DNA from: Roseobacter denitrificans OCh 114
Lineage (GTDB): Bacteria; Pseudomonadota; Alphaproteobacteria; Rhodobacterales; Rhodobacteraceae
NCBI RefSeq assembly: GCF_000014045.1
Contig: NC_008209.1
Span: 2,441,001 to 2,505,000, forward strand
Direction of reading: 5' to 3'
Length of the DNA stretch: 64,000 nucleotides
Positions 1-64,000 of this stretch are shown one piece after another; the first letter of the stretch is position 1, and each line of letters begins with the position of its first letter. Below the pieces are notes generated by a model that did no database searches, was not told the DNA's origin, and was given only the letters and a program-made list of their open reading frames with translations. The position numbers were made by a program, and so were the translations under genes.

Positions 1-373
1 CGAGGATGACATCGGTCAGGAAACTGAACACGATCGTTCCGCCGCTTCCATTGTCATCCGGCGCGCCGTCGTTTTCCTGAACGATCAGCGCGTTCCCAAA
101 CCCGCGTTTATCTGTCGCGTCTTCGGCGTTTGTGAAGGGCGACAACAGGTCCTTGTCCTTCGTGGTGTTCACAGCGCCAAGCGTGTTGAAGACAACCGCC
201 TTGTCTATACCCTTGAAGGCCGTGATGTCAGCAAAAACGCCGCCACCGAGATCGGTATTGTCCCCAAGAACCGCGCCTTCGGCAAAGTTGTTGAAATCTA
301 CTGTCGCAGCCTGGGTCATCCCTGCTGCCCCCGTCATAACCGCAGCAACTGCGATACTTTTTAGCACACTCAT
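1..373 (-). CDS. Exported protein, N-terminal part only (probable PEP/VPLPA-CTERM-type surface protein)
   Basis: The reading frame is open from the ATG at 373 to the window edge, about 124 codons, so the C-terminus is missing. The N-terminus has a basic residue, a hydrophobic stretch and an Ala-rich end (MTQAA), a typical Sec signal peptide. An AAGGG ribosome site lies 7 bases before the ATG. The mature part is acidic and rich in Asp, Gly and Asn, with a GFGNALIVQEN segment and an Asp/Gly-rich turn. This resembles the beta-rich exported proteins of marine bacteria that carry a C-terminal PEP/VPLPA-CTERM sorting signal, but the part that would prove it lies outside. A near-consensus CtrA site lies about 50 bases upstream. 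Function unknown. Confidence 0.7.
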   Translation of the reverse strand, partial: MSVLKSIAVAAVMTGAAGMTQAATVDFNNFAEGAVLGDNTDLGGGVFADITAFKGIDKAVVFNTLGAVNTTKDKDLLSPFTNAEDATDKRGFGNALIVQENDGAPDDNGSGGTIVFSFLTDVIL

Positions 374-420
374 TCCATATCCCTTTTAAATGTAGAAGCG
401 TCCGTACCGTGTAGCCGAGG

Positions 421-436
421 TTAACGATTAGTAAAC
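421..436 (-). promoter_or_regulatory. Near-consensus CtrA-type site upstream of the exported protein gene
   Basis: On the minus strand the sequence reads TTTA-N7-TTAACC, one mismatch from the CtrA consensus TTAA-N7-TTAA. It lies 48 bases upstream of the ATG at 373. ctrA itself is in this window. Binding is inferred only. The rest of 374-610 is the promoter region and the acnA downstream hairpin; no gene is seen there. Confidence 0.35.
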
Positions 437-568
437 GCGAAAAATGCAAAGGAAGTTAAGATAACACGTTCTTTTTACTCGATTGTTCAAGATAATCGCC
501 AAACCTTCCCGCAATATGGGAAGGCTGATTTCGCACTCTCTTTATCAGTGTGTTTTGGGACATCCGCC

Positions 569-598
569 CCCCGGCGCGCCGTCGTTTGCGCGCCGGGG
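569..598 (-). terminator. Strong GC hairpin after acnA
   Basis: A perfect 11-bp stem (569-579 with 588-598, CCCCGGCGCGC paired to its complement) closes an 8-base loop, 13 bases beyond the acnA stop. No U-tract follows on the minus strand, so it may protect the 3' end or need Rho rather than act as a classical intrinsic terminator. Confidence 0.55.
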
Positions 599-610
599 TG
601 CAGTCTTTCT

Positions 611-3298
611 CTAGGCGGCTTTCGCGAGATTGCGCAACACGTAGTGCAGAACGCCGCCGTGCTCAATGTATTCGATTTCAATCGCGGTATCGATTCGACA
701 TTTGAGCGTGATCGTTTTGGACGTGCCATCCGCCATCGTGATGGTGCAGGGCACTTCCTGCAGCGGCTGTATCGTGTCCAGACCGGAGATTGAAACTTTC
801 TCCTCTCCGGTCAGGCCGAGCGATTTGCGGGTGTCGCCACCGGTGAATTCAAACGGGATCACTCCCATGCCCACGAGGTTCGAGCGGTGAATACGCTCAA
901 AGCTCTCTGCGATCACAGCCTTGACGCCGAGCAGGGCCGTGCCCTTGGCCGCCCAGTCGCGCGACGATCCGGCCCCGTATTGTTCACCACCAAAGATCAC
1001 CAGCGGCTTGCCCGCGTCCTGATAGGCCATGGCAGCATCGTAAATCGACACCTGTTCACCATTGGGGCCTTTTGTGTATCCCCCCTCGACACCATCCAGC
1101 ATCTCATTCTTGATGCGGATGTTGGCAAAAGTGCCGCGCATCATGACCTCGTGGTTGCCACGACGTGAGCCGTAGGAGTTAAATTCCCGCACGGGCACCT
1201 GACGCTCGATTAGGTATTGCCCCGCTGGTGTCGTATCCTTGAAGGATCCCGCCGGTGAAATGTGGTCGGTGGTGATCATATCGCCGAGAATGGCCAGCAC
1301 GGATGCGTTTTCGATGTTGCTGATCGTGCCGGGTTCCTGCCCCATGCCCTGAAAATAGGGCGGGTTCTGAACATAGGTGGACGAAACGGGCCAGTCATAG
1401 ACCTTGCTGTCCGTGGTGCTGACGCCCTGCCATTTTTCATCGCCCTTGAAGACGTCGGCATATTTGGTCAGGAACGCCTCACGGGTCACGGTCTTTTCGA
1501 CCAGCTCCGCGACTTCCTGGCTGGTGGGCCAGATGTCCCTGAGGAACACATCATTGCCGTTCTGGTCCTGACCGATGGCGTCGGTGGCAAGGTTGATATC
1601 CAGCGTGCCCGCCAAAGCATAGGCCACGACCAGCGGCGGAGAGGCGAGGTAGTTGGCGCGTACATCCGGGCTGATGCGCCCTTCAAAGTTGCGGTTGCCC
1701 GACAGTACGGAGGTTGCCACCAGATCCCCCTCGGCAATCGCGTCCGAGATTTCCTTTTGCAGCGGGCCGGAGTTCCCGATGCAGGTGGTGCAGCCGTAGC
1801 CGACAAGGTTAAAGCCGATGCTGTCCAGATCGTCCTGCAGTCCTGCAGCTTCCAGATAGGCCGACACCACCTGACTGCCCGGCGCAAGCGATGTTTTCAC
1901 CCAAGGCTTGCGGTTAAGCCCCAAGGCGGCCGCCTTGCGCGCCACAAGGCCCGCGCCGATCATGACGTAGGGGTTTGATGTATTGGTGCAGGAAGTGATC
2001 GAGGCGATGACAACCTTGCCCGACTCCAACGTGTAATCCTCGCCCGCGACCGCGACCTTCTTGCCCATGGGGCGTTTGAAGGTCTCCTCCATTTCCTTGC
2101 GGAAGGCGGTTTGCCCGTCAGTGAGCGCGACAAAATCCTGCGGGCGTTTCGGCCCCGAAATCGCAGGCACGATCGTGCCCATGTCCAGATGCAGCGTGTC
2201 CGTGTAGATCGGCGCATAATCGGGGCCACGCCAGAAACCGTTTTCCTTGGCATAGGCTTCGACCAGTTGCACACGCTCCTCGTCACGACCGGTATTGCGC
2301 AGATAGCGCAGCGTTTCCGCATCAATCGGGAAGAACCCGCAGGTCGCGCCATATTCCGGCGCCATGTTCGCGATCGTCGCGCGATCGGCCAGCGGCAGGC
2401 GATCCAACCCTTCGCCGTAGAATTCAACGAATTTTCCGACCACACCCTTGGCACGCAACAGTTCGACCACCTTGAGCACAAGGTCCGTGCCGGTGGTGCC
2501 TTCCATCATCGTGCCGGTCAGTTCGAAGCCGATGACTTCGGGGATCAGCATGGAAATCGGCTGGCCCAGCATCGCGGCCTCTGCCTCGATTCCGCCGACA
2601 CCCCAGCCCAGAACAGCCGCGCCATTCACCATCGTGGTGTGGCTGTCAGTGCCGACAAGTGTGTCAGGATAGGCCACTTCGGCCCCGTTCTGGTCGGTAT
2701 CCGTCCAGACCGTTTGCGCCAGATATTCCAGGTTCACCTGGTGGCAGATGCCGGTTCCGGGTGGCACGACGCGGAAATTGTTAAATGCGCTCTGTCCCCA
2801 TTTCAGGAAGGTGTAGCGCTCCATGTTTCGCTCGTATTCACGGTCCACATTCATCTGGAACGCACGCGGGTTGCCGAATTCGTCGATCATCACGGAGTGG
2901 TCAATCACCAGATCAACCGGGTTCAGCGGATTGATCTTCTCCGCGTCACCGCCAAGGCTGATGATGGCGTCGCGCATCGCGGCGAGGTCCACAACCGCCG
3001 GAACGCCGGTGAAATCCTGCAACAGGACGCGGGCAGGGCGATAGGCGATCTCGCGCGGGTTCTTGCCCCCCTGTGCGCCCCATTGGGCAAAAGCCTTGAT
3101 ATCATCGACGGTCACGGTCTTGCCATCCTCAAACCGCAGCATGTTTTCCAGAACGACCTTGAGGGCTGCCGGCAGTTTTGAAAAATCTCCCAAACCGGCT
3201 GCGGTCGCCGCCGGAATGGAATAGTAATCAATGCTCTGTGTGCCTGCGGATAGTGTTTTGCGCGTTTTTGACGTGTCGTGACCAACGGTGATGGGCAT
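611..3298 (-). CDS. acnA: Aconitate hydratase A
   Basis: Converts citrate to isocitrate through cis-aconitate in the TCA cycle, in the cytosol, using a [4Fe-4S] cluster. The 895-aa length fits AcnA/IRP-type aconitases. Visible motifs are TDSHTTMVNG, the cluster Cys regions SITSCTNTSNP and GYGCTTCIGNSGPL, and the C-terminal swivel-domain motif GSSRDWAAKG. I chose the ATG at 3298 because GGGAG stands just before it. A longer open frame begins at 3409, but its extra 37 residues look like translated leader. The gene is monocistronic, with a GC hairpin after it and a divergent DUF1223 gene upstream. A promoter-like TTGACG-N18-TTGTAT and an inverted repeat lie upstream and may regulate it. Confidence 0.97.
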   Translation of the reverse strand: MPITVGHDTSKTRKTLSAGTQSIDYYSIPAATAAGLGDFSKLPAALKVVLENMLRFEDGKTVTVDDIKAFAQWGAQGGKNPREIAYRPARVLLQDFTGVPAVVDLAAMRDAIISLGGDAEKINPLNPVDLVIDHSVMIDEFGNPRAFQMNVDREYERNMERYTFLKWGQSAFNNFRVVPPGTGICHQVNLEYLAQTVWTDTDQNGAEVAYPDTLVGTDSHTTMVNGAAVLGWGVGGIEAEAAMLGQPISMLIPEVIGFELTGTMMEGTTGTDLVLKVVELLRAKGVVGKFVEFYGEGLDRLPLADRATIANMAPEYGATCGFFPIDAETLRYLRNTGRDEERVQLVEAYAKENGFWRGPDYAPIYTDTLHLDMGTIVPAISGPKRPQDFVALTDGQTAFRKEMEETFKRPMGKKVAVAGEDYTLESGKVVIASITSCTNTSNPYVMIGAGLVARKAAALGLNRKPWVKTSLAPGSQVVSAYLEAAGLQDDLDSIGFNLVGYGCTTCIGNSGPLQKEISDAIAEGDLVATSVLSGNRNFEGRISPDVRANYLASPPLVVAYALAGTLDINLATDAIGQDQNGNDVFLRDIWPTSQEVAELVEKTVTREAFLTKYADVFKGDEKWQGVSTTDSKVYDWPVSSTYVQNPPYFQGMGQEPGTISNIENASVLAILGDMITTDHISPAGSFKDTTPAGQYLIERQVPVREFNSYGSRRGNHEVMMRGTFANIRIKNEMLDGVEGGYTKGPNGEQVSIYDAAMAYQDAGKPLVIFGGEQYGAGSSRDWAAKGTALLGVKAVIAESFERIHRSNLVGMGVIPFEFTGGDTRKSLGLTGEEKVSISGLDTIQPLQEVPCTITMADGTSKTITLKCRIDTAIEIEYIEHGGVLHYVLRNLAKAA

Positions 3299-3367
3299 GA
3301 AGGGCTCCCTTCGGCTGAAAAGTGGACCTGAGTGGCTTTCGGGTTGAATGCCGTAACGTTTTGCAAA

Positions 3368-3417
3368 ATACAACCGCTTTGAAGGCCTCTGCGTCAAAAT
3401 GTATACCATTGTGTACA
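3368..3417 (-). promoter_or_regulatory. Candidate acnA promoter with inverted-repeat operator
   Basis: On the minus strand TTGACG (3392-3397) and TTGTAT (3368-3373) are 18 bases apart, a plausible sigma-70 promoter. Two bases upstream of the -35, at 3400-3417, lies TGTACAC-N4-GTATACA, 7-bp arms with one mismatch. That position suits an activator or a repressor. The regulator is unknown; GntR-type proteins bind similar sites, but this is only analogy. Confidence 0.4.
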
Positions 3418-3528
3418 GAAATCATCACGAAAGAGCCTGTTGACTTTCAACAAAGCTTGATTGGTGTTTCTGTCAGGGAAATTCTAGGGTGTCGGGACTG
3501 CTGGAGAACGGACGACACGGGGAATCAC

Positions 3529-4224
3529 ATGAAGAGATTATTGCGCGTAGTTGCGGCGTGCTGGTTCGTAGCGTCGCCCGTGCTGGCAGAGAATACGCCG
3601 GTGGTGGTGGAATTGTTTACGTCGCAAGGATGTTCGTCCTGTCCGCCGGCGGATGAGTTCATGCAGGTGCTGGCCCAGCGGGATGATGTGATCGCGCTGT
3701 CGGTTCATGTGGATTATTGGGACTACATCGGCTGGAAGGACGAATTTGCAGACCCAAAACATGCGGAACGCCAACGTGCCTATGCAACACTGGGGGGGCG
3801 CAGGTCGGTTTACACGCCGGAAATGATCGTGAACGGGGTCAGCGACATCCTTGGTGCGAAACCCATGGCCGTCGCAACGGCGATTGAGGCGCATAAGTCG
3901 CAAGCGCGCGCCGTTTCGGTCAGCTTGTCACGCACCGGAAGCACCGTGTCCATAGAAGCGACGGTGCTGCAGGATGACCTTGGGCCCATGACCGTTCAGA
4001 TGGTGCGCTATCAACCACAGCGGGTTGCAAAGATCACGCGGGGCGAAAACGCCGGGAAAACGATTCCGTACGTGAATGTTGCGCAGGATTGGCAGGTTGT
4101 GACGACCTGGGACGGGTTTGCGCCGCTGAGTATTGATGCCGATGCGCCGGGGGTGCATCCGGTGGTTGTGCTTATTCAGTCGGGCACGCACGGGCCGATC
4201 CTTGCGGCGGCGCGGGCAGAGTAG
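3529..4224 (+). CDS. DUF1223 family secreted thioredoxin-like protein
   Basis: 231 aa starting at the ATG at 3529, preceded by GGGGA. Residues 1-20 form a Sec signal peptide ending in an Ala-x-Ala-like site (SPVLAEN). The mature protein opens with VVVELFTSQGCSSCPPAD, the CxxC thioredoxin-fold motif that defines DUF1223. The family is periplasmic or exported and its substrate is not established; a role in thiol redox is only inferred. The upstream open frame from 3322 is discarded because it precedes the signal peptide. The gene is divergent from acnA and ends 5 bases before the acyltransferase gene on the other strand, so the two are convergent. Confidence 0.85.
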   Translation: MKRLLRVVAACWFVASPVLAENTPVVVELFTSQGCSSCPPADEFMQVLAQRDDVIALSVHVDYWDYIGWKDEFADPKHAERQRAYATLGGRRSVYTPEMIVNGVSDILGAKPMAVATAIEAHKSQARAVSVSLSRTGSTVSIEATVLQDDLGPMTVQMVRYQPQRVAKITRGENAGKTIPYVNVAQDWQVVTTWDGFAPLSIDADAPGVHPVVVLIQSGTHGPILAAARAE

Positions 4225-4229
4225 GGCGC

Positions 4230-5132
4230 TTACCGTCTGACCTTGCCGACCTTGGCGCGCCACCGGCGATGCACCCAAAACCACTGGCTCGGGTCCTGTT
4301 CGATCCGTCGAGTGAGCGTATCGGTGATGTCCTGGGTCATTCGCTCGGGTGTTGACGGGGAAATCGGAGCCTCAAGAACTGTTTCAAAGCTCAATCCATC
4401 CGGCTGCCTGATACCGTAAAAGGGCAAAAGCAGCGCGTCATAGCGCAGACTTAACTCCGCTGCCGAGGTGGCGGTATGGGCAGGGCGGCCCAGAAAATTC
4501 ATTTTCGGCGCCCATCTGACGTGCTGATCAAACAGCAGCACCAGCTGACCGCCCTGTTTCAGGTGGCGCACAAAGCCTTTTGTCCCTTTGCGCCCTTGCG
4601 CGAACACAGGTCCGCCAAAGGTCTGCATCGTCTTGACGTAGTGTGCGTTGAAATACGGGTTCGTCATATTGCGATAAAGACCACCAACCGCGTGGCCGCG
4701 CCCGGCGAGCGCGGCGCGCACGGCTTCATAATTGCCGTAGTGCCCTGTCACCAAAATCACGGGCCGGTTCTGTGCGACCGCCTCTTCCCACGCGGCGACA
4801 CCGGCCCCCGTCAGCGGGTTGTTGGCCAGCCGGGCAGGGAAGTCATGCCGGGAGTAATTCTCGATCAGTGTGCGGCCCATGTTGTTCATGCACCCGGATG
4901 CAATCTGTTTGCGCTCTTTCAGGGGGCGGTCAGGCCAGATCAGTTCGAGGTTTGAAAGGGCGCGCTGGCGATACCCGGCAATCGGGCCAATGACATGTTG
5001 CATCAGCCGCCCGACCATTCTGACGCGGAACTTATATGGCAAGGCAAGAGCGATGCGGATCACAAGAGTAACAATGAGGTTCGTCGCGTATTGAATCACA
5101 CGGTCGACGTTACTCGGCGGCGCTTTCGGCAT
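4230..5132 (-). CDS. Lysophospholipid acyltransferase family protein (LpxL/HtrB-like)
   Basis: 300 aa. Enzymes of this family move an acyl chain from acyl-ACP to lipid A precursors or related lipids at the inner membrane. An N-terminal hydrophobic segment (residues 15-32) should anchor the protein. The catalytic HX4D/E motif is seen as HYGNYE near residue 130. Further family blocks are GGLYRNMTNPYFNAHY, the DQH of LLLFDQHV, and the C-terminal QWFWVHRRW. The start at 5132 gives the expected family length. No other lpx gene is adjacent; lpxA, lpxI and lpxB are about 33 kb away and lpxD is farther. The exact acyl acceptor cannot be told from sequence; ornithine-lipid or lipid A acylation are both possible. 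Confidence 0.85.
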   Translation of the reverse strand: MPKAPPSNVDRVIQYATNLIVTLVIRIALALPYKFRVRMVGRLMQHVIGPIAGYRQRALSNLELIWPDRPLKERKQIASGCMNNMGRTLIENYSRHDFPARLANNPLTGAGVAAWEEAVAQNRPVILVTGHYGNYEAVRAALAGRGHAVGGLYRNMTNPYFNAHYVKTMQTFGGPVFAQGRKGTKGFVRHLKQGGQLVLLFDQHVRWAPKMNFLGRPAHTATSAAELSLRYDALLLPFYGIRQPDGLSFETVLEAPISPSTPERMTQDITDTLTRRIEQDPSQWFWVHRRWRAKVGKVRR

Positions 5133-5345
5133 AGTGGCAGTGCACCCTTTTGGTCAGCGGGTGGCTTTTGGAAAGCAACCGCAGTACCCGAGACAAATAA
5201 CGCCGTCTCGCCATGACCTCAAGGCTTAGGTAACGCAACCGCAGGGGTTCGCTTGAAGCAAACGGACCTTGTGCAATGCCCCTGAACAGATACCTCATTC
5301 GGCTTATTCTGCTGTGCCAAGGGAGGGAGCCCCTACCTTTAGCCT

Positions 5346-6413
5346 TTACTCAGGTTCACCCTCTTCCACAATTAGCAACAGGTCGCCTGACGCTTCCAAC
5401 TCGCGAATGGCCTGAACGATGAGCGCCGAGGCTTCTTCCATATCGGCGGATTTGACCGTTTCGCGTTCTTGTACTTCTTCCCTCAGTTGATCGGCCATCC
5501 GTCCGGACATGTTTTCGAGGATAAACTCTGCGGAGGCTTGCATCCCTGCAGCTTCTGCCCCGGCCAGCGCGGTCACAAGTGCTTCCTGATCCAGTGCGCG
5601 CACAACGCGCGGGATGTCACGTGCGGCAATTCTTTGCGGGATGTTTGCAAAGGTAAAGATGGCACGCCGCACCATTTCCGCAAAGCCCGCATCCGTTTCA
5701 TCCAGACCTTCGAGAACATCATCACGGGTGACGGTCGTTGTTGAATTCAGGATCGCGCCGACCCGCTCAACAGGGCCATTGTCAAAGGCGCGCACGGGTT
5801 CCGCATCAAGCTGGGCGGCGAGTGACAGACCAATACGGTCCACCGCATCCGGGGTTACAGCACTTGTGAGGGAAACCGCATAGGTAATGCGCCGTGCCTC
5901 CGGGCCGGGCAGTTTGCCAAGCAGTTCCGCGGCACGTTTCACATCCAGTTTGGACAAAAGTACCGCCGCGACTTCGGTACTTTCATTTTGCAGCACCGGC
6001 AGCAGTTTCTCGGTGCCGAGTTCGCGCAAACGCTCCCAGGGGTTGCCATATCGGCGCACGCCGGCCTCCTTGCGCAAACGATCCGCCGTCTGCTTGGATA
6101 TCTTGCCCTCCAGCGCATCGAGCGCCCCGGCGATGCCGCCGGTGAAGGACAGACCGATACTCTCCAGCTCTTGTGCGAATTCATCCACGACACTGGCCAG
6201 CGTCGTGCGGTCGACCGTGCGCATGGATCCCATTTGCTGCGTCAGCCGCGCCTGCAACTCCTCCGGCAGATCCTCCAGCGGGATATCAGCGCCTTCGTTG
6301 ATCAACAGACGCACGACAATTGCAGCTTTTGCCTTGCGGCTCAGCGGTACGGGCGCGGATGCCGGGCTGCCGGGCAGTGCGGGAAAAGAACCAATGGGCA
6401 CCATTTCAGTCAT
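5346..6413 (-). CDS. fliG: Flagellar motor switch protein FliG-like, divergent
   Basis: 355 aa. FliG forms the cytoplasmic ring that couples the stator to rotor rotation and binds FliM and FliF. The order N-terminal, middle and C-terminal domain is recognisable: RLLGKLP-like armadillo repeats in the middle, and a C-terminal half with NMSGRMADQLREEV and a final two-helix block ending near EASGDLLLIVEE. Two hallmark features differ. The FliM-binding EHPQ motif is replaced by ESTE (segment QNESTEVAAVLL), and the acidic torque-helix pattern reads FTFANIPQRIAARDI. No other flagellar gene lies nearby. It could be the cell's main FliG placed outside the flagellar cluster, or a divergent paralogue. 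The fold call is firm; motor function is less sure. Confidence 0.8.
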   Translation of the reverse strand: MTEMVPIGSFPALPGSPASAPVPLSRKAKAAIVVRLLINEGADIPLEDLPEELQARLTQQMGSMRTVDRTTLASVVDEFAQELESIGLSFTGGIAGALDALEGKISKQTADRLRKEAGVRRYGNPWERLRELGTEKLLPVLQNESTEVAAVLLSKLDVKRAAELLGKLPGPEARRITYAVSLTSAVTPDAVDRIGLSLAAQLDAEPVRAFDNGPVERVGAILNSTTTVTRDDVLEGLDETDAGFAEMVRRAIFTFANIPQRIAARDIPRVVRALDQEALVTALAGAEAAGMQASAEFILENMSGRMADQLREEVQERETVKSADMEEASALIVQAIRELEASGDLLLIVEEGEPE

Positions 6414-6625
6414 TATTACCTACCTGTGTATGATCTTGGTTTGTTCTCGCATGGAAAGGTAAATTTAGGCTGAAATGCACCCTAAAATAACTGACAAATT
6501 TTCACCGATGTTTTTATTTCGTTCTACTGCTGAATAGGGCTGTTGTTTTACCGCTGGTGCAGAACGCGCGGACTGGATCAACAGGTCCCGTTCCAACGCC
6601 TGCGAACGCCCGATGATCGTCGCAC

Positions 6626-6653
6626 AAAAAAAGGCGCTCCCGAAAGAGCGCCT
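6626..6653 (-). terminator. Intrinsic terminator after the small secreted peptide gene
   Basis: On the minus strand a 7-8 bp stem (GGCGCTC/GAGCGCC, loop of 6) is followed by seven T. It lies 28 bases past the stop at 6681 and so ends the small gene's own transcript. The remainder of 6414-6680 holds no gene that I can support. Confidence 0.85.
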
Positions 6654-6680
6654 CTTATCTCGCTTCCGTGACTGTACGGC

Positions 6681-6845
6681 TTAACCGGTGGTGGGTACGC
6701 AGGCGCCGGTTTGCGCGTCATATACGCTGCCTTCAGCGCAGGACATGGACGCCTGTTTCTGCTTGCTTGAATTGCATTCATAGGCAAACGACATGGCTGG
6801 GATAATCGTGAGGGCCACCGCGGCGGCCAAAGTCTTGATCGTCAT
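6681..6845 (-). CDS. Small secreted Cys-containing peptide, unknown function
   Basis: 54 aa. The ATG at 6845 starts a clear signal peptide (MTIKTLAAAVALTIIPAMSFA), so the mature peptide is about 33 residues and begins YECNSSKQ. It has three cysteines and a C-terminal block (SVYDAQTGACVPTTG) that recalls the Cys spacing of small peritrophin-like chitin-binding modules, though it is far too short to claim that family. A longer open frame from 6905 adds an implausible N-terminus and was dropped. The gene has its own terminator and lies 96 bases downstream of purB on the same strand. Function not known. Confidence 0.7.
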   Translation of the reverse strand: MTIKTLAAAVALTIIPAMSFAYECNSSKQKQASMSCAEGSVYDAQTGACVPTTG

Positions 6846-6941
6846 TGCGGTTCTCCTGTTTGAGTACATCGTTAAAAGTAGCAGCCGCGCGACACGGGTC
6901 AACAAAAATAACGCGGCTCGTGTCCACCGAGTTGCCGGTGC

Positions 6942-8246
6942 CTAATCCTTGAACACACGCGCGAAAATCGTATCCACATGTTTGGTGTGATATCCGAGGT
7001 CGAATTTCTCTTCGATTTCCTCTGCGCTCAGGGCGGCAAGCACATCCGCATCCCCCAGCAGTTCGGTTTTGAAATCCTTGCCTTCTTCCCACACTTTCAT
7101 CGCGTTGCGCTGCACCATTTTATAGCTGTCTTCGCGGCTCACACCGGCCTGCGTCAGGGCCAGCAGAACACGCTGACTCATCACCAGACCCCGGAATTTG
7201 TTCATGTTGGCCAGCATGTTATCCGGATAGATCACCAACTTGTCCACCACCGATGTCAGGCGGGCCAGCGCAAAATCCAACGTGATCGTCGTGTCAGGGC
7301 CAATGTTGCGCTCGACCGAAGAATGCGAGATGTCGCGCTCGTGCCACAGGGCAACATTTTCCATCGCAGGCACCACGGCCATCCGTACCAGCCGTGCAAG
7401 ACCGGTCAGGTTTTCGGTCAGCACCGGGTTGCGCTTGTGCGGCATGGCGGAAGAACCTTTCTGCCCCGCGGAAAAGAACTCCTCCGCTTCCAGCACTTCG
7501 GTGCGCTGCATGTGGCGGATTTCGGTGGCGATGTTCTCGATGGAGGACCCGATCACCCCGAGAGTTGCGAAAAACGCGGCATGTCGGTCGCGCGGGATCA
7601 CCTGTGTGCTGATCGGCTCTGGCTCAAGACCAAGCTGCGCGCAGACATGTTCCTCAACACGCGGGTCGATGTTTGCAAAGGTGCCGACAGCGCCGGAAAT
7701 GGCACCGGTCGCGATTTCAAAACGCGCCTTTTCCATCCGGTTCAGGTTGCGGTCCATCTCTGCATAAAACCGCGCAAAGGTCAGCCCCATGGTCGTGGGT
7801 TCCGCGTGAATGCCGTGGCTGCGCCCGATTCTGACGGTGTCCTTATGCTCAATCGCGCGGCGTTTGAGTGCGGCGAGCAGCGCCTTGATGTCGGCAATCA
7901 GAATGTCGGAGGCGCGCACAAGCTGCACGTTGAAGCATGTATCCAGCACATCCGAAGAGGTCATGCCCTGATGCACAAACCGCGCCTCTTCGCTGCCAAC
8001 ATGTTCAGCCAGATGGGTCAGAAAGGCGATGACGTCATGTTTCGTGACCGCTTCGATCTCGTCAATCCGGGCGACATCGAACTCCACGTCCTTGGCTTTC
8101 CAGACCGCGTCGGCGTTTTCGCGCGGGATGACACCAAGGTTGGCCATGGCTTCGCAGGCATGGGCTTCGATTTCATACCAGATGCGGAACTTCGTCTCCG
8201 GGCTCCAGATGGCGACCATGTCGGGGCGGGAGTAACGGGGGATCAT
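6942..8246 (-). CDS. purB: Adenylosuccinate lyase
   Basis: 434 aa, normal for PurB. It cleaves SAICAR to AICAR and adenylosuccinate to AMP, both with release of fumarate, in purine synthesis. The fumarase/aspartase-superfamily signature is seen as GSSAMPHKRNPV, containing the catalytic Ser loop. Other marks are the start MIPRYSRPDMVAIWSPE, SSDVLDTCFN and GRSHGIHAEPTTMG. An AAGGA site precedes the ATG at 8246. It lies upstream of the small secreted peptide gene on the same strand but no functional link is apparent. The long opposite-strand frame over this gene (6978-8294) is an artefact of high GC. Confidence 0.97.
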   Translation of the reverse strand: MIPRYSRPDMVAIWSPETKFRIWYEIEAHACEAMANLGVIPRENADAVWKAKDVEFDVARIDEIEAVTKHDVIAFLTHLAEHVGSEEARFVHQGMTSSDVLDTCFNVQLVRASDILIADIKALLAALKRRAIEHKDTVRIGRSHGIHAEPTTMGLTFARFYAEMDRNLNRMEKARFEIATGAISGAVGTFANIDPRVEEHVCAQLGLEPEPISTQVIPRDRHAAFFATLGVIGSSIENIATEIRHMQRTEVLEAEEFFSAGQKGSSAMPHKRNPVLTENLTGLARLVRMAVVPAMENVALWHERDISHSSVERNIGPDTTITLDFALARLTSVVDKLVIYPDNMLANMNKFRGLVMSQRVLLALTQAGVSREDSYKMVQRNAMKVWEEGKDFKTELLGDADVLAALSAEEIEEKFDLGYHTKHVDTIFARVFKD

Positions 8247-8410
8247 GGAATGCGTCCTTATTTGCGATTGCGTCCGGGTTTGGGCGGCTCATAGACTGGC
8301 GCGCGGCGTATCACAAGGCAGGAGCGGCAAAATGCGGGGTCTTTGGTCAGCTTTGATCTGTGGCAGCACCGGGGTGCGGGGCAGGTCGGTGGATCGGGTC
8401 AGGGCGACAG

Positions 8411-8821
8411 ATGCAGATGAGTAAGGCGCGTCAACTGGGCGATTTCGAGGGGTCATGGACCCTTTCGCGACGCATCATGCCGCGGCGTGGCGCGGGGGCG
8501 GTTTTTGAGGGCACGGCCATCTGGTCGCGCGCCCATGGTGGTCTTCGCTATGTTGAAAAGGGTCTGATGCAGATCGACGGGCAGGCGGGCATGCAGGCAG
8601 AGCGGCGGTATTTCTGGTCCGGCGAGCTATCGGTATTCTTCGAAGATGGTCGGTTTTTCCACAACGTTCCGCCCCATGGCGGAGAGACCGAACACTGGTG
8701 TGACCCGGACACCTACAAAGGCATCTATGATTTTACGCGCTGGCCGCAGTTTGAGGTAACGTGGCAAGTCACGGGGCCGAAAAAGGACTATCTGTCAAAA
8801 ACCCTTTATACCCGCGCATAG
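8411..8821 (+). CDS. DUF6314 family protein
   Basis: 136 aa from the ATG at 8411, with AGGG 7 bases before it; a second ATG at 8417 is also possible. The protein is small, soluble and rich in Trp, Arg and Phe. It carries the family pattern GDFEGSWTLSRRI, a middle GLRYVEKGLM strand and a WCDPDTYKGIYDF block. That pattern suggests a compact beta-barrel like those of lipocalin-type folds, but the family has no known reaction. It stands 75 bases before bioY on the same strand, so they may be co-transcribed. No signal peptide is seen. Confidence 0.7.
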   Translation: MQMSKARQLGDFEGSWTLSRRIMPRRGAGAVFEGTAIWSRAHGGLRYVEKGLMQIDGQAGMQAERRYFWSGELSVFFEDGRFFHNVPPHGGETEHWCDPDTYKGIYDFTRWPQFEVTWQVTGPKKDYLSKTLYTRA

Positions 8822-8896
8822 CGTTTGTGCCCTTGCGCGGCGCGCGCACCTGCGGCATTCAGGGGCAACGACATTCTAAACAGGAGACATCAACCG

Positions 8897-9502
8897 ATGC
8901 AAATGTCCGCTTCTCATTCTGTTCTGGCAGATCAATTCGGGCCTGCGGCCGGCACCGCACGGCGGATCAAACAGGCGGTACTGGTCGTGCTGGGCATTGC
9001 CGTTCTTGCCGTGGCGGCCAATATCAAGGTGCCGGTACCGGGCTCGCCTGTTCTGATGAACATGGGCACCTTCGCGGTCCTGACAATCGGTGCGGCCTAT
9101 GGCGCGCGGCTCGGCCTTACGACCATCATGGGCTATATGATCATCGGTGCGCTTGGCTTTGACATCTTCCAAAGCTCAACAGCCGAGTTGAACGGTATCG
9201 AATACATGATGGGCAGCACGGGCGGCTATCTGGTTGGCTATGTCATGGCCACTGTTCTGCTGGGTGCGCTGGCGCAACGCGGTTGGGACCGCTCGATGGT
9301 CTGGATGGCGGTTGCGATGCTGATCGGGAACATCGTGCTTTACGTGCCGGGCCTGTTGTGGCTGGGGCAACTCTACGGTTGGGATCAGCCGATCCTCGCG
9401 TGGGGCCTGACACCGTTCCTGCTGGGCGATGCGCTCAAGCTGCTGCTGGCGGCCATTCTGCTGCCGCTGGTCTGGAAACTGGTCGGCGATGCGCGGCGCT
9501 GA
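8897..9502 (+). CDS. bioY: Biotin transporter BioY
   Basis: 201 aa with about six membrane segments, the S component that binds biotin in energy-coupling-factor transporters. BioY hallmarks are the N-terminal VAANIKVPVPGSPVLMNMGTF region and GYMIIGALGFDIF, then GGYLVGYVMA. I start at the ATG at 8897, preceded by GGAG; the longer frame from 8825 gives a non-membrane leader. No bioM/bioN or other ECF module is next to it, so it would use a shared energizing module or act alone, as shown for some alphaproteobacterial BioY. No BioR box was found upstream. A terminator follows. Confidence 0.9.
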   Translation: MQMSASHSVLADQFGPAAGTARRIKQAVLVVLGIAVLAVAANIKVPVPGSPVLMNMGTFAVLTIGAAYGARLGLTTIMGYMIIGALGFDIFQSSTAELNGIEYMMGSTGGYLVGYVMATVLLGALAQRGWDRSMVWMAVAMLIGNIVLYVPGLLWLGQLYGWDQPILAWGLTPFLLGDALKLLLAAILLPLVWKLVGDARR

Positions 9503-9531
9503 ACGCCTGATGCGCATGATATGACAAACAG

Positions 9532-9559
9532 GGGCCGGCGCATTGCGCTGGCCCTTTTT
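9532..9559 (+). terminator. Intrinsic terminator after bioY
   Basis: A 10-bp stem (9532-9541 with 9545-9554, one G-T pair) and a 3-base loop are followed by five T. It lies 30 bases after the bioY stop. Confidence 0.85.
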
Positions 9560-9636
9560 GCATTAAGGTCAATACCGTACCGGTCTGCGTTAAACCGTTA
9601 CAGCAGCGGAACCGGTCAGGTCAGAAAGGGAGATGG

Positions 9637-10206
9637 ATGCGAAAAACGATCATCGAATTTGTCAGGCGATATGCGATTATCGCTGCCGCCTCCATATATC
9701 CTTTCGCGGGGCTGGCCGGGACGCCTGTCATCTATACAGATGGGTCAAAACCGCTTTTCGAGATGGAGGTTCCGGATTTCTGGTCGCTGCGCACGGGGGG
9801 GCTGCGCGACCTTGCCAGCCCGGAGCAGTCGGATGATTTCAGGGATATCTCGCGCCTGTTCGGCATGACGCCGGACGCGCATGAAGGTATCTGGGTCGGC
9901 GTCATATCGCCCTTTGGGGTCACGACATTGCCTGAGGCGCGCGCATACCTGCGCGATATTGGCCCGTTTCTGGTGCAGGATGCAGCGGTGGAGCCGCCCA
10001 AGGCGCGGCGCATCAATGGTCTGAACGCCAGCAGCCTATCGGGCACAGGACGCCGCGAGGGCCGCGATGTCTCCTTCACCGTTCTTGCGATTGACTTGCC
10101 GGGGGCACGGGTTGCGATTGCTGCCGTCGTCATCGAGGCGGGAGCCGACCTTGCGCCCATTGGTGATGTGAACGCGATGCTGGCGTCCATTCAGGCCGTT
10201 CGGTAA
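9637..10206 (+). CDS. Hypothetical secreted protein
   Basis: 189 aa beginning at the ATG at 9637, just after an AGGGAG site. The first 27 residues contain Arg then a hydrophobic core and AGLAG, a probable signal peptide. The mature part starts TPVIYTDGSKPLFEMEVPDFW and holds a beta-rich domain with no catalytic motif that I recognise. It is followed after 10 bases by a lipoprotein gene on the same strand, so the two likely form an operon for a periplasmic or envelope function. I do not recognise the family; a stress-type periplasmic role is possible but unsupported. Confidence 0.7.
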   Translation: MRKTIIEFVRRYAIIAAASIYPFAGLAGTPVIYTDGSKPLFEMEVPDFWSLRTGGLRDLASPEQSDDFRDISRLFGMTPDAHEGIWVGVISPFGVTTLPEARAYLRDIGPFLVQDAAVEPPKARRINGLNASSLSGTGRREGRDVSFTVLAIDLPGARVAIAAVVIEAGADLAPIGDVNAMLASIQAVR

Positions 10207-10216
10207 GGGGGCTGGT

Positions 10217-10546
10217 ATGATACTGAAAACAAAATCACTGTTCATGTCGTTGGGCGTGTTGGGGGCACTGGCGCTCACCGGCTGCACTCCTGCGGGATAC
10301 AGTACAAGTGGGTCGCTCTATTATGATTCCATGATGTGGAATGACTATTACTACGGCAGTTATCGACCCGGATACCGCCCGCCTGACCGACCCGAAAGGC
10401 CTGAACGGCCCGATCGACCGAACAGACCGGAGCGACCTGTGCGCCCGCCCGGTGGTATTGACCCCGGGTTTTCCCGCCCGCCCATCACCAACAAGCCGAT
10501 CCATCGCCCGTCCCATCGTGGGGCAGGGGTGCGCGGCAGACGATAG
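10217..10546 (+). CDS. Small lipoprotein with Arg-Pro repeat
   Basis: 109 aa. The N-terminus is a lipoprotein signal peptide with lipobox LTGC, so Cys-23 should be lipidated and the protein held at the inner or outer membrane. After a Tyr-rich segment (YYDSMMWNDYYYGSY) comes a low-complexity run of (D/E/N)RP-type triplets at about residues 54-77, then a basic tail. The repeat is likely an extended, positively charged stretch that could contact peptidoglycan or lipopolysaccharide. A GGGGG ribosome site precedes the ATG. It follows the secreted-protein gene closely. No known family assigned. Confidence 0.7.
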   Translation: MILKTKSLFMSLGVLGALALTGCTPAGYSTSGSLYYDSMMWNDYYYGSYRPGYRPPDRPERPERPDRPNRPERPVRPPGGIDPGFSRPPITNKPIHRPSHRGAGVRGRR

Positions 10547-10558
10547 CCCCCGGCTCGC

Positions 10559-11776
10559 CTAGGGGTTGACCAATTCGGTGATCACGGTGGAGCTGCGCTC
10601 AAGGGTGCGGTGCACCGGGCATTTGTCGGCAATCGCCAAAAGCCGCTGGCGTTGTTCTGTATCGAGGCTGCCCGTCAGCGTGATCCGGCGTCGCCATGTG
10701 TCGATCTTGTCCCCGACACCGGTTTCCGCATCCTGCGCATGGACCTTGTCGTGGTTGACATCCACGCAAACCTGATCCAGCGGCCAGCCCTTGCGCCGCG
10801 CGTACATCCGGATTGTCATGGAGGTACAGGCACCAAGACCGGCGGACAACAACCCATAGGGCGACAGGCCCTTGTTAGTGCCGCCGTAGGCCAGTGGCTC
10901 ATCCGCCACAAGGTGATGCCCTTCACCGGAAGTGATATCGGTCAGGAACCCCTTCGGGTCCGCCTCCGCCACGCGCAGCACGCCTTCGGGCGCACCGGGA
11001 GGCGGGGCCGGGCGTGCGATATCCAGATAGCGCGCAGACCATGTTGCGATCAGGCTGGCCACATACTCCGCATCCGCCGCGGCGCTGACCAGATGATCCG
11101 CCCCGTCAAGCGTGATGAAGCTCTTGGGGTGTTTCGCGGCGCTGAAAATCTGACCTGCGTTCTCAATCCCGACAATATCGTCCAGCGGCGCATGCAACAC
11201 CAGCAAAGCTGCATTCAGATTGGCCACACTCTCTTCCAGTTCGGTCTGCGCGACATCGTCCACAAATGCCTTGCTGATCTGGAAAGGCCGCCCGCCAAGG
11301 CTGACTTCGGCCACGCCCCTCGATTTGATCTCGGGCAAGGCCTGCGCAAAGTTGTGTGTGACGTGACCGGGATCAAAGGGCGCCCCGATGGTCACGACCG
11401 CCTTGATGCTGTCAAGCGCGGCTGCGGCTTTCAGTACCGCAGCGCCCCCGAGCGAATGGCCGATGATCAGCGACGGTGTCTTGTTGTTCTCTGACAGATA
11501 ACGATGCGCTGCGATCAGATCGTCCACATTTGATGTGAACGACGTATTCGCAAACTCCCCATCCGAATGTCCCAGCCCGGTAAAATCAAACCGCAGCACC
11601 GCAATCCCCAATGCCGCAAGGCGCGCAGCAATCCGGCGCGCGGCCGGGATGTCCTTGCCGCAGGTGAAGCAATGCGCGAAAATAGCGGTCGCCACCAAAG
11701 GCCCCTGGGGCAAATCAAGCCGCGCGGCAAGCTGTCCGCCATCATGCCCGGCAAAGGCAATTCGTTCTGTTGGCAT
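10559..11776 (-). CDS. Alpha/beta hydrolase fused to OsmC-like protein
   Basis: 405 aa in two parts. Residues 1 to about 255 are an alpha/beta hydrolase with the nucleophile elbow GHSLGG, an HCFTCGKD oxyanion-loop-like segment and a GADHLV block that supplies the catalytic His. Residues about 265-405 are an OsmC/Ohr domain with the peroxidatic GACTSMT cysteine and the second CPVHRTLE cysteine. OsmC proteins reduce organic peroxides with thiol help. The fusion suggests an esterase acting with peroxide removal, but its substrate is unknown. A GTG at 11779 and an ATG at 11776 both follow AAGGAG; the ATG has the better spacing. It is convergent with the lipoprotein gene. Confidence 0.88.
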   Translation of the reverse strand: MPTERIAFAGHDGGQLAARLDLPQGPLVATAIFAHCFTCGKDIPAARRIAARLAALGIAVLRFDFTGLGHSDGEFANTSFTSNVDDLIAAHRYLSENNKTPSLIIGHSLGGAAVLKAAAALDSIKAVVTIGAPFDPGHVTHNFAQALPEIKSRGVAEVSLGGRPFQISKAFVDDVAQTELEESVANLNAALLVLHAPLDDIVGIENAGQIFSAAKHPKSFITLDGADHLVSAAADAEYVASLIATWSARYLDIARPAPPPGAPEGVLRVAEADPKGFLTDITSGEGHHLVADEPLAYGGTNKGLSPYGLLSAGLGACTSMTIRMYARRKGWPLDQVCVDVNHDKVHAQDAETGVGDKIDTWRRRITLTGSLDTEQRQRLLAIADKCPVHRTLERSSTVITELVNP

Positions 11777-12030
11777 CACGCTACTCCTTCTTTCGCCTCA
11801 AGAGTGGGATGCACAGCGCATGGAGGCAACCCATGTGTCAGTAAAATCACGCGGTCGTGCTTTTTATGGATGTGCTTCGCTCAACACGCAGGGCCCAAGC
11901 CGCCCTGTAACCTTCGTTCACGACCATGTTTGCGGCACGGGATTGCGTTATGACTGAATCTTGGGAACTGTACCGGTTATGGTGCCGGCGGACTTCATGC
12001 CGGGATCGTTTCTGCGCGGGGAGGCGTCGA

Positions 12031-12930
12031 ATGGGAAAAACACGAGGGTGGGTCGTGACCTTGGTGAGGTGCGCGGCAGTGACAGCAATGCTTGCAAGCG
12101 GCCCGGCTATGGCGCAGGAGTTCAAGTCGCCTGACATTCTGGTTCTGGGGGACAGTCAGATTTCTTTTGGCTCTGGTCCGGTGTTTGTTGATTTTCTGTC
12201 AAATATTGAAGCGCGCTGCGCGCCGAGCGGGCGTGACAAACGGCGCCTGAAAAACTTCGATCCGCAGAATACCGGTGTCATCGGGGTGCGGTCCAGTTCC
12301 ATTCATTCCTGGACGGCACGGTCGGGTGCCGCCAAGGGGTCCATTTGTGACGTGGATCAGAAGTGGAAGGTGAATGCAGGCACCTATGGTGTTGTGAATA
12401 AAACAGATAATCAATTCAAGCAGATGGGGCAGGGGCGAAATTACCAGTTCTGTACAGCCGGAAAATCGCCGTTTGAGGCCATGTTTCAGGAAGGCTATTA
12501 CGACCCTGATCTTTTGATCCTCAGCTTTCTGGGCAATGCGGCGCGCAGATGGGCCGACAATCCCGACCTTGCCATCAAAGATGCGCAGCGCCTCAGCGCG
12601 CACCTGCCTCAGGACTTGCCTTGTGTGTTCATGACCACCGCGCCTGCCTACACCAAGAAGGTGGCAAAGCTGCGCGCGCGTGCGCAGGCCAACATCAAGA
12701 GCGCCTTTGCCCAGACCGGCAACCGATGTGTCTTTGTGGAAGGCATCACGCCTGAAACCGTCGCGGCCAATCAATCCACGCCGCGCTTTTTCCGTCGCAA
12801 TGACGCGGGCAAGGTCAAAGACCCCTATCATCCGAACGAGCGCGGCGCGCGCCACTTCTTTGATCTGCGCGGCCCGGCAATTTGCAAAGCTGTGTTTTCA
12901 GCGCTCGGCGGGTCGGGGTCCGGGTCCTGA
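12031..12930 (+). CDS. Secreted SGNH-hydrolase-like protein
   Basis: 299 aa from the ATG at 12031, with GGGGAGG before it. Residues about 1-30 form a signal peptide ending PAMAQ. The mature start DILVLGDSQISFGSG has the GDS block I of SGNH hydrolases, SFLGNAARRW may be block III (Gly, Asn), and DPYHPNERG gives the Asp-x-x-His block V. Together these support an SGNH/GDSL fold acting on esters or acetyl groups of cell-surface sugars. Length and spacing are a little unusual and block II is unclear. It is convergent with the VPLPA-CTERM gene and shares no obvious operon. Confidence 0.65.
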   Translation: MGKTRGWVVTLVRCAAVTAMLASGPAMAQEFKSPDILVLGDSQISFGSGPVFVDFLSNIEARCAPSGRDKRRLKNFDPQNTGVIGVRSSSIHSWTARSGAAKGSICDVDQKWKVNAGTYGVVNKTDNQFKQMGQGRNYQFCTAGKSPFEAMFQEGYYDPDLLILSFLGNAARRWADNPDLAIKDAQRLSAHLPQDLPCVFMTTAPAYTKKVAKLRARAQANIKSAFAQTGNRCVFVEGITPETVAANQSTPRFFRRNDAGKVKDPYHPNERGARHFFDLRGPAICKAVFSALGGSGSGS

Positions 12931-12933
12931 ACA

Positions 12934-12959
12934 CAATAAACGCGACCCAAGGGCCGCGC
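12934..12959 (-). terminator. Intrinsic terminator after the VPLPA-CTERM gene
   Basis: On the minus strand CGCGGCC-CTTG-GGTCGCG (one G-T pair) is followed by TTTATT. It lies 26 bases beyond the stop at 12985 and just past the convergent SGNH gene end. Confidence 0.6.
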
Positions 12960-12984
12960 TTCTCGCTTTGATTTCAACGCAGTT

Positions 12985-13698
12985 TTACGTGCGGGCTTTT
13001 TTGCGGCGCATCGCGGCGAATGCACCCAAGCCACCCAGCAACAGCAGCGAGGACGCGGGCAGCGGAACCGCCGGGACGCCAGCACCTTCAACCAGCAACT
13101 GCGATGGATTGCCGTTTGCAGCGGCGTAAACCAGTTTGAACTCACCGCCGGTAAATTCAATCGTACCGGTTCTTGGCGTGGTGCGGATGCCTGTCGGATT
13201 TGCGAATGACACCAGTTCGGCCCCATCGTCATAGATCGTGAATCCATCGTCATGGGTCACGCGGGTGTCGAAAGCATTGCTGTACACTTCGGTGAATTCA
13301 AAGAGCGTCGTGATCCGGAACGTCGGCTTGCTCAGTTGCAACGCCCCAACGGTCGCATCCAGACCCTGCACGTGACCAACAGGCAGGCCGGTGGTGTTGT
13401 GCAAAAAGAACTCGGAGATTGTCTCGGCGTCGCCATTCACCGGCCCCAGATTGTCGATGAAGAAATTCAGATCACCCGTGTAGGTGAACGTGTCGCGGTC
13501 CACGCCGTCGGTTGCGGCATCAAAGCGCGTGTCGAAATTATCCTGCGAGGCAATTGCGACGGAGCTTTTCTGCTTCGTGTCATAGGCAAAGTTGACCACA
13601 CGCACATCGAAGGTGCCCGAAAGCGTGGCCGCTTGCGCGCCAATACCTGCTGAGAAAAATGCGATGGCTGTTGCGGCAAATGTATGTGCGATTTTCAC
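12985..13698 (-). CDS. VPLPA-CTERM sorting-domain exported protein
   Basis: 237 aa. It starts with GTG at 13698 after AAGGAA and has a signal peptide ending AQAA. The last 30 residues are a C-terminal sorting signal: PAVPLPASSLLLLGG, a transmembrane helix, then a basic RRKKART tail. This VPLPA-CTERM type is handled by an exosortase/archaeosortase system and directs the protein to the outer surface or matrix of alphaproteobacteria. The middle is beta-rich (LSGTFDVRVVNF to FKLVYAA) and resembles the ice-nucleation-like or lectin-like PEP-CTERM cargo, but no specific ligand can be named. The sorting enzyme is not in this window. It has its own terminator. Confidence 0.85.
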   Translation of the reverse strand: MKIAHTFAATAIAFFSAGIGAQAATLSGTFDVRVVNFAYDTKQKSSVAIASQDNFDTRFDAATDGVDRDTFTYTGDLNFFIDNLGPVNGDAETISEFFLHNTTGLPVGHVQGLDATVGALQLSKPTFRITTLFEFTEVYSNAFDTRVTHDDGFTIYDDGAELVSFANPTGIRTTPRTGTIEFTGGEFKLVYAAANGNPSQLLVEGAGVPAVPLPASSLLLLGGLGAFAAMRRKKART

Positions 13699-13763
13699 GG
13701 TGACGTTCCTTACGAGTTACTTGGTTCACGGATCACTGAAACCCCATACTTCGGGGCGGCGTT

Positions 13764-13797
13764 GTGGCCTTCTACCACGGCAGCGCCGTGCGGCCAT
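13764..13797. other. Stem-loop between dddP and the VPLPA-CTERM gene
   Basis: An inner perfect 6-bp stem CACGGC-AGC-GCCGTG (13776-13790) is enclosed by a GTGGCC/GGCCAT outer pairing. No T-run follows on either strand. It may be the end of the dddP transcript or part of the VPLPA gene leader. The rest of this 227-base gap shows nothing else. Confidence 0.35.
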
Positions 13798-13925
13798 CAA
13801 AAGGTAAAGCTATAGTTAACGCGAGGAGTGCGCTGTGAGGGATCGCCCCGCCAGTGCCACGCGCGCCAAGGTGTCACGCGAATGGACCCATTTCAGGTCG
13901 GTGCATGACGTTTGCTCTTGCTGCG

Positions 13926-15269
13926 CTACTCAACGCCCATCAAGGCCGGATCGAACGGATACTTTGTGAGGTTTTCATAGCCGTCCTCAGTGATCAGGAC
14001 CTGATCCTCCAGTTTGATCGAGAAATCACCGCCTTCCTCGCTGATCAAGGCCTCAACACAGAGTGTCATGCCCGGCTCCAGCGGGTAATCATAGGCGCCC
14101 GCGACCGCATGATCCGGATAGGCCACCAGCGGCCATTCATCACACAGGCCAACGCCGTGCATCAGACAGCCGTATTTCTGTTTCTGAAACTTCGCGTCCA
14201 GCACATGAGTATTCGCAGACAGTTCCGGGATCATCACGCCGGGTTTGAGCATCTCCATATTTGTTCGGATGTGCTCGACCCCATGCTGCATCGCGTAGAT
14301 CATGTCAGCGCGTGGTTTTTGATCCCCGATCCACCAGCTGCGCGAAATATCCGTGCAGATGCCATAGGCACCCACCAGATCAGTGTCGAAGGAGATGATC
14401 TCGTTGCGTTGGCACACGCGCGGGCCACATTCCTGAAACCACGGGTTTGAACGCGGCCCGGAAGCCAGCAGGCGGGTTTCGATCCACTCGCCGCCCCGGC
14501 GCACGTTTTCGCTGTGCAGGATGGCCCAGATGTCATTCTCACAGGTGACGCCATCGCCGACCTTGCTGCGGGCGAAATCCTCCATCTTGCGCACAGCCAC
14601 CTCGCAGGCATGTGAGGCGCAGCGCATCGCGCGGATCTCATCCGGACCTTTGACAGAACGGGCTTTTTCAGTGACCTCTTCCCCGTCCATGATCTCGAAA
14701 CCCTGCGCCTGCAGCGCGCGTAAACCGTGCAGCATGACCTTATCGACCGCCAGCCGTCGCAATCCCGGGGCATGGTCGCGCAAGAGAATGCGCACCTCGT
14801 TTGCAAAAACATCCGCCGCCACATCCACCTTGTCGCCCCGGTCGAAATAGAACAGATCGGCCCCGGCGCGTTGTTCTCGTACCAGCGGGTTGAATTCACT
14901 CAGAAAAGGGGAGTTCTTGTAATCCCACATGACCATATAGCCATCCGCACAGAGCAGCGTCGCGCGAAACGGATTATGCGTGTTCCAAAGCTGCATATTG
15001 GTGCTGTCGGTGGCATAGCGGATGTTGAGCGGGTCAAACATCAGCAAGCCGGCATAGCCGCGTGCCACGACATGATCCGTGAGGCGACGGTGACGAAATC
15101 GGCGCATCGCAGCCAGATCGGGCAGGTCCAATCTTGCGGTGTGCCACTCTGCAAAGGCCAACTGCGTCGGGCCGATTTCGACCCTGTTCATGTCATTTGG
15201 CGAGCCATCGCCAAGGGTTGCGCCGCGGCTGGGATCAATCTTGCGTGTTGCGTTGAAATGACGGTTCAT
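13926..15269 (-). CDS. dddP: Dimethylsulfoniopropionate lyase DddP
   Basis: 447 aa. DddP splits DMSP to dimethylsulfide and acrylate, using a di-metal site in an M24 (creatinase/aminopeptidase P) fold. By my count the six known ligand positions are all present: Asp295 and Asp297 in SFDTDLVG, Asp307 in CTDIS, His371 in LMHGVG, Glu406 in VEALIS and Glu421 in KLEDQ; Asp377, proposed as catalytic, is also there in LCDEW. The start MNRHFNATRKIDPSRG at 15269 is the family's normal N-terminus and follows AGGACC; the longer frame to 15446 is discarded. It is divergent from the broken DUF3445 gene. This is a roseobacter marker of DMSP use. Cytosolic. Confidence 0.95.
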   Translation of the reverse strand: MNRHFNATRKIDPSRGATLGDGSPNDMNRVEIGPTQLAFAEWHTARLDLPDLAAMRRFRHRRLTDHVVARGYAGLLMFDPLNIRYATDSTNMQLWNTHNPFRATLLCADGYMVMWDYKNSPFLSEFNPLVREQRAGADLFYFDRGDKVDVAADVFANEVRILLRDHAPGLRRLAVDKVMLHGLRALQAQGFEIMDGEEVTEKARSVKGPDEIRAMRCASHACEVAVRKMEDFARSKVGDGVTCENDIWAILHSENVRRGGEWIETRLLASGPRSNPWFQECGPRVCQRNEIISFDTDLVGAYGICTDISRSWWIGDQKPRADMIYAMQHGVEHIRTNMEMLKPGVMIPELSANTHVLDAKFQKQKYGCLMHGVGLCDEWPLVAYPDHAVAGAYDYPLEPGMTLCVEALISEEGGDFSIKLEDQVLITEDGYENLTKYPFDPALMGVE

Positions 15270-15397
15270 CGCGTGGGTCCTGTCGCTTTTCTGGATTTGA
15301 GGGTTCCAGTAATTTGACGTGGTTGGTTGTAAGATACCGACGTTTTGGGGTGTCGTTTTTTGCTGACAAGGCCGGTGCAACTGCGCATATCTGCGCC

Positions 15398-16128
15398 ATG
15401 GTTGAGGTTTTACACAAAGCGATGCCGCAGGATTTGCAGGCAACAAACCCGCTGCCCGGCATGAGGCCGCTGAAGGACGGCCAATGGCTGCGTGTCGATG
15501 AAGCTTATGCGTCCCAGATGGCCTATCGGCGCAGGCTCATCGCAGAGCGCCGTGACGACGTGCTGTGGCAAAGCGATGCCGCCTGCGCGGCCATCGCGGA
15601 GCTTTTTGACAGGGTTCAGGAAAAGCTGCCGTCGCTGGGCTTTGGCCGCGCGGGGCATCAGATTCACTGCCCTGATGGGGTGGTGATAGATGATCAACAG
15701 GACGGTGCGCTCGCCATTTTGGGCAAGACCCTGCAGGAGGATTTCTGCATTTTGCAAAAGCAGGGGGACGAGCATGTTCTGACCGCTGCGGCTTCTTTTG
15801 CTTTCCAGCCAGTTGGACGCTGGCCGAAAAAGCAGGGCGGCCCCTGTCAGACATCCACGCACCGGTAAAGGATTACACGGCGGACATCGCGAAAAGAGTT
15901 CAACGCATGTTCAATGCGGTGCGCGCCGAACAACCGCTGTGGCGCAACAATATGTTGGGCTATGCGGACCCGGACCTGTTTCAGCCGCGCCGTGAAGATG
16001 ATCCCGACCGGCAGGCAGGCAAGGCCGAAACATCCCCCTACATGCGCGCCGAAAGGCAGTGCATCCTGCGCCTGCCCAAGACCAGCGCTTTGGTGTTTAC
16101 GATTCACAGCTATGTAGTGAAGTCCTGA
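15398..16128 (+). pseudogene. DUF3445 (heme-dependent oxidative N-demethylase-like) gene broken by a frameshift
   Basis: The first frame runs from the ATG at 15398 to the stop at 15866-15868. The family sequence continues in another frame from about 15799 to 16128. The join falls in the T-run at 15796-15799: one extra T would give FCFPASWTLAEKAGRPLSD and an intact ORF through RREDDPDRQ, SERQ-like MRAERQCILRLP and FTIHSYVVKS. So a single-base deletion, or a sequencing error, breaks it. Family members include the alpha subunit of a heme enzyme that demethylates dimethylamine with release of formaldehyde. It stands divergent from dddP, about 130 bases apart. Function of the intact ancestor is inferred from family only. 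Confidence 0.8.
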
Positions 16129-16225
16129 AGTATCAGGGTGTTACGACTCCTTTCTAATGTGATATTGGCGTCGGCATCTCCTGAGAGTTCAGCGCAACGC
16201 AATCTCAAGGGATGGCCAGGGATGC

Positions 16226-16250
16226 AAAAAAGGCGCCCCGTGAGGCGCCT
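16226..16250 (-). terminator. Intrinsic terminator after glnA
   Basis: On the minus strand AGGCGCC pairs with GGCGCCT around a 6-base loop and is followed by a T6 run. It lies 32 bases past the glnA stop. No other feature is seen in 16129-16281. Confidence 0.9.
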
Positions 16251-16281
16251 TTGATTTGCAACGGTACAGCCCGATAGTGAC

Positions 16282-17685
16282 TTAGCAGCTGTAATACATG
16301 CCAAATTCGACCGGGTGCGGCGTGTGTTCGTATGTCTCGATCTCTTCCATTTTCAGCTCGATGTATCCTTCGATCTGATCCTTGGTAAAGACGTCACCCG
16401 CCAGCAGGAAGTCCATGTCCGCCTGAAGCGATTCAATTGCTTCGCGCAGCGATCCGCAGACTGTGGGGATCCCGGCCAACTCCTCAGCAGGCAGATCATA
16501 GAGGTTTTTGTCCATGGCCTCGCCGGGGTCGATTTTGTTCATGATACCGTCCAGCCCTGCCATCAGCAGTGCCGCAAAGCACAGGTACGGGTTCGCCGCC
16601 GGATCCGGGAAGCGTGCCTCGACGCGCTTGGCCTTCGGGTTTTCGGTCCATGGAATACGCACGCAGCCTGACCGGTTGCGGGCGGAATAGGCACGCAGTA
16701 CCGGCGCTTCAAACCCCGGGATCAGGCGTTTGTAGCTGTTCGTCGCCGGGTTGGTGAAGGCGTTCAGCGCCTTGGCGTGCTTTAGGATGCCGCCGATGTA
16801 ATACAGCGCTTCCTGGCTCAGGTCCGCGTATTTGTCGCCCGCAAAGAGCGGCTTGCCATCTTTCCAGATCGACATGTTGCAGTGCATGCCCGTGCCGTTA
16901 TCGCCATAGATCGGCTTGGGCATGAAGGTTGCGGATTTGCCATAGGCGTGGGCCACGTTGTGGATCACATATTTGTATTTCTGCAACTCATCCGCCTGTT
17001 TGGTCAGGCTGCCAAAGATCAGGCCCAACTCGTGCTGACAGGACGCAACCTCGTGATGGTGCTTGTCCACTTTCATGCCCAGACGTTTCATCGTCGACAA
17101 CATTTCGGAACGCAGGTCCTGGGATTCGTCAATCGGGTTGACCGGGAAATAGCCACCCTTGACGCCGGGGCGGTGGCCCATGTTGCCCATCTCATAATCC
17201 GTATCTGTGTTCCACGATGCATCCACCGCATCAACTTCGTAAGATACCTTGTTGATCGAATTGGAGTATTTGACGTTGTCAAACAGGAAGAATTCCGCCT
17301 CGGGGCCCCAGTAGGACACATCACCAATGCCCGATGATTTCAGAAACGCTTCGGCTTTCTGCGCTGTCGAGCGTGGGTCACGCTCATAGGGTTCGCCGGT
17401 ATCCGGCTCCACGATCGAGCAATGCAGGCACACGGTTTTTTCTGCATAGAACGGGTCGACATAGGCGCTTTCCACATCCGGCATCAGTTTCATGTCGGAG
17501 TTTTCGATCGACTTCCAACCGGCAATCGAGGAACCGTCAAACATGAAGCCTTCTTCGAGGAAGTCTTCGTCCACCTCATCAGCGATGACCGTGACGTGCT
17601 GCAGCTTGCCGCGGGGGTCGGTAAAGCGGATATCGACGTATTCAACACCTTCGTCCGCAATCATCTTCAGTAGTTCTTTGCTCAT
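16282..17685 (-). CDS. glnA: Glutamine synthetase type I
   Basis: 467 aa, the usual GSI-beta length. It makes glutamine from glutamate, ammonia and ATP in the cytosol as a dodecamer. Visible are the N-terminal [22 protein letters not shown], the [20 protein letters not shown]/metal site and the [19 protein letters not shown] region. The adenylylation loop NLYDLPAEE holds Tyr about residue 396, so activity can be turned down by GlnE. It follows glnB by 48 bases on the same strand, forming the standard glnBA nitrogen operon. A terminator lies downstream. Confidence 0.98.
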
Positions 17686-17733
17686 TCTCGGATATCCCTT
17701 TTTTCTGGAATGGTCGTGTGGGGCCGCTTGGGT

Positions 17734-18084
<351 letters not shown>

Positions 18085-18242
18085 TCAGCGGTTTTCTAGA
18101 GTTTGCAGATCATTTTGATGTGCGACGGTCCATGGATAGACCTGAGTAGGCTTGGAAATGATGTGTTAATCCATCAGTGCCGCTTATTTTTGCGGCGTGA
18201 TGCACAAATATTGGGCGAAACTGAATCGCCGGGAGGATTCGA

Positions 18243-18926
18243 TTGCCGGAAATCCTGACATCTCTGGAAATGCGCGCCTTGGAAAACGCCGCCATCGACT
18301 CAGGTCGAGTCACCGGTTTGGAATTGATGGAGCGGGCCGGGTGCAGCGTGATCGATGCGCTTTTTTCCAGTAAACCGGAGCTTGCAACAGGGTCACATCG
18401 TGCCACGGTCCTGTGCGGTCCCGGCAATAACGGCGGCGATGGGTTGGTCATTGCGCGCCTGTTGCTTGAGCGGGGCTGGCCGGTCACTGTGTTTCTTTAC
18501 GCCGACCCCGCAAAGATGCCGCAGGATGCACACCGCAATCTCAACAGGTGGGTCGAATTGCCAACAGGGTGTACGCAGCGGCTTTCTTTTCCGACGGTCA
18601 CGCCGCAAGAAGCAGAGAGTTTCGCAGCCACCGCTTTTTGTAACCCACCGGCGCGCGTTGTTGTGGATGCGCTTTTCGGCATTGGCTTGAACCGACCCTT
18701 GCGCGGGCTGCAACCGGTTTTGGCTGCCTGCCATGAGCATCGGCGCGCGGCATATTTTGTCGCTGTCGACGTCCCTTCCGGTCTGGGTGAGCGCGGGCCG
18801 ATGGACGCTGCGCAGCGTTCGGTATTTCCCGCAGATCTGACAGTTACTTTTCACAGACGAAAGCAGGCGCATCAAAATGGCCTGTCATATTGCGGCAAGA
18901 ATATGGTTCAAGACATTGGTCTTTGA
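18243..18926 (+). CDS. NAD(P)H-hydrate epimerase part (NnrE domain)
   Basis: 227 aa with a TTG start at 18243 behind a very strong GGGAGG site. It matches the N-terminal half of the bifunctional Nnr repair enzyme, which epimerises damaged NAD(P)HX: CGPGNNGGDGLVIARLL nucleotide motif, VVDALFGIGLNRPL, and VDVPSGLGERG. The frame stops at VQDIGL (TGA 18924-18926), where family members normally continue into the dehydratase domain. That domain follows at once in another frame. One inserted base just before the TGA would join the two. So this is either a split pair or a recent frameshift. Cytosolic. Confidence 0.85.
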   Translation: MPEILTSLEMRALENAAIDSGRVTGLELMERAGCSVIDALFSSKPELATGSHRATVLCGPGNNGGDGLVIARLLLERGWPVTVFLYADPAKMPQDAHRNLNRWVELPTGCTQRLSFPTVTPQEAESFAATAFCNPPARVVVDALFGIGLNRPLRGLQPVLAACHEHRRAAYFVAVDVPSGLGERGPMDAAQRSVFPADLTVTFHRRKQAHQNGLSYCGKNMVQDIGL

Positions 18927-18967
18927 GCTCTGTATCTATAATCGCACGCGCAAACATAGGGCACATC

Positions 18968-19825
18968 ATGGCCATCAACACGATCAATGAATCAAACCTG
19001 CCGCTGGAACTGTTACAGAAACAACAGGGGCACAAGTTCGATCACGGCCATGCGCTCGTCCTGTCGGGAGGTGCGGGTAAAACCGGGGCTGCGAGGCTTG
19101 CCGCCATGGCCGCGTTGCGGATCGGGGCGGGGGTGGTCAGCCTGGGGACGCCGCCAGCGGCGATGCTGGAGGTCGCGACGCATATCTCGGCCTTGATGGT
19201 CAGAAAAATCGCGACACCGCATGATGTGCAAACGGCCCTGTCGGACAAGCGGATATCGGCGATTTGCGTCGGGCCTGGTTTTGGGACAGCGTCGGCACAA
19301 GCAGCGCTCATCAAGGAGGTGTTGACATCCAAGCGCCCCACTGTGCTGGACGCCGATGCGCTTACCGTTCTGGCGGCAAATCCGGACCTGCGTGGGCTGT
19401 TGCACCCGGCTTGCGTCTTGACGCCACATGCGGGGGAGTTTGCGCGGCTGTTTGGAGGCGGTTGCGGGGATGCGTCCGTCGACGAACGTGCTGAAACAAC
19501 GGTCAGGGCCGCCCGGAACGTCGGCTGCACATTGGTGTCAAAGGGAGAGAACACGCTGATTGCCGATCAGGGTGAACAGGTTTTCCTGCATCAGGCAAGC
19601 GGCGCGCGCGCGGCGCCATGGCTGGCGACAGCCGGGTCGGGCGATGTTCTTGCGGGCTTCATTGCCGGTTTGCTGGCGCGCGGGGTTACACCAATGGCGG
19701 CGGCGAAAATCGCAGTATGGCTGCATGTGGAATGCGCAATCACATTTGGCCCCGGGTTGATCGCGCAGGACCTGCCGGAAGTCCTGCCCCGCGTTTTGCA
19801 ACAACTGTTTGTCCATCGCGAATGA
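18968..19825 (+). CDS. ADP-dependent NAD(P)H-hydrate dehydratase part (NnrD domain)
   Basis: 285 aa from the ATG at 18968, after AGGG at 7 bases; the open frame reaches back to a TTG at 18890, overlapping the NnrE end. The dehydratase reverses NAD(P)HX using ADP. Motifs: the start of the domain at GHKFDHGHALVLSGGAGKTGAARLA, CVGPGFG, VLDADALT, LTPHAGEFARLFG, KGENTLIAD and TAGSGDVLAGFIAGLLARG, the last being the ribokinase-like active-site Gly/Asp block. All look intact, so this half could work alone if translated. Whether it is made separately or needs frameshifting is open. Confidence 0.8.
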   Translation: MAINTINESNLPLELLQKQQGHKFDHGHALVLSGGAGKTGAARLAAMAALRIGAGVVSLGTPPAAMLEVATHISALMVRKIATPHDVQTALSDKRISAICVGPGFGTASAQAALIKEVLTSKRPTVLDADALTVLAANPDLRGLLHPACVLTPHAGEFARLFGGGCGDASVDERAETTVRAARNVGCTLVSKGENTLIADQGEQVFLHQASGARAAPWLATAGSGDVLAGFIAGLLARGVTPMAAAKIAVWLHVECAITFGPGLIAQDLPEVLPRVLQQLFVHRE

Positions 19826-19913
19826 CGAGGCACTGGAGGTATCCAGAACCATCTAACAATTTGAAATATTGTGTTTAAAGCGGCGTCAGATGGTTGAAGT
19901 CTTTCGCAGCGCT

Positions 19914-20444
19914 TTAGTTCAGCGCGGGCGTAGGTATTGATGTATCCGCCGTGCCAAGCTCCATACCATCAGCATAGAGCACCTGCGGCGCTGAACAGAA
20001 AACACTGTAAAGGGTCAGGGTTTGAAGCCCCACGTCCCTGACGAATTCCCCGTCAACCAATCTGTCGACTGTCACCATTGTTTCCGGCGCACCTGCAAAG
20101 GCCCGCGCGCGCCAGTCTCTCAGCAGAACCGTTTGCGAGGCGGGCAGGAGGCTGTCGAGGTCGGGTTGATGATGCCCCAGCGACCCGGCGATGATATACA
20201 CGGCGGGAACAACCATGCTTCGCTGCTCGATCAAACGTATAGGCACCGCGCCTTGGCCTCGCGTGATGACGTAGTCGCCGGGGCGCAGGTCTTCGATCCG
20301 GCGCGCGCCTTTCATCGTCAGGATACGCGCGCCATAGACAAATCCGGGCATGCTCCAGAGCGCATGCGGACTTTCAAGCGCCGCCACCGGGGGAGCCGCC
20401 AAACACTTGTCTTTTGCAGATCGCGCGATCGTCTTTTGCGTCAT
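19914..20444 (-). CDS. Hint (Hedgehog/intein) domain protein
   Basis: 176 aa from the ATG at 20444, which has AGGG 7 bases before it; an ATG at 20468 is a weaker alternative. The Hint block is seen as GFVYGARILTMKGARRIEDL followed by RPGDYVITRGQG, then a VPIRLIEQRSM strand. Many roseobacter proteins of this kind carry this single Hint module with no splicing partner. A Cys at the usual splice-starting position is not seen at the domain start (it reads GARIL), so self-splicing is doubtful. Function unknown; possibly a regulatory or exported fragment. No signal peptide is seen. Confidence 0.75.
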   Translation of the reverse strand: MTQKTIARSAKDKCLAAPPVAALESPHALWSMPGFVYGARILTMKGARRIEDLRPGDYVITRGQGAVPIRLIEQRSMVVPAVYIIAGSLGHHQPDLDSLLPASQTVLLRDWRARAFAGAPETMVTVDRLVDGEFVRDVGLQTLTLYSVFCSAPQVLYADGMELGTADTSIPTPALN

Positions 20445-20586
20445 TGAGATGCCCTTTGAGGTGCCCATGGACGAAATATCGCTAAAATTTGATACTAAAG
20501 CTTTAACGCGATCACTGAATTTTGGGTCTCGCCACTGGGCTTGTGGTTTGCTAGTAGATTCCGAAGGCTAGCAAAAGCGGTCTCGT

Positions 20587-20671
20587 GCGGGTGTGGCGGA
20601 ACTGGTAGACGCACCAGATTTAGGTTCTGGCGCCGCAAGGCGTGGGGGTTCAAGTCCCTTCACCCGCACCA
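20587..20671 (+). tRNA. tRNA-Leu (anticodon UAG)
   Basis: The acceptor GCGGGTG (20587-20593) pairs with CACCCGC (20661-20667), followed by discriminator A and an encoded CCA. The anticodon stem CCAGA/TCTGG holds loop TTTAGGT, giving UAG. A long variable arm (GCGCCGCAAGGCGT region) and GGTTCAAGTCC T-arm mark a class II leucine tRNA. 85 nt. Confidence 0.97.
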
Positions 20672-20759
20672 TCAATCCTGTAGATATCAGCAAGACGCCC
20701 TCAGGCGCAGCGCAAATCTTGTGTGCTGTTAAGCCGGATGCGGTGACATGGTTTTTGAG

Positions 20760-20795
20760 GGCCTATCGTTTCAAACTCGATAGGCCGTTTTTTTT
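20760..20795 (+). terminator. Intrinsic terminator downstream of tRNA-Leu
   Basis: GGCCTATCG pairs with CGATAGGCC around a 9-base loop and is followed by G and eight T. It lies about 90 bases past the tRNA, leaving a 3' trailer. No gene is seen in 20672-20913 apart from this. Confidence 0.9.
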
Positions 20796-20913
20796 GAATC
20801 CATATCGCGTGATACAAAGGCAAGCGGTCCGCGCGTATCGCGCCAAACCTGACATACGCATCACAGTGCGTGTTTTTATCTGCTCAACGCCGCTTCGCCC
20901 GCCATAATACGCA

Positions 20914-21414
20914 TCAGAACGGAATTTCATCATCCAGATCGCGCGAAGGTGCCGGGCTTGGCGCGTTTCCACCGCCACCGTAACTGTCGCCGCCACGGTC
21001 GTCATAACCCATCTGGCCACCACCGCCGCCGCCTCCGTAGTTCCCGCCACCCCCGCCGGAGTCGCGACCGTCAAGCATGGTCAGCGTGGACGAGTACGGC
21101 CGCAGCACAACTTCGGTGGAATAGCGATCCTGCCCGGATTGATCCTGCCACTTGCGCGTCTCCAGCTGCCCCTCAAGGTACACTTTGGAGCCCTTGCGCA
21201 GATACTGTTCGGCCACGCGCGCAAGGGGTTCAGAGAAAATGGCCACCGAATGCCACTCGGTACGTTCCTTACGCTCGCCGGTGTTGCGGTCTTTCCACGT
21301 TTCGGAGGTGGCAATCCGCAGGTTGCACACTTTGCCGCCGTTCTGAAAGCTGCGGACCTCAGGGTCACGCCCCAGATTGCCGATAAGGATTACTTTGTTT
21401 ACAGAGCCGGCCAT
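20914..21414 (-). CDS. ssb: Single-stranded DNA-binding protein
   Basis: 166 aa from the ATG at 21414, which follows GGGGG; the longer frame to 21633 has no plausible N-terminus. SSB covers ssDNA in replication and repair. The OB-fold begins [21 protein letters not shown] and includes the [20 protein letters not shown] and [18 protein letters not shown] segments. A Gly-rich linker follows from about residue 115, then the acidic tip DDEIPF that recruits partner proteins. No LexA box was found in the 220-base upstream region. Divergent from the lytic transglycosylase gene. Confidence 0.97.
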
Positions 21415-21635
21415 GATGCCCCCTTTATTGCTCGTTCTTATGGCGCTGCGCGGATCAACGGATTTGCCGAATCTTAACGCAGAAAAATTTTGTAAAACCA
21501 TAGTTGTTTCGTGGGTCTTAAACCATGGTAAACGCCTGAAGGGAACGGTCCAACGCACAGGATCGCGCAAGGGCTGGCAAATGCATGACAATTTGCTATG
21601 TTCTGCCAAACTGTGAGAAGGTTGAAACTCCACCT

Positions 21636-22220
21636 ATGATGAAATCTATTTTGGTTTCCTTGGCGATCCTCGTTTTTGCAGCACCCATGGCACAGGCGCA
21701 GACCGTTTCCTCAAAGAGCCGCAGCAAGCTTTTTGAATCGCAAACCAGCGTTCTGGATACACGTGCCGCGGGGCAATATAAGAATTCCGTGCGTTTGCAG
21801 CCCCCCTCGGTGATCACGCCGAGCAAATGGAACCTGCTGCAATACACCGGAGCCTATCGTGGCGAGTTTCTGGAAATGGCGCGTGCGGCGGCGCGCAAAC
21901 ACCGCATTCCCGAAGATCTGTTTCTGCGACTTGTCCAACAGGAATCGGGCTGGAACCCGACGGCCAAATCGCACAAGGGCGCTCTGGGGCTGGCCCAGCT
22001 GATGCCTGCGACGGCGCGCTATTTGCGCGTTGACCCGCTGGACCCGGAAGAGAACCTCGAAGGGGGCGCGCGGTATCTGCGCAAACAATATGATCGGTTC
22101 AAATCATGGCGGCTGGCATTGGCGGCGTATAACGCGGGGCCGAATGCTGTGAAACGCCACGGCGGCATTCCGCCCTACAAGGAAACCCAGAACTACGTCC
22201 GGATCATCGCGGGCGGCTGA
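21636..22220 (+). CDS. Lytic transglycosylase (SLT family)
   Basis: 194 aa from the ATG at 21636; the ribosome site is weak and the frame from 21585 is discarded. A signal peptide (residues 1-21, ending AQAQ) sends it to the periplasm, where such enzymes cleave peptidoglycan to 1,6-anhydromuropeptides. The catalytic Glu lies in [12 protein letters not shown]; the remaining SLT motifs are [13 protein letters not shown] and AYNAGP. It is a single SLT domain with a short linker, so it may act with other factors. Convergent with the ABC ATPase gene. Confidence 0.92.
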
Positions 22221-22288
22221 TGCCCCGGTTATGGCGTGCCCTTTGCACAGCCCGGCGCCGCACCGGCGCAACGGGTGGCCTTTGCCGT

Positions 22289-24379
22289 TTACTCCGCAGC
22301 GACGCCGACCTCGATCACAGGCTCCATAGTGGCAAGCTGATCGTCGCTCAGGTGACATTTCAGCTGATGGTTGCCGGGAAGGGTGCGCATCGGCGGCACT
22401 TCCTTTTCGCACAGGCCACCGGGCACTTTCGATTTCCAGCCGCAGCGCGTCTGGAACGGACAGCCTGAGGGCGGGTTCATGGCCGAGGGAATATCGCCCT
22501 CCAGCACGATGTGCTTCTTCTTGACGCTGGTATCCGCGATGGGCACCGCCGAAAGCAGCGCTTCGGTATAGGGGTGGTAGGGGGGCGCAAAGACCTGATC
22601 TGTGGTGCCCAGCTCCACCACATGGCCCAGATACATCACCATCACCCGGTCGCTGAGGTAGCGCACGATGGACAAATCGTGGCTGATGAACAGCAGCGTG
22701 GTCTTGTGCTCGCGCTGGATTTCCATCAGCAGATCGGTGACCGCCGCCTGCACTGATACATCAAGGGCAGAAACAGGTTCATCGGCCACCACGATACGCG
22801 CATCCCCCGCAAAGGCGCGCGCGATCCCCACGCGCTGCTTTTGCCCGCCCGACAGCTGGCGCGGCATCCGGGTGGCGAAGGCGCGCGGCAGTTTCACCAG
22901 ATCGAGCAGCTTGAGCATCCGTTCATTCCGCTCGCTCTCGTTTGAGCCGATCCCAAAGATCTCAAGCGCGCGGATGATCTGCCGCCCGACCGTCATCGAC
23001 GGGTTGAGCGTGTCGAACGGGTTCTGGAACACCATCTGAACATCGGCGACGGTCTGCGTGTCGCGCTCCTCGATGGGGGTGTCCTGAATGGGGTGGTTGC
23101 CCAGCGTGATCGTGCCTTCGGTCGCGGTTTCCAGCCCCATCAGCACCTTGGCAAAGGTGGATTTACCGCAGCCGGATTCGCCCACGATGGCCAGTGTTTC
23201 GGATTCGCGCGCCTCGAAACTCAGGGTTTCATTGGCTTTGACCACCTTTTTGTCGCCACCGCCAAAGATCGCATTGGCGGCCACCTCATAGTATTTCTTG
23301 AGGTTTTCCATCCTGAGCACCACATCGCCAATTTCGCCCTTGGTCTTGACCTCGGCGAGTTCCAGCGGCGCATCCCAGTCGATTTCCCGGAATTTCACGC
23401 AGCGCGTGGCGTGGCGGTCATGCCCCTCCACGTCCTCCATCACAAGCGTGCCCTGATCGCAGCGCCCCGCTTCGAAATAGTCACAGCGGGGGCCAAAGTT
23501 GCATCCCGGCGGGCGTTCATGGGGCAGGGGGAAGTTGCCGGGGATCGCCACCAGCGGGCGCGCGTTCTTGTCGGCTCCCGGCAGCGGGATGGACCGGAAG
23601 AGCGCCTGCGTATAGGGGTGCTGCATGCGGTCAAAGACGTCTTCGATCGAGCCGCGTTCAACCGCCTCACCGGAATACATCACGCAGATGCGGTCGCAGG
23701 TCTCAAGCACAAGCCCAAGGTTGTGGCTGATGAACAGCATCGAGGTGCCGTATTTGCGCCCGAGGTCCTTGACCAGTTCGACGATGGCCGCCTCGACCGT
23801 GACGTCAAGCGCCGTGGTGGGTTCATCGAGGATCAGCAGCGATGGCTCCGACATCAGCGCCATGGCGATCACGATGCGCTGCTGCTGCCCGCCCGACAGC
23901 TGGTGCGGGTAAGATCCCAAAATGCGTTTCGGGTCCGGCAGTTTCACATCGGTCACAACCTGCAAGGCGCGATCATAGGCGTCCTTTTCCGACGTCCCCT
24001 GATGGATCATCGGCACTTCCATCAACTGTCGGCCGATCTTCATCGCCGGGTTCAGCGACGCCATCGGTTCCTGATAGATCATGGCAATTTCCGAGCCACG
24101 AATGCTGCGCAACTCATCCGTGCTCATCTCGCCAAGGTCGCGCCCCTTGAACTTGATCGAGCCCCCAACCACCCGGCCATTCTTGCCGAGGTCCTGCATG
24201 ACGCCGAGCGCCACCGTCGATTTGCCACAGCCCGATTCCCCCACCAGACCCACCGCCTCGCCGGGTTGCACATGCACCGAGAAATCCATGACAGCAGGGA
24301 TTTCCCGCAGCCGGGTGAAAAAGGAGATCGACAGCTTGTCGATTTCCAGAATAGGACCCTCAAAGTCATCTTTTGTCAT
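22289..24379 (-). CDS. ABC transporter ATP-binding protein, two fused NBDs (peptide/nickel type)
   Basis: 696 aa from the ATG at 24379 after AAGGAG. It joins two ATPase domains in one chain, as DppD and DppF would form. First domain: Walker A GESGCGKS, signature LSGGQQQR, Walker B LLILDEPTT. Second: GESGCGKST, LSGGQKQR, VVADEPVS. Each domain is followed by the HPYT...AL and Cys-rich oligopeptide C-terminal motif (PGCNFGPRCDYF and SGCPFQTRCGWK). It energises import by the two permeases encoded just upstream. The gap to the permease gene is 84 bases. No substrate-binding protein gene lies in the operon. Confidence 0.95.
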   Translation of the reverse strand: MTKDDFEGPILEIDKLSISFFTRLREIPAVMDFSVHVQPGEAVGLVGESGCGKSTVALGVMQDLGKNGRVVGGSIKFKGRDLGEMSTDELRSIRGSEIAMIYQEPMASLNPAMKIGRQLMEVPMIHQGTSEKDAYDRALQVVTDVKLPDPKRILGSYPHQLSGGQQQRIVIAMALMSEPSLLILDEPTTALDVTVEAAIVELVKDLGRKYGTSMLFISHNLGLVLETCDRICVMYSGEAVERGSIEDVFDRMQHPYTQALFRSIPLPGADKNARPLVAIPGNFPLPHERPPGCNFGPRCDYFEAGRCDQGTLVMEDVEGHDRHATRCVKFREIDWDAPLELAEVKTKGEIGDVVLRMENLKKYYEVAANAIFGGGDKKVVKANETLSFEARESETLAIVGESGCGKSTFAKVLMGLETATEGTITLGNHPIQDTPIEERDTQTVADVQMVFQNPFDTLNPSMTVGRQIIRALEIFGIGSNESERNERMLKLLDLVKLPRAFATRMPRQLSGGQKQRVGIARAFAGDARIVVADEPVSALDVSVQAAVTDLLMEIQREHKTTLLFISHDLSIVRYLSDRVMVMYLGHVVELGTTDQVFAPPYHPYTEALLSAVPIADTSVKKKHIVLEGDIPSAMNPPSGCPFQTRCGWKSKVPGGLCEKEVPPMRTLPGNHQLKCHLSDDQLATMEPVIEVGVAAE

Positions 24380-24463
24380 TTCGGTCTCCTTGTTGGAGCG
24401 CGCCTGCATTTGCGGCGCATCATGTTTCCGGGGGCGCGCGGGACAGAGCTGCGCAGCCCCAAA

Positions 24464-25681
24464 TCAATCACGCAAGCTTTCCTCGCGCAGCCCATCCGCC
24501 AGCAGGTTCAAACCCAGCACGAGCGTCAGCAGCGCGACCGCCGGGGCAATGGCCGCGTGCGGATAAAGCGCCAGCAAGCGTCGACCGGCGTTGATCGTGC
24601 TGCCCCAGTCGGGGCTTTCGGATGCAAGACCCAGACCAAAGAAGCCCAAGGTGCCCAGCAGAATGGTCGTGTAGCCGATCCGCAGGCAGAAATCGACGAT
24701 CAGCGGTCCGCGGGCATTGGGCAGGATTTCCCACAGCATGATGTACCACGGTCCCTCGCCGCGAGTCTGTGCCGCCGCGACATAGTCGCGCGTCTTGATG
24801 TCCATCGCGAGGCCGCGCACGATCCGGAACACGGTGGGCGAGTTCACAAAGACCACCGACACAAAGACCACGAGGATACCGGCGTCGATGTCAAAGAGGT
24901 CCAAAGACGCAGGCAACCCCGGTATCGAATAGGTCGGCGTGGCAACCACGGACCCACCAGAGGATACCAGCGACAGATAGAGCCAGCCCAAAAGCCCCAG
25001 AACACCAATGAGCAGCGGCGTTCTGATTTTCGGCTGCGTGTAGTAGCGTGAGTTGAGCAGGATACACACAAAGACTAGCGGAAAGATGAACAGGAACAGT
25101 GCCATATAGTTGGGGATGCCCGTCAGGACGATCTCCGGCGTGACCAGCAGGTAGAACAACAGGATCACCGGGAAGGCGAGGATGAGGTTCGCCAGAAACG
25201 ACAGCACCGTGTCCAGACGCCCGCCGTAATAGCCCGCAGGCAGCCCCAGCGTGATCCCCACCATAAAGGCGAAGAGTGTGGCGATGGGCGCGATCTGCAC
25301 CACGATCCACGCGCCTTTGATGATCCGGCTGAACACATCGCGCGCAAGGTTATCACCGCCCAGCAGAAAATAGGCGTATTCGCCCTCTTCGGCACCGCGC
25401 ATCGGCGTGCCGGGGATTTTGTTCTTCATCCCCGAAATCTGGCTGAGCGGGTCATGCGTGACCAGCATATCGAACGGACCACCGAGGATCCCCACGAATA
25501 CCCAGAACATGACGAGGGCAAAGCCGATCATGCCGATCCGGCTGTCAAACAATTTGCCATAAAGGCCAAGCCTGCGTTTATAGACGATCGAAATCGTAAA
25601 GAGCGCGATCAGCGACACCCAGACGGGCATCAACTGTATGCCCATGCGGACAATGATACTGCCCCAGGAAAGTTCTTCCAT
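24464..25681 (-). CDS. ABC transporter permease, DppC-like
   Basis: 405 aa, longer than the common ~300-aa DppC, with extra hydrophobic sequence in the middle (residues about 185-270). Inner-membrane permease of the oligopeptide/nickel class. The EAA-type loop is seen as REYVAAAQTRGEGPWYIMLWEILPNARGPL-like text, near residues 305-335, and the C-terminal GFFGLGLASESPDWGSTINAGR is typical. It follows the DppB-like permease by 12 bases and precedes the fused ATPase gene. The substrate cannot be inferred without the binding protein. Confidence 0.92.
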   Translation of the reverse strand: MEELSWGSIIVRMGIQLMPVWVSLIALFTISIVYKRRLGLYGKLFDSRIGMIGFALVMFWVFVGILGGPFDMLVTHDPLSQISGMKNKIPGTPMRGAEEGEYAYFLLGGDNLARDVFSRIIKGAWIVVQIAPIATLFAFMVGITLGLPAGYYGGRLDTVLSFLANLILAFPVILLFYLLVTPEIVLTGIPNYMALFLFIFPLVFVCILLNSRYYTQPKIRTPLLIGVLGLLGWLYLSLVSSGGSVVATPTYSIPGLPASLDLFDIDAGILVVFVSVVFVNSPTVFRIVRGLAMDIKTRDYVAAAQTRGEGPWYIMLWEILPNARGPLIVDFCLRIGYTTILLGTLGFFGLGLASESPDWGSTINAGRRLLALYPHAAIAPAVALLTLVLGLNLLADGLREESLRD

Positions 25682-25693
25682 GACCAGCCCCCC

Positions 25694-26737
25694 TTACGTG
25701 ATACGAATGCGTGGATTGAGGTAGACGTAGCCGATATCGGATATCAACTGCGTGACCAGAACCACGAAAACAGAAACGACAGACACGGCGAGCAACAGTT
25801 CAATGTCATTGTTGGATGCCGCCTGCACCAACAACCAGCCGAAGCCCTTGTAGTTGAACAGGGTTTCGACGATCACGACGCCGTTGAGCAGCCAGGGAAA
25901 CTGCAGCATGATCACCGTGAATGGCGCGATCAGCGCGTTGCGCAACGCGTGTTTCAAGACAATGTCGGAAAACTTGACACCCTTGAGCCGGGCCGTGCGG
26001 ATGTATTGCGCGGTCATCACCTCGGTCATGGACGCCCGCGTCATCCGTGCGATGTAGCCCATGCCATAGAGGGAAATGGTCAGTACCGGCAGGGTGAAAT
26101 TCTCAAATGTGGCGTTCTCCATCGCGGAGGTGGCCGACCCTTTGAACCACTTCAGCCCAAAGGCGGAGGAGGCGAAAACCGCGATAAAGATCACGCCCGA
26201 CACATATTCCGGCGTCGCGGTCGAGGCGATGGAAAACGTCGACAGGGAGCGGTCGAGCTTTGATCCTTCGCGCATCCCCGCCAGAACCCCCACAATCAGC
26301 GCCATGGGCACCATCACCAGCATCACCGCGAACATCAGCTTGCCGGTGAGCGCCAGCCGGGTCGCGACAATGCTGCCCACCTCGTCCTTGAACACGGTTG
26401 AGAACCCCCAGTCCCCCTGCAGCACGCCGCAATAGGTCGGGCGCTCCGCTTCGGGTGTGTCCGTGGCAAAGCAGCGCCCGGTGATCGTGCCGTCTTCTTC
26501 ATGGATCCAGCCGGGCATGACGCCCAGCCATTGGCCAAATTTGACGGGCAGGGGCTGCAGGTAGCCGTTCTTGTCCAGATAACTTGTGACAGCCTCATCC
26601 GACATGCGGAAATTGCCTTGGGTCTTTGCCAGCTTTTCAAGGTTTGGGTAGAGATTTGTCAGCCAGAACACGATGAAGGTGAGGCAGAGCGCCGTCAGCA
26701 ACATCACGCCCAACCGTCTGAGTATGAATAGTCCCAT
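25694..26737 (-). CDS. ABC transporter permease, DppB-like
   Basis: 347 aa from the ATG at 26737 after AGGGG; the longer frame to 26776 is discarded. First structural gene of the operon. The start GLFILRRLGVMLLTALCL is the usual DppB opening, and the EAA loop is in TAQYIRTARLKGVKFSDIVLKHALRNAL. A large periplasmic loop (residues about 45-130) precedes the transmembrane core, which is longer than in E. coli DppB. It pairs with the DppC-like permease in a peptide-class importer. Paired palindromes stand about 130 bases upstream. Confidence 0.92.
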   Translation of the reverse strand: MGLFILRRLGVMLLTALCLTFIVFWLTNLYPNLEKLAKTQGNFRMSDEAVTSYLDKNGYLQPLPVKFGQWLGVMPGWIHEEDGTITGRCFATDTPEAERPTYCGVLQGDWGFSTVFKDEVGSIVATRLALTGKLMFAVMLVMVPMALIVGVLAGMREGSKLDRSLSTFSIASTATPEYVSGVIFIAVFASSAFGLKWFKGSATSAMENATFENFTLPVLTISLYGMGYIARMTRASMTEVMTAQYIRTARLKGVKFSDIVLKHALRNALIAPFTVIMLQFPWLLNGVVIVETLFNYKGFGWLLVQAASNNDIELLLAVSVVSVFVVLVTQLISDIGYVYLNPRIRIT

Positions 26738-26865
26738 TAATACCCCTGTTGTCAGGATGTGGCGCGTGGGCCGCACCGGTTTTCAGGCCGTTATTTGCCC
26801 GTTTTTGTTAATCCTGCGCAGTGAGGCATGAATCCGGGGGGCGCGTCAATGGAGGCCAGCGCCCT

Positions 26866-26901
26866 AAAATTGCAATTTTGCGACATAGTTCACGTCGCAA
26901 A
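26866..26901. promoter_or_regulatory. Paired palindromes upstream of the ABC operon
   Basis: AAAATTGCAATTTT (26866-26879) is a perfect 14-bp palindrome. Overlapping its end, TTTGCGAC and GTCGCAAA (26877-26884 and 26894-26901) form perfect 8-bp arms with a 9-base spacer. Both lie between the AraC gene stop (26946) and the first permease start (26737). They look like operators for the ABC operon. AraC proteins mostly bind direct repeats, so a second regulator may be involved. Confidence 0.55.
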
Positions 26902-26945
26902 TGGGACAGGTGGGCCGCCGCGTGGTCGAGAGGTTGCAAACCTGT

Positions 26946-27749
26946 TCAGGCGGCGTTTTGAGGTTTAGTTGCAGCGCGTCGCAGGGCGGAGGGCGTTGAT
27001 CTGGTGTGATGCACCATGAAGCGCGTGAAATAGGCAGCACTGCCAAACCCGAGAAAACGGGCGATATCCTGCGCCGGAACAGTCGTATTGGTCAGTAACT
27101 GGCGCGCCTCATATAAAATCCGATCGGTCAGCAAATCTGCGGCCGTCCGGCCCGTGGCCGCCTTGCAGGCGCGGGTCAGGTGGGTCGGCGTCACCTGCAG
27201 TGCTTCGGCGTGATCCGCCATGGTCATGGGTTGATGAAAGTGCTTTGAAATTCGCGCCGCATAGGCCGATGTCAGGCGCGCCGCCGCATTCGGGCGCGCA
27301 GCGATATGTTCCTCCAGCGCAAGTTGGCGCTGCAGCCAGATGGAAATCAGGCCGCCATGCGCGCTCAACGCGGCCTCCATCAGGGGGCGGGCGGTTTGCT
27401 GCTCGCGCGCGGCAGCTTCGATCAAACCGGTCAACTCCCCCATCGCGCTGGCATCACGGATCCGCAGTTGCGAGGGTGTCTGCGGAAAATCCAGTGTCGA
27501 CCCTTCGGGCAGGACAACGACCTGACCCATCGCCTGCCTGCCAAGGTCCAGTGCGAACAGATGGCGGGCCGGGACCAGAATGGCATTATGGGCACCCACG
27601 CCGCGACGCTGCCCATCCAGCAGCAATCGACCCTGTCCGCGCGTCACCCAGATCAGCAACTGTTCGGGACGGTCATGCGGCAAGGAGAGCCGCCAGTCCT
27701 GCCCGGCCGACAGTTGTGCCAGCGTTTGAATTCTCAGATCAGCAATCAT
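26946..27749 (-). CDS. AraC-family transcriptional regulator
   Basis: 267 aa. The C-terminal region carries two helix-turn-helix motifs of AraC type: MTMADHAEALQVTPTHLTRACK, and IARFLGFGSAAYFTRFMVHHT near the end. The N-terminal half is a cupin-like ligand domain (RPEQLLIWVTRGQGRLLLDG). It is on the same strand and 208 bases upstream of the peptide-type ABC operon, so it is a likely local regulator. The effector is unknown. The ribosome site is poor. Confidence 0.9.
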   Translation of the reverse strand: MIADLRIQTLAQLSAGQDWRLSLPHDRPEQLLIWVTRGQGRLLLDGQRRGVGAHNAILVPARHLFALDLGRQAMGQVVVLPEGSTLDFPQTPSQLRIRDASAMGELTGLIEAAAREQQTARPLMEAALSAHGGLISIWLQRQLALEEHIAARPNAAARLTSAYAARISKHFHQPMTMADHAEALQVTPTHLTRACKAATGRTAADLLTDRILYEARQLLTNTTVPAQDIARFLGFGSAAYFTRFMVHHTRSTPSALRRAATKPQNAA

Positions 27750-27850
27750 TCCTGATTTTCTCGCAAAAGTTGAATAGTGTCAAATGAACGCCCCGAATTT
27801 CGCCAATCAGCGGCATGAAAGTTCTCTTTTTGAAAGTGCTGTGGCCGATT

Positions 27851-28738
27851 TCAAGGCATGTAAGCGGACCAATGCCGCATTTTTGAGCGAAACCACGTGC
27901 GTTGCCGTTTGGCATATTGACGTGTTGCGGTGATGGCGGCCTCGCGCGCGGCTTCCAGCGAAATCTGACCTTTGAGATGGGCGATCAACTCCGGTGCGCC
28001 GATGGCCCGATGCGCGGGCAGGGTGGGGTCATAGTCCGGCAGGACGCGGCGGGCCTCTTCCAGGGCACCTGCCGCCAGCATCAGGTCAAATCGCTTTTCG
28101 ATGCGCGCGTTCAGCACTTCTTTGTCCACGTCGAAAACGATTGCCTGCGCCGCTGACAGGGGCAGGGCAGGCGCCCCGGTTTCATCCTGCCATGCCGCCA
28201 GCCCGCGCCCGGTTGCCATTTGGACCTCCCAGGCACGTTGCACCCGCGCGCGGTTGGCGTTGTCGATTCTGTCGCGGGTCCGGGCGTCCAGCGCTGCCAG
28301 CATCTCGGCCCGTTCCAGACGATCCCCCTTTGCGCGGATTTCTGCCGGTGTGGGCGGGATATCTGCAAGGCCCCGCGTCAGGGCAGTGAAGTACAACCCT
28401 GTGCCCCCGACAATGATCGGGCGCGCTTCGCCAGCCAAATACGGCATCACATCGCGCAACCAATGCCCGGCGGAATAGCGCACCTTCGCATTCAGATGGC
28501 CATAGAGCGCGTGTGGCGTTTGCCGTTCTTCGTCCGGCGCGGGGCGGGCGGTCAACACCCGCCAGCAATCATACCCCTGACTGGCGTCGGCATTCACGAT
28601 CACCCCGCCCTGTTCGGCGGCAATCCGCAAGGCCAGCGCGGATTTGCCGGACGCTGTTGGCCCGGCAATCAACACCGGTTTCTCCGGCACCAGCATTCCC
28701 ATCACCGTCTGATGGTTCAATACGAGGCGTTCGTCCAT
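27851..28738 (-). CDS. miaA: tRNA dimethylallyltransferase
   Basis: 295 aa. MiaA adds a dimethylallyl group from DMAPP to A37 of tRNAs that read UNN codons. Marks are the P-loop [42 protein letters not shown], and the C-terminal [14 protein letters not shown]. The start at 28738 gives [10 protein letters not shown] before the P-loop; an alternate ATG at 28702 would trim 12 residues and cannot be excluded, since neither has a strong ribosome site. Divergent from pyrH. Cytosolic. Confidence 0.95.
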
Positions 28739-28831
28739 TTTTTACGCGCCCTTGAAAGTTCGGTGCATTGCAGTTCCCGCGGTTTTGGGACATTTTGCGC
28801 GCAAAGACAAATCACCGATCAGGAGCCGCCC

Positions 28832-29560
28832 ATGACAACGCCCGAACCTCAGGCCGCCTTTAAGCGCGTTATGCTTAAAATCTCGGGGGAAGCGTTGATG
28901 GGGGATCAGGGATTTGGGCTGCACCCGCCGACAGTGGAGCGGGTCGCGCGCGAGGTGCAGTCGGTCCACGCGCTTGGTGTCGAGATCTGCATGGTGATCG
29001 GCGGTGGCAATATCTTTCGCGGCCTGCAGGGCTCTGCGCAGGGGATGGAGCGGACAACCGCCGATTACATGGGCATGTTGGCCACGGTGATGAACGCGCT
29101 GGCGATGCAATCGGCGCTGGAGGGCCTTGGTATTCACACGCGGGTGATTTCGGCGATCACGATGAACGAGGTGGCAGAACCCTACATCCGCCGCCGCGCC
29201 GTGCGCCATCTTGAGAAAAAGCGCGTGTGCATTTTTGCCGCCGGCACCGGGAACCCCTATTTCACCACGGACACCGCCGCCACCTTGCGCGCAAACGAAA
29301 TGTCCTGCGAGGCGATTTTCAAGGGTACCAAGGTGGATGGGGTCTATGACAAGGACCCCGCAAAATTCGCGGATGCCAAACGCTATGACACTGTCACCTA
29401 TGATGATGTGCTGGCAAAACGGCTGGGGGTGATGGATGCCTCTGCCATTGCGCTGGCGCGGGATAACAACTTGCCCATCATCGTGTTTTCGCTGGATGAA
29501 CCGGGCGGGTTTCGCGGCATTCTGGCCGGTGAGGGCACCTATACGCGGGTTCAGGACTAG
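28832..29560 (+). CDS. pyrH: Uridylate kinase
   Basis: 242 aa from the ATG at 28832 after AGGAG; the open frame from 28220 is not real upstream. PyrH makes UDP from UMP and is regulated by UTP and GTP. Motifs: [67 protein letters not shown]. It begins the envelope/translation cluster and is followed after 83 bases by frr, the common order in proteobacteria. Confidence 0.98.
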
Positions 29561-29643
29561 CGGCGCCTTCGGACACGGCGGCGCTGTACACTCCGCACCC
29601 GAGCAGATTATAACTCCCCAAATGTACGAAAGGGCAGTGAGCA

Positions 29644-30207
29644 ATGTCAGAAGACTTCATGCTGGACACAGACGATATCGAACGCCGTATGGATGGCGCC
29701 ATTTCATCGTTGAAGACGGAGTTTGCATCCCTGCGGACCGGACGGGCCTCCGCTTCTATGCTGGAGCCGGTGATGGTGGATGCCTATGGTCAGCGCACGC
29801 CGATCAATCAGGTAGGCACCGTCAACGTGCCGGAGCCGCGCATGGTCACCATCAACGTCTGGGACAAGGGGCTGGTCGGCAAGGTTGAAAAAGCCATTCG
29901 CGAAAGCGGTCTTGGCATAAACCCGCAATTGAACGGCACGATCATCATGTTGCCGATCCCTGAATTGAATGAGGAACGCCGCCGCGAATTGAGCAAGGTC
30001 GCCGGGCAATATGCCGAACATGCCCGCGTTTCCATTCGCAATATCCGGCGTGACGGTATGGATCAGATCAAGAAAGCCAAAGCGGATGGCCTGTCGGAGG
30101 ACGACCAGAAGCTCTGGGAAGGCGAGGTTCAGGAAATCACCGACCGCTACATCAAGGGCATCGACGACCAGTTGGCGACAAAGCAAGCGGAAATCATGCA
30201 GGTCTGA
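29644..30207 (+). CDS. frr: Ribosome recycling factor
   Basis: 187 aa, standard length. RRF splits post-termination ribosomes with EF-G. Recognised from [55 protein letters not shown] and [19 protein letters not shown]. It follows pyrH and precedes uppS; a 163-base gap with hairpins lies between it and uppS. Confidence 0.98.
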
Positions 30208-30313
30208 CGCGCAAACACGAACAGGCGCGGCGAAAGTCCCGGAATTACGGGCTGTGACATCGAAAAATGCCCCTGCTTTGGCCGCGTTAAAGGTGATTTT
30301 AAAGATTTTAAGT

Positions 30314-30349
30314 AGTCATGGTTACTGACTCTGTGTCACAAGGACACAG
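30314..30349 (+). promoter_or_regulatory. Two tandem stem-loops between frr and uppS
   Basis: AGTCA-N7-TGACT (30314-30330) is followed at once by CTGTGTC-ACAAG-GACACAG (30331-30349), a perfect 7-bp stem. No T-run follows. They sit 22 bases before the uppS GTG start and about 57 bases before the strong ribosome-like site. They may end frr transcripts weakly, or control uppS translation. Confidence 0.45.
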
Positions 30350-30370
30350 ACGTAAGACAAATGGAGCGCG

Positions 30371-31147
30371 GTGGCCTCACGGCGGGCGTGTTCGGAGGAA
30401 TTAGTCATCGAGCCCGAAAGACAGCCCGACCTCAATCAAGTCCCCGGATGCCCGCGACACGTTGCGATTATAATGGATGGTAACGGCCGATGGGCCACGC
30501 AACGCGGTCGTCCGCGGCTCTTTGGCCATCATGCCGGGGCGCGTCGCGTGCGCGAAATCGTTGAGGCCTGCCCGTCAGTTGGCGTCAAATACCTTACAAT
30601 ATTTGCTTTTTCGACCGAAAACTGGAAGCGGACGCAGGCGGAGGTCGCCGGGCTGATGAGCCTATTCAAGCGCTACATCACGCGCGAGACCCGCGAGTTG
30701 AATACCTATGGCGTCAGGGTGCGCTTTATCGGGGATCGCACGCGGCTGGACGCGACGCTGGCGCGGCTCATGACCGAATTGGAAAACGCGACGGCCGGGA
30801 ACACCAATATGCATCTGACCATCGCGATCAATTACGGCGGGCGTGACGAGGTGGCGCGCGCCACGAAACGACTGGCGCAGGATGTGGCTAACGGCATGCT
30901 CAAGCCCGAGGATGTGGACGAGGAAACACTGCCGAAATACCTTGATACCTATGTTCTGCCGGACCCGGATCTTGTGATCCGCACAAGTGGCGAGGCGCGG
31001 ATATCGAATTTCCTGCTCTGGCAATCGGCCTATTCGGAATATGAATTCATCGACACGCTTTGGCCGGACTTCACGCGCAGCGAATTTGAGGAAGTCTGCA
31101 CCGCCTACGGCGGGCGCGAGCGGCGCTATGGCGGCGTGAAGGCATAG
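30371..31147 (+). CDS. uppS: Isoprenyl transferase (undecaprenyl diphosphate synthase family)
   Basis: 258 aa with the only usual in-frame start, the GTG at 30371. UppS makes the C55 lipid carrier for peptidoglycan and LPS from farnesyl and isopentenyl diphosphates. The hallmark VAIIMDGNGRWA with catalytic Asp, the FAFSTENWKR block, the substrate region IAINYGGRDE and IRTSGEARISNFLLWQSAYSE are intact. The normal N-terminus would start about 20 residues before IMDGNG. A perfect GGAGGA site stands at 30394-30399, and 7 bases after it is an in-frame ATC at 30407, not a normal start; see findings. First of uppS-cdsA-dxr-rseP. Confidence 0.95.
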   Translation: MASRRACSEELVIEPERQPDLNQVPGCPRHVAIIMDGNGRWATQRGRPRLFGHHAGARRVREIVEACPSVGVKYLTIFAFSTENWKRTQAEVAGLMSLFKRYITRETRELNTYGVRVRFIGDRTRLDATLARLMTELENATAGNTNMHLTIAINYGGRDEVARATKRLAQDVANGMLKPEDVDEETLPKYLDTYVLPDPDLVIRTSGEARISNFLLWQSAYSEYEFIDTLWPDFTRSEFEEVCTAYGGRERRYGGVKA

Positions 31148-31153
31148 CCTGTC

Positions 31154-31948
31154 ATGGGGGCGGAGAGCGAAAAATGGGCTGATCTGGCAGTCCGGCTCAC
31201 TTCAGGCGCTGCGATGGTTCTGCTGGGCCTTTGGGGTGTGTGGATGGGCGGTCATGTGTTTCACGCGCTGGTTGCCTTGATTTGCGGTTTGATGATTTGG
31301 GAACTGGTGCGCATGTTGCAGCCCCGCAACCCTCCCGTTGCGATACAGCTTGGGCTGCTTGGCGGGGCGGTCGCCGGGGCTGCGATCTACCTGCCGGTAG
31401 GGTTTGCGCTGCCGATCCTTATTGCGCCCGCGCTGGTCGGTTTCGGGCAACTGACGCAGAACCGCGCGCTTTACATGGTGTTCACTGTGCTGGTCCTTCT
31501 GGCCGGTTTTGGAATGATGTCGGTGCGGGACGATCTGGGTTTTGGCTGGATGCTGTGGCTCGTGCTGGTGGTTGTCGCCACGGATGTGGTCGGATATTTT
31601 GCCGGGCGGATGATTGGCGGGCCGAAATTCTGGCCGCGTGTCAGCCCCAAGAAGACGTGGGCGGGCACGGCGTTCGGCTGGGTTGGGGCGGCGGCGGTCG
31701 GCGCGTACTTTGTTGTTACAACCGGTGCCGGGGCGCAGTTGGTCGGGGTGTCGGTCGCGGTGTCCATGGCCAGCCAGATGGGTGATATCGCCGAGAGCGC
31801 CATCAAGCGCCGTGTCGGCATCAAGGACAGTTCGAACCTGATCCCCGGTCATGGCGGGCTGCTTGATCGTTTTGATGGTATGTTGGGAGCGGCGGTTTTC
31901 CTGCTGATTATCGGACCGTTCATTGCCTTCCCGCCGGGAATTGGGTGA
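31154..31948 (+). CDS. cdsA: Phosphatidate cytidylyltransferase
   Basis: 264 aa with several membrane helices. It makes CDP-diacylglycerol, the precursor of phospholipids. The family signature is seen as SAIKRRVGIKDSSNLIPGHGG-LLDRFD, near the C-terminus, with Ser, Lys, His and Asp in their places. Start ATG at 31154, 6 bases after the uppS stop; 7 bases separate its end from dxr. Part of the envelope operon. Confidence 0.96.
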   Translation: MGAESEKWADLAVRLTSGAAMVLLGLWGVWMGGHVFHALVALICGLMIWELVRMLQPRNPPVAIQLGLLGGAVAGAAIYLPVGFALPILIAPALVGFGQLTQNRALYMVFTVLVLLAGFGMMSVRDDLGFGWMLWLVLVVVATDVVGYFAGRMIGGPKFWPRVSPKKTWAGTAFGWVGAAAVGAYFVVTTGAGAQLVGVSVAVSMASQMGDIAESAIKRRVGIKDSSNLIPGHGGLLDRFDGMLGAAVFLLIIGPFIAFPPGIG

Positions 31949-31955
31949 CACACAG

Positions 31956-33128
31956 ATGCGCAGCGTCAGTATATTCGGGGCAACCGGGTCGATTGGACAA
32001 AACACGATTGACCTGATCGCGCGTGACCCGCAGGCGTATGATGTCGTGGCTCTGACCGGTGCAGGCAATATCAAACAATTGGCGCATGATGCCCGTCGTC
32101 TCAAGGCGGATATTGCAGTCACTGCACATGATGCCCTTCTGCCCGAACTGCGCGCGGCGCTCGATGGCTCCGGCGTGGTGGCGGCTGCGGGGGCACAGGC
32201 CCTGAATGATGCCGCCTGCCGACCCGCCGATTGGGTTATGTCCGCAATTGTGGGGGCCGCCGGGCTGGCACCCGGCCTCAGGGCATTGGAACAAGGTGCA
32301 ACGCTTGCGCTGGCCAACAAGGAATCGCTGGTCTGTGCCGGGGCGTTGATGCTGGACACGGCCCGGGCAAACAAGGCGCGTCTGTTGCCGGTCGACAGCG
32401 AACATTCCGCTGTTTTCCAAGCGCTGACCGGCGAGGATATCGCATCGGTGGAACGCATCATCATCACGGCAAGTGGTGGCGCGTTTCGCGACTGGCCCAT
32501 TGAAAAACTGGCCGGCGCGACCTTGGCGGAGGCCTCAAGCCACCCGAATTGGGATATGGGGCAGCGGATCACGATAGACTCTGCATCAATGTTTAATAAA
32601 GCCATGGAGCTTATTGAAACGAAAGAGTATTTCGGTGTTGAGCCTTCAAGAATTGAAGCCCTTGTACACCCGGAATCGCTCATCCACGCCATGGTCGGGT
32701 TTCGGGATGGCGCTTTGATGGCTCATGTCGGGCCGCATGACATGCGGCACGCGATCGGCTACGCGCTGCATTGGCCGGACCGCAAAACCCTCCCGGTTGA
32801 GCGCCTTGATCTGGCATCCATTGCGCAGTTGACGTTCCGCGCACCCTGTGAGCAGCGCTGGCCCGCCTTGCGCCTTGCCCGGGAAGTGATGGAAACCGGC
32901 GGTATGGCCGGGGCGATTTTCAACGCCTCCAAGGAAATTGCGCTCGACGGATTTATCGACGGGCAGCTGCGATTCACGGACATGGCGGGCATCGTCGAAG
33001 ACGTCCTGACCCATTTCTCGGGCGAACCGGGTCACATTAACGCGGCCATGACCCTTGATAACGTGGCCCGGATAGACCATCTCGCCCGGGAAGAGGCGCG
33101 CAGGTTTATCAACAAGAGAGCAGGCTGA
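31956..33128 (+). CDS. dxr: 1-deoxy-D-xylulose 5-phosphate reductoisomerase
   Basis: 390 aa from the ATG at 31956; the frame from 31923 overlaps cdsA and is discarded. DXR converts DXP to MEP in isoprenoid synthesis, feeding UppS. The NADPH motif is GATGSIGQNTIDL; catalytic blocks ALANKESLVCAG, LPVDSEHSAVFQ and ITASGGAFRDWP are present, then SASMFNKAMELIETKEYFGV. Seven bases after cdsA; rseP follows 2 bases later. Confidence 0.98.
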   Translation: MRSVSIFGATGSIGQNTIDLIARDPQAYDVVALTGAGNIKQLAHDARRLKADIAVTAHDALLPELRAALDGSGVVAAAGAQALNDAACRPADWVMSAIVGAAGLAPGLRALEQGATLALANKESLVCAGALMLDTARANKARLLPVDSEHSAVFQALTGEDIASVERIIITASGGAFRDWPIEKLAGATLAEASSHPNWDMGQRITIDSASMFNKAMELIETKEYFGVEPSRIEALVHPESLIHAMVGFRDGALMAHVGPHDMRHAIGYALHWPDRKTLPVERLDLASIAQLTFRAPCEQRWPALRLAREVMETGGMAGAIFNASKEIALDGFIDGQLRFTDMAGIVEDVLTHFSGEPGHINAAMTLDNVARIDHLAREEARRFINKRAG

Positions 33129-33130
33129 CA

Positions 33131-34483
33131 TTGGATATTATGACCTTGATCCCGCAGTTTGGCGGGCTGATCTGGACGATTGCGGCCTTCATTCTGGCCT
33201 TGTCGGTGATCGTGGCCATCCACGAATACGGGCATTACATCGTCGGGCGCTGGTCGGGTATCCATGCAGATGTTTTTTCCATCGGCTTCGGGCCTGTGCT
33301 TTTTGCGCGCACGGACAAACGGGGCACGCGCTGGCAGATTGCGGCCCTGCCTTTTGGCGGATACGTGAAATTTGCAGGGGACGCCGATGCCGCCTCCGGC
33401 AAAGACGACGCGGCGATGGCCGAGGTTCAGAACGACCCGGTAAGGTTGCGGGCTACCATGCATGGTGCGCCGCTTTGGGCACGCACGGCCACGGTGGCGG
33501 CAGGTCCGATCTTCAATTTTGTACTGTCGATCATTGTCTTTGCTGCCGTATTGCTGACAAGCGGTATCGCGCGTGATCCTTTGACCGTTGGCGAGATGCG
33601 GGCGCTGCCTGTGGAGGCGGTCGGCTTGCAATCGGGCGATGAAATTCTCGGCATCAATGGAGTGGATATCCCCAGTACCGAGGACCGGGATGCCTATCGC
33701 GCCTTTATCGAGGCGCTGCCGTTCGAGCCGGTGTTGACCTATGACGTGCTGCGGGATGGGCGCACGGTCACTGTTGATGGGCCTTACATGTTGCCGCCGC
33801 TGGTCAATTCATTGACGCCACAAAGTGCGGCGATCCGGGCGGGCATGGCGCAGGGCGATGTGATCATCGCGATCAATGGCATCCCGATCTATGCCTTTGA
33901 CGAATTGAAAAACGCGGTCGAAGGAGGCAATGGCGCAACGCTGGACCTCACCGTCTGGCGCGCGGGAGAGACGCTGGAGGTATCGCTGACGCCCAAACGG
34001 GTGGATGAGCCTCAGGATGACGGTGGTTTCGCCACGCAATGGCGTATTGGTATTGCCGGTGGGCTTGCCTTTGAGCCGGCAACAGAGCGTCCCGGGGTCA
34101 TCGAGGCAATTTCCGGCGGTGTGAGCCAGACCTGGCGCATCATCAACGGCTCGCTATCAGGTCTGGGACATATGATCAGCGGCGCGATCAGCACCTGCAA
34201 TCTGAGCGGACCGATCGGGATCGCGCAAACCTCGGGTGCCATGGCCAGTCAGGGGGCGGAGAGTTTCATCTGGTTCATTGCCGTTCTCAGCACCGCCGTG
34301 GGGCTGTTGAACCTTTTCCCTGTGCCTGCGCTGGATGGGGGGCACCTTGTGTTTTACGCTTATGAGGCGGTGACCGGCAAGCCGCCCAGTGACAAGGCGC
34401 TACGCGTGCTGATGACATTTGGGCTGGCAACGGTGCTGACGTTGATGCTCTTTGCGCTTGGCAATGATATCTTCTGCCCCTGA
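33131..34483 (+). CDS. rseP: RIP metalloprotease RseP (site-2 protease)
   Basis: 450 aa with a TTG start at 33131 (MDIMTLIPQFGG); the ATG at 33140 is an alternative that shortens it by 3 residues. Zinc membrane protease: HEYGH at residues 31-35 and the second motif LNLFPVPALDGGH near the C-terminus supply the metal site. Two PDZ domains lie between (residues about 140-320, the second centred on PQSAAIRAGMAQGD). It cuts anti-sigma factors or other membrane substrates. It stands two bases after dxr, within the envelope cluster. Confidence 0.96.
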   Translation: MDIMTLIPQFGGLIWTIAAFILALSVIVAIHEYGHYIVGRWSGIHADVFSIGFGPVLFARTDKRGTRWQIAALPFGGYVKFAGDADAASGKDDAAMAEVQNDPVRLRATMHGAPLWARTATVAAGPIFNFVLSIIVFAAVLLTSGIARDPLTVGEMRALPVEAVGLQSGDEILGINGVDIPSTEDRDAYRAFIEALPFEPVLTYDVLRDGRTVTVDGPYMLPPLVNSLTPQSAAIRAGMAQGDVIIAINGIPIYAFDELKNAVEGGNGATLDLTVWRAGETLEVSLTPKRVDEPQDDGGFATQWRIGIAGGLAFEPATERPGVIEAISGGVSQTWRIINGSLSGLGHMISGAISTCNLSGPIGIAQTSGAMASQGAESFIWFIAVLSTAVGLLNLFPVPALDGGHLVFYAYEAVTGKPPSDKALRVLMTFGLATVLTLMLFALGNDIFCP

Positions 34484-34585
34484 GGTGGGGATGCGTGACA
34501 GATGGTCCCGATCCTGCCCGCGTTGACCAAATTCTTGCCATATTCCAATGCTACCCAAGCCTCACACAGCGAGTGAGGGCATTTT

Positions 34586-34717
34586 ATGCAGACCGTACAA
34601 AACGGCTATCGTGGGTTGAGCCTGCTGATTGATTTGAACTGGGACAGGGCGCTTTACGTGTCTACTGTGACGTTGTCGCTGGGCATCGGGGCCTGGATGG
34701 CCACGCTGGTGCAGTAA
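34586..34717 (+). CDS. 43-aa small membrane peptide between rseP and bamA
   Basis: A 43-residue frame from the ATG at 34586 to TAA at 34717, behind GAGG about 7 bases away. The peptide starts MQTVQNGYRGLSLLIDLNW and ends in a hydrophobic helix (VTLSLGIGAWMATLV), so it is a probable single-span membrane protein. Codon use matches nearby genes. Placed between the membrane protease gene and the outer-membrane assembly gene, it may belong to the envelope operon. Function unknown. It was too short for routine ORF calls. Confidence 0.6.
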   Translation: MQTVQNGYRGLSLLIDLNWDRALYVSTVTLSLGIGAWMATLVQ

Positions 34718-34814
34718 TCACCGGGGGCTGCGACCCTTTTGTCAGGTTCCGCCCCATCTAGTAGATTTGCATTTAGGACCCACATGGTTTTGACAAGTGG
34801 GGCCAAAATCGGTA

Positions 34815-34838
34815 CTCAGAATATAATAAAATTCTGAG
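34815..34838. promoter_or_regulatory. Inverted repeat on the bamA promoter region
   Basis: CTCAGAAT and ATTCTGAG are perfect 8-bp arms (34815-34822 and 34831-34838) with an 8-base AT-rich spacer. A TATAAT (34822-34827) overlaps the repeat. TTGACA occurs at 34790-34795, but 26 bases before it, too far for a normal promoter. The repeat is 15 bases before the bamA start, so it is either an operator on the -10 or a leader hairpin. Confidence 0.5.
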
Positions 34839-34852
34839 GGTCGAGGCAGATC

Positions 34853-37213
34853 ATGAAACCGGGCATAACTGGCGCGCAAGGCGTGCAGGGCGCGACGCGC
34901 CGCACTTTCATAAAACCATTGCGGGCCGGGGCCTTTTGTCTGGCGATATCAGCAACTTGGATTGCGCCAAGCGGGGTCGCACTGGCGCAACAGATCGCAA
35001 TCAACACCGTCAACATCGAGGGGAACGCGCGGATCGGGGATTCCGCGATCCTGTCACGGGCTGGTATTGTGCCCGGTCAGAGCATTTCCGCCGGTGAACT
35101 GAATGCCGGCCTTCAGAGGCTGCAGGACTCCGGTCTTTTTGAAAGTGTTGATTTTGAGCCACGGGGAAATGCACTCAACATCACCGTGGTGGAGTATCCG
35201 ACGATCAACCGGATCAACTTTGAAGGCAATGCCCGGATCGGTGATGAAACACTGGCTGCCGCCATCGGTTCCAATGAACGCAGGGTCTTCAACCCGGCGC
35301 AGGCGGAACGGGACGCGGCGCTGATCGCCGACGCCTATGCATCGGAGGGCCGCATCGCTGCCAGGGTGACACCCACGATCATCCGCCGCTCTGACAACCG
35401 GGTTGATTTGATTTTCGAGATTTTCGAAGGTGACAATATCGAAATCGAACGCCTGAGCTTTACCGGAAACCGTGTTTATTCCGACAGACGCCTGCGCCGG
35501 GTCCTCGAAACGAAACAGGCGGGATTGTTCCGCGCCTTTGTGCGCAGTGACACGCTGGTTGAGGATCGGATCGAATTTGACCGGCAGGTTTTGCGCGATT
35601 TCTACCTGTCGCGGGGCTATGTTGATTTTCGCACCAATTCGGTCAACGCGGAGTTGACCGAAGAACGCGATGGCTACTTCCTTGTATTCGATGTGCAGGA
35701 GGGTCAGCAATTCCGGGTCGGCGAGATTACCGTCGCAAGCGAGCTGGCCGAAGCCGACAGCGATCTATACCGCGAGACGGTCAAAACGCGCAGCGGTGTG
35801 GTCTATTCGCCCACGCTGATCGAGGCGGACATTGCCAGAATGGAACGTCAAGCGATCATTGATGGCGTGGATTTCATGCGGGTCGAGCCGCGCATCACGC
35901 GCGACGAGCGCAATCTGACGATCAACGTTGAATATGTGCTGACCCGCGGTCCCAGAGTGTTTGTCGAGCGGATTGATATCGAAGGCAACACCACCACGCT
36001 GGATCAGGTGATCCGCCGGCAATTCAACAGCGTGGAGGGCGACCCTTTCAACCCCCGCGAAATCCGCGAATCCGCTGAACGCATCCGTGCGCTTGGCTTC
36101 TTTTCCGCGGCAGAGGTGAACGCGCGGGAGGGATCTTCACCGGATCAGGTGATCGTGGATGTCGATGTCGAAGAGCAGCCGACCGGGTCACTGTCCTTTG
36201 GTGCGTCCTTTTCGACCAACGATGGTATCGGTTTTGCGATCCAGTTCACGGAACGGAACTTCCTTGGGCGGGGCCAGCGGCTCGGTTTGACGCTGTCAAC
36301 GGCAGAAGATGATCAACTTTACCGGGTCAACTTTTTCGAACCGGCATTTCTGGGGCGGGATGTCGGCTTCGGGCTGCGGCTTGATGTTTCGGAAAGCACG
36401 AGTTCAACAGTGACATACGACACAGATCGCGCGGTGCTGACACCGTCGCTCAGCTTTCCGGTCGGGGCGAACTCGCGTCTTGAGTTGAATTACAAATACG
36501 ACCAGTCGGAAATGAAGGATCGCGGTAGCGATTCTGATAATGGCCCGATCATTGGCCGCGATATTGACGAGGGTGAGCTCGTCAACAGCTCCATCGGGTA
36601 CCGGTATGTCTACGATTCACGCACGACGGGTCTGGACCCGACGGCCGGGTATCTGTTCGAGTTCGGACAGGATTTTGCGGGTGTCGGCGGGGACAACACC
36701 TTTATCCGTACCAGCGCCAAAGTTGTGGGTGAGCGTAAAATATTCAACGAAGACGTGACGTTGCGCGCCACTCTCGAAGGCGGGGCCTTGAACTATCAAA
36801 GTGGTGCCAACCGGGCGGTTGACAGGTTCCTGCTATCCACGAACACGATCCGCGGCTTTGAGCCGGGCGGGATCGGCCCACGCGATTTGTCGGAATCCAA
36901 CGAAGACCCCTTGGGCGGCAACCTCTTTGTTGCGGCGCGCTTTGAAGCGGAGTTTCCCGTCGGACTGCCTGAGGAATATGGCATCACGGGCGGCCTGTTC
37001 TATGATGTGGGCAACCTGTGGGATCTGAATGACGTTGACCTGAGCGGCGGCAGGGTCGTCGGCGAGAGCGGGTCGTTCCGCCATGTCATCGGCGTGTCCG
37101 TTTTGTGGGAAACGCCTGTTGGCCCGCTGCGGTTCAACTTTTCCGATGCGATCCGCAAGGAAGATTTTGACCGCGAACAGACCTTCGAAGTCACCGTCAA
37201 CACAACCTTCTGA
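34853..37213 (+). CDS. bamA: Outer membrane assembly protein BamA
   Basis: 786 aa. The central barrel of the BAM complex, inserting beta-barrel proteins into the outer membrane. A signal peptide covers residues 1 to about 46 (ends ALAQQ). Several POTRA domains follow: repeated VNIEGN, INFEGN, LSFTGN and IDIEGN strands at about residues 50, 123, 202 and 375. The C-terminal barrel begins near 440 and ends in the usual aromatic TTF. The conserved VRGF-type loop is seen as IRGFEPGGIGPRD. Comes after a 43-aa gene and before skp. Confidence 0.98.
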   Translation: MKPGITGAQGVQGATRRTFIKPLRAGAFCLAISATWIAPSGVALAQQIAINTVNIEGNARIGDSAILSRAGIVPGQSISAGELNAGLQRLQDSGLFESVDFEPRGNALNITVVEYPTINRINFEGNARIGDETLAAAIGSNERRVFNPAQAERDAALIADAYASEGRIAARVTPTIIRRSDNRVDLIFEIFEGDNIEIERLSFTGNRVYSDRRLRRVLETKQAGLFRAFVRSDTLVEDRIEFDRQVLRDFYLSRGYVDFRTNSVNAELTEERDGYFLVFDVQEGQQFRVGEITVASELAEADSDLYRETVKTRSGVVYSPTLIEADIARMERQAIIDGVDFMRVEPRITRDERNLTINVEYVLTRGPRVFVERIDIEGNTTTLDQVIRRQFNSVEGDPFNPREIRESAERIRALGFFSAAEVNAREGSSPDQVIVDVDVEEQPTGSLSFGASFSTNDGIGFAIQFTERNFLGRGQRLGLTLSTAEDDQLYRVNFFEPAFLGRDVGFGLRLDVSESTSSTVTYDTDRAVLTPSLSFPVGANSRLELNYKYDQSEMKDRGSDSDNGPIIGRDIDEGELVNSSIGYRYVYDSRTTGLDPTAGYLFEFGQDFAGVGGDNTFIRTSAKVVGERKIFNEDVTLRATLEGGALNYQSGANRAVDRFLLSTNTIRGFEPGGIGPRDLSESNEDPLGGNLFVAARFEAEFPVGLPEEYGITGGLFYDVGNLWDLNDVDLSGGRVVGESGSFRHVIGVSVLWETPVGPLRFNFSDAIRKEDFDREQTFEVTVNTTF

Positions 37214-37219
37214 TTTGTG

Positions 37220-37780
37220 ATGCACCTGCGCCCGCTTGTTTACGGTTTGGCGTTTGCGGCGGTCTGTGCATTTTCTGCGCAGGGCCAGCCGCTGGTGCGG
37301 GCGCCGGTTGAAAGCCCCATCCTGACCATCGATTCCGATATGTTGTTTGAAGACAGCCGTTTCGGGCAGCAGACAATCGAAGAGTTTGAGGCCCTTGGCG
37401 CCGCTTTGGCTGCTGAAAACAGGCGCATCGAAGATGCCCTGGAAGCTGAGGAAAGGGAGTTGACCGAGTTGCGCGCAACGATGACGCCAACCGAGTTCAG
37501 GGCCCTCGCTGATGCTTTTGACCAGAAGGTGCAGGAAACCCGGCGCACGCAAGAGGCAAAGAACCGCGAGTTGAACAGCGAGTTGGAAAACCGGCGCGTG
37601 ATGTTTCTGAACGCAGCGGCCCCGGTGCTGGAACAATTGATGCGCGAGGCCGGTGCCGCCGTGGTTCTGGAGAGGCGGTCTATTTTTATCAGCTCGAACG
37701 CCGTGGACATCACGCAGATCGCGATCAACCGGCTCAACGTGGTGCTGAACGGCGTGGAATTCGCCCCCGAGCCGCAATAA
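37220..37780 (+). CDS. skp: OmpH/Skp family periplasmic chaperone
   Basis: 186 aa from the ATG at 37220 (a GTG at 37217 precedes it), 6 bases after the bamA stop. A signal peptide ends near SAQGQ. The mature protein has a long charged coiled-coil (residues about 65-125) and a C-terminal block VVLERRSIFISSNAVDIT, the Skp fold that holds unfolded outer-membrane proteins on the way to BamA. In many relatives lpxD comes next; here the gap goes straight to fabZ. Confidence 0.92.
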   Translation: MHLRPLVYGLAFAAVCAFSAQGQPLVRAPVESPILTIDSDMLFEDSRFGQQTIEEFEALGAALAAENRRIEDALEAEERELTELRATMTPTEFRALADAFDQKVQETRRTQEAKNRELNSELENRRVMFLNAAAPVLEQLMREAGAAVVLERRSIFISSNAVDITQIAINRLNVVLNGVEFAPEPQ

Positions 37781-37860
37781 GCGAAGTGGTCAACCTTGCT
37801 CCGGGACGTGGGAGTTGGTAGTCAGGTCGCCAAGCCCTTGAAGACTAAAGGACCTCCGAG

Positions 37861-38319
37861 ATGTCGACCAGCCAGACCAGCGCGGATATTCAACTGATCC
37901 AGCGTATCCTACCTCATCGCTATCCCTTTCTGCTTGTCGACAAGGTGGTGGAAATCGACGGCACCACATCCGCCCTCGGCATCAAGAATGTCACCATGAA
38001 TGAGCCGCATTTTCAGGGCCATTTCCCGGGAATGCCCATCATGCCGGGCGTTACGATCGTGGAAGCCATGGCACAAACGGCTGCGGTCATGGTCGGTGTG
38101 ACGCTGGAAATGGCGGATAAGGAAATGAAAGTGTATTTCATGGCAATCGACAAGGCGAAGTTCCGTCGCAAGGTCATCCCCGGTGATGTGCTTGAGATGC
38201 GGCTGAACACCCTGCGTGGCAAACCCGGCGGCAAAGTCTGGCGCTTTGGCGGTGTCGCATCGGTTGAGGGCGAGATGGCCGCCGAAGTCGAGTTTACCGC
38301 CATGATGGACATGGGCTGA
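37861..38319 (+). CDS. fabZ: 3-hydroxyacyl-ACP dehydratase FabZ
   Basis: 152 aa. Dehydrates 3-hydroxyacyl-ACP in fatty acid synthesis. Hot-dog fold with the catalytic His in [15 protein letters not shown] and Glu in [11 protein letters not shown]. Other marks: [14 protein letters not shown] and [13 protein letters not shown]. Six bases before lpxA; supply of the 3-hydroxyacyl-ACP pool is shared with lipid A synthesis. Confidence 0.97.
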
Positions 38320-38325
38320 TCGTTG

Positions 38326-39108
38326 ATGGGCAACATTCACCCCAGTGCTGTCATCGACCCCGGCGCGCAGATCGACCCGAGCGCAAGGGTCGGCCCGTTT
38401 TGTGTGGTGGGTGCGCAGGTCACGCTGGCCGCGGGGGTGGAACTGAAAAGCCACGTCGTGGTCACGGGGCGGACCTCCATCGGGGATGATACGGTCGTTT
38501 TTCCCTTTGCCGTCGTCGGTGAAATCCCGCAGGATCTGAAATTCAAGGGTGAGGCGACCCGGCTGGTGATTGGCCAGCGCAACCGTATTCGTGAACATGT
38601 CACCATCAATTGCGGCACAGAAGGCGGCGGTGGGGTGACGCGCATTGGCGATGACGGGCTGTTCATGGCAGGGTGTCACGTGGCCCATGATGCTGTGATC
38701 GGGAACCGCGTTATTCTGGTCAATTCGGTCGCCATTGCCGGGCATTGCATCCTTGAGGATGATGTGATCGTCGGCGGATTGTCCGGCGTGCATCAATTTG
38801 TGCGCATTGGCCGCGGGGCGATCATCGGGGCGGTCAGCATGGTGACCAATGACGTGATTCCCTATGGTCTGGTGCAGGGTCCACGGGGTGAACTGGATGG
38901 TCTGAACCTTGTCGGTCTGAAACGTCGCGGCGTGGAGCGGGCAGATATCACGGCCCTGCGCGCCGCCTTTCAGATGCTGGCGCAGGGAGAGGGCACCTTT
39001 CAGAGCCGCGCGCAGCGCCTCAAGGAAGAAACATCCAGTGACTATGTACGTGAGATTGTCGAATTCATCACATCCGACAGTGACCGTCATTTCCTGACGC
39101 CACGCTGA
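38326..39108 (+). CDS. lpxA: UDP-N-acetylglucosamine acyltransferase
   Basis: 260 aa from the ATG at 38326, standard LpxA length. It puts the first 3-hydroxyacyl chain on UDP-GlcNAc. The left-handed beta-helix repeats (hexapeptides such as IGDDTVV, VTINCGTEGGGGVTRIGDD) are seen; the catalytic His in GCHVAHDAVIGN and the GLNLVGLKRRG helix are present. Its stop overlaps the lpxI start (TGATG). Confidence 0.98.
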   Translation: MGNIHPSAVIDPGAQIDPSARVGPFCVVGAQVTLAAGVELKSHVVVTGRTSIGDDTVVFPFAVVGEIPQDLKFKGEATRLVIGQRNRIREHVTINCGTEGGGGVTRIGDDGLFMAGCHVAHDAVIGNRVILVNSVAIAGHCILEDDVIVGGLSGVHQFVRIGRGAIIGAVSMVTNDVIPYGLVQGPRGELDGLNLVGLKRRGVERADITALRAAFQMLAQGEGTFQSRAQRLKEETSSDYVREIVEFITSDSDRHFLTPR

Positions 39109-39899
39109 TGCTGGCGCTGATCACAGGACGCGGGGGGCTTCCGGCGCGGGTGGCAGCGGCACAGACCGCACGCCCGCTGGTCTGTGTGCTGGAGGGTTTC
39201 GCCCCAGAGGGGCTTGACGCGGATATCACCTTTCGTCTGGAGCATCTCGGTTCCTTCATCGCGCAGCTGAAGGAGCGCGGCGTAACATCCGTTTGTTTTT
39301 GTGGCGCGATTGAGCGTCCACCCTTTGATCCGGCGGCGCTTGACGGTGCCACTGTACCGCTTGTGCCGACATTGATGCAAGCCATGGGGGCGGGGGATGA
39401 TGCAGCCCTGCGCGCCGTGATGGCGTTGTTTGAGCAGCAGGGCTTTGAGATTGCAGCCGCCCATGTGCTTGCACCTGATATTCTGGCCCCGGAAGGGGTC
39501 CTGAGCGAGGCGCAGCCTGATACGCAGATGCAGGCGGACATCGCGCGGGCGGATGACGTTTTGCAGGCCTTGTCACCGGTGGATGTGGGGCAGGGCTGCG
39601 TCGTCGGGCAGGGTCTTGTCTGGGGCATCGAGACCATTGGTGGCACGGATCATCTGTTGGCGACCCTTCCGACCGCTGTGCGCCGCGCGCGCGCGGTTCT
39701 GGTCAAAGCGCCCAAAACCGGACAGGATATGCGCGCGGATTTGCCTGCCATTGGCCCTGACACCGTGGAGGCTGCCGGGGCGGCGGGTCTGGCGGGCATC
39801 GTGATCCAAGCCGGGGCGATGATCTTGCTTGATCCCGAAGCCACCATTGCGGGCGCGAACAAGACAGGGCTGGTCCTGTGGTCGCGCGCAAGCGCGTGA
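39108..39899 (+). CDS. lpxI: UDP-2,3-diacylglucosamine pyrophosphatase LpxI
   Basis: 263 aa. LpxI (DUF1009) releases UMP to form lipid X, replacing LpxH in alphaproteobacteria. Recognised by LALITGRGGLPARVA, the middle segment EGVLSEAQPDTQMQADIARA, and the C-terminal metal-binding domain around GAMILLDPEATIAGANKTGLVLW. Overlaps lpxA by 1 base and lpxB by 4 bases (GTGA), so translation is likely coupled. Confidence 0.95.
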   Translation: MLALITGRGGLPARVAAAQTARPLVCVLEGFAPEGLDADITFRLEHLGSFIAQLKERGVTSVCFCGAIERPPFDPAALDGATVPLVPTLMQAMGAGDDAALRAVMALFEQQGFEIAAAHVLAPDILAPEGVLSEAQPDTQMQADIARADDVLQALSPVDVGQGCVVGQGLVWGIETIGGTDHLLATLPTAVRRARAVLVKAPKTGQDMRADLPAIGPDTVEAAGAAGLAGIVIQAGAMILLDPEATIAGANKTGLVLWSRASA

Positions 39900-41056
39900 A
39901 ACGGGCGTTTATCATCGCGGGCGAGCCGTCAGGGGACAAGCTGGGCGGTGCGTTGATGGTTGGGCTCAAAACGCTGTCGCCGGGAATCGCATTTGATGGT
40001 GTCGGCGGACCCTTGATGCAGGCCCAGGGGCTGGAAAGCCGCTTTCCCATGGATGAGCTTAGCGTGATGGGGATTACAGAGGTTTTGCCAAAATACCGCG
40101 CCTTGAAAGCGCGCATACGTGAGACGGCGCAGGCGGTGATCGCGAGTAACCCAGACGTGCTTATCACCATAGATTCGCCTGATTTTTGTTTTCGGGTGGC
40201 CAAGCTGGTGAAAAAATCCAGCAGCATCCGGACGGTGCATTATGTGGCCCCGACCGTCTGGGCGTGGCGGCCCGGCCGCGCGGCCAAGATATCGAAATTT
40301 GTTGATCACCTGTTGGCGTTGTTTCCATTCGAACCTGCCTATTTCACACCTCATGGCATGGCGTGTGATTTCGTGGGCCATCCGGTGGTCGCCGAACCTG
40401 TCGCGACACAAGATGAGGCGGAAGCGTTCCGGGCAGAGCATGACATCGGATCCGCGCCGCTTTTGATGGTTTTGCCTGGCTCAAGGCGGGGGGAGGTTGC
40501 GCGTCTGGCGGATGTTTTCGGGGGTGCGATCTCACCCGTTCTGGCGCGGCACCCGGGACTGAAAGTGGTCGTGCCCGCCGCCAGACCCGTGGCGCAGCAG
40601 GTCAAGGAAGCCGTCGCACAGTGGCCGGTGGCGCCGGTTGTGATTGATCCTCGCGACATGGCCTCAGAAGATGCAGCTTGTGCGAAAAGTGCCGCGTTTC
40701 GTGCTGCCGATATTGCCCTTGCGGCCTCGGGTACCGTGTCGCTGGAACTGGCCGCGTCACGCACGCCGATGGTCGTGGCCTACCGCATGCATTGGCTCAG
40801 CTACAGGCTGATCCGCGCGATGGCTTTGGTGGATACGGTGACCTTGGTCAATCTGGTATCGGACACGCGTTTCGTGCCTGAATTTCTTGGTCCGGACTGT
40901 GAGAGTTCTGCTATCGGACAGGCTTTGATAGATGTGCTGAAAACCCCGTCTGATCAGGTGGAGGCCATGCAGATTACCATGGAGCGGTTGGGTCATCGGG
41001 GGGAGGCACCCGGGCTGCGGGCCGCCCGCGCGATCCTTCATCGAGCGGGGGTGTAA
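39896..41056 (+). CDS. lpxB: Lipid A disaccharide synthase
   Basis: 386 aa from the GTG at 39896, whose GTGA overlaps the lpxI stop; an upstream GTG at 39878 would add 6 residues. LpxB joins lipid X to UDP-diacylglucosamine. Motifs: AFIIAGEPSGDKLGGALM at the N-terminus, VHYVAPTVWAWRPGRA, LPGSRRGEV and the C-terminal ALAASGTVSLELA UDP-binding block. Last gene of the cluster. mnmA is convergent, 63 bases away. Confidence 0.97.
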   Translation: MKRAFIIAGEPSGDKLGGALMVGLKTLSPGIAFDGVGGPLMQAQGLESRFPMDELSVMGITEVLPKYRALKARIRETAQAVIASNPDVLITIDSPDFCFRVAKLVKKSSSIRTVHYVAPTVWAWRPGRAAKISKFVDHLLALFPFEPAYFTPHGMACDFVGHPVVAEPVATQDEAEAFRAEHDIGSAPLLMVLPGSRRGEVARLADVFGGAISPVLARHPGLKVVVPAARPVAQQVKEAVAQWPVAPVVIDPRDMASEDAACAKSAAFRAADIALAASGTVSLELAASRTPMVVAYRMHWLSYRLIRAMALVDTVTLVNLVSDTRFVPEFLGPDCESSAIGQALIDVLKTPSDQVEAMQITMERLGHRGEAPGLRAARAILHRAGV

Positions 41057-41090
41057 TCCCAAGGACACGCTGCGCGTGACACGATCTGAG

Positions 41091-41106
41091 CCGCCCTCAC
41101 GGGCGG
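41091..41106. other. Small stem-loop between lpxB and mnmA
   Basis: CCGCCC-TCAC-GGGCGG lies between the convergent lpxB and mnmA ends. No T-run follows on either strand; it may act as a shared 3' stop or a processing mark. Confidence 0.4.
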
Positions 41107-41119
41107 GATTGGCGCCGGT

Positions 41120-42262
41120 TCATCCCTTGTGAATCCATCCGCCGCCGTAGATCCGGCTGCTGTCCGTGTCATAGAAGACGCAGGCCTGGCCCGGGGAAAT
41201 GCCTTCTTCGGGTGAGGTCAGTTCGACGGTTGCTTCGGTGTCGCTGATCGGGCGGATGATGGCGTCGGTCGGCGGGCGCGTGGAGCGCACCTTAACGGCG
41301 AGGTGCCATGCATCCCGGGATTGGAAGGGTTCATCGCCAAGCCAGTTGATTTCGCGCACGGGCACGGTGCGTGTGGAGAGCATGGATTTGGGGCCCACGA
41401 CGACCTGGCGCGCCTCTGCGTCGAGTTTGATCACGTAAAGCGGTGTGGCAAGCCCGCCGATGCCCAAGCCGCGCCGCTGGCCGATGGTGTAGTTGACCAC
41501 ACCGTCATGTCGCGCCAGAACGCGACCATCGGTATCCACGATATCGCCCGGTGCCGCTGCTTCGGGGCGCAGTTTTCGGATGACGCTCGCGTAATCCCCG
41601 TCTGGTACGAAACAGATATCCTGACTGTCGGGTTTGTTGGCCACGCTGAGCCCATATTTTTCGGCGAGCGCACGCGTGTCTTCTTTCGAGGGCAGGTGGC
41701 CCAGCGGAAACCTCAAAAAGGCGAGTTGTTCCGGGGTTGTCGAAAACAGGAAATAGCTCTGGTCGCGGTTTGCATCCGCGGCTGAATGAAGTTCGGCGCC
41801 GTATGGGCCCGATTTGCGTTGAATATAGTGTCCAGTCGCCATGCAGTCCGCATCAAGGTCCTTGGCGGTTTCCAGCAGATCCTTGAATTTGACGCGTTCA
41901 TTACAGCGGATGCAGGGAACCGGCGTCGCACCGCCGAGATAGCTCTCTGCGAATTCGTCGATCACCGCGTCCTTGAAGATGTTTTCATAATCCAGAACGT
42001 AGTGCGGAAAGCCCATTTTCTCGGAGACACGCCGCGCGTCATGGATATCGAGCCCCGCACAGCACGCACCTTTCTTGGCAAGCGCTGCGCCGTGATCATA
42101 AAGCTGCAGGGTGACGCCCACCACATCATAACCTTCTTCTGCCAGCATTGCAGCCACGACAGAACTGTCCACACCCCCTGACATGGCCACGACCACGCGC
42201 GTTTCAGCGGGTGGTTTGGCAAAGCCAAGCGAATTTAGCGTCGGCGATGGGTCGAGGGGCAT
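41120..42262 (-). CDS. mnmA: tRNA-specific 2-thiouridylase MnmA
   Basis: 380 aa. It adds sulfur to U34 of tRNA-Lys, Glu and Gln anticodons. The ATP-binding PP-loop is [16 protein letters not shown]; the two catalytic Cys sit in [13 protein letters not shown] and [10 protein letters not shown]. The C-terminal beta-barrel has [17 protein letters not shown] stands before the ATG at 42262. Divergent from sciP. Confidence 0.97.
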
Positions 42263-42385
42263 ATGTCGTCTCCGGGATATACGAGGGAATATAGGAAAAT
42301 CCTAATTACTCTCAAGAGCGCGCTTCATCGGTCTTTAAGGTGAATTCGTCAAGCTGTGGCAAACGAGTTGAATATAGGTAAGTGT

Positions 42386-42664
42386 ATGTATCTCAAGAAA
42401 GTCGATGGTCCGCGCTCCGTCACCCTTGCGGATGGAACAGTCATGACTCAAGCGGATCTGCCACCAGTGACCACAAGGCGGTGGGTGGCCTCACGTAAAG
42501 CGGCTGTTGTGCGCGGGGTGGCCTATGGGCTGATTCCCCAGAAAGAGGCACTGTCGCGCTACCGGATCAGTGAAGATGAATTCCATGAGTGGGTGAAAGC
42601 GGTCTCTGAACATGGTGAAGATGCTCTGAAAGCAACAACTTTACAAAAATATAGACAACCTTAA
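42386..42664 (+). CDS. sciP: CtrA inhibitor SciP (DUF1153)
   Basis: 92 aa from the ATG at 42386 with an AGGTAAG site; a GTG at 42356 would add 10 residues. DUF1153 proteins such as Caulobacter SciP bind CtrA on DNA and block its activation. Marks: MYLKKVDGPRSVTLADGTVM, TRRWVASRKAAVVRGV and the C-terminal helix-turn-helix YRISEDEFHEWVKAV, then HGEDALKATTLQKYRQ. It stands 99 bases before ctrA, an order that supports the assignment. Cytosolic. Confidence 0.92.
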   Translation: MYLKKVDGPRSVTLADGTVMTQADLPPVTTRRWVASRKAAVVRGVAYGLIPQKEALSRYRISEDEFHEWVKAVSEHGEDALKATTLQKYRQP

Positions 42665-42702
42665 GTTGATAAGCTAGTTTTTGGTATCACGGTAACGTGC
42701 AG

Positions 42703-42727
42703 TTAACCTTTTAAGTTCACGGTTAAC
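42703..42727 (+). promoter_or_regulatory. TTAA half-sites upstream of ctrA
   Basis: TTAACC (42703-42708), TTAA (42711-42714) and GTTAAC (42722-42727) lie 38-61 bases before the ctrA start. CtrA binds TTAA-N7-TTAA and TTAACCAT half-sites in alphaproteobacteria, so autoregulation is likely. None of the spacings is exactly 7 (they are 4 and 8). Confidence 0.4.
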
Positions 42728-42763
42728 GCGAAGATAAAATGATAGGCCTTTGCGGAGATTAAT

Positions 42764-43483
42764 ATGCGCGTACTGCTCGTGGAAGATGACCCCACAACGT
42801 CGAAGAGTGTCGAGTTGATGCTGACCCATGCAAATCTGAATGTATATGCAACAGACCTGGGAGAAGAGGGGATCGATCTTGCCAAGTTGTATGACTACGA
42901 CCTGATCCTGCTGGACCTTGATTTGCCCGATATGAATGGTCACGAGGTTCTGCGTCAGTTGCGCCTTGCGCGCATCGAGACCCCGATCCTGATTCTGTCG
43001 GGCGCCGATGATACCGAAAACAAGATCAAGGGTTTCGGGTTCGGCGCGGATGACTACCTCACCAAACCGTTCCACCGCGAGGAACTCGTGGCGCGCATCC
43101 ATGCCATTATTCGCCGCTCGAAAGGGCATTCCCAATCGGTGATCGAGACTGGGCTGATCTCGGTAAACCTGGACGCCAAAACCGTCAGTGTAGACAACAA
43201 GACAGTGCATCTGACCGGCAAGGAATACCAGATGCTGGAGTTGTTGTCGCTGCGCAAAGGTACGACGCTGACCAAGGAAATGTTCCTCAACCACCTTTAT
43301 GGCGGCATGGATGAACCGGAACTCAAGATCATTGATGTTTTCATCTGCAAGCTGCGCAAAAAGCTGAGCAATGCCACAAATGGTGAAAACTACATCGAGA
43401 CTGTCTGGGGGCGCGGTTATGTCCTGCGAGACCCTGAACCCTCGCAGATTGATGACACGCAACGACTGGCTGTAGGGGCCTGA
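42764..43483 (+). CDS. ctrA: Cell-cycle response regulator CtrA
   Basis: 239 aa. OmpR-type regulator of cell-cycle, motility and pilus genes in alphaproteobacteria. Receiver: [10 protein letters not shown], phospho-acceptor Asp51 ([13 protein letters not shown]), Thr/Lys at [12 protein letters not shown]. The C-terminal winged helix has [15 protein letters not shown] and the DNA-contact block [14 protein letters not shown]. In roseobacters CtrA is usually dispensable for viability but needed for flagellar genes and gene-transfer agents. SciP is encoded just before it. A terminator follows. Confidence 0.97.
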
Positions 43484-43492
43484 ACAATACCG

Positions 43493-43523
43493 ACAGGCGC
43501 GACAGCAATTTCGCGTCTGTTTT
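43493..43523 (+). terminator. Terminator after ctrA
   Basis: ACAGGCGCGA pairs with TCGCGTCTGT (one G-T pair) around an 8-base loop, with TTTTG after it. It begins 10 bases past the ctrA stop. No other element is seen before ligA. Confidence 0.75.
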
Positions 43524-43586
43524 GTCAGATCAGTCATTTCGCAAAACAACTGGACCTCTGTGCGACCTATGCCTAACTACGTGTGA

Positions 43587-47815
<4,229 letters not shown>

Positions 47816-47832
47816 CACTTTTGCTCCCAAAT

Positions 47833-47847
47833 GTTCTTAAAAAGTTC
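47833..47847 (+). promoter_or_regulatory. Alphaproteobacterial LexA (SOS) box
   Basis: GTTC-TTAAAAA-GTTC is a perfect match to the alphaproteobacterial LexA operator GTTC-N7-GTTC. It lies 58 bases upstream of the 40-aa peptide gene and just after recG ends. A second, degenerate copy GTTG-N7-GTTC is on the minus strand at 47871-47885. So the small gene is a candidate SOS gene. Confidence 0.75.
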
Positions 47848-47905
47848 TTTACAGACCGTAAATAAAATGAGAACAAATAGGCAACATACGAGAGGCGGAG
47901 GCAAG

Positions 47906-48028
47906 ATGTTTACTCAACTGAAAAAAATCGCACTGCAATCACAGGGAACGCTGGTGCAGGACGCGCTCGGCCTCAGCGCCTTGGTTGTGATGCTGATTGT
48001 CGCGCTTCATCTTCCCACGTTTATCTGA
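47906..48028 (+). CDS. 40-aa membrane peptide, candidate SOS-induced gene
   Basis: 40 residues from the ATG at 47906, 5 bases after GGAGG; an open frame upstream to 47831 is not supported since it crosses the promoter. The peptide starts MFTQLKKIALQSQGTLVQD, an amphipathic polar helix, then ALGLSALVVMLIVALHL, one membrane span, ending in FI. Size, topology and the LexA box invite comparison with SidA-type SOS division inhibitors of Caulobacter, but no sequence match was made. It might be co-transcribed from recG as well. Function unknown. Confidence 0.65.
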   Translation: MFTQLKKIALQSQGTLVQDALGLSALVVMLIVALHLPTFI

Positions 48029-48167
48029 TTTCTGCCTGCATTCCCATGTCGTTAAGGCTGTCACACCTCTTCCCCAATCAGGTGTCCTGAGATGACCACT
48101 GCCTGTTTCACATCTCACTAGGTTCGTTTTGGCAGCTGGCCCGATCCCCACATGAGAATGCTTAACT

Positions 48168-48201
48168 ATGCCGCCGCCCGCAGGGTGCGCGGCATTTTTT
48201 T
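48168..48201 (+). terminator. Intrinsic terminator after the 40-aa gene
   Basis: ATGCCGC pairs with GCGGCAT, with an inner CGCCC/GGGTG stem, followed by a T7 run. It lies 140 bases past the stop at 48028, so the transcript has a long 3' part (48029-48167) where no gene is seen. It touches the stop of the convergent chemoreceptor gene. Confidence 0.8.
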
Positions 48202-49597
48202 ATTCGAAACTATAGGCAAGCCTGAGCCCGCCCCAATGACGACCCTGTACAAAAATCGGAGCAGAAAGGTCTTTCATCATTTTGAATGCGCCACCACCCA
48301 TGTCGCGGCGATAAACCTGCAAAAGGAAGGGTTCAGTATTGCGGCCCGCCTTCAGACCTACCCGGTCATCAAAAATGCGACGGTTGCGGCAATTGGCCGT
48401 GTTCCAAACCGGATCATTCGTCTGTGGCTGGGAGAATTTCTTGTTATGTGAGGGCAGATACCCGTTCACGTCGACCGCGGCGCAGAATACGATTTTCGGG
48501 TCAAAGCCCAATGCCGGTTCCTGAATGGCCGGCATGATCTGATCCATAAGCCGCGTCGATTCGGTCATGAACTGCTCGGGATTCGTGTCCGGTATGGGGC
48601 GGTAACTTCGGTCGAACAGGCGGGACATGGAGATCTCACCCCGGCTCAGCGCGGTTTCCATTTGCGAAGCCACTTCGCCGGCCAGTCTGGTGACCTCATG
48701 GATGAAACGGGCATCCGCAGTTTCATTTCCCAGCAAGGCGGTCGACTGTACAATTGTTTCCGATGTGTCAATCAAGTTGAGGATACGGACATGGGTCTCT
48801 TCAACGCCGGAGGTCGTATCCTTCACAGCGCTTTCGATCTCGGCCAGAGCTGGTGTAAACTCCGAAATCGCCCTGTCCACTCGGTGTGCCTGTTCGGAAA
48901 TGCGCTTTGCCTGCGTATCGGCCGCCGAAACCGAGGCTTCGACGCGCCCCAGAGCGGCGTCAGTGTCCCCGGTGGCTTCCAGAACATCGGACGCCTGTTC
49001 GGCGATGCCGTTTGCCTCCTGACCCAATGTGAAAATCCAGTCAGTGAGCGTTTCGACATTCTCCGTGATTTGCACGGCGGCACCGCGCGTCTGGCGTGAC
49101 AACTCGTTGATTGCCTCTGCCACGACCGCGAAACCGCGCCCGGATTCGCCGGCACGCGCCGCTTCGATCTTGGCATTGATGGCAAGCGTATTTACCTGCG
49201 TTGCGATACTGGCGATTTGCTGGTTGTTCCGCTTCACCGCATCCAGGGTATCGGCCACATCTTGTGTTCGGCTTGATACCTGCTGAACCCACCCTGCGAC
49301 CGCACGTGATTTTTCACCGGTCTGGCGTACCATCTCGGCAGAAGCGACCACATCAGTAACGGTCGTTTCAGTCTGTTCGGCCATCGCTTGCACGGCTTCG
49401 CGCACATCTGCGTTGGCCGCCGACATGTCCCGCGCCCGTGCGGTGACGATCTTCAGCCCGCTGGTCTGGGCATGGGCGTGGGCCTCAACCAGATCAAGAA
49501 AACCGGCGATGTCTACGATCTCATATCCGAGAGCGGCGGCGGCGGATGAAAGGCGATTAACATCAGTTTGTGCAGACAAATGTTGGGGGACTTGCAT
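48200..49597 (-). CDS. Soluble methyl-accepting chemotaxis protein with C-terminal sensor
   Basis: 465 aa, without a transmembrane segment, so cytosolic. The N-terminal half is a signalling coiled coil with the hairpin tip [23 protein letters not shown] text (residues about 135-165) that contacts CheA/CheW. The C-terminal third, from about 335, is a sensor domain with conserved [17 protein letters not shown] and [15 protein letters not shown], ending [18 protein letters not shown]. That order, signal domain first and sensor last, is unusual for MCPs. Ligand unknown; the two Cys and the His may bind a metal or haem, but this is a guess. GAGGT stands before the ATG at 49597. Confidence 0.88.
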
Positions 49598-49669
49598 AGG
49601 ACCTCACAATAGGGCTGTGGTGAGGTTTTGGCAGGATTTTCCTTAAAAAGTGCTAACCATAACCGAGGT

Positions 49670-50122
49670 TCACGCACAATCTGATTGCGCAATTTGCGCC
49701 ATCGCCTCGCATGTCGCCTCGATGCACAACAGGATGGAGGCATGGCGGTTCTTGTACTCGCGCGCAGGCTCGAGCACCTCGAAACCATCAAACGGCGCTT
49801 GTGGCACCGGGCCGCCCTCTTTCAGCATGGCCCGCAACGCATCGCGCGCCTGTGTCATCTCGGCAAGGGTGCGGCCCATGACTGCCGCGCCGGTCACAGC
49901 CGCTGCCGCCTGTCCCAATGCGCAGGCCTTCACGTCCTGTCCGAACGCAGACACGCGCCCATCCGTCAACGCAACATCAACGGTTACGGCCGACCCGCAC
50001 AGTGGTGAGCGTTTTTTGACACTCGCCATCGGGTCGCTCAGGCGCTCATGATGTGGTATCTCTGACGCAAGCGCCAGGATCCGCCCTGAGTAAAGCTTTA
50101 TTAGATCAGTATCCGTGGCCAT
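49670..50122 (-). CDS. NifU/SufU N-terminal-like iron-sulfur scaffold protein
   Basis: 150 aa from the ATG at 50122; the longer frame to 50215 covers the hisI leader and is discarded. The pattern KLYSGRILALASEIPHHERL with PLCGSAVTVDV, DVKACALGQAAAAV and the third LCIEATCEA Cys fits the IscU/NifU fold that assembles [Fe-S] clusters. The missing C-terminal NifU domain and spacing leave open whether it is a full scaffold or a shuttle. Divergent from hisI; the two overlap in promoter region. Confidence 0.75.
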   Translation of the reverse strand: MATDTDLIKLYSGRILALASEIPHHERLSDPMASVKKRSPLCGSAVTVDVALTDGRVSAFGQDVKACALGQAAAAVTGAAVMGRTLAEMTQARDALRAMLKEGGPVPQAPFDGFEVLEPAREYKNRHASILLCIEATCEAMAQIAQSDCA

Positions 50123-50199
50123 GGCTGTATTCTCGGTTTCGTTTGTCTGCCCCTCCATACATAAGGGGCAAGGAAGAAGATGCAAAAAGGTTTTTCGGC

Positions 50200-50586
50200 A
50201 TGTCTGACGCAGCAAATGATACCAAGGTCCGTTTTGATCCTGAGAGGCTTACCTTCAATGAGGCCGGTTTGGTGCCGGCTATTGCGCAAGATGCTGAAAC
50301 CTCTGAGGTTTTGATGTTGGCTTGGATGAACGCCGAGAGCATTGCGCGCACGCTTCGCACGGGGCGAGTGACCTACTGGAGCCGGTCACGGCAGGCGTTC
50401 TGGGTCAAGGGTGAAACCAGCGGCCATGTTCAGGAACTTGTTGATTTGCGGATAGACTGCGACCGCGACTGCCTGCTTGTGCTGCTGCGTCAGACGGGTC
50501 CTGCCTGCCACACCGGGCGTCGCAGCTGTTTTTACACCGGGGTGCGTGACGGGCATGAACAGGAACTGATGACCCCGCAGGACTAG
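50200..50586 (+). CDS. hisI: Phosphoribosyl-AMP cyclohydrolase
   Basis: 128 aa from the ATG at 50200; the open frame from 50053 covers the divergent gene's N-terminus. HisI opens the purine ring of PR-AMP in histidine synthesis. Marks: AIAQDAETSEVLMLAWMNAES, TYWSRSRQAFWVKGETSGHVQ, IDCDRDCLLVLL and ACHTGRRSCFY with the zinc Cys. Its end overlaps the gluQ stop by 4 bases, convergent. Confidence 0.97.
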   Translation: MSDAANDTKVRFDPERLTFNEAGLVPAIAQDAETSEVLMLAWMNAESIARTLRTGRVTYWSRSRQAFWVKGETSGHVQELVDLRIDCDRDCLLVLLRQTGPACHTGRRSCFYTGVRDGHEQELMTPQD

Positions 50587-51446
50587 ACCGCAAGCCCGAC
50601 CATGGCCCTGATGTCCTGCGGCGCGCACCCCTCGTCGCGGAATTTTGCCAAAGCCCGCGCATCATCACGTTTGGCCAACCGCTTGCCGGCATCGTCGCGG
50701 ATCAGTCGATGGTGGTAATAGTCGGGTGTCGGCACATCAAGCAGGCGTTGCAGGATCACGTGGATCTGCGTCGCCTCGGCCAGATCTGCGCCGCGCACGA
50801 CGGTGCTGACATTCTGGGCGGAATCATCGACGACCACCGACAGGTGATAGGAGGTGCCCATATCGCGGCGCGCCAGAACGATATCCCCGATGCGCGTCAA
50901 CGCGGTCGCGGGCTCAATTGAAACCACCTTATGCGTCCCTGATCCGGTCTCCTGATAGGTAAGGGGGCTGTCCGCGATCAGATCCAGCGCCTTGGCCATA
51001 TTCAGCCGTATCGCGGGCGCGGGGGGCCCACTGACAGCCTGGCTCCCTGCGCGGCAGGTGCCGGGATAGACCAGCCCGTCAGGTCCAAAAACTGGCGTGC
51101 TTCCTTCTTGTGGCGCGCTGGCGGCCAGTTGGATGTCCTTGCGTGAACAGGTGCAGGGATACGTCACGCCCAGCCTTTCGAGCCGCGTCAGCGCAGCCCG
51201 ATAAACATCAAAGCGGTCCGACTGGCGCATAACAGGCTCGGGCCAGCGCAGGCCCAACCACGCAAGGTCCTTATAGATCTGCGCTTCCCAGGTCGGTCGC
51301 GCGCGGGATTGGTCAATATCCTCAATCCTGAGCAGGAAAGCGCCCCCCGCAGCCGCCGCCATATCCCAGGCCAGAAGCGCGGAATAGGCATGCCCCAGAT
51401 GCAGAGGGCCAGTTGGGGATGGAGCAAACCGGGTTGTGAATGTCAC
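50583..51446 (-). CDS. gluQ: Glutamyl-Q tRNA(Asp) synthetase
   Basis: 287 aa. GluQ-RS attaches glutamate to queuosine in the anticodon of tRNA-Asp. It looks like a short class I GluRS without an anticodon-binding domain: RFAPSPTGPLHLGHAYSAL, the KMSKS-like LAKRDDAR, and a zinc finger CTCSRKD...PGTCR. ATGA overlap with the upstream methyltransferase gene shows an operon. Confidence 0.95.
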   Translation of the reverse strand: MTFTTRFAPSPTGPLHLGHAYSALLAWDMAAAAGGAFLLRIEDIDQSRARPTWEAQIYKDLAWLGLRWPEPVMRQSDRFDVYRAALTRLERLGVTYPCTCSRKDIQLAASAPQEGSTPVFGPDGLVYPGTCRAGSQAVSGPPAPAIRLNMAKALDLIADSPLTYQETGSGTHKVVSIEPATALTRIGDIVLARRDMGTSYHLSVVVDDSAQNVSTVVRGADLAEATQIHVILQRLLDVPTPDYYHHRLIRDDAGKRLAKRDDARALAKFRDEGCAPQDIRAMVGLAV

Positions 51447-52057
51447 GTTTTCTCAATGACATAAACGGTGGCCTTCAAGTCGATCCCGGGCAAATGCGGC
51501 CCGTGTTCCTTGAACAAGAGCCGTGCGGCACCACAATCGAGCCATTCCGAAAGGGCCGCCTCATTCTTCGGATCTGATAGCGCATGATCATTCAGCGACA
51601 AGACGCACAGCCCGCCCGATTCCAACTGCATCATGAGAGTATGAAAGACCGATATCGGGGCGGCGCCCGCGCCAATCACACCGATTGCACAGATTGCGGT
51701 GTAGGAAGCAGGTCGCCGGGGCAGGGCGGCCCCCGCCTCAATGACGCTGAGAGTGCGGTAGAGGTTCTTTTCCCGCGCTTTCTCAAGCATGTCGGATGAG
51801 ATATCAACGCCGTCAATCACGCGGAAGCCCGCCAGTTTGAGCGCCAATCCCGAAAGCCCGGTGCCACAGCCAAAATCCAGAATGGGCGCGGTCATATCCG
51901 ATGAAAACTGCGCGAGGGCCTCGGCGCAACGGCCCGGTGTTGCATAGCCGTTTTGCACCACCTCTGCCTCGTAAGTGGCGGACCAGTCATCATAAAGCGC
52001 GCGGGTGTCGCCTGCGTCACGCGCAGCATAGGCCTTCGTCAGAAATCCATCCGTCAT
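51443..52057 (-). CDS. SAM-dependent methyltransferase
   Basis: 204 aa, class I Rossmann methyltransferase: motif I ILDFGCGTGLSGLAL, motif II DISSDMLEKA, and a GGLCVLSLND strand near 150. A short N-terminal helix region (TRALYDDWSATYEAEVV) precedes the fold. It lies directly before gluQ and overlaps it by 4 bases, so it may act on the same tRNA or on a small metabolite; the substrate is not known. Confidence 0.85.
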   Translation of the reverse strand: MTDGFLTKAYAARDAGDTRALYDDWSATYEAEVVQNGYATPGRCAEALAQFSSDMTAPILDFGCGTGLSGLALKLAGFRVIDGVDISSDMLEKAREKNLYRTLSVIEAGAALPRRPASYTAICAIGVIGAGAAPISVFHTLMMQLESGGLCVLSLNDHALSDPKNEAALSEWLDCGAARLLFKEHGPHLPGIDLKATVYVIEKT

Positions 52058-52095
52058 ATCGCAAAAGTAGAGTGCTTTGCGCCGAGCGTCCAGCC

Positions 52096-53448
52096 TTACG
52101 CCGGTTCCTTCACGGCTTCGAGCCAGTTCTGCCAGTCCCTTTTTGCCCGGTCCGTATAGGCTTTGTACCGGTCCTTGCGCCCGCGACGCCCGCCTTTCAA
52201 ACCCTCAACCGGCGGGAAAAGCCCGAAGTTGACGTTCATCGGCTGAAAGGTCTTGGCCTCGGCACCACCCGAGATGTGGGTGATCAAGGCGCCCGTTGCG
52301 GTCGTATCCGCCGGGGCCGACAGGGAAATGCCCAGTATCTCGGCCGCTGCCAAACGTCCGGCCAGCAATCCCATCGCAGCGGATTCAACATAGCCTTCGA
52401 CACCTGTGATCTGACCGGCAAAGCGGATATTGGGCCTTGAGCGCAACCGCATCTGTTCATCCAGCAAGGTCGGCGCATTCAAAAACGTATTGCGATGAAT
52501 GCCGCCAAGCCGCGCAAAACTCGCATTCTCAAGTCCGGGAATGGTTTTGAAAACAGCCGCTTGCGCACCGTACTTCATCTTGGTCTGAAACCCGACGATA
52601 TTATAGAGCGTGCCCAGCTTGTTATCCCGGCGCAGCTGCACAACAGCATAGGGTTTCACATCCGGCTGATGTGGATTGGTCAGACCAACCGGCTTCATCG
52701 GGCCAAAGCGCAAGGTTTCGCGCCCCCGTTCGGCCATGACTTCGATGGGCAGGCAGCCATCGAAGTAATCCGCCGTCTCACCCTCTTTGAACTCGGTTTT
52801 GTCTGCTGCCAGAAGGGCGTCGATGAAGGCCTCGTATTGGTCCTTGTCCATCGGGCAATTCAGATAGGCGGTGCGCTCCTCTTCGGTCTCGCCCTTGTCA
52901 TAGCGCGACTGCATCCAGGCACGGCTCATGTCGATACTGTCGAAATACACAATGGGCGCGATTGCGTCGAAAAAGGCGAGCGCCGCACCACCGGTTTGCG
53001 CAGCGATTGCATCGCTCAGTTTCGAGGATGTCAAAGGCCCTGTCGCAAAAATCCACTGTCCGGACGCGGGCAATTCCGAGATTTCGCCGTATTCAATGGT
53101 GATCCGCGGGTGGGCGGTCAGCGTGTCCGTGACTGATTGCGCGAAAAGGTCCCGGTCAACCGCAAGGGCGCCGCCCGCAGGCAGCCGGTGTTTGTCGGCC
53201 ATCCGCATGATCAGACCGCCCGCCGCCCGCATTTCCCAATGCAGCAAGCCCACGGCGTTCTGCTCATCATCGTCTGAGCGGAAAGAGTTGGAGCACACCA
53301 TCTCGCCCAATAACCCGGTTTGATGGGCAAATGTGCCCACTTTTGGCCGCATCTCATGCAGCACCACGTCCACGCCCATTTCAGCCGCCTGCCAGGCGGC
53401 TTCGGACCCGGCCATGCCGCCCCCAACGATATGTAATGTCTGTGTCAT
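52096..53448 (-). CDS. trmFO: Methylenetetrahydrofolate-tRNA-(uracil-5-)-methyltransferase TrmFO
   Basis: 450 aa from the ATG at 53448; the frame to 53478 adds an unlikely extension. TrmFO methylates U54 of tRNA using folate and FAD, replacing TrmA. The FAD motif is [17 protein letters not shown]; the catalytic region includes [35 protein letters not shown] and the C-terminal [13 protein letters not shown]. Divergent from the thioesterase gene. Confidence 0.97.
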
Positions 53449-53595
53449 GATGCGGATGTAAGCGAGGCGCCCAGCCACCGCAACCTAAAGCCTGCAACGC
53501 CCGGCTTTTCGCGCGCAAATTTGTGGTCCTTGATGAGGTGTGACCTTGCGCCCCGTCCCAAATCAATCAATGAAGAGAGCAGGGAGGGCAGGCGC

Positions 53596-54015
53596 ATGAC
53601 ACTGAAGATGGACATCAAGACGCTCAGCGAATTTGTGGAGCAGGTTTTTGAGCAGGTCAAAGGTGATTTCACGGTCGAAGACCTGAGCGAAGACAGCCTG
53701 CGGGTCAGATTGAACGTGACTGACAAGCACCTTCGCCCCGGCGGCACGGTATCTGGACCGTCGATGTTTGCGCTGGCCGATATGGCCGCATACTATATGA
53801 CCCTCGCGCGTATCGGGCCCGAGGCTCTGACGGTTACAACGAATTGCGCCATTGATTTCATGCGCAAACCGGCGGCTGGCGCTGATCTTATTGCCCATGC
53901 GCGGCTTTTGAAACTTGGTCGACAGCTTGCGGTCACGGATGTGTTGCTGTTTTCGGACGGGCAGCCGAAACCCGTGGCGCGCGCAAGCCTGACCTATTCC
54001 ATCCCGCCGCAATAA
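53596..54015 (+). CDS. PaaI-type hot-dog thioesterase
   Basis: 139 aa from the ATG at 53596 after GGGAGG; the open frame from 53521 is discarded. Hot-dog fold acyl-CoA thioesterase of PaaI type: the HLRPGGTVSGPSMFALADMAAYY helix region supplies the active site, followed by TTNCAIDFMRKPAAGADL and LTYSIPP. It acts on small acyl-CoA in the cytosol. Substrate unknown. Confidence 0.85.
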   Translation: MTLKMDIKTLSEFVEQVFEQVKGDFTVEDLSEDSLRVRLNVTDKHLRPGGTVSGPSMFALADMAAYYMTLARIGPEALTVTTNCAIDFMRKPAAGADLIAHARLLKLGRQLAVTDVLLFSDGQPKPVARASLTYSIPPQ

Positions 54016-54124
54016 AACTGCATGAGCGGATGGCCTGATCGCGGGTTTGCACGCGCCGGTTCACGCTCGCGATCTTGCTGTTATCATCCGCTGCGTCAAA
54101 TCTCTGCTCAGAGAATTCAGGCAC

Positions 54125-54154
54125 AAAAAAACGCCCGCTTTGACAAGCAGGCGT
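54125..54154 (-). terminator. Intrinsic terminator after rpsI
   Basis: On the minus strand ACGCCTGCTT pairs with AAGCGGGCGT (one G-T pair, 4-base loop) and is followed by a T7 run. It lies 31 bases past the rpsI stop. Confidence 0.9.
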
Positions 54155-54185
54155 TTGAAATTTTTCGGCTTTTGACCGTTCGGTA

Positions 54186-54677
54186 CTAGCGCTTGGAGAA
54201 CTGGAAGCTCTTACGCGCCTTGGCCTTACCGTATTTCTTACGCTCAACCACGCGGCTGTCGCGGGTCAGGAAGCCCGCAGCTTTGAGCGCGCCGCGCAAG
54301 GACGGATCGTAAAGCTGCAGCGCTTTGGAGATACCGTGTTTTACCGCACCGGCCTGACCGGACAGGCCGCCGCCTTTGACGGTTGCAACAACGTCGAACT
54401 GACCATCTGTGCCGGAAACCGAAAACGGCTGAGCCAGGATCATTTGCAAAACCGGGCGCGCGAAATACTCGTTTTGCGGCTTGCCGTTGACCGTCACCTT
54501 GCCGGAGCCGGGTTTGATCCAGACGCGTGCGATCGCATCTTTCCGCTTGCCCGTCGCATAGGAGCGACCCAGATCGTCACGCACAGGCTCGCGCACGACC
54601 GCTTCCACTTGCGGTGCCGCAGCTTCGACGCCGGCGACTGCACCCAGTTCTTCGAGTGTGTTGATTTCTTCGGCCAT
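54186..54677 (-). CDS. rpsI: 30S ribosomal protein S9
   Basis: 163 aa from the ATG at 54677; another ATG at 54683 overlaps the rplM stop, but GGAG is better spaced for 54677. S9 has [11 protein letters not shown], the central [29 protein letters not shown] and the C-terminal [20 protein letters not shown] that contacts tRNA. An N-terminal acidic extension (residues 1-35) is common in alphaproteobacterial S9. Co-transcribed with rplM. Confidence 0.98.
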
Positions 54678-54679
54678 GA

Positions 54680-55141
54680 TCATGCGCTCCGGGTGTTTTT
54701 ACTGTTCATGGATGTCACATCCAGAACCTCAGGGCTTTGCGCCTCGTGAGGGTGCTCACTGCCTGCATAGACGCGCAGGTTCGTCATGATCTGACGCGAC
54801 AGGCGGTTGCCGGGCAGCATGCGCTTGACGGCAAGTGTCACGATCCGCTCGGGGTGTTTGCCCTCGAGGATTTGCGCCTTGGTCCGTGATTTGATGCCAC
54901 CGGGGTGGCCTGTGTGCCAGTAATGGCTTTCTTCACGCTTCTTGCCGGTCAGTTGCACTTTATCTGCGTTTATGATGACGACATTGTCCCCGCAATCCAT
55001 ATGCGGTGTGAACGAAGGCTTGTGCTTGCCGCGCAGGCGCGTGGCAACGATCGACGCGAGACGACCCAGAACGACACCTTCGGCGTCGATCAGGATCCAT
55101 TTCTTGTCGATATCTGCGGGTGTTGCAGAAAAGGTTTTCAT
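54680..55141 (-). CDS. rplM: 50S ribosomal protein L13
   Basis: 153 aa, full length. Marks: [45 protein letters not shown] and [23 protein letters not shown] text. Standard rplM-rpsI order, stop touching the rpsI start. Two promoters lie in the upstream gap. Confidence 0.98.
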
Positions 55142-55204
55142 GTACGGTTCCCCGTTTAAATGTGACGTCTCGTCTTTTGGGACCAGACCGAATTTGATTG
55201 GCGT

Positions 55205-55313
55205 TGTATAAATGAGTTCTCAGCAAGGTCAACTATAGTTGTTCCGATAATATCGTTACAAAACAGATATCTAGAAATACGGTAATATTATACCCCACGT
55301 TCATGGCCGTCAA
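55205..55313 (-). promoter_or_regulatory. Tandem promoters for rplM-rpsI
   Basis: Proximal: TTGACC (55227-55232) and TATACA (55205-55210), 16 bases apart. Distal: TTGACG (55308-55313) and TATAAT (55287-55292), 15 bases apart. Both point to the minus strand, 60-170 bases before the L13 start. The proximal -35 overlaps the palindrome AACTATAGTT (55231-55240). The whole stretch is AT-rich compared with its surroundings, as for strong ribosomal promoters. Confidence 0.55.
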
Positions 55314-55715
55314 TCACGCCGCATATGGTGGCGGGCCGGCCACTGGGATTTACCGGCGAGCCCAACCAGTAATGCAAGCCGAACAACAGAAAAAATCGCG
55401 CTGCCTCTCCCCGCAGTCGAGCGCGACCAGTGATATGCAGCGCCTCGCGTTAAACCTGAGAATCTAAGGTCCAGTGCTTCATGATCCCAATGCGCTTTCC
55501 TGTGCGCGCACAGCATGCATGCGCTGCGGATTGGCATCATCTGCTTTCCGAAACTCTCAGAACGGAAAACGGGAAAGGGTGCATTGCGGCCTATCCCCCT
55601 CTCTGTCAGGGGCGCGTCGCGACCCGTTTCGCGTTTTTGCCACATTCGTCTGGCAAACAAGACGGCGGAAGTGGCGAATCATGTGCGTTCGCCGGGTTTG
55701 GATCGGTTGAATATC
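55314..55715. other. 402-base gap before the Tad genes
   Basis: No supported gene. Short frames here lack ribosome sites and overlap in several frames. It should hold the promoter of the tad genes. TTAAACC at about 55449 is a weak CtrA-like half-site on the plus strand. No terminator or repeat was seen. Confidence 0.5.
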
Positions 55716-57182
55716 ATGCGAAATCTTCCAAAACATCGCAGTCCGTTCTCCTTGCGCGGCTTTTGTCGGCGGCTCATGGGGTTCAGGCGCGAAGAAGATG
55801 GCGCAATGACGATTTTCGCCACGATGATGGTGCTCATGATGCTGTTGGTCTGCGGGATCGCGGTCGATTTGATGCAAAATGAAATGATGCGCACGCGGGT
55901 GCAGAACACTCTGGACCGGGCAATTTTGGCGGCGTCTGACTTGGATCAACCCTTACCAGCGGATGAAGTTGTCGACGATTACTTTGCCAAGGCAGGCATG
56001 ACCGAGTTTCTCGATGATGTTCAGATCACGCCCGGGGCTCACCTTCCTACAACGAATTTCAGGGTCGTGCAGGCCGAGGCCCGCACGCGCACCCCGTCGA
56101 TCTACATGGCGATGACGGGTGTGCGCTCACTACCGGTATATGTGGCTGGTACAGCAGAAGAAACCATTGAAAACACGGAAATATCTTTGGTTTTGGATAT
56201 TTCCGGCTCCATGCGCAACAATGGCAAGATCGGCAATCTGCGCACTGCCGCAAAAGACTTCATCGGGGCGGTTCTTGAAGGCAATGCCGCCAATACCACC
56301 TCTTTGAACATCGTGCCATATGCAGGTCAGACGAATCCGGGACCGATCGTTTTTCAACGGGCAGGCGGGCGGCCCTTCGCGACATTCATAGAAGATTCCG
56401 ATGGGAACGAAATCCTCTACGGTCAGACGTTCGTCGATGACGAGGGCAATTCAATCGATGTGCCTTATAACACGATGTCGTCCTGTCTTGACCTCACCAA
56501 TGGCGATTTCGACAACATTGACCTGCCAAGCGGTGGGTATGATCAGACGCCATACTTCATGAACTGGCCCATTGATGCGCCGACCATGGATTGGGGTTGG
56601 TGCCCGCAAAACAAATCCTCCATCCGCTATGCGCAAAACAACGCAGGCCAGTTACAGGATTTCATTGATGACATGCGTCTGCATGACGGCACCGGAACAC
56701 AATACGGCATGAAATACGGTGTCGCCTTGCTGAACCCGAGTTCGCGCGACACGTTTGTTGCGCTCAACGCGGCCGGTCTGGTGCCGGATGGTTTCAAGGA
56801 CCGGCCCGCCGATTTCGGCACGACCGACACGCGTAAGTTCATTGTCCTGATGACTGACGGGCAGATTACCGATCAGTTCCGACCCGAGGATAAGAACGAC
56901 CCCAAGAATGATGAAATTGCTTTGAACCAGCGCATCGGAGACCGCGATACCTATGCGACGCAAAGTACGAACGTCGCCAACTTTTATTCCATTTGCAACA
57001 AGGCGAAGGCGGCAGGCATTACCGTTTACACAATCGCTTTTGAGGCACCGGCGAACGCGATCACCCAAATGCGCACCTGCGCGACATCGCCTGCCTTTTT
57101 CTACAAGGTCGAAGGCGTCGAGATCAAAACCGCCTTCAAGTCGATCGCACGCCAGATCAACGAGTTGAGGCTGACCCAGTGA
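55716..57182 (+). CDS. TadG-like pilus assembly protein with vWA domain
   Basis: 488 aa from the ATG at 55716, since the earlier part from 55515 is not pilin-like. The N-terminus RREEDGAMTIFATMMVLMMLLVCGIAV is a TadE/TadG pseudopilin segment with one membrane helix. A von Willebrand A domain begins near residue 154, with the MIDAS motif DISGSM, a later FIVLMTDGQITD, and a GTGTQYGMKYGVALL helix. Such proteins are anchored at the inner membrane and found at Flp pilus loci. The start has only a weak ribosome site. It begins a three-gene operon with two TadE/F-like genes. Confidence 0.85.
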   Translation: MRNLPKHRSPFSLRGFCRRLMGFRREEDGAMTIFATMMVLMMLLVCGIAVDLMQNEMMRTRVQNTLDRAILAASDLDQPLPADEVVDDYFAKAGMTEFLDDVQITPGAHLPTTNFRVVQAEARTRTPSIYMAMTGVRSLPVYVAGTAEETIENTEISLVLDISGSMRNNGKIGNLRTAAKDFIGAVLEGNAANTTSLNIVPYAGQTNPGPIVFQRAGGRPFATFIEDSDGNEILYGQTFVDDEGNSIDVPYNTMSSCLDLTNGDFDNIDLPSGGYDQTPYFMNWPIDAPTMDWGWCPQNKSSIRYAQNNAGQLQDFIDDMRLHDGTGTQYGMKYGVALLNPSSRDTFVALNAAGLVPDGFKDRPADFGTTDTRKFIVLMTDGQITDQFRPEDKNDPKNDEIALNQRIGDRDTYATQSTNVANFYSICNKAKAAGITVYTIAFEAPANAITQMRTCATSPAFFYKVEGVEIKTAFKSIARQINELRLTQ

Positions 57183-57724
57183 CCTTCTGTTTTCGCACAT
57201 ATCTGCGGCGATTTCGCCGTGAGGAAGATGGCCAGATTGCGGTTGAGTTTGTCATCCTTGTCCCTTTGGTGTTCACGATTTTCATGACCGCAATGGAGCT
57301 TGGTATCTACTCCATGCGCCAGATGTGGCTGGATCGTGGCTTGGACATCGCTGTGCGTGAGGTGCGGCTGAACACGTCCAGCATTCCCTCTCACGACGCG
57401 CTGAAACAAACGATATGCGAGAATGCGGGCTTTATTCCCGACTGCGGGAACAACCTCAAGCTGGAGATGGTCCGCATTGACCCGCGCGTTTTTACCCCGC
57501 TGGACCCGATTGCCGATTGTATTGATCTGAGCCTGCCGATTTCCAGCCAGGATGCGCCCAACTACCAATCTGGCAATGAGCATGATCTGATGGTGTTGCG
57601 GGCCTGCGTCAGATTCAACCCGATCTTTCCCACAACCGGGTTGGGTTTTCAGTTTGCCAGGGACAACGGGCGCGATGCCGTCATGACCGCGATGTCCGCC
57701 TTTGTGCAGGAGCCGGGGAGTTGA
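57179..57724 (+). CDS. TadE-like pilus assembly protein
   Basis: 181 aa with a GTG start at 57179 overlapping the TadG stop (GTGA). The N-terminal FRREEDGQIAVEFVILVPLVFTIFM is the TadE pseudopilin segment, with the prepilin-like Glu and one membrane helix. Four Cys in the mature part may pair. It is followed by the next gene with a 4-base TTGA overlap. Minor pseudopilin of the Flp/Tad pilus. Confidence 0.85.
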   Translation: MTFCFRTYLRRFRREEDGQIAVEFVILVPLVFTIFMTAMELGIYSMRQMWLDRGLDIAVREVRLNTSSIPSHDALKQTICENAGFIPDCGNNLKLEMVRIDPRVFTPLDPIADCIDLSLPISSQDAPNYQSGNEHDLMVLRACVRFNPIFPTTGLGFQFARDNGRDAVMTAMSAFVQEPGS

Positions 57725-58344
57725 GGAGCATCTGCACCGCGATCACAGCACGTCTGCGCCGCTTCCGTCGCGACCAGCATGGGAATGTTGCGATCGAAGC
57801 GGTGATCATTCTGCCCATCATGATCTGGGCATATCTGGCGATGTTCACGATTTTCGACACGTACCGCCAATACACCGCGCAACAAAAGGCGGCATATACC
57901 ATTTCTGACCTGATTTCGCGTCAGGCCACGCCGCTGGACGCCGGGTTTCTGGATGGCACGCACGATCTGTTCGAGACTTTGACGCGGGCTGTGGGCCAAA
58001 CCGGCATCCGGATTACTGTCGCGCGATTTGACCAGACACTGGCGGAATATCAGGTCATCTGGTCTCGCACGCGCGGGGGGATGGTGGCTTTGGGCAGCAC
58101 GGATATAGCCGATTGGTCAAACAGGCTGCCGGTCATGCCGCAGGGAGATCAGATCATCATTGTGGAAACCACATCCGAATTCGCGCCGGTGTTCAACATC
58201 GGGCTTGATCGGCAACGGATCAACAATTTCGTCTTTACGCGACCACGATATGCAGGGCAGGTCTGCTTTTTTACCGGGTCCGAAGAGATTTGCGATTTGC
58301 CGGGTGCGCCCACGCCGGTCGTTACCAACGCGGATCAGGCATGA
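57721..58344 (+). CDS. TadE/TadF-like pilus assembly protein
   Basis: 207 aa with a TTG start at 57721 overlapping the TadE stop (TTGA). The N-terminus RRDQHGNVAIEAVIILPIMIWAYLAMF is the TadE/F pseudopilin segment. The C-terminal part is beta-rich with two Cys in the CFFTGSEEICD loop. Last gene of the tad triplet; convergent with the DUF882 gene, 17 bases away. The rest of a Tad secretion locus is not in this window. Confidence 0.8.
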   Translation: MRSICTAITARLRRFRRDQHGNVAIEAVIILPIMIWAYLAMFTIFDTYRQYTAQQKAAYTISDLISRQATPLDAGFLDGTHDLFETLTRAVGQTGIRITVARFDQTLAEYQVIWSRTRGGMVALGSTDIADWSNRLPVMPQGDQIIIVETTSEFAPVFNIGLDRQRINNFVFTRPRYAGQVCFFTGSEEICDLPGAPTPVVTNADQA

Positions 58345-58361
58345 TTTAGTCCTGCGCGGCC

Positions 58362-58931
58362 TCAGCGGCCCCAGGTGCGCACGACGCCGCAATCCATATG
58401 AACAAAATTGGATCGGCTGTATTTTCCAACGCCGCCGCCTTTGCAGGCCGCCGCCGCGCGGGCCATCTGGCTGACAGTGCGGGTGGAGAGGCGCAAATCT
58501 GCTGCCTGACCTTTGACGTGCAGCGAATTCTTTGCAACGCCTCTGCTGCGCGATCGCAGCATGGCGTTTGTCTGCGGGCTGCGATAGCCAGACAACAGCA
58601 TATAGGGCTCATCCGCGTCCATCAGATTATGCGCCGCCGACATGATGTCGATGGTGCGCAGATCCATGGACTTCACACCGTCCGTGCGCCAGTCGCGCAT
58701 GAAGTGATTGACCTCTTTAACCGCTTCGGGGACGTATTCGCCCTCGATCCAGTAGATCATGTCGATGCGTTCGCCCGTGCGCCCGGAATACATGCGGATG
58801 CGGCGAATATCGCCGGAGCCTCGCAGGAAACCTGCGGCGTTTGAGAAAGTTGGAGCTGCAGTTACCATTGTCGCTGCAAATGCGCCCAATAGGGCGCGTC
58901 GGGAAAAACCCGTTGGATTTTCGATGGTCAT
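58362..58931 (-). CDS. DUF882 family (YcbK/M15-like) peptidase, Tat-exported
   Basis: 189 aa. The N-terminus has the twin-arginine signal FSRRALLGAFAATM and an Ala-rich end, so it folds before export. The C-terminal M15 peptidase-type site is SLHVKGQAADLRLSTR and the later NFVHMDCGVVRTWG, giving two His and an Asp to bind zinc. The family probably cleaves peptidoglycan stem peptides. It lies close to the L,D-transpeptidase, with which it may be linked in cell-wall remodelling. Confidence 0.88.
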   Translation of the reverse strand: MTIENPTGFSRRALLGAFAATMVTAAPTFSNAAGFLRGSGDIRRIRMYSGRTGERIDMIYWIEGEYVPEAVKEVNHFMRDWRTDGVKSMDLRTIDIMSAAHNLMDADEPYMLLSGYRSPQTNAMLRSRSRGVAKNSLHVKGQAADLRLSTRTVSQMARAAAACKGGGVGKYSRSNFVHMDCGVVRTWGR

Positions 58932-59026
58932 AACCTGTCCGTCGCTATTCCTGCCTGGCCCATGATGTTACACAGGCGTTTCATCTCTTCCCCAGATGTT
59001 CCCGATTTATGTCATATGGCGTAATA

Positions 59027-59208
59027 TTAACCAAGTCCTGAACGGCAAATGGGTCTTTTATGCGCAATTTTAGGCAATTTCTTGCGCATCAGCAGAATGT
59101 GAACGCATCGCCGCACAGCGATGTGTTCCTGCATCACCTTTGTGTTCGGTCGCGTAGGGGGCGAATTTTTCATGGACACCCGGCACGCCCGCCTGCATCG
59201 TTAACCAT
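59027..59208. promoter_or_regulatory. CtrA-like half-sites before the L,D-transpeptidase gene
   Basis: TTAACCAA (59027-59034) and the exact half-site TTAACCAT (59201-59208) lie 217 and 43 bases before the transpeptidase ATG. The 312-base gap 58932-59243 has no gene. With ctrA in the window, CtrA control of this cell-wall operon is plausible. Inference only. Confidence 0.4.
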
Positions 59209-59243
59209 TAAACGCGCGATATTGTTTATTGAGAGGTACCTTC

Positions 59244-60857
59244 ATGATTTCTGCTGTCAGCAGCCGTTTACCCACCGCAGTGCACGTCATCACACTTTTA
59301 CTGTGGTCAATTTTACCGTCTTCCGGGTCGGCTGGCACAGAGACCGTCGCGTTCAAGCAAGCCGTCGCAGAGGCGGCCGCGCAGGATCAGGATATCGCGG
59401 CGTTTTACAGGGAAACGGGGTATGATGCGATCTGGACCGGGACAAGTGGTCGCGAACGCAATCGGCGCGCAGCACTCATAGATGCGCTGGCCGCGGCGGA
59501 TGATCATGGTCTTCCGAGTGAACGCTATGGTCTTGGCGCGCTTGAGCAGAAAATGAAAACCGCGCGCACCCCACGTGACCTGGGTTTGGTTGAGGTCGCG
59601 ATGAGCCGGGCATTCCTGCAATATGCGCGCGACATACAGACCGGTGCGCTGGTGCCCTCCCGGGTGGATAAGAACATCGTGCGGCAAGTGCCTTACCGGG
59701 ATCGAAAATCCTATCTCACCAACTTTGCAAAGTCGTCGCCAAAGGGGTTTTTCAAAGCGCTGCCACCGCAAACCGGCGAGTATAACGCGTTGATGAAGCA
59801 AAAGCTTGTCCTTGAAGGGCTGGTTGCAAAGGGCGGCTGGGGTCCGACGGTCAAAGCCAAGAAACTCGAACCCGGCGATCAAGGCGCATCGGTCGTAGCG
59901 CTGCGGGACCGGCTGATCCGGATGGGGTATCTCAAACGCAGTGCCGCCAGTACATATGATGCCGCCATGACAGCGGCGGTTGTGCGGTTTCAGGCCGATC
60001 ACGGTCTCGCGCAAGACGGAATCGTCGGGCGGGGCACGCTGGCGGAAATCAACACCTCAGTTCGCAAACGCCTGCAGGCCGTGATTGTCGCGATGGAGCG
60101 CGAGCGCTGGGTCAACAAGGAGCGCGGCACACGTCATATCGAAGTGAATCTGACGGATTTCACGGCCAAGATCATCGACAAAGGCAAGGTCACCTTCAGT
60201 ACGCGCTCCGTGATTGGCGCCCGCGATGCCAAACGTCAGTCTCCCGAGTTTTCCGACGTGATGGAATTCATGGTGATCAACCCCAGCTGGTTCGTCCCGC
60301 GTTCGATTGCAACCGGCGAATACCTGCCGGAACTTCAGCAGGATCCGAATGCGGTGAACCATCTGATCATCACGGATCGCAGCGGGCGGCAAATCGACCG
60401 TGCAAATGTCGATTTCACGAAATATACCGAACGCACGTTTCCTTACGCCATGCGCCAACCGCCAAGCCGCAGCAATGCGCTGGGGTTGGTAAAGTTCATG
60501 TTTCCCAATAAGTACAACATATATCTACATGATACGCCTGCAAAAAATCTCTTTGGGCGCGAAACCCGTGCGTACAGTCACGGCTGCATCCGGCTGGCTG
60601 ATCCGTTTGAATTTGCCTATGCGCTGCTGGCCAAGCAATCGGGCGATCCCGAGGGTTTGTTCCAGAAAACACTGGCGACCGGGAAGGAAACGCAGCTTAA
60701 TCTGAAAAAGCCTGTTCCGGTACATATCATTTACCGCACAGCGGTGGCGGATTCCAAAGGGCGGATCCAATACCGACGCGACGTCTATGGTCGCGATGGT
60801 CGGATTTGGGAAGCGCTCTCACAGGCAGGGGTGGCGTTGCGCGGCGTTCAGGGCTAA
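59244..60857 (+). CDS. L,D-transpeptidase, YcbB/LdtD type
   Basis: 537 aa from the ATG at 59244 after GAGAGG. N-terminal signal anchor or peptide (residues 1-31), a peptidoglycan-binding domain near 215-275 (LEPGDQGASVVALRDRLIRMGYL), and the YkuD catalytic domain near 330-480 with IYLHDTPAKNLF and the catalytic Cys in YSHGCIRLADP. It makes 3-3 cross-links in peptidoglycan in the periplasm. It precedes lpxD by 32 bases, so it may be co-transcribed with the lipid A gene. Confidence 0.95.
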   Translation: MISAVSSRLPTAVHVITLLLWSILPSSGSAGTETVAFKQAVAEAAAQDQDIAAFYRETGYDAIWTGTSGRERNRRAALIDALAAADDHGLPSERYGLGALEQKMKTARTPRDLGLVEVAMSRAFLQYARDIQTGALVPSRVDKNIVRQVPYRDRKSYLTNFAKSSPKGFFKALPPQTGEYNALMKQKLVLEGLVAKGGWGPTVKAKKLEPGDQGASVVALRDRLIRMGYLKRSAASTYDAAMTAAVVRFQADHGLAQDGIVGRGTLAEINTSVRKRLQAVIVAMERERWVNKERGTRHIEVNLTDFTAKIIDKGKVTFSTRSVIGARDAKRQSPEFSDVMEFMVINPSWFVPRSIATGEYLPELQQDPNAVNHLIITDRSGRQIDRANVDFTKYTERTFPYAMRQPPSRSNALGLVKFMFPNKYNIYLHDTPAKNLFGRETRAYSHGCIRLADPFEFAYALLAKQSGDPEGLFQKTLATGKETQLNLKKPVPVHIIYRTAVADSKGRIQYRRDVYGRDGRIWEALSQAGVALRGVQG

Positions 60858-60889
60858 GTCACACCCGTGGCATCACCGGGAGCATCAGC

Positions 60890-61990
60890 ATGGCGCGTCA
60901 GGAATTCAGCGTTGCAGACATCGCGAAAGCCCTTGGCGCAGAAGCCTTTGGCGAGACTGCGCTGAAAATCGACGGTGTGGCGGAACCGCAATCCGCCGCG
61001 CCCACGCAGCTGGCGATGGCAACCAATGCCGAATACGCGGAAAAACTCGGACAGGGACAGGCCGTCGCGGCGGTACTATGGCCCGGTGCGGATTGGTCCG
61101 CGCTGGGATTGAAGGCTGCGATCATACCGACGCGACCCCGGTATGCGATGTCGGGGCTCACACAACTGCTCGATCCCGGGCAGGGGTTTGCGCCCGGCAT
61201 TCACCCAAGCGCGATCATCGACCCCAGCGCCGAGATCGGTGCAAATGTGGCCATCGGCGCCTTGACGGTGATTGGCCCTGGTGCTGTCATCGGGGCGAAT
61301 AGCACCATTGGTCCGCAGTGTTTTATCGGCTGGAACGCGCGTTTGGGGTCAAACGCGATGCTGCGTGAACAGGTCAGCATCGGTGCGCGTGTGACCATTG
61401 GCGCGCATTTTCATGCGCAGCCCGGTGTGCGCATCGGGGGGGACGGTTTTTCCTTCGTGACCGAAGACAAATCGGGCATCGAAGCCGTGCGCGAAACGCT
61501 GGGGGATCCGCAGGATACGCAGGCTCAGGGCTGGACGCGCATTCACTCGCTCGGGGCGGTGACAATCGGCGATCACGTCGATCTGGGGGCTTGCGTCAAT
61601 ATCGACAACGGCACCATCCGTGACACGCGGATTGGCGATGGCTGCAAAATGGATAACTTCGTGCACATCGGGCATAACGTGATCATCGGCAAGGATTGCC
61701 TGATCTGTGGCCACTCCGGCGTTGCCGGGTCAACGGTCGTGGGGGACAATGTGGTGCTGGGCGGGATGACAGGTGTCAGCGACAACATCTTTATCGGGGA
61801 TCGCGTCATCACAGGCGGCGGGACCAAGGTTTTATCCTCCATCCCGGCGGGCCGCGTTGTTCTGGGCTACCCGGCCACCCGAATGGACAAGCAAATCGAC
61901 ATCTTCAAGGCGGTCCGGCGCTTGCCGCGTCTGGTCATGGACGTCGCCGAATTGAAGAAAGCGGTTTTCAAATCTGGTGGCAGTGACTAA
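60890..61990 (+). CDS. lpxD: UDP-3-O-(3-hydroxyacyl)glucosamine N-acyltransferase
   Basis: 366 aa from the ATG at 60890 with GGGAG; the frame from 60806 runs back into the transpeptidase gene. LpxD adds the N-linked 3-hydroxyacyl chain in lipid A synthesis. The N-terminal uridine-binding domain is followed by hexapeptide beta-helix repeats, with the catalytic His in FVHIGHNVIIG and the FHAQPGVRIGGDGFSFV loop. In most relatives it lies between skp and fabZ; here it is moved to the L,D-transpeptidase and ACP-KAS genes. It gives the missing step of the cluster 20 kb away. Confidence 0.96.
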   Translation: MARQEFSVADIAKALGAEAFGETALKIDGVAEPQSAAPTQLAMATNAEYAEKLGQGQAVAAVLWPGADWSALGLKAAIIPTRPRYAMSGLTQLLDPGQGFAPGIHPSAIIDPSAEIGANVAIGALTVIGPGAVIGANSTIGPQCFIGWNARLGSNAMLREQVSIGARVTIGAHFHAQPGVRIGGDGFSFVTEDKSGIEAVRETLGDPQDTQAQGWTRIHSLGAVTIGDHVDLGACVNIDNGTIRDTRIGDGCKMDNFVHIGHNVIIGKDCLICGHSGVAGSTVVGDNVVLGGMTGVSDNIFIGDRVITGGGTKVLSSIPAGRVVLGYPATRMDKQIDIFKAVRRLPRLVMDVAELKKAVFKSGGSD

Positions 61991-62024
61991 ATCCTGCGCA
62001 GGCGTACAGTATAAGGGCAGACCG

Positions 62025-62282
62025 ATGAGCACATTGGATCAGGTCATCGCAATCATCGCAGAGCATGCCGTCCTCGACCCTGCGGATGTGTCCGCGGACA
62101 GCACATTGGAAGAGTTGGGCATCGACAGTCTGGGACTGGTGGAATGCATCTTTGCGATTGAGGAGAGCTTTGACATTTCCGTGCCATTCAACGCCAACAA
62201 CCCGACCGAAAGTGATTTCGACATCTCCTCTGTCGCGTCCATCGTGGAAGGAATCACGCGCCTGCAGGCAGAACAGGGCTGA
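62025..62282 (+). CDS. Acyl carrier protein
   Basis: 85 aa from the ATG at 62025; the longer frame from 61977 overlaps lpxD. Carries the phosphopantetheine Ser in LGIDSLGLVECIFAIEES. It is acidic, small and soluble, but differs from the usual AcpP and recalls specialised ACPs that pair with their own ketosynthase. It lies between lpxD and a ketosynthase gene (6 bases after it), suggesting a dedicated acyl supply, perhaps for lipid A. Whether it is an AcpXL-like very-long-chain carrier is not known. Confidence 0.88.
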   Translation: MSTLDQVIAIIAEHAVLDPADVSADSTLEELGIDSLGLVECIFAIEESFDISVPFNANNPTESDFDISSVASIVEGITRLQAEQG

Positions 62283-62288
62283 CGCTGC

Positions 62289-63497
62289 ATGAAACGTGTT
62301 GTGATCACCGGGGCAGGCACCATCAATGCCTTGGGCCATGACGTACCCACGACACTGGCCGCGATGCGCGACGGTGTCTGTGGTATCGGACCCTTGGCCT
62401 TGCGTGATGTCGAGCGGCTGTCGATCCAGATCGGCGGGCAGGTGCGCGATTTTGAAGCCGAAGGGCGCTATAACCGTCAGCAGATGTCGCTTTATGACCG
62501 TTTCACGCAGTTCACACTGGCCGCCGCCAATGAGGCGATCGCGCAATCCGGGCTGAGCTTTTCGGGCGCGCTTTCGGCCCGCTCCGGCGTTGTGCTGGGC
62601 ACAGCGGGCGGCGGTGTCAGCACGTGGGATGACAACTATCGCTCGGTCTATGAGGACGGAAAAAACCGGGTTCACCCCTTTGTCGTGCCGAAATTGATGA
62701 ACAATGCGGCCGCATCGCATGTGAGCATGGAACATAACCTCAAGGGTCCGTCGTTTACCGTATCGACGGCCTGCGCCTCATCCAATCACGCCATGGCGCA
62801 GGCCTTTATGATGGTGAGATCCGGTTTGGCACCTGTCATGATCACTGGCGGGTCGGAATCCATGCTCTGTTTTGGCGGCGTCAAGGCCTGGGAAGGGCTG
62901 CGGGTGATGTCGCGCGATGCCTGCCGCCCGTTCTCGGCCAATCGTAACGGGATGGTGCAGGGCGAAGGGGCGGGAGTCTTTGTCTTTGAAGAGTATGACG
63001 CAGCCAAAAAGCGCGGCGCAGATATCTTGTGCGAAGTCGTGGGGTTTGCCATGTCGTCTGATGCAGCCGATATCGTCATGCCCTCCAAGAATGGTGCCGC
63101 ACGCGCCATGGCCGGCGCGTTGAGCGATGCGGGGCTGAACCGGGACGAGGTGGGATACATCAATGCCCATGGCACAGGCACCGCTGCCAACGACAAGACC
63201 GAATGCGCTGCTGTCGCGGATGTCTTTGGGCCGCATGCGGACAAGTTGATGATATCCTCGACCAAATCAATGCACGGGCATCTGATCGGGGGCACGGGTG
63301 CTGTCGAACTGCTGGCCTGTATCATGGCGGTTCGGGACGGTGTGATCGCCCCGACCATCGGCTATCAGGAACCCGATCCGGAATGTGCGCTCGATGTGGT
63401 GCCCAATGAGGCGCGCGATGCCGATGTCACCGTCGCACTGTCCAACGCTTTTGCCTTTGGCGGCATGAACGCGGTGCTGGCCCTGCGCAAGGTATGA
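62289..63497 (+). CDS. Beta-ketoacyl-ACP synthase (FabF-like)
   Basis: 402 aa. Condensing enzyme: active Cys in STACASSNHAMAQA, the two His in INAHGTGTAANDKTE and KSMHGHLIGGTGAVE. Full-length KAS II fold with a VVITGAGTINALGHD start. The genomic FabF of fatty acid synthesis is usually next to fabG/acpP, so this one is likely a specialised partner of the adjacent ACP. Product chain length cannot be told. Convergent with the IalB gene, 20 bases away. Confidence 0.95.
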   Translation: MKRVVITGAGTINALGHDVPTTLAAMRDGVCGIGPLALRDVERLSIQIGGQVRDFEAEGRYNRQQMSLYDRFTQFTLAAANEAIAQSGLSFSGALSARSGVVLGTAGGGVSTWDDNYRSVYEDGKNRVHPFVVPKLMNNAAASHVSMEHNLKGPSFTVSTACASSNHAMAQAFMMVRSGLAPVMITGGSESMLCFGGVKAWEGLRVMSRDACRPFSANRNGMVQGEGAGVFVFEEYDAAKKRGADILCEVVGFAMSSDAADIVMPSKNGAARAMAGALSDAGLNRDEVGYINAHGTGTAANDKTECAAVADVFGPHADKLMISSTKSMHGHLIGGTGAVELLACIMAVRDGVIAPTIGYQEPDPECALDVVPNEARDADVTVALSNAFAFGGMNAVLALRKV

Positions 63498-63517
63498 GCC
63501 GCGCTGCGCGCTCGCCT

Positions 63518-64000
63518 CTATTGCGTGAGGTAGGAGGATGCCTCGAACGCGGCGGTAAACCCTTTCAGTGACAAGGTCACATTGACACGCTGATCGGGGG
63601 CCGCGATGGGAACGATGGATAACACAGCCTCAGCGCCGCGTTTATAGGCCTCGACATCTGCCTGGGTGAGACCGATCCGCGCGTAACAGCCAATGGTGTT
63701 GCAATAGGCGTATGGGTATTTGCGACCGGCTGCGTCATCGACCTTGATTGCCAGCTGTTCCACCAGCGCAGTTTCAAGGGGGACAACGATGGTTGCGCCC
63801 GCTGCGGCCTGACCGCCTTCCGGCAGGCGGAACGCCGTAAATTCCGCAACAGGAGAGCCGTTGGAATCGGACAGAAGCTGGTACATCTGGCACAGATCAT
63901 CCGCGTCCGCCACGACCACGCAGCGCAGCGACCAATCCTGAAAGGTCTCTTTAATGTAGGTGTCGCCCGGACGGGGTGTATCATCGATTTCAGTGCCCAA
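63518..64000 (-). CDS. Invasion-associated locus B (IalB) family protein, C-terminal part
   Basis: The frame is open to the window edge, so the N-terminus is missing; 160 residues are seen. The family signature is DWSLRCVVVADADDLCQMYQ, with Cys pairs, and the later YAYCNTIGCYARIGL. IalB proteins are exported periplasmic or membrane proteins, many in free-living alphaproteobacteria, with no established activity. The start codon lies beyond 64000; a TTG at the edge is not a real start. Convergent with the ketosynthase gene. Confidence 0.85.
   Translation of the reverse strand: MGTEIDDTPRPGDTYIKETFQDWSLRCVVVADADDLCQMYQLLSDSNGSPVAEFTAFRLPEGGQAAAGATIVVPLETALVEQLAIKVDDAAGRKYPYAYCNTIGCYARIGLTQADVEAYKRGAEAVLSIVPIAAPDQRVNVTLSLKGFTAAFEASSYLTQ

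Follow-up and report, generated by a model that had tools for sequence, protein, structure and literature searches.

The gene directly behind recG in the window (the whole stretch of 64,000 nucleotides of Roseobacter denitrificans OCh 114 DNA analysed here) joins a two-site LexA operator, a coding frame for a 40-aa membrane peptide and a structured RNA behind the stop codon, and all three were found conserved by comparison of genomes. This comparison lends good support to control of the small, conserved membrane peptide by LexA, and DNA damage, judging from the sequence, apparently turns the gene on. By analogy with known inhibitors, the peptide probably acts to restrain cell division, and the 3′ RNA may matter as much as the peptide. 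Our preferred reading is an SOS division checkpoint, in which a LexA-repressed SOS gene would delay division during repair through two products, and we hold this reading with about even confidence. Rhodobacteraceae are a major family of marine bacteria, the locus occurs in most family genomes examined, and it provides a single testable candidate for an SOS division inhibitor of this family. In the portions of the published literature consulted, no named SOS division inhibitor was found for Rhodobacteraceae, and neither the peptide nor the RNA was found described.

An initial annotation of this DNA had proposed a LexA-run SOS division regulator, and the observation behind it is real. The comparison upheld the proposed regulation of this conserved membrane peptide by LexA, while the division role draws on analogy. 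The features it had described were recovered, namely an exact GTTC-TTAAAAA-GTTC box, a 58-base gap from this box to the ATG at 47906, a frame of 40 codons with its stop at 48026-48028, a ribosome site (GGCGGAGG) before the ATG, a single predicted membrane helix (one hydrophobic stretch, best 19-residue mean hydropathy 2.27) and a position behind ligA and recG, as the NCBIfam matches of both genes indicated. The description was nevertheless incomplete, in that the second LexA-like site, the third half-site and the structured 3′ RNA had been overlooked (Table 1).

Table 1. Features of the locus, numbered from the first base of the window.
Feature	Position	Strand	Basis or remark
ligA	43611..45728	+	NCBIfam LigA match
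recG	45725..47815	+	NCBIfam RecG match; constant upstream neighbour of the peptide gene
Third half-site	47823..47826	+	GCTC in the window copy; GTTC in 75/92 loci, N6 from box 1 (10 bp upstream)
LexA box 1, GTTCTTAAAAAGTTC	47833..47847	+	exact in 30/30 loci fetched by peptide
Predicted -35, TTTACA	47848..47853	+	column counts, 83 loci; assignment inferred
Inverted second LexA-like site (box 2), GAACAAATAGGCAAC	47871..47885	+	overlaps the predicted -10 and the presumed transcript start
Predicted -10, GAACAA	47871-47876	+	inside box 2; inferred
Membrane peptide gene, 40 aa	47906..48028	+	conservation, purifying selection
Single-stranded leader, TTTCTGCCT continuing as CTGCCTGC	48029..48037	+	invariant in 18/18 Roseobacter sequences
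Cloverleaf-like RNA	48038..48161	+	covariation, model matches, fold of the window copy
RNA closing stem	48038-48062 with 48131-48161	+	
RNA inner hairpins	48063-48085 and 48086-48122	+	
Intrinsic terminator (stem 48168-48195, T run 48195-48201)	48168..48201	+	fold and sequence

The position of the gene is conserved as well. In 91/91 loci (a few genomes being counted twice) recG was found upstream of the peptide gene, and the distance from the aligned recG end to the peptide start had a median of 109 nt, with 305 nt in L055 and a largest value of 623 nt in L050. A frame at 42764-43483, which we take to resemble the CtrA response regulator, adjoins ligA-recG and the SOS peptide gene.

The significance of the operator lies in its conservation. 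GTTCN7GTTC occurs four times in the 64-kb window against 2.2 expected, and 18/100 shuffles reached four; therefore, box 1 alone is weak evidence and the box by itself was dropped. Absence of the peptide, or of its box, from close relatives had been named as the outcome that would speak against the initial annotation, and the result went in its favour, since the exact GTTCN7GTTC box and an inverted GAAC were present in all 30 loci that had been fetched by peptide, the only ones that give an unbiased operator count. The inverted GAAC followed the box at 38 bp in 29 of these loci and at 37 bp in one. In addition, the strict double-operator pattern was found in 215/295 family genomes, usually once per genome, and the same pattern read backwards in 2/295. 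In the regions scanned, lexA and recA of the genus each had one GAACN7GAAC box (14/14 for both), indicating that GTTCN7GTTC is the SOS regulon motif. The peptide gene thus carries at its promoter, and keeps in relatives, the GTTCN7GTTC operator by which the LexA regulon of Rhodobacteraceae is recognised.

The first half of box 2, GAAC, lay at a spacing of 38 in 83 loci, 39 in five and 37 in four; these 92 loci had been required to have GAAC in that range. The second half of box 2 was CAAC rather than GAAC in 78/92 loci, which might mean that something else, for example the transcript start, holds that base in place. A scoring matrix was built from 28 lexA and recA boxes, that is, from two genes of one genus whose training sites all score at least about 20, and its ranks 1, 3 and 7 for the whole window (both strands) all fell within 47830-47888. 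At 10 bits or more, box 1 was recovered in 82/92 loci and box 2 in 15/92. This poor score of box 2 on the lexA/recA matrix makes its occupancy by LexA less certain. The top matrix score of the whole window belonged to GTAAATAAAATGAGAACAAA at 47858-47877, which overlaps the first half of box 2 and uses another partner half-site.

Across the 83 loci with canonical spacing, the operator consensus reads ATGTTCTyAAAAAGTTCTTTACA, followed by 11-12 variable bases and then aTGAGAACAAAgnGGCAACA; the third base of TTTACA was G in 11% of these loci. If TTTACA serves as the -35, a spacer of 17 would put the -10 on the second site. A consensus scan found no sigma-70 site at the peptide promoter. The seven lexA promoters inspected read TTGACA-N17-TAGAAC, with the -10 within the LexA box and its final T missing. 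According to the excerpts of a published survey, about 97% of Caulobacter SOS promoters carry one box (PMC12700426); measured against that figure, an operator with two sites is uncommon. A Dinoroseobacter LexA paper predicted sites for lexA, recA, dprA and others, and the peptide gene is not among the predicted sites named in the portions of its main text consulted (PMC6473078).

The peptide was found in 32/59 relatives at E up to 1 in a first search, and its profile matched 262/295 family genomes at E up to 0.1. In a wider check across the class, 23/289 genomes matched at E up to 0.1; the good matches came from four genomes of the family itself, and those outside it (E >0.003, mostly within longer frames) were taken as noise. 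Over 58 pairs, pN/pS was 0.24 in frame versus 2.4 and 1.3 in the shifted frames, a clear sequence signature of purifying selection on the reading frame. The peptide consists of a basic N-terminal part followed by the single hydrophobic stretch. Among 26 sequences, D19, G22 and L34 were invariant and L26 and P37 nearly so; clustering of the conserved residues on one helical face was not significant (p 0.085). The profile matches amounted to 700 proteins, and among the 120 of these 700 listed there was no Pfam domain, the named ones being hypothetical or uncharacterized proteins of Roseobacter, Sulfitobacter, Ruegeria and others. The peptide was absent from Pfam, PHROGs and PADLOC, and searches of plasmids and phages found none. 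It also matched the first 40 positions of NCBIfam NF009694 (phosphoglycolate phosphatase) with an E of 0.0012 and 18.2 bits against a cut-off of 415, a match that we suspect reflects mis-started genes in that model.

From the stop codon to the terminator (48029-48201 in the window) the non-coding stretch is conserved. A structure of 41 pairs was drawn by hand on 18 Roseobacter sequences, and 25/41 pairs were changed on both sides among them. The covariation score was 0.326, a value reached by 0/500 shuffled alignments (0.176 ± 0.013); with slid partners it was at most 0.12. The first RNA model built on this structure matched 54/89 sources, which gave 53 distinct rows as the window and L001 are the same place. 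In the alignment of these rows, which was fitted to the structure and so leans towards it, 38/41 pairs changed on both sides, with a score of 0.470 versus 0.169 shuffled and at most 0.095 slid. The third hairpin of the consensus was not predicted in the window copy, and a simple terminator scan did not pick up the terminator listed in Table 1. A second model with stricter filters matched 106/295 family genomes at E up to 0.01. Of these 106 matches, 19 had no peptide position for comparison, and in the comparable genomes the RNA lay directly behind the peptide on the same strand with gaps of 1-69 nt (87/87). Moreover, each of 19 Roseobacter genomes contained one strong match and no strong second copy. 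Rfam 15 gave no match for 47600-48400 up to E 1, so that a structured RNA absent from Rfam would here be tied to the SOS response. UdsC was ruled out as a name for this RNA, the source, as far as its excerpts go, giving UdsC an RpoHII-dependent promoter and a length of 67 nt. A conserved, structured RNA thus occupies the 3′ UTR of an mRNA whose gene carries a LexA operator, an arrangement shared with DinR-type RNAs.

The setting suggests division, and ftsZ was therefore examined as a possible target, with lexA and recA as controls. The RNA element UCUGCCUG complements CAGGCGGA of the ftsZ ribosome sites over 8 bp, one of them G-U. CAGGCGG was present at the ftsZ ribosome site in 14/14 Roseobacter genomes, in 22/22 other genomes, all of which have the RNA, and in 25/28 readable loci of 30 that were taken as best-scoring rather than at random (G333 and G070 being unreadable). 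As G152 and G280 are common to two sets, the total is 59/62 distinct family genomes. In other families CAGGCGG was found in 0/9 genomes, eight of which show GGAG-type sites, and neither CAGGCGG nor its G-U variants occurred near the lexA or recA starts (0/14 each). CAGGCGG is a non-canonical ribosome site. Ribosome sites are conserved anyway, which cautions against over-reading its conservation at ftsZ.

On the side of the RNA, CTGCCTG was found within the first 45 nt in 63/92 loci and anywhere in the 3′ region in 12/22 further loci, 19 of which come from genomes without a model match. The other ten of these 22 loci lack CTGCCTG, yet all ten genomes keep CAGGCGG at ftsZ; conversely, G119 has a different ftsZ site and still retains CTGCCTG. 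As a background, 3/54 window genes showed such an 8-mer under crude start calling. Duplexes with the whole RNA were better for ftsZ than for lexA in 14/14 genomes and than for recA in 13/14. Compared with shuffled RNAs, the ftsZ duplex fell into the lowest 5% in no more than 4/14 genomes, and duplex energies for the three genes did not decide the matter. Taken from these sequence matches, pairing of the RNA with the ftsZ ribosome site is possible and, in our estimate, rather unlikely; if true, it would add a second and independent example of FtsZ being controlled by an RNA after DNA damage. The ftsZ gene of the window organism (L337, near 3215617) appears frameshifted near its start relative to the nearest relative, G012, which would point to a sequencing error or to another start; relatives have intact copies.

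Excerpts of PMC4211646 describe SidA of Caulobacter crescentus as a 29-aa inner-membrane division inhibitor that is under SOS control and acts on FtsW, and those of PMC12700426 likewise describe it as an SOS-controlled membrane division inhibitor. Caulobacter genomes were reached via PopZ and TGTTCN6TGTTC sites were listed in three, in two of which the same 29-aa single-helix peptide was found downstream of a LexA box. Its length and setting fit SidA, and we treat it as a SidA candidate, an identification that is our own and not that of a named record. Homology of the roseobacter peptide to this candidate was rejected, because hhalign gave a probability of 0.14% and the mean alignment score was 17.6 versus 19.1 for shuffled sequences, compared with 65.2 versus 19.5 for a control family member. 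The link to SidA drawn earlier by size, topology and operator thus keeps those shared features and loses any sequence homology, and the peptide can at most work like SidA. Both are very short single-helix peptides behind LexA half-sites (here the helix by hydropathy and LexA by the operator), whereas the candidate has 29 aa, the roseobacter peptide 40 aa, and their sequences are not similar. No recG was found within the 10-kb loci of the candidate in the two Caulobacter genomes. Read by eye, the candidate promoter (L289 and L295) is GAAC-N6-GAAC-N7-GAAC, a triple of half-sites that repeats the N6/N7 spacing of the roseobacter operator and lies on the opposite strand.

Other known systems share single features with the locus, as far as the portions of their sources consulted describe them. 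DidA of Caulobacter crescentus, another small inhibitor of division with one membrane helix, is induced by DNA damage (PMC4211646) and resembles the peptide in this topology; it is SOS-independent and 71 aa long, in contrast to the gene studied here with its conserved LexA operator. YneA and SosA of the Firmicutes are SOS-induced division inhibitors, of which YneA blocks FtsW; they belong to another phylum and are likened to the peptide by description only. DinR of Klebsiella pneumoniae is LexA-controlled, derives from a 3′ UTR and pairs with the ftsZ ribosome site, which it covers (PMC10907235). Like it, the roseobacter RNA stands at the 3′ end of a small-protein mRNA under LexA control, here judged by the operator. 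DinR is Klebsiella-specific and cut from dinI, whereas the present RNA is a family-wide, covarying cloverleaf whose ftsZ pairing is predicted only and is partly contradicted by the 10/22 loci without CTGCCTG. According to these excerpts, SidA and DinR are separate published parallels for the two halves of the gene.

In the preferred reading, LexA would occupy two places, box 1 next to the -35 and box 2 across the -10 and the start, and so keep the gene tightly off; removal of LexA upon DNA damage would turn it on. The 40-aa peptide would enter the inner membrane with its N-terminus in and its tail, HLPxFI, out, and would hold back the late division machinery in the fashion of SidA. The 3′ RNA would control its own mRNA or, less surely, act in trans on ftsZ by covering the unusual ribosome site with UCUGCCUG, comparable to DinR in Klebsiella. 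Together, peptide and RNA would delay division until the DNA is repaired.

TisB of Escherichia coli is an SOS-controlled single-helix membrane peptide with an antisense RNA, and DinQ of the same species is so described in the source excerpts. A peptide of this kind would lower membrane potential and growth instead of acting on the divisome, with the 3′ RNA restraining its synthesis. The likeness consists in a very small single-helix peptide with SOS control, here by the LexA operator only, and the unusually elaborate operator is what would be expected for a harmful product. Furthermore, of 29 mRNAs folded, the majority were predicted to have the peptide ribosome site paired with the reading frame (mean share 0.64). 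However, TisB and DinQ have antisense RNAs where this gene has a structured 3′ RNA on the same strand, and that RNA shows no conserved pairing with the ribosome site (mean share 0.07 over the 29 copies); a fold-back with a share of 0.84 in the window copy was rejected, as it did not exceed 0.33 in the other 28. The conserved D19, G22, L26, L34 and P37 also fit a protein partner better than a pore, and we regard this explanation as unlikely. A protein partner need not belong to the divisome: larger proteins are frequent partners of small single-helix membrane proteins, the sequence itself does not point to division, and the peptide might be an SOS-controlled adaptor of a protease, kinase, transporter or other membrane protein. 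SidA and YneA, the closest parallels by function, both target FtsW according to the excerpts describing them, and a role as an adaptor outside division appears improbable to a similar degree.

For the RNA, an action in cis only, through mRNA stability, 3′-end protection or processing and with no target at all, would be compatible with any reading of the peptide. Its constant place behind the peptide and the lack of a strong second copy in the 19 Roseobacter genomes favour this explanation, as does the finding that no target is statistically firm and that the presence of CTGCCTG does not track the ftsZ site. The leader, in contrast, is more invariant than would be required of a stability hairpin, and it matches the ribosome site found at ftsZ in this family; overall, we give the cis-only role a little less than an even chance. 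The most far-reaching version of the checkpoint would be two-tiered on one SOS transcript, with the peptide stalling the late divisome and the 3′ cloverleaf RNA shutting down ftsZ translation by way of a ribosome site that matches it across the family, Rhodobacteraceae-wide and independent in origin from SidA, SulA and DinR; this version is decidedly doubtful. That a chance box stands before a chance reading frame has a negligible probability. GTTCN7GTTC is indeed common by chance, but operator, frame, RNA and synteny are all conserved, and the cross-genome comparisons have already refuted this explanation.

For the family survey, 295 genomes were taken, about one per genus. The set of 92 loci was drawn from 108: two that lacked recG were left unoriented, 11 repeats were taken out, and L171-L173, without the operator pattern, were excluded. 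Of the 92 loci, 24 had been brought in by the operator pattern and four more had been picked for having it.

Loci at which only one of the two patterns had been found were inspected separately. Twelve loci were positive for the peptide and lacked the strict operator pattern; L166 has no recG and was excluded from reading. Of the 11 read by eye, L171 has the peptide and no recognisable operator, and 10 keep the operator with shifted spacing or mismatches. Five operator-positive genomes with no or a weak peptide match were also fetched (G065, G100, G072, G082 and G098). The stretch fetched from G098 was without recG. In G065 and G100, which gave no peptide match, and in G072 and G082, which matched at E 0.005 and 0.001, a diverged small hydrophobic frame was found in the same place.
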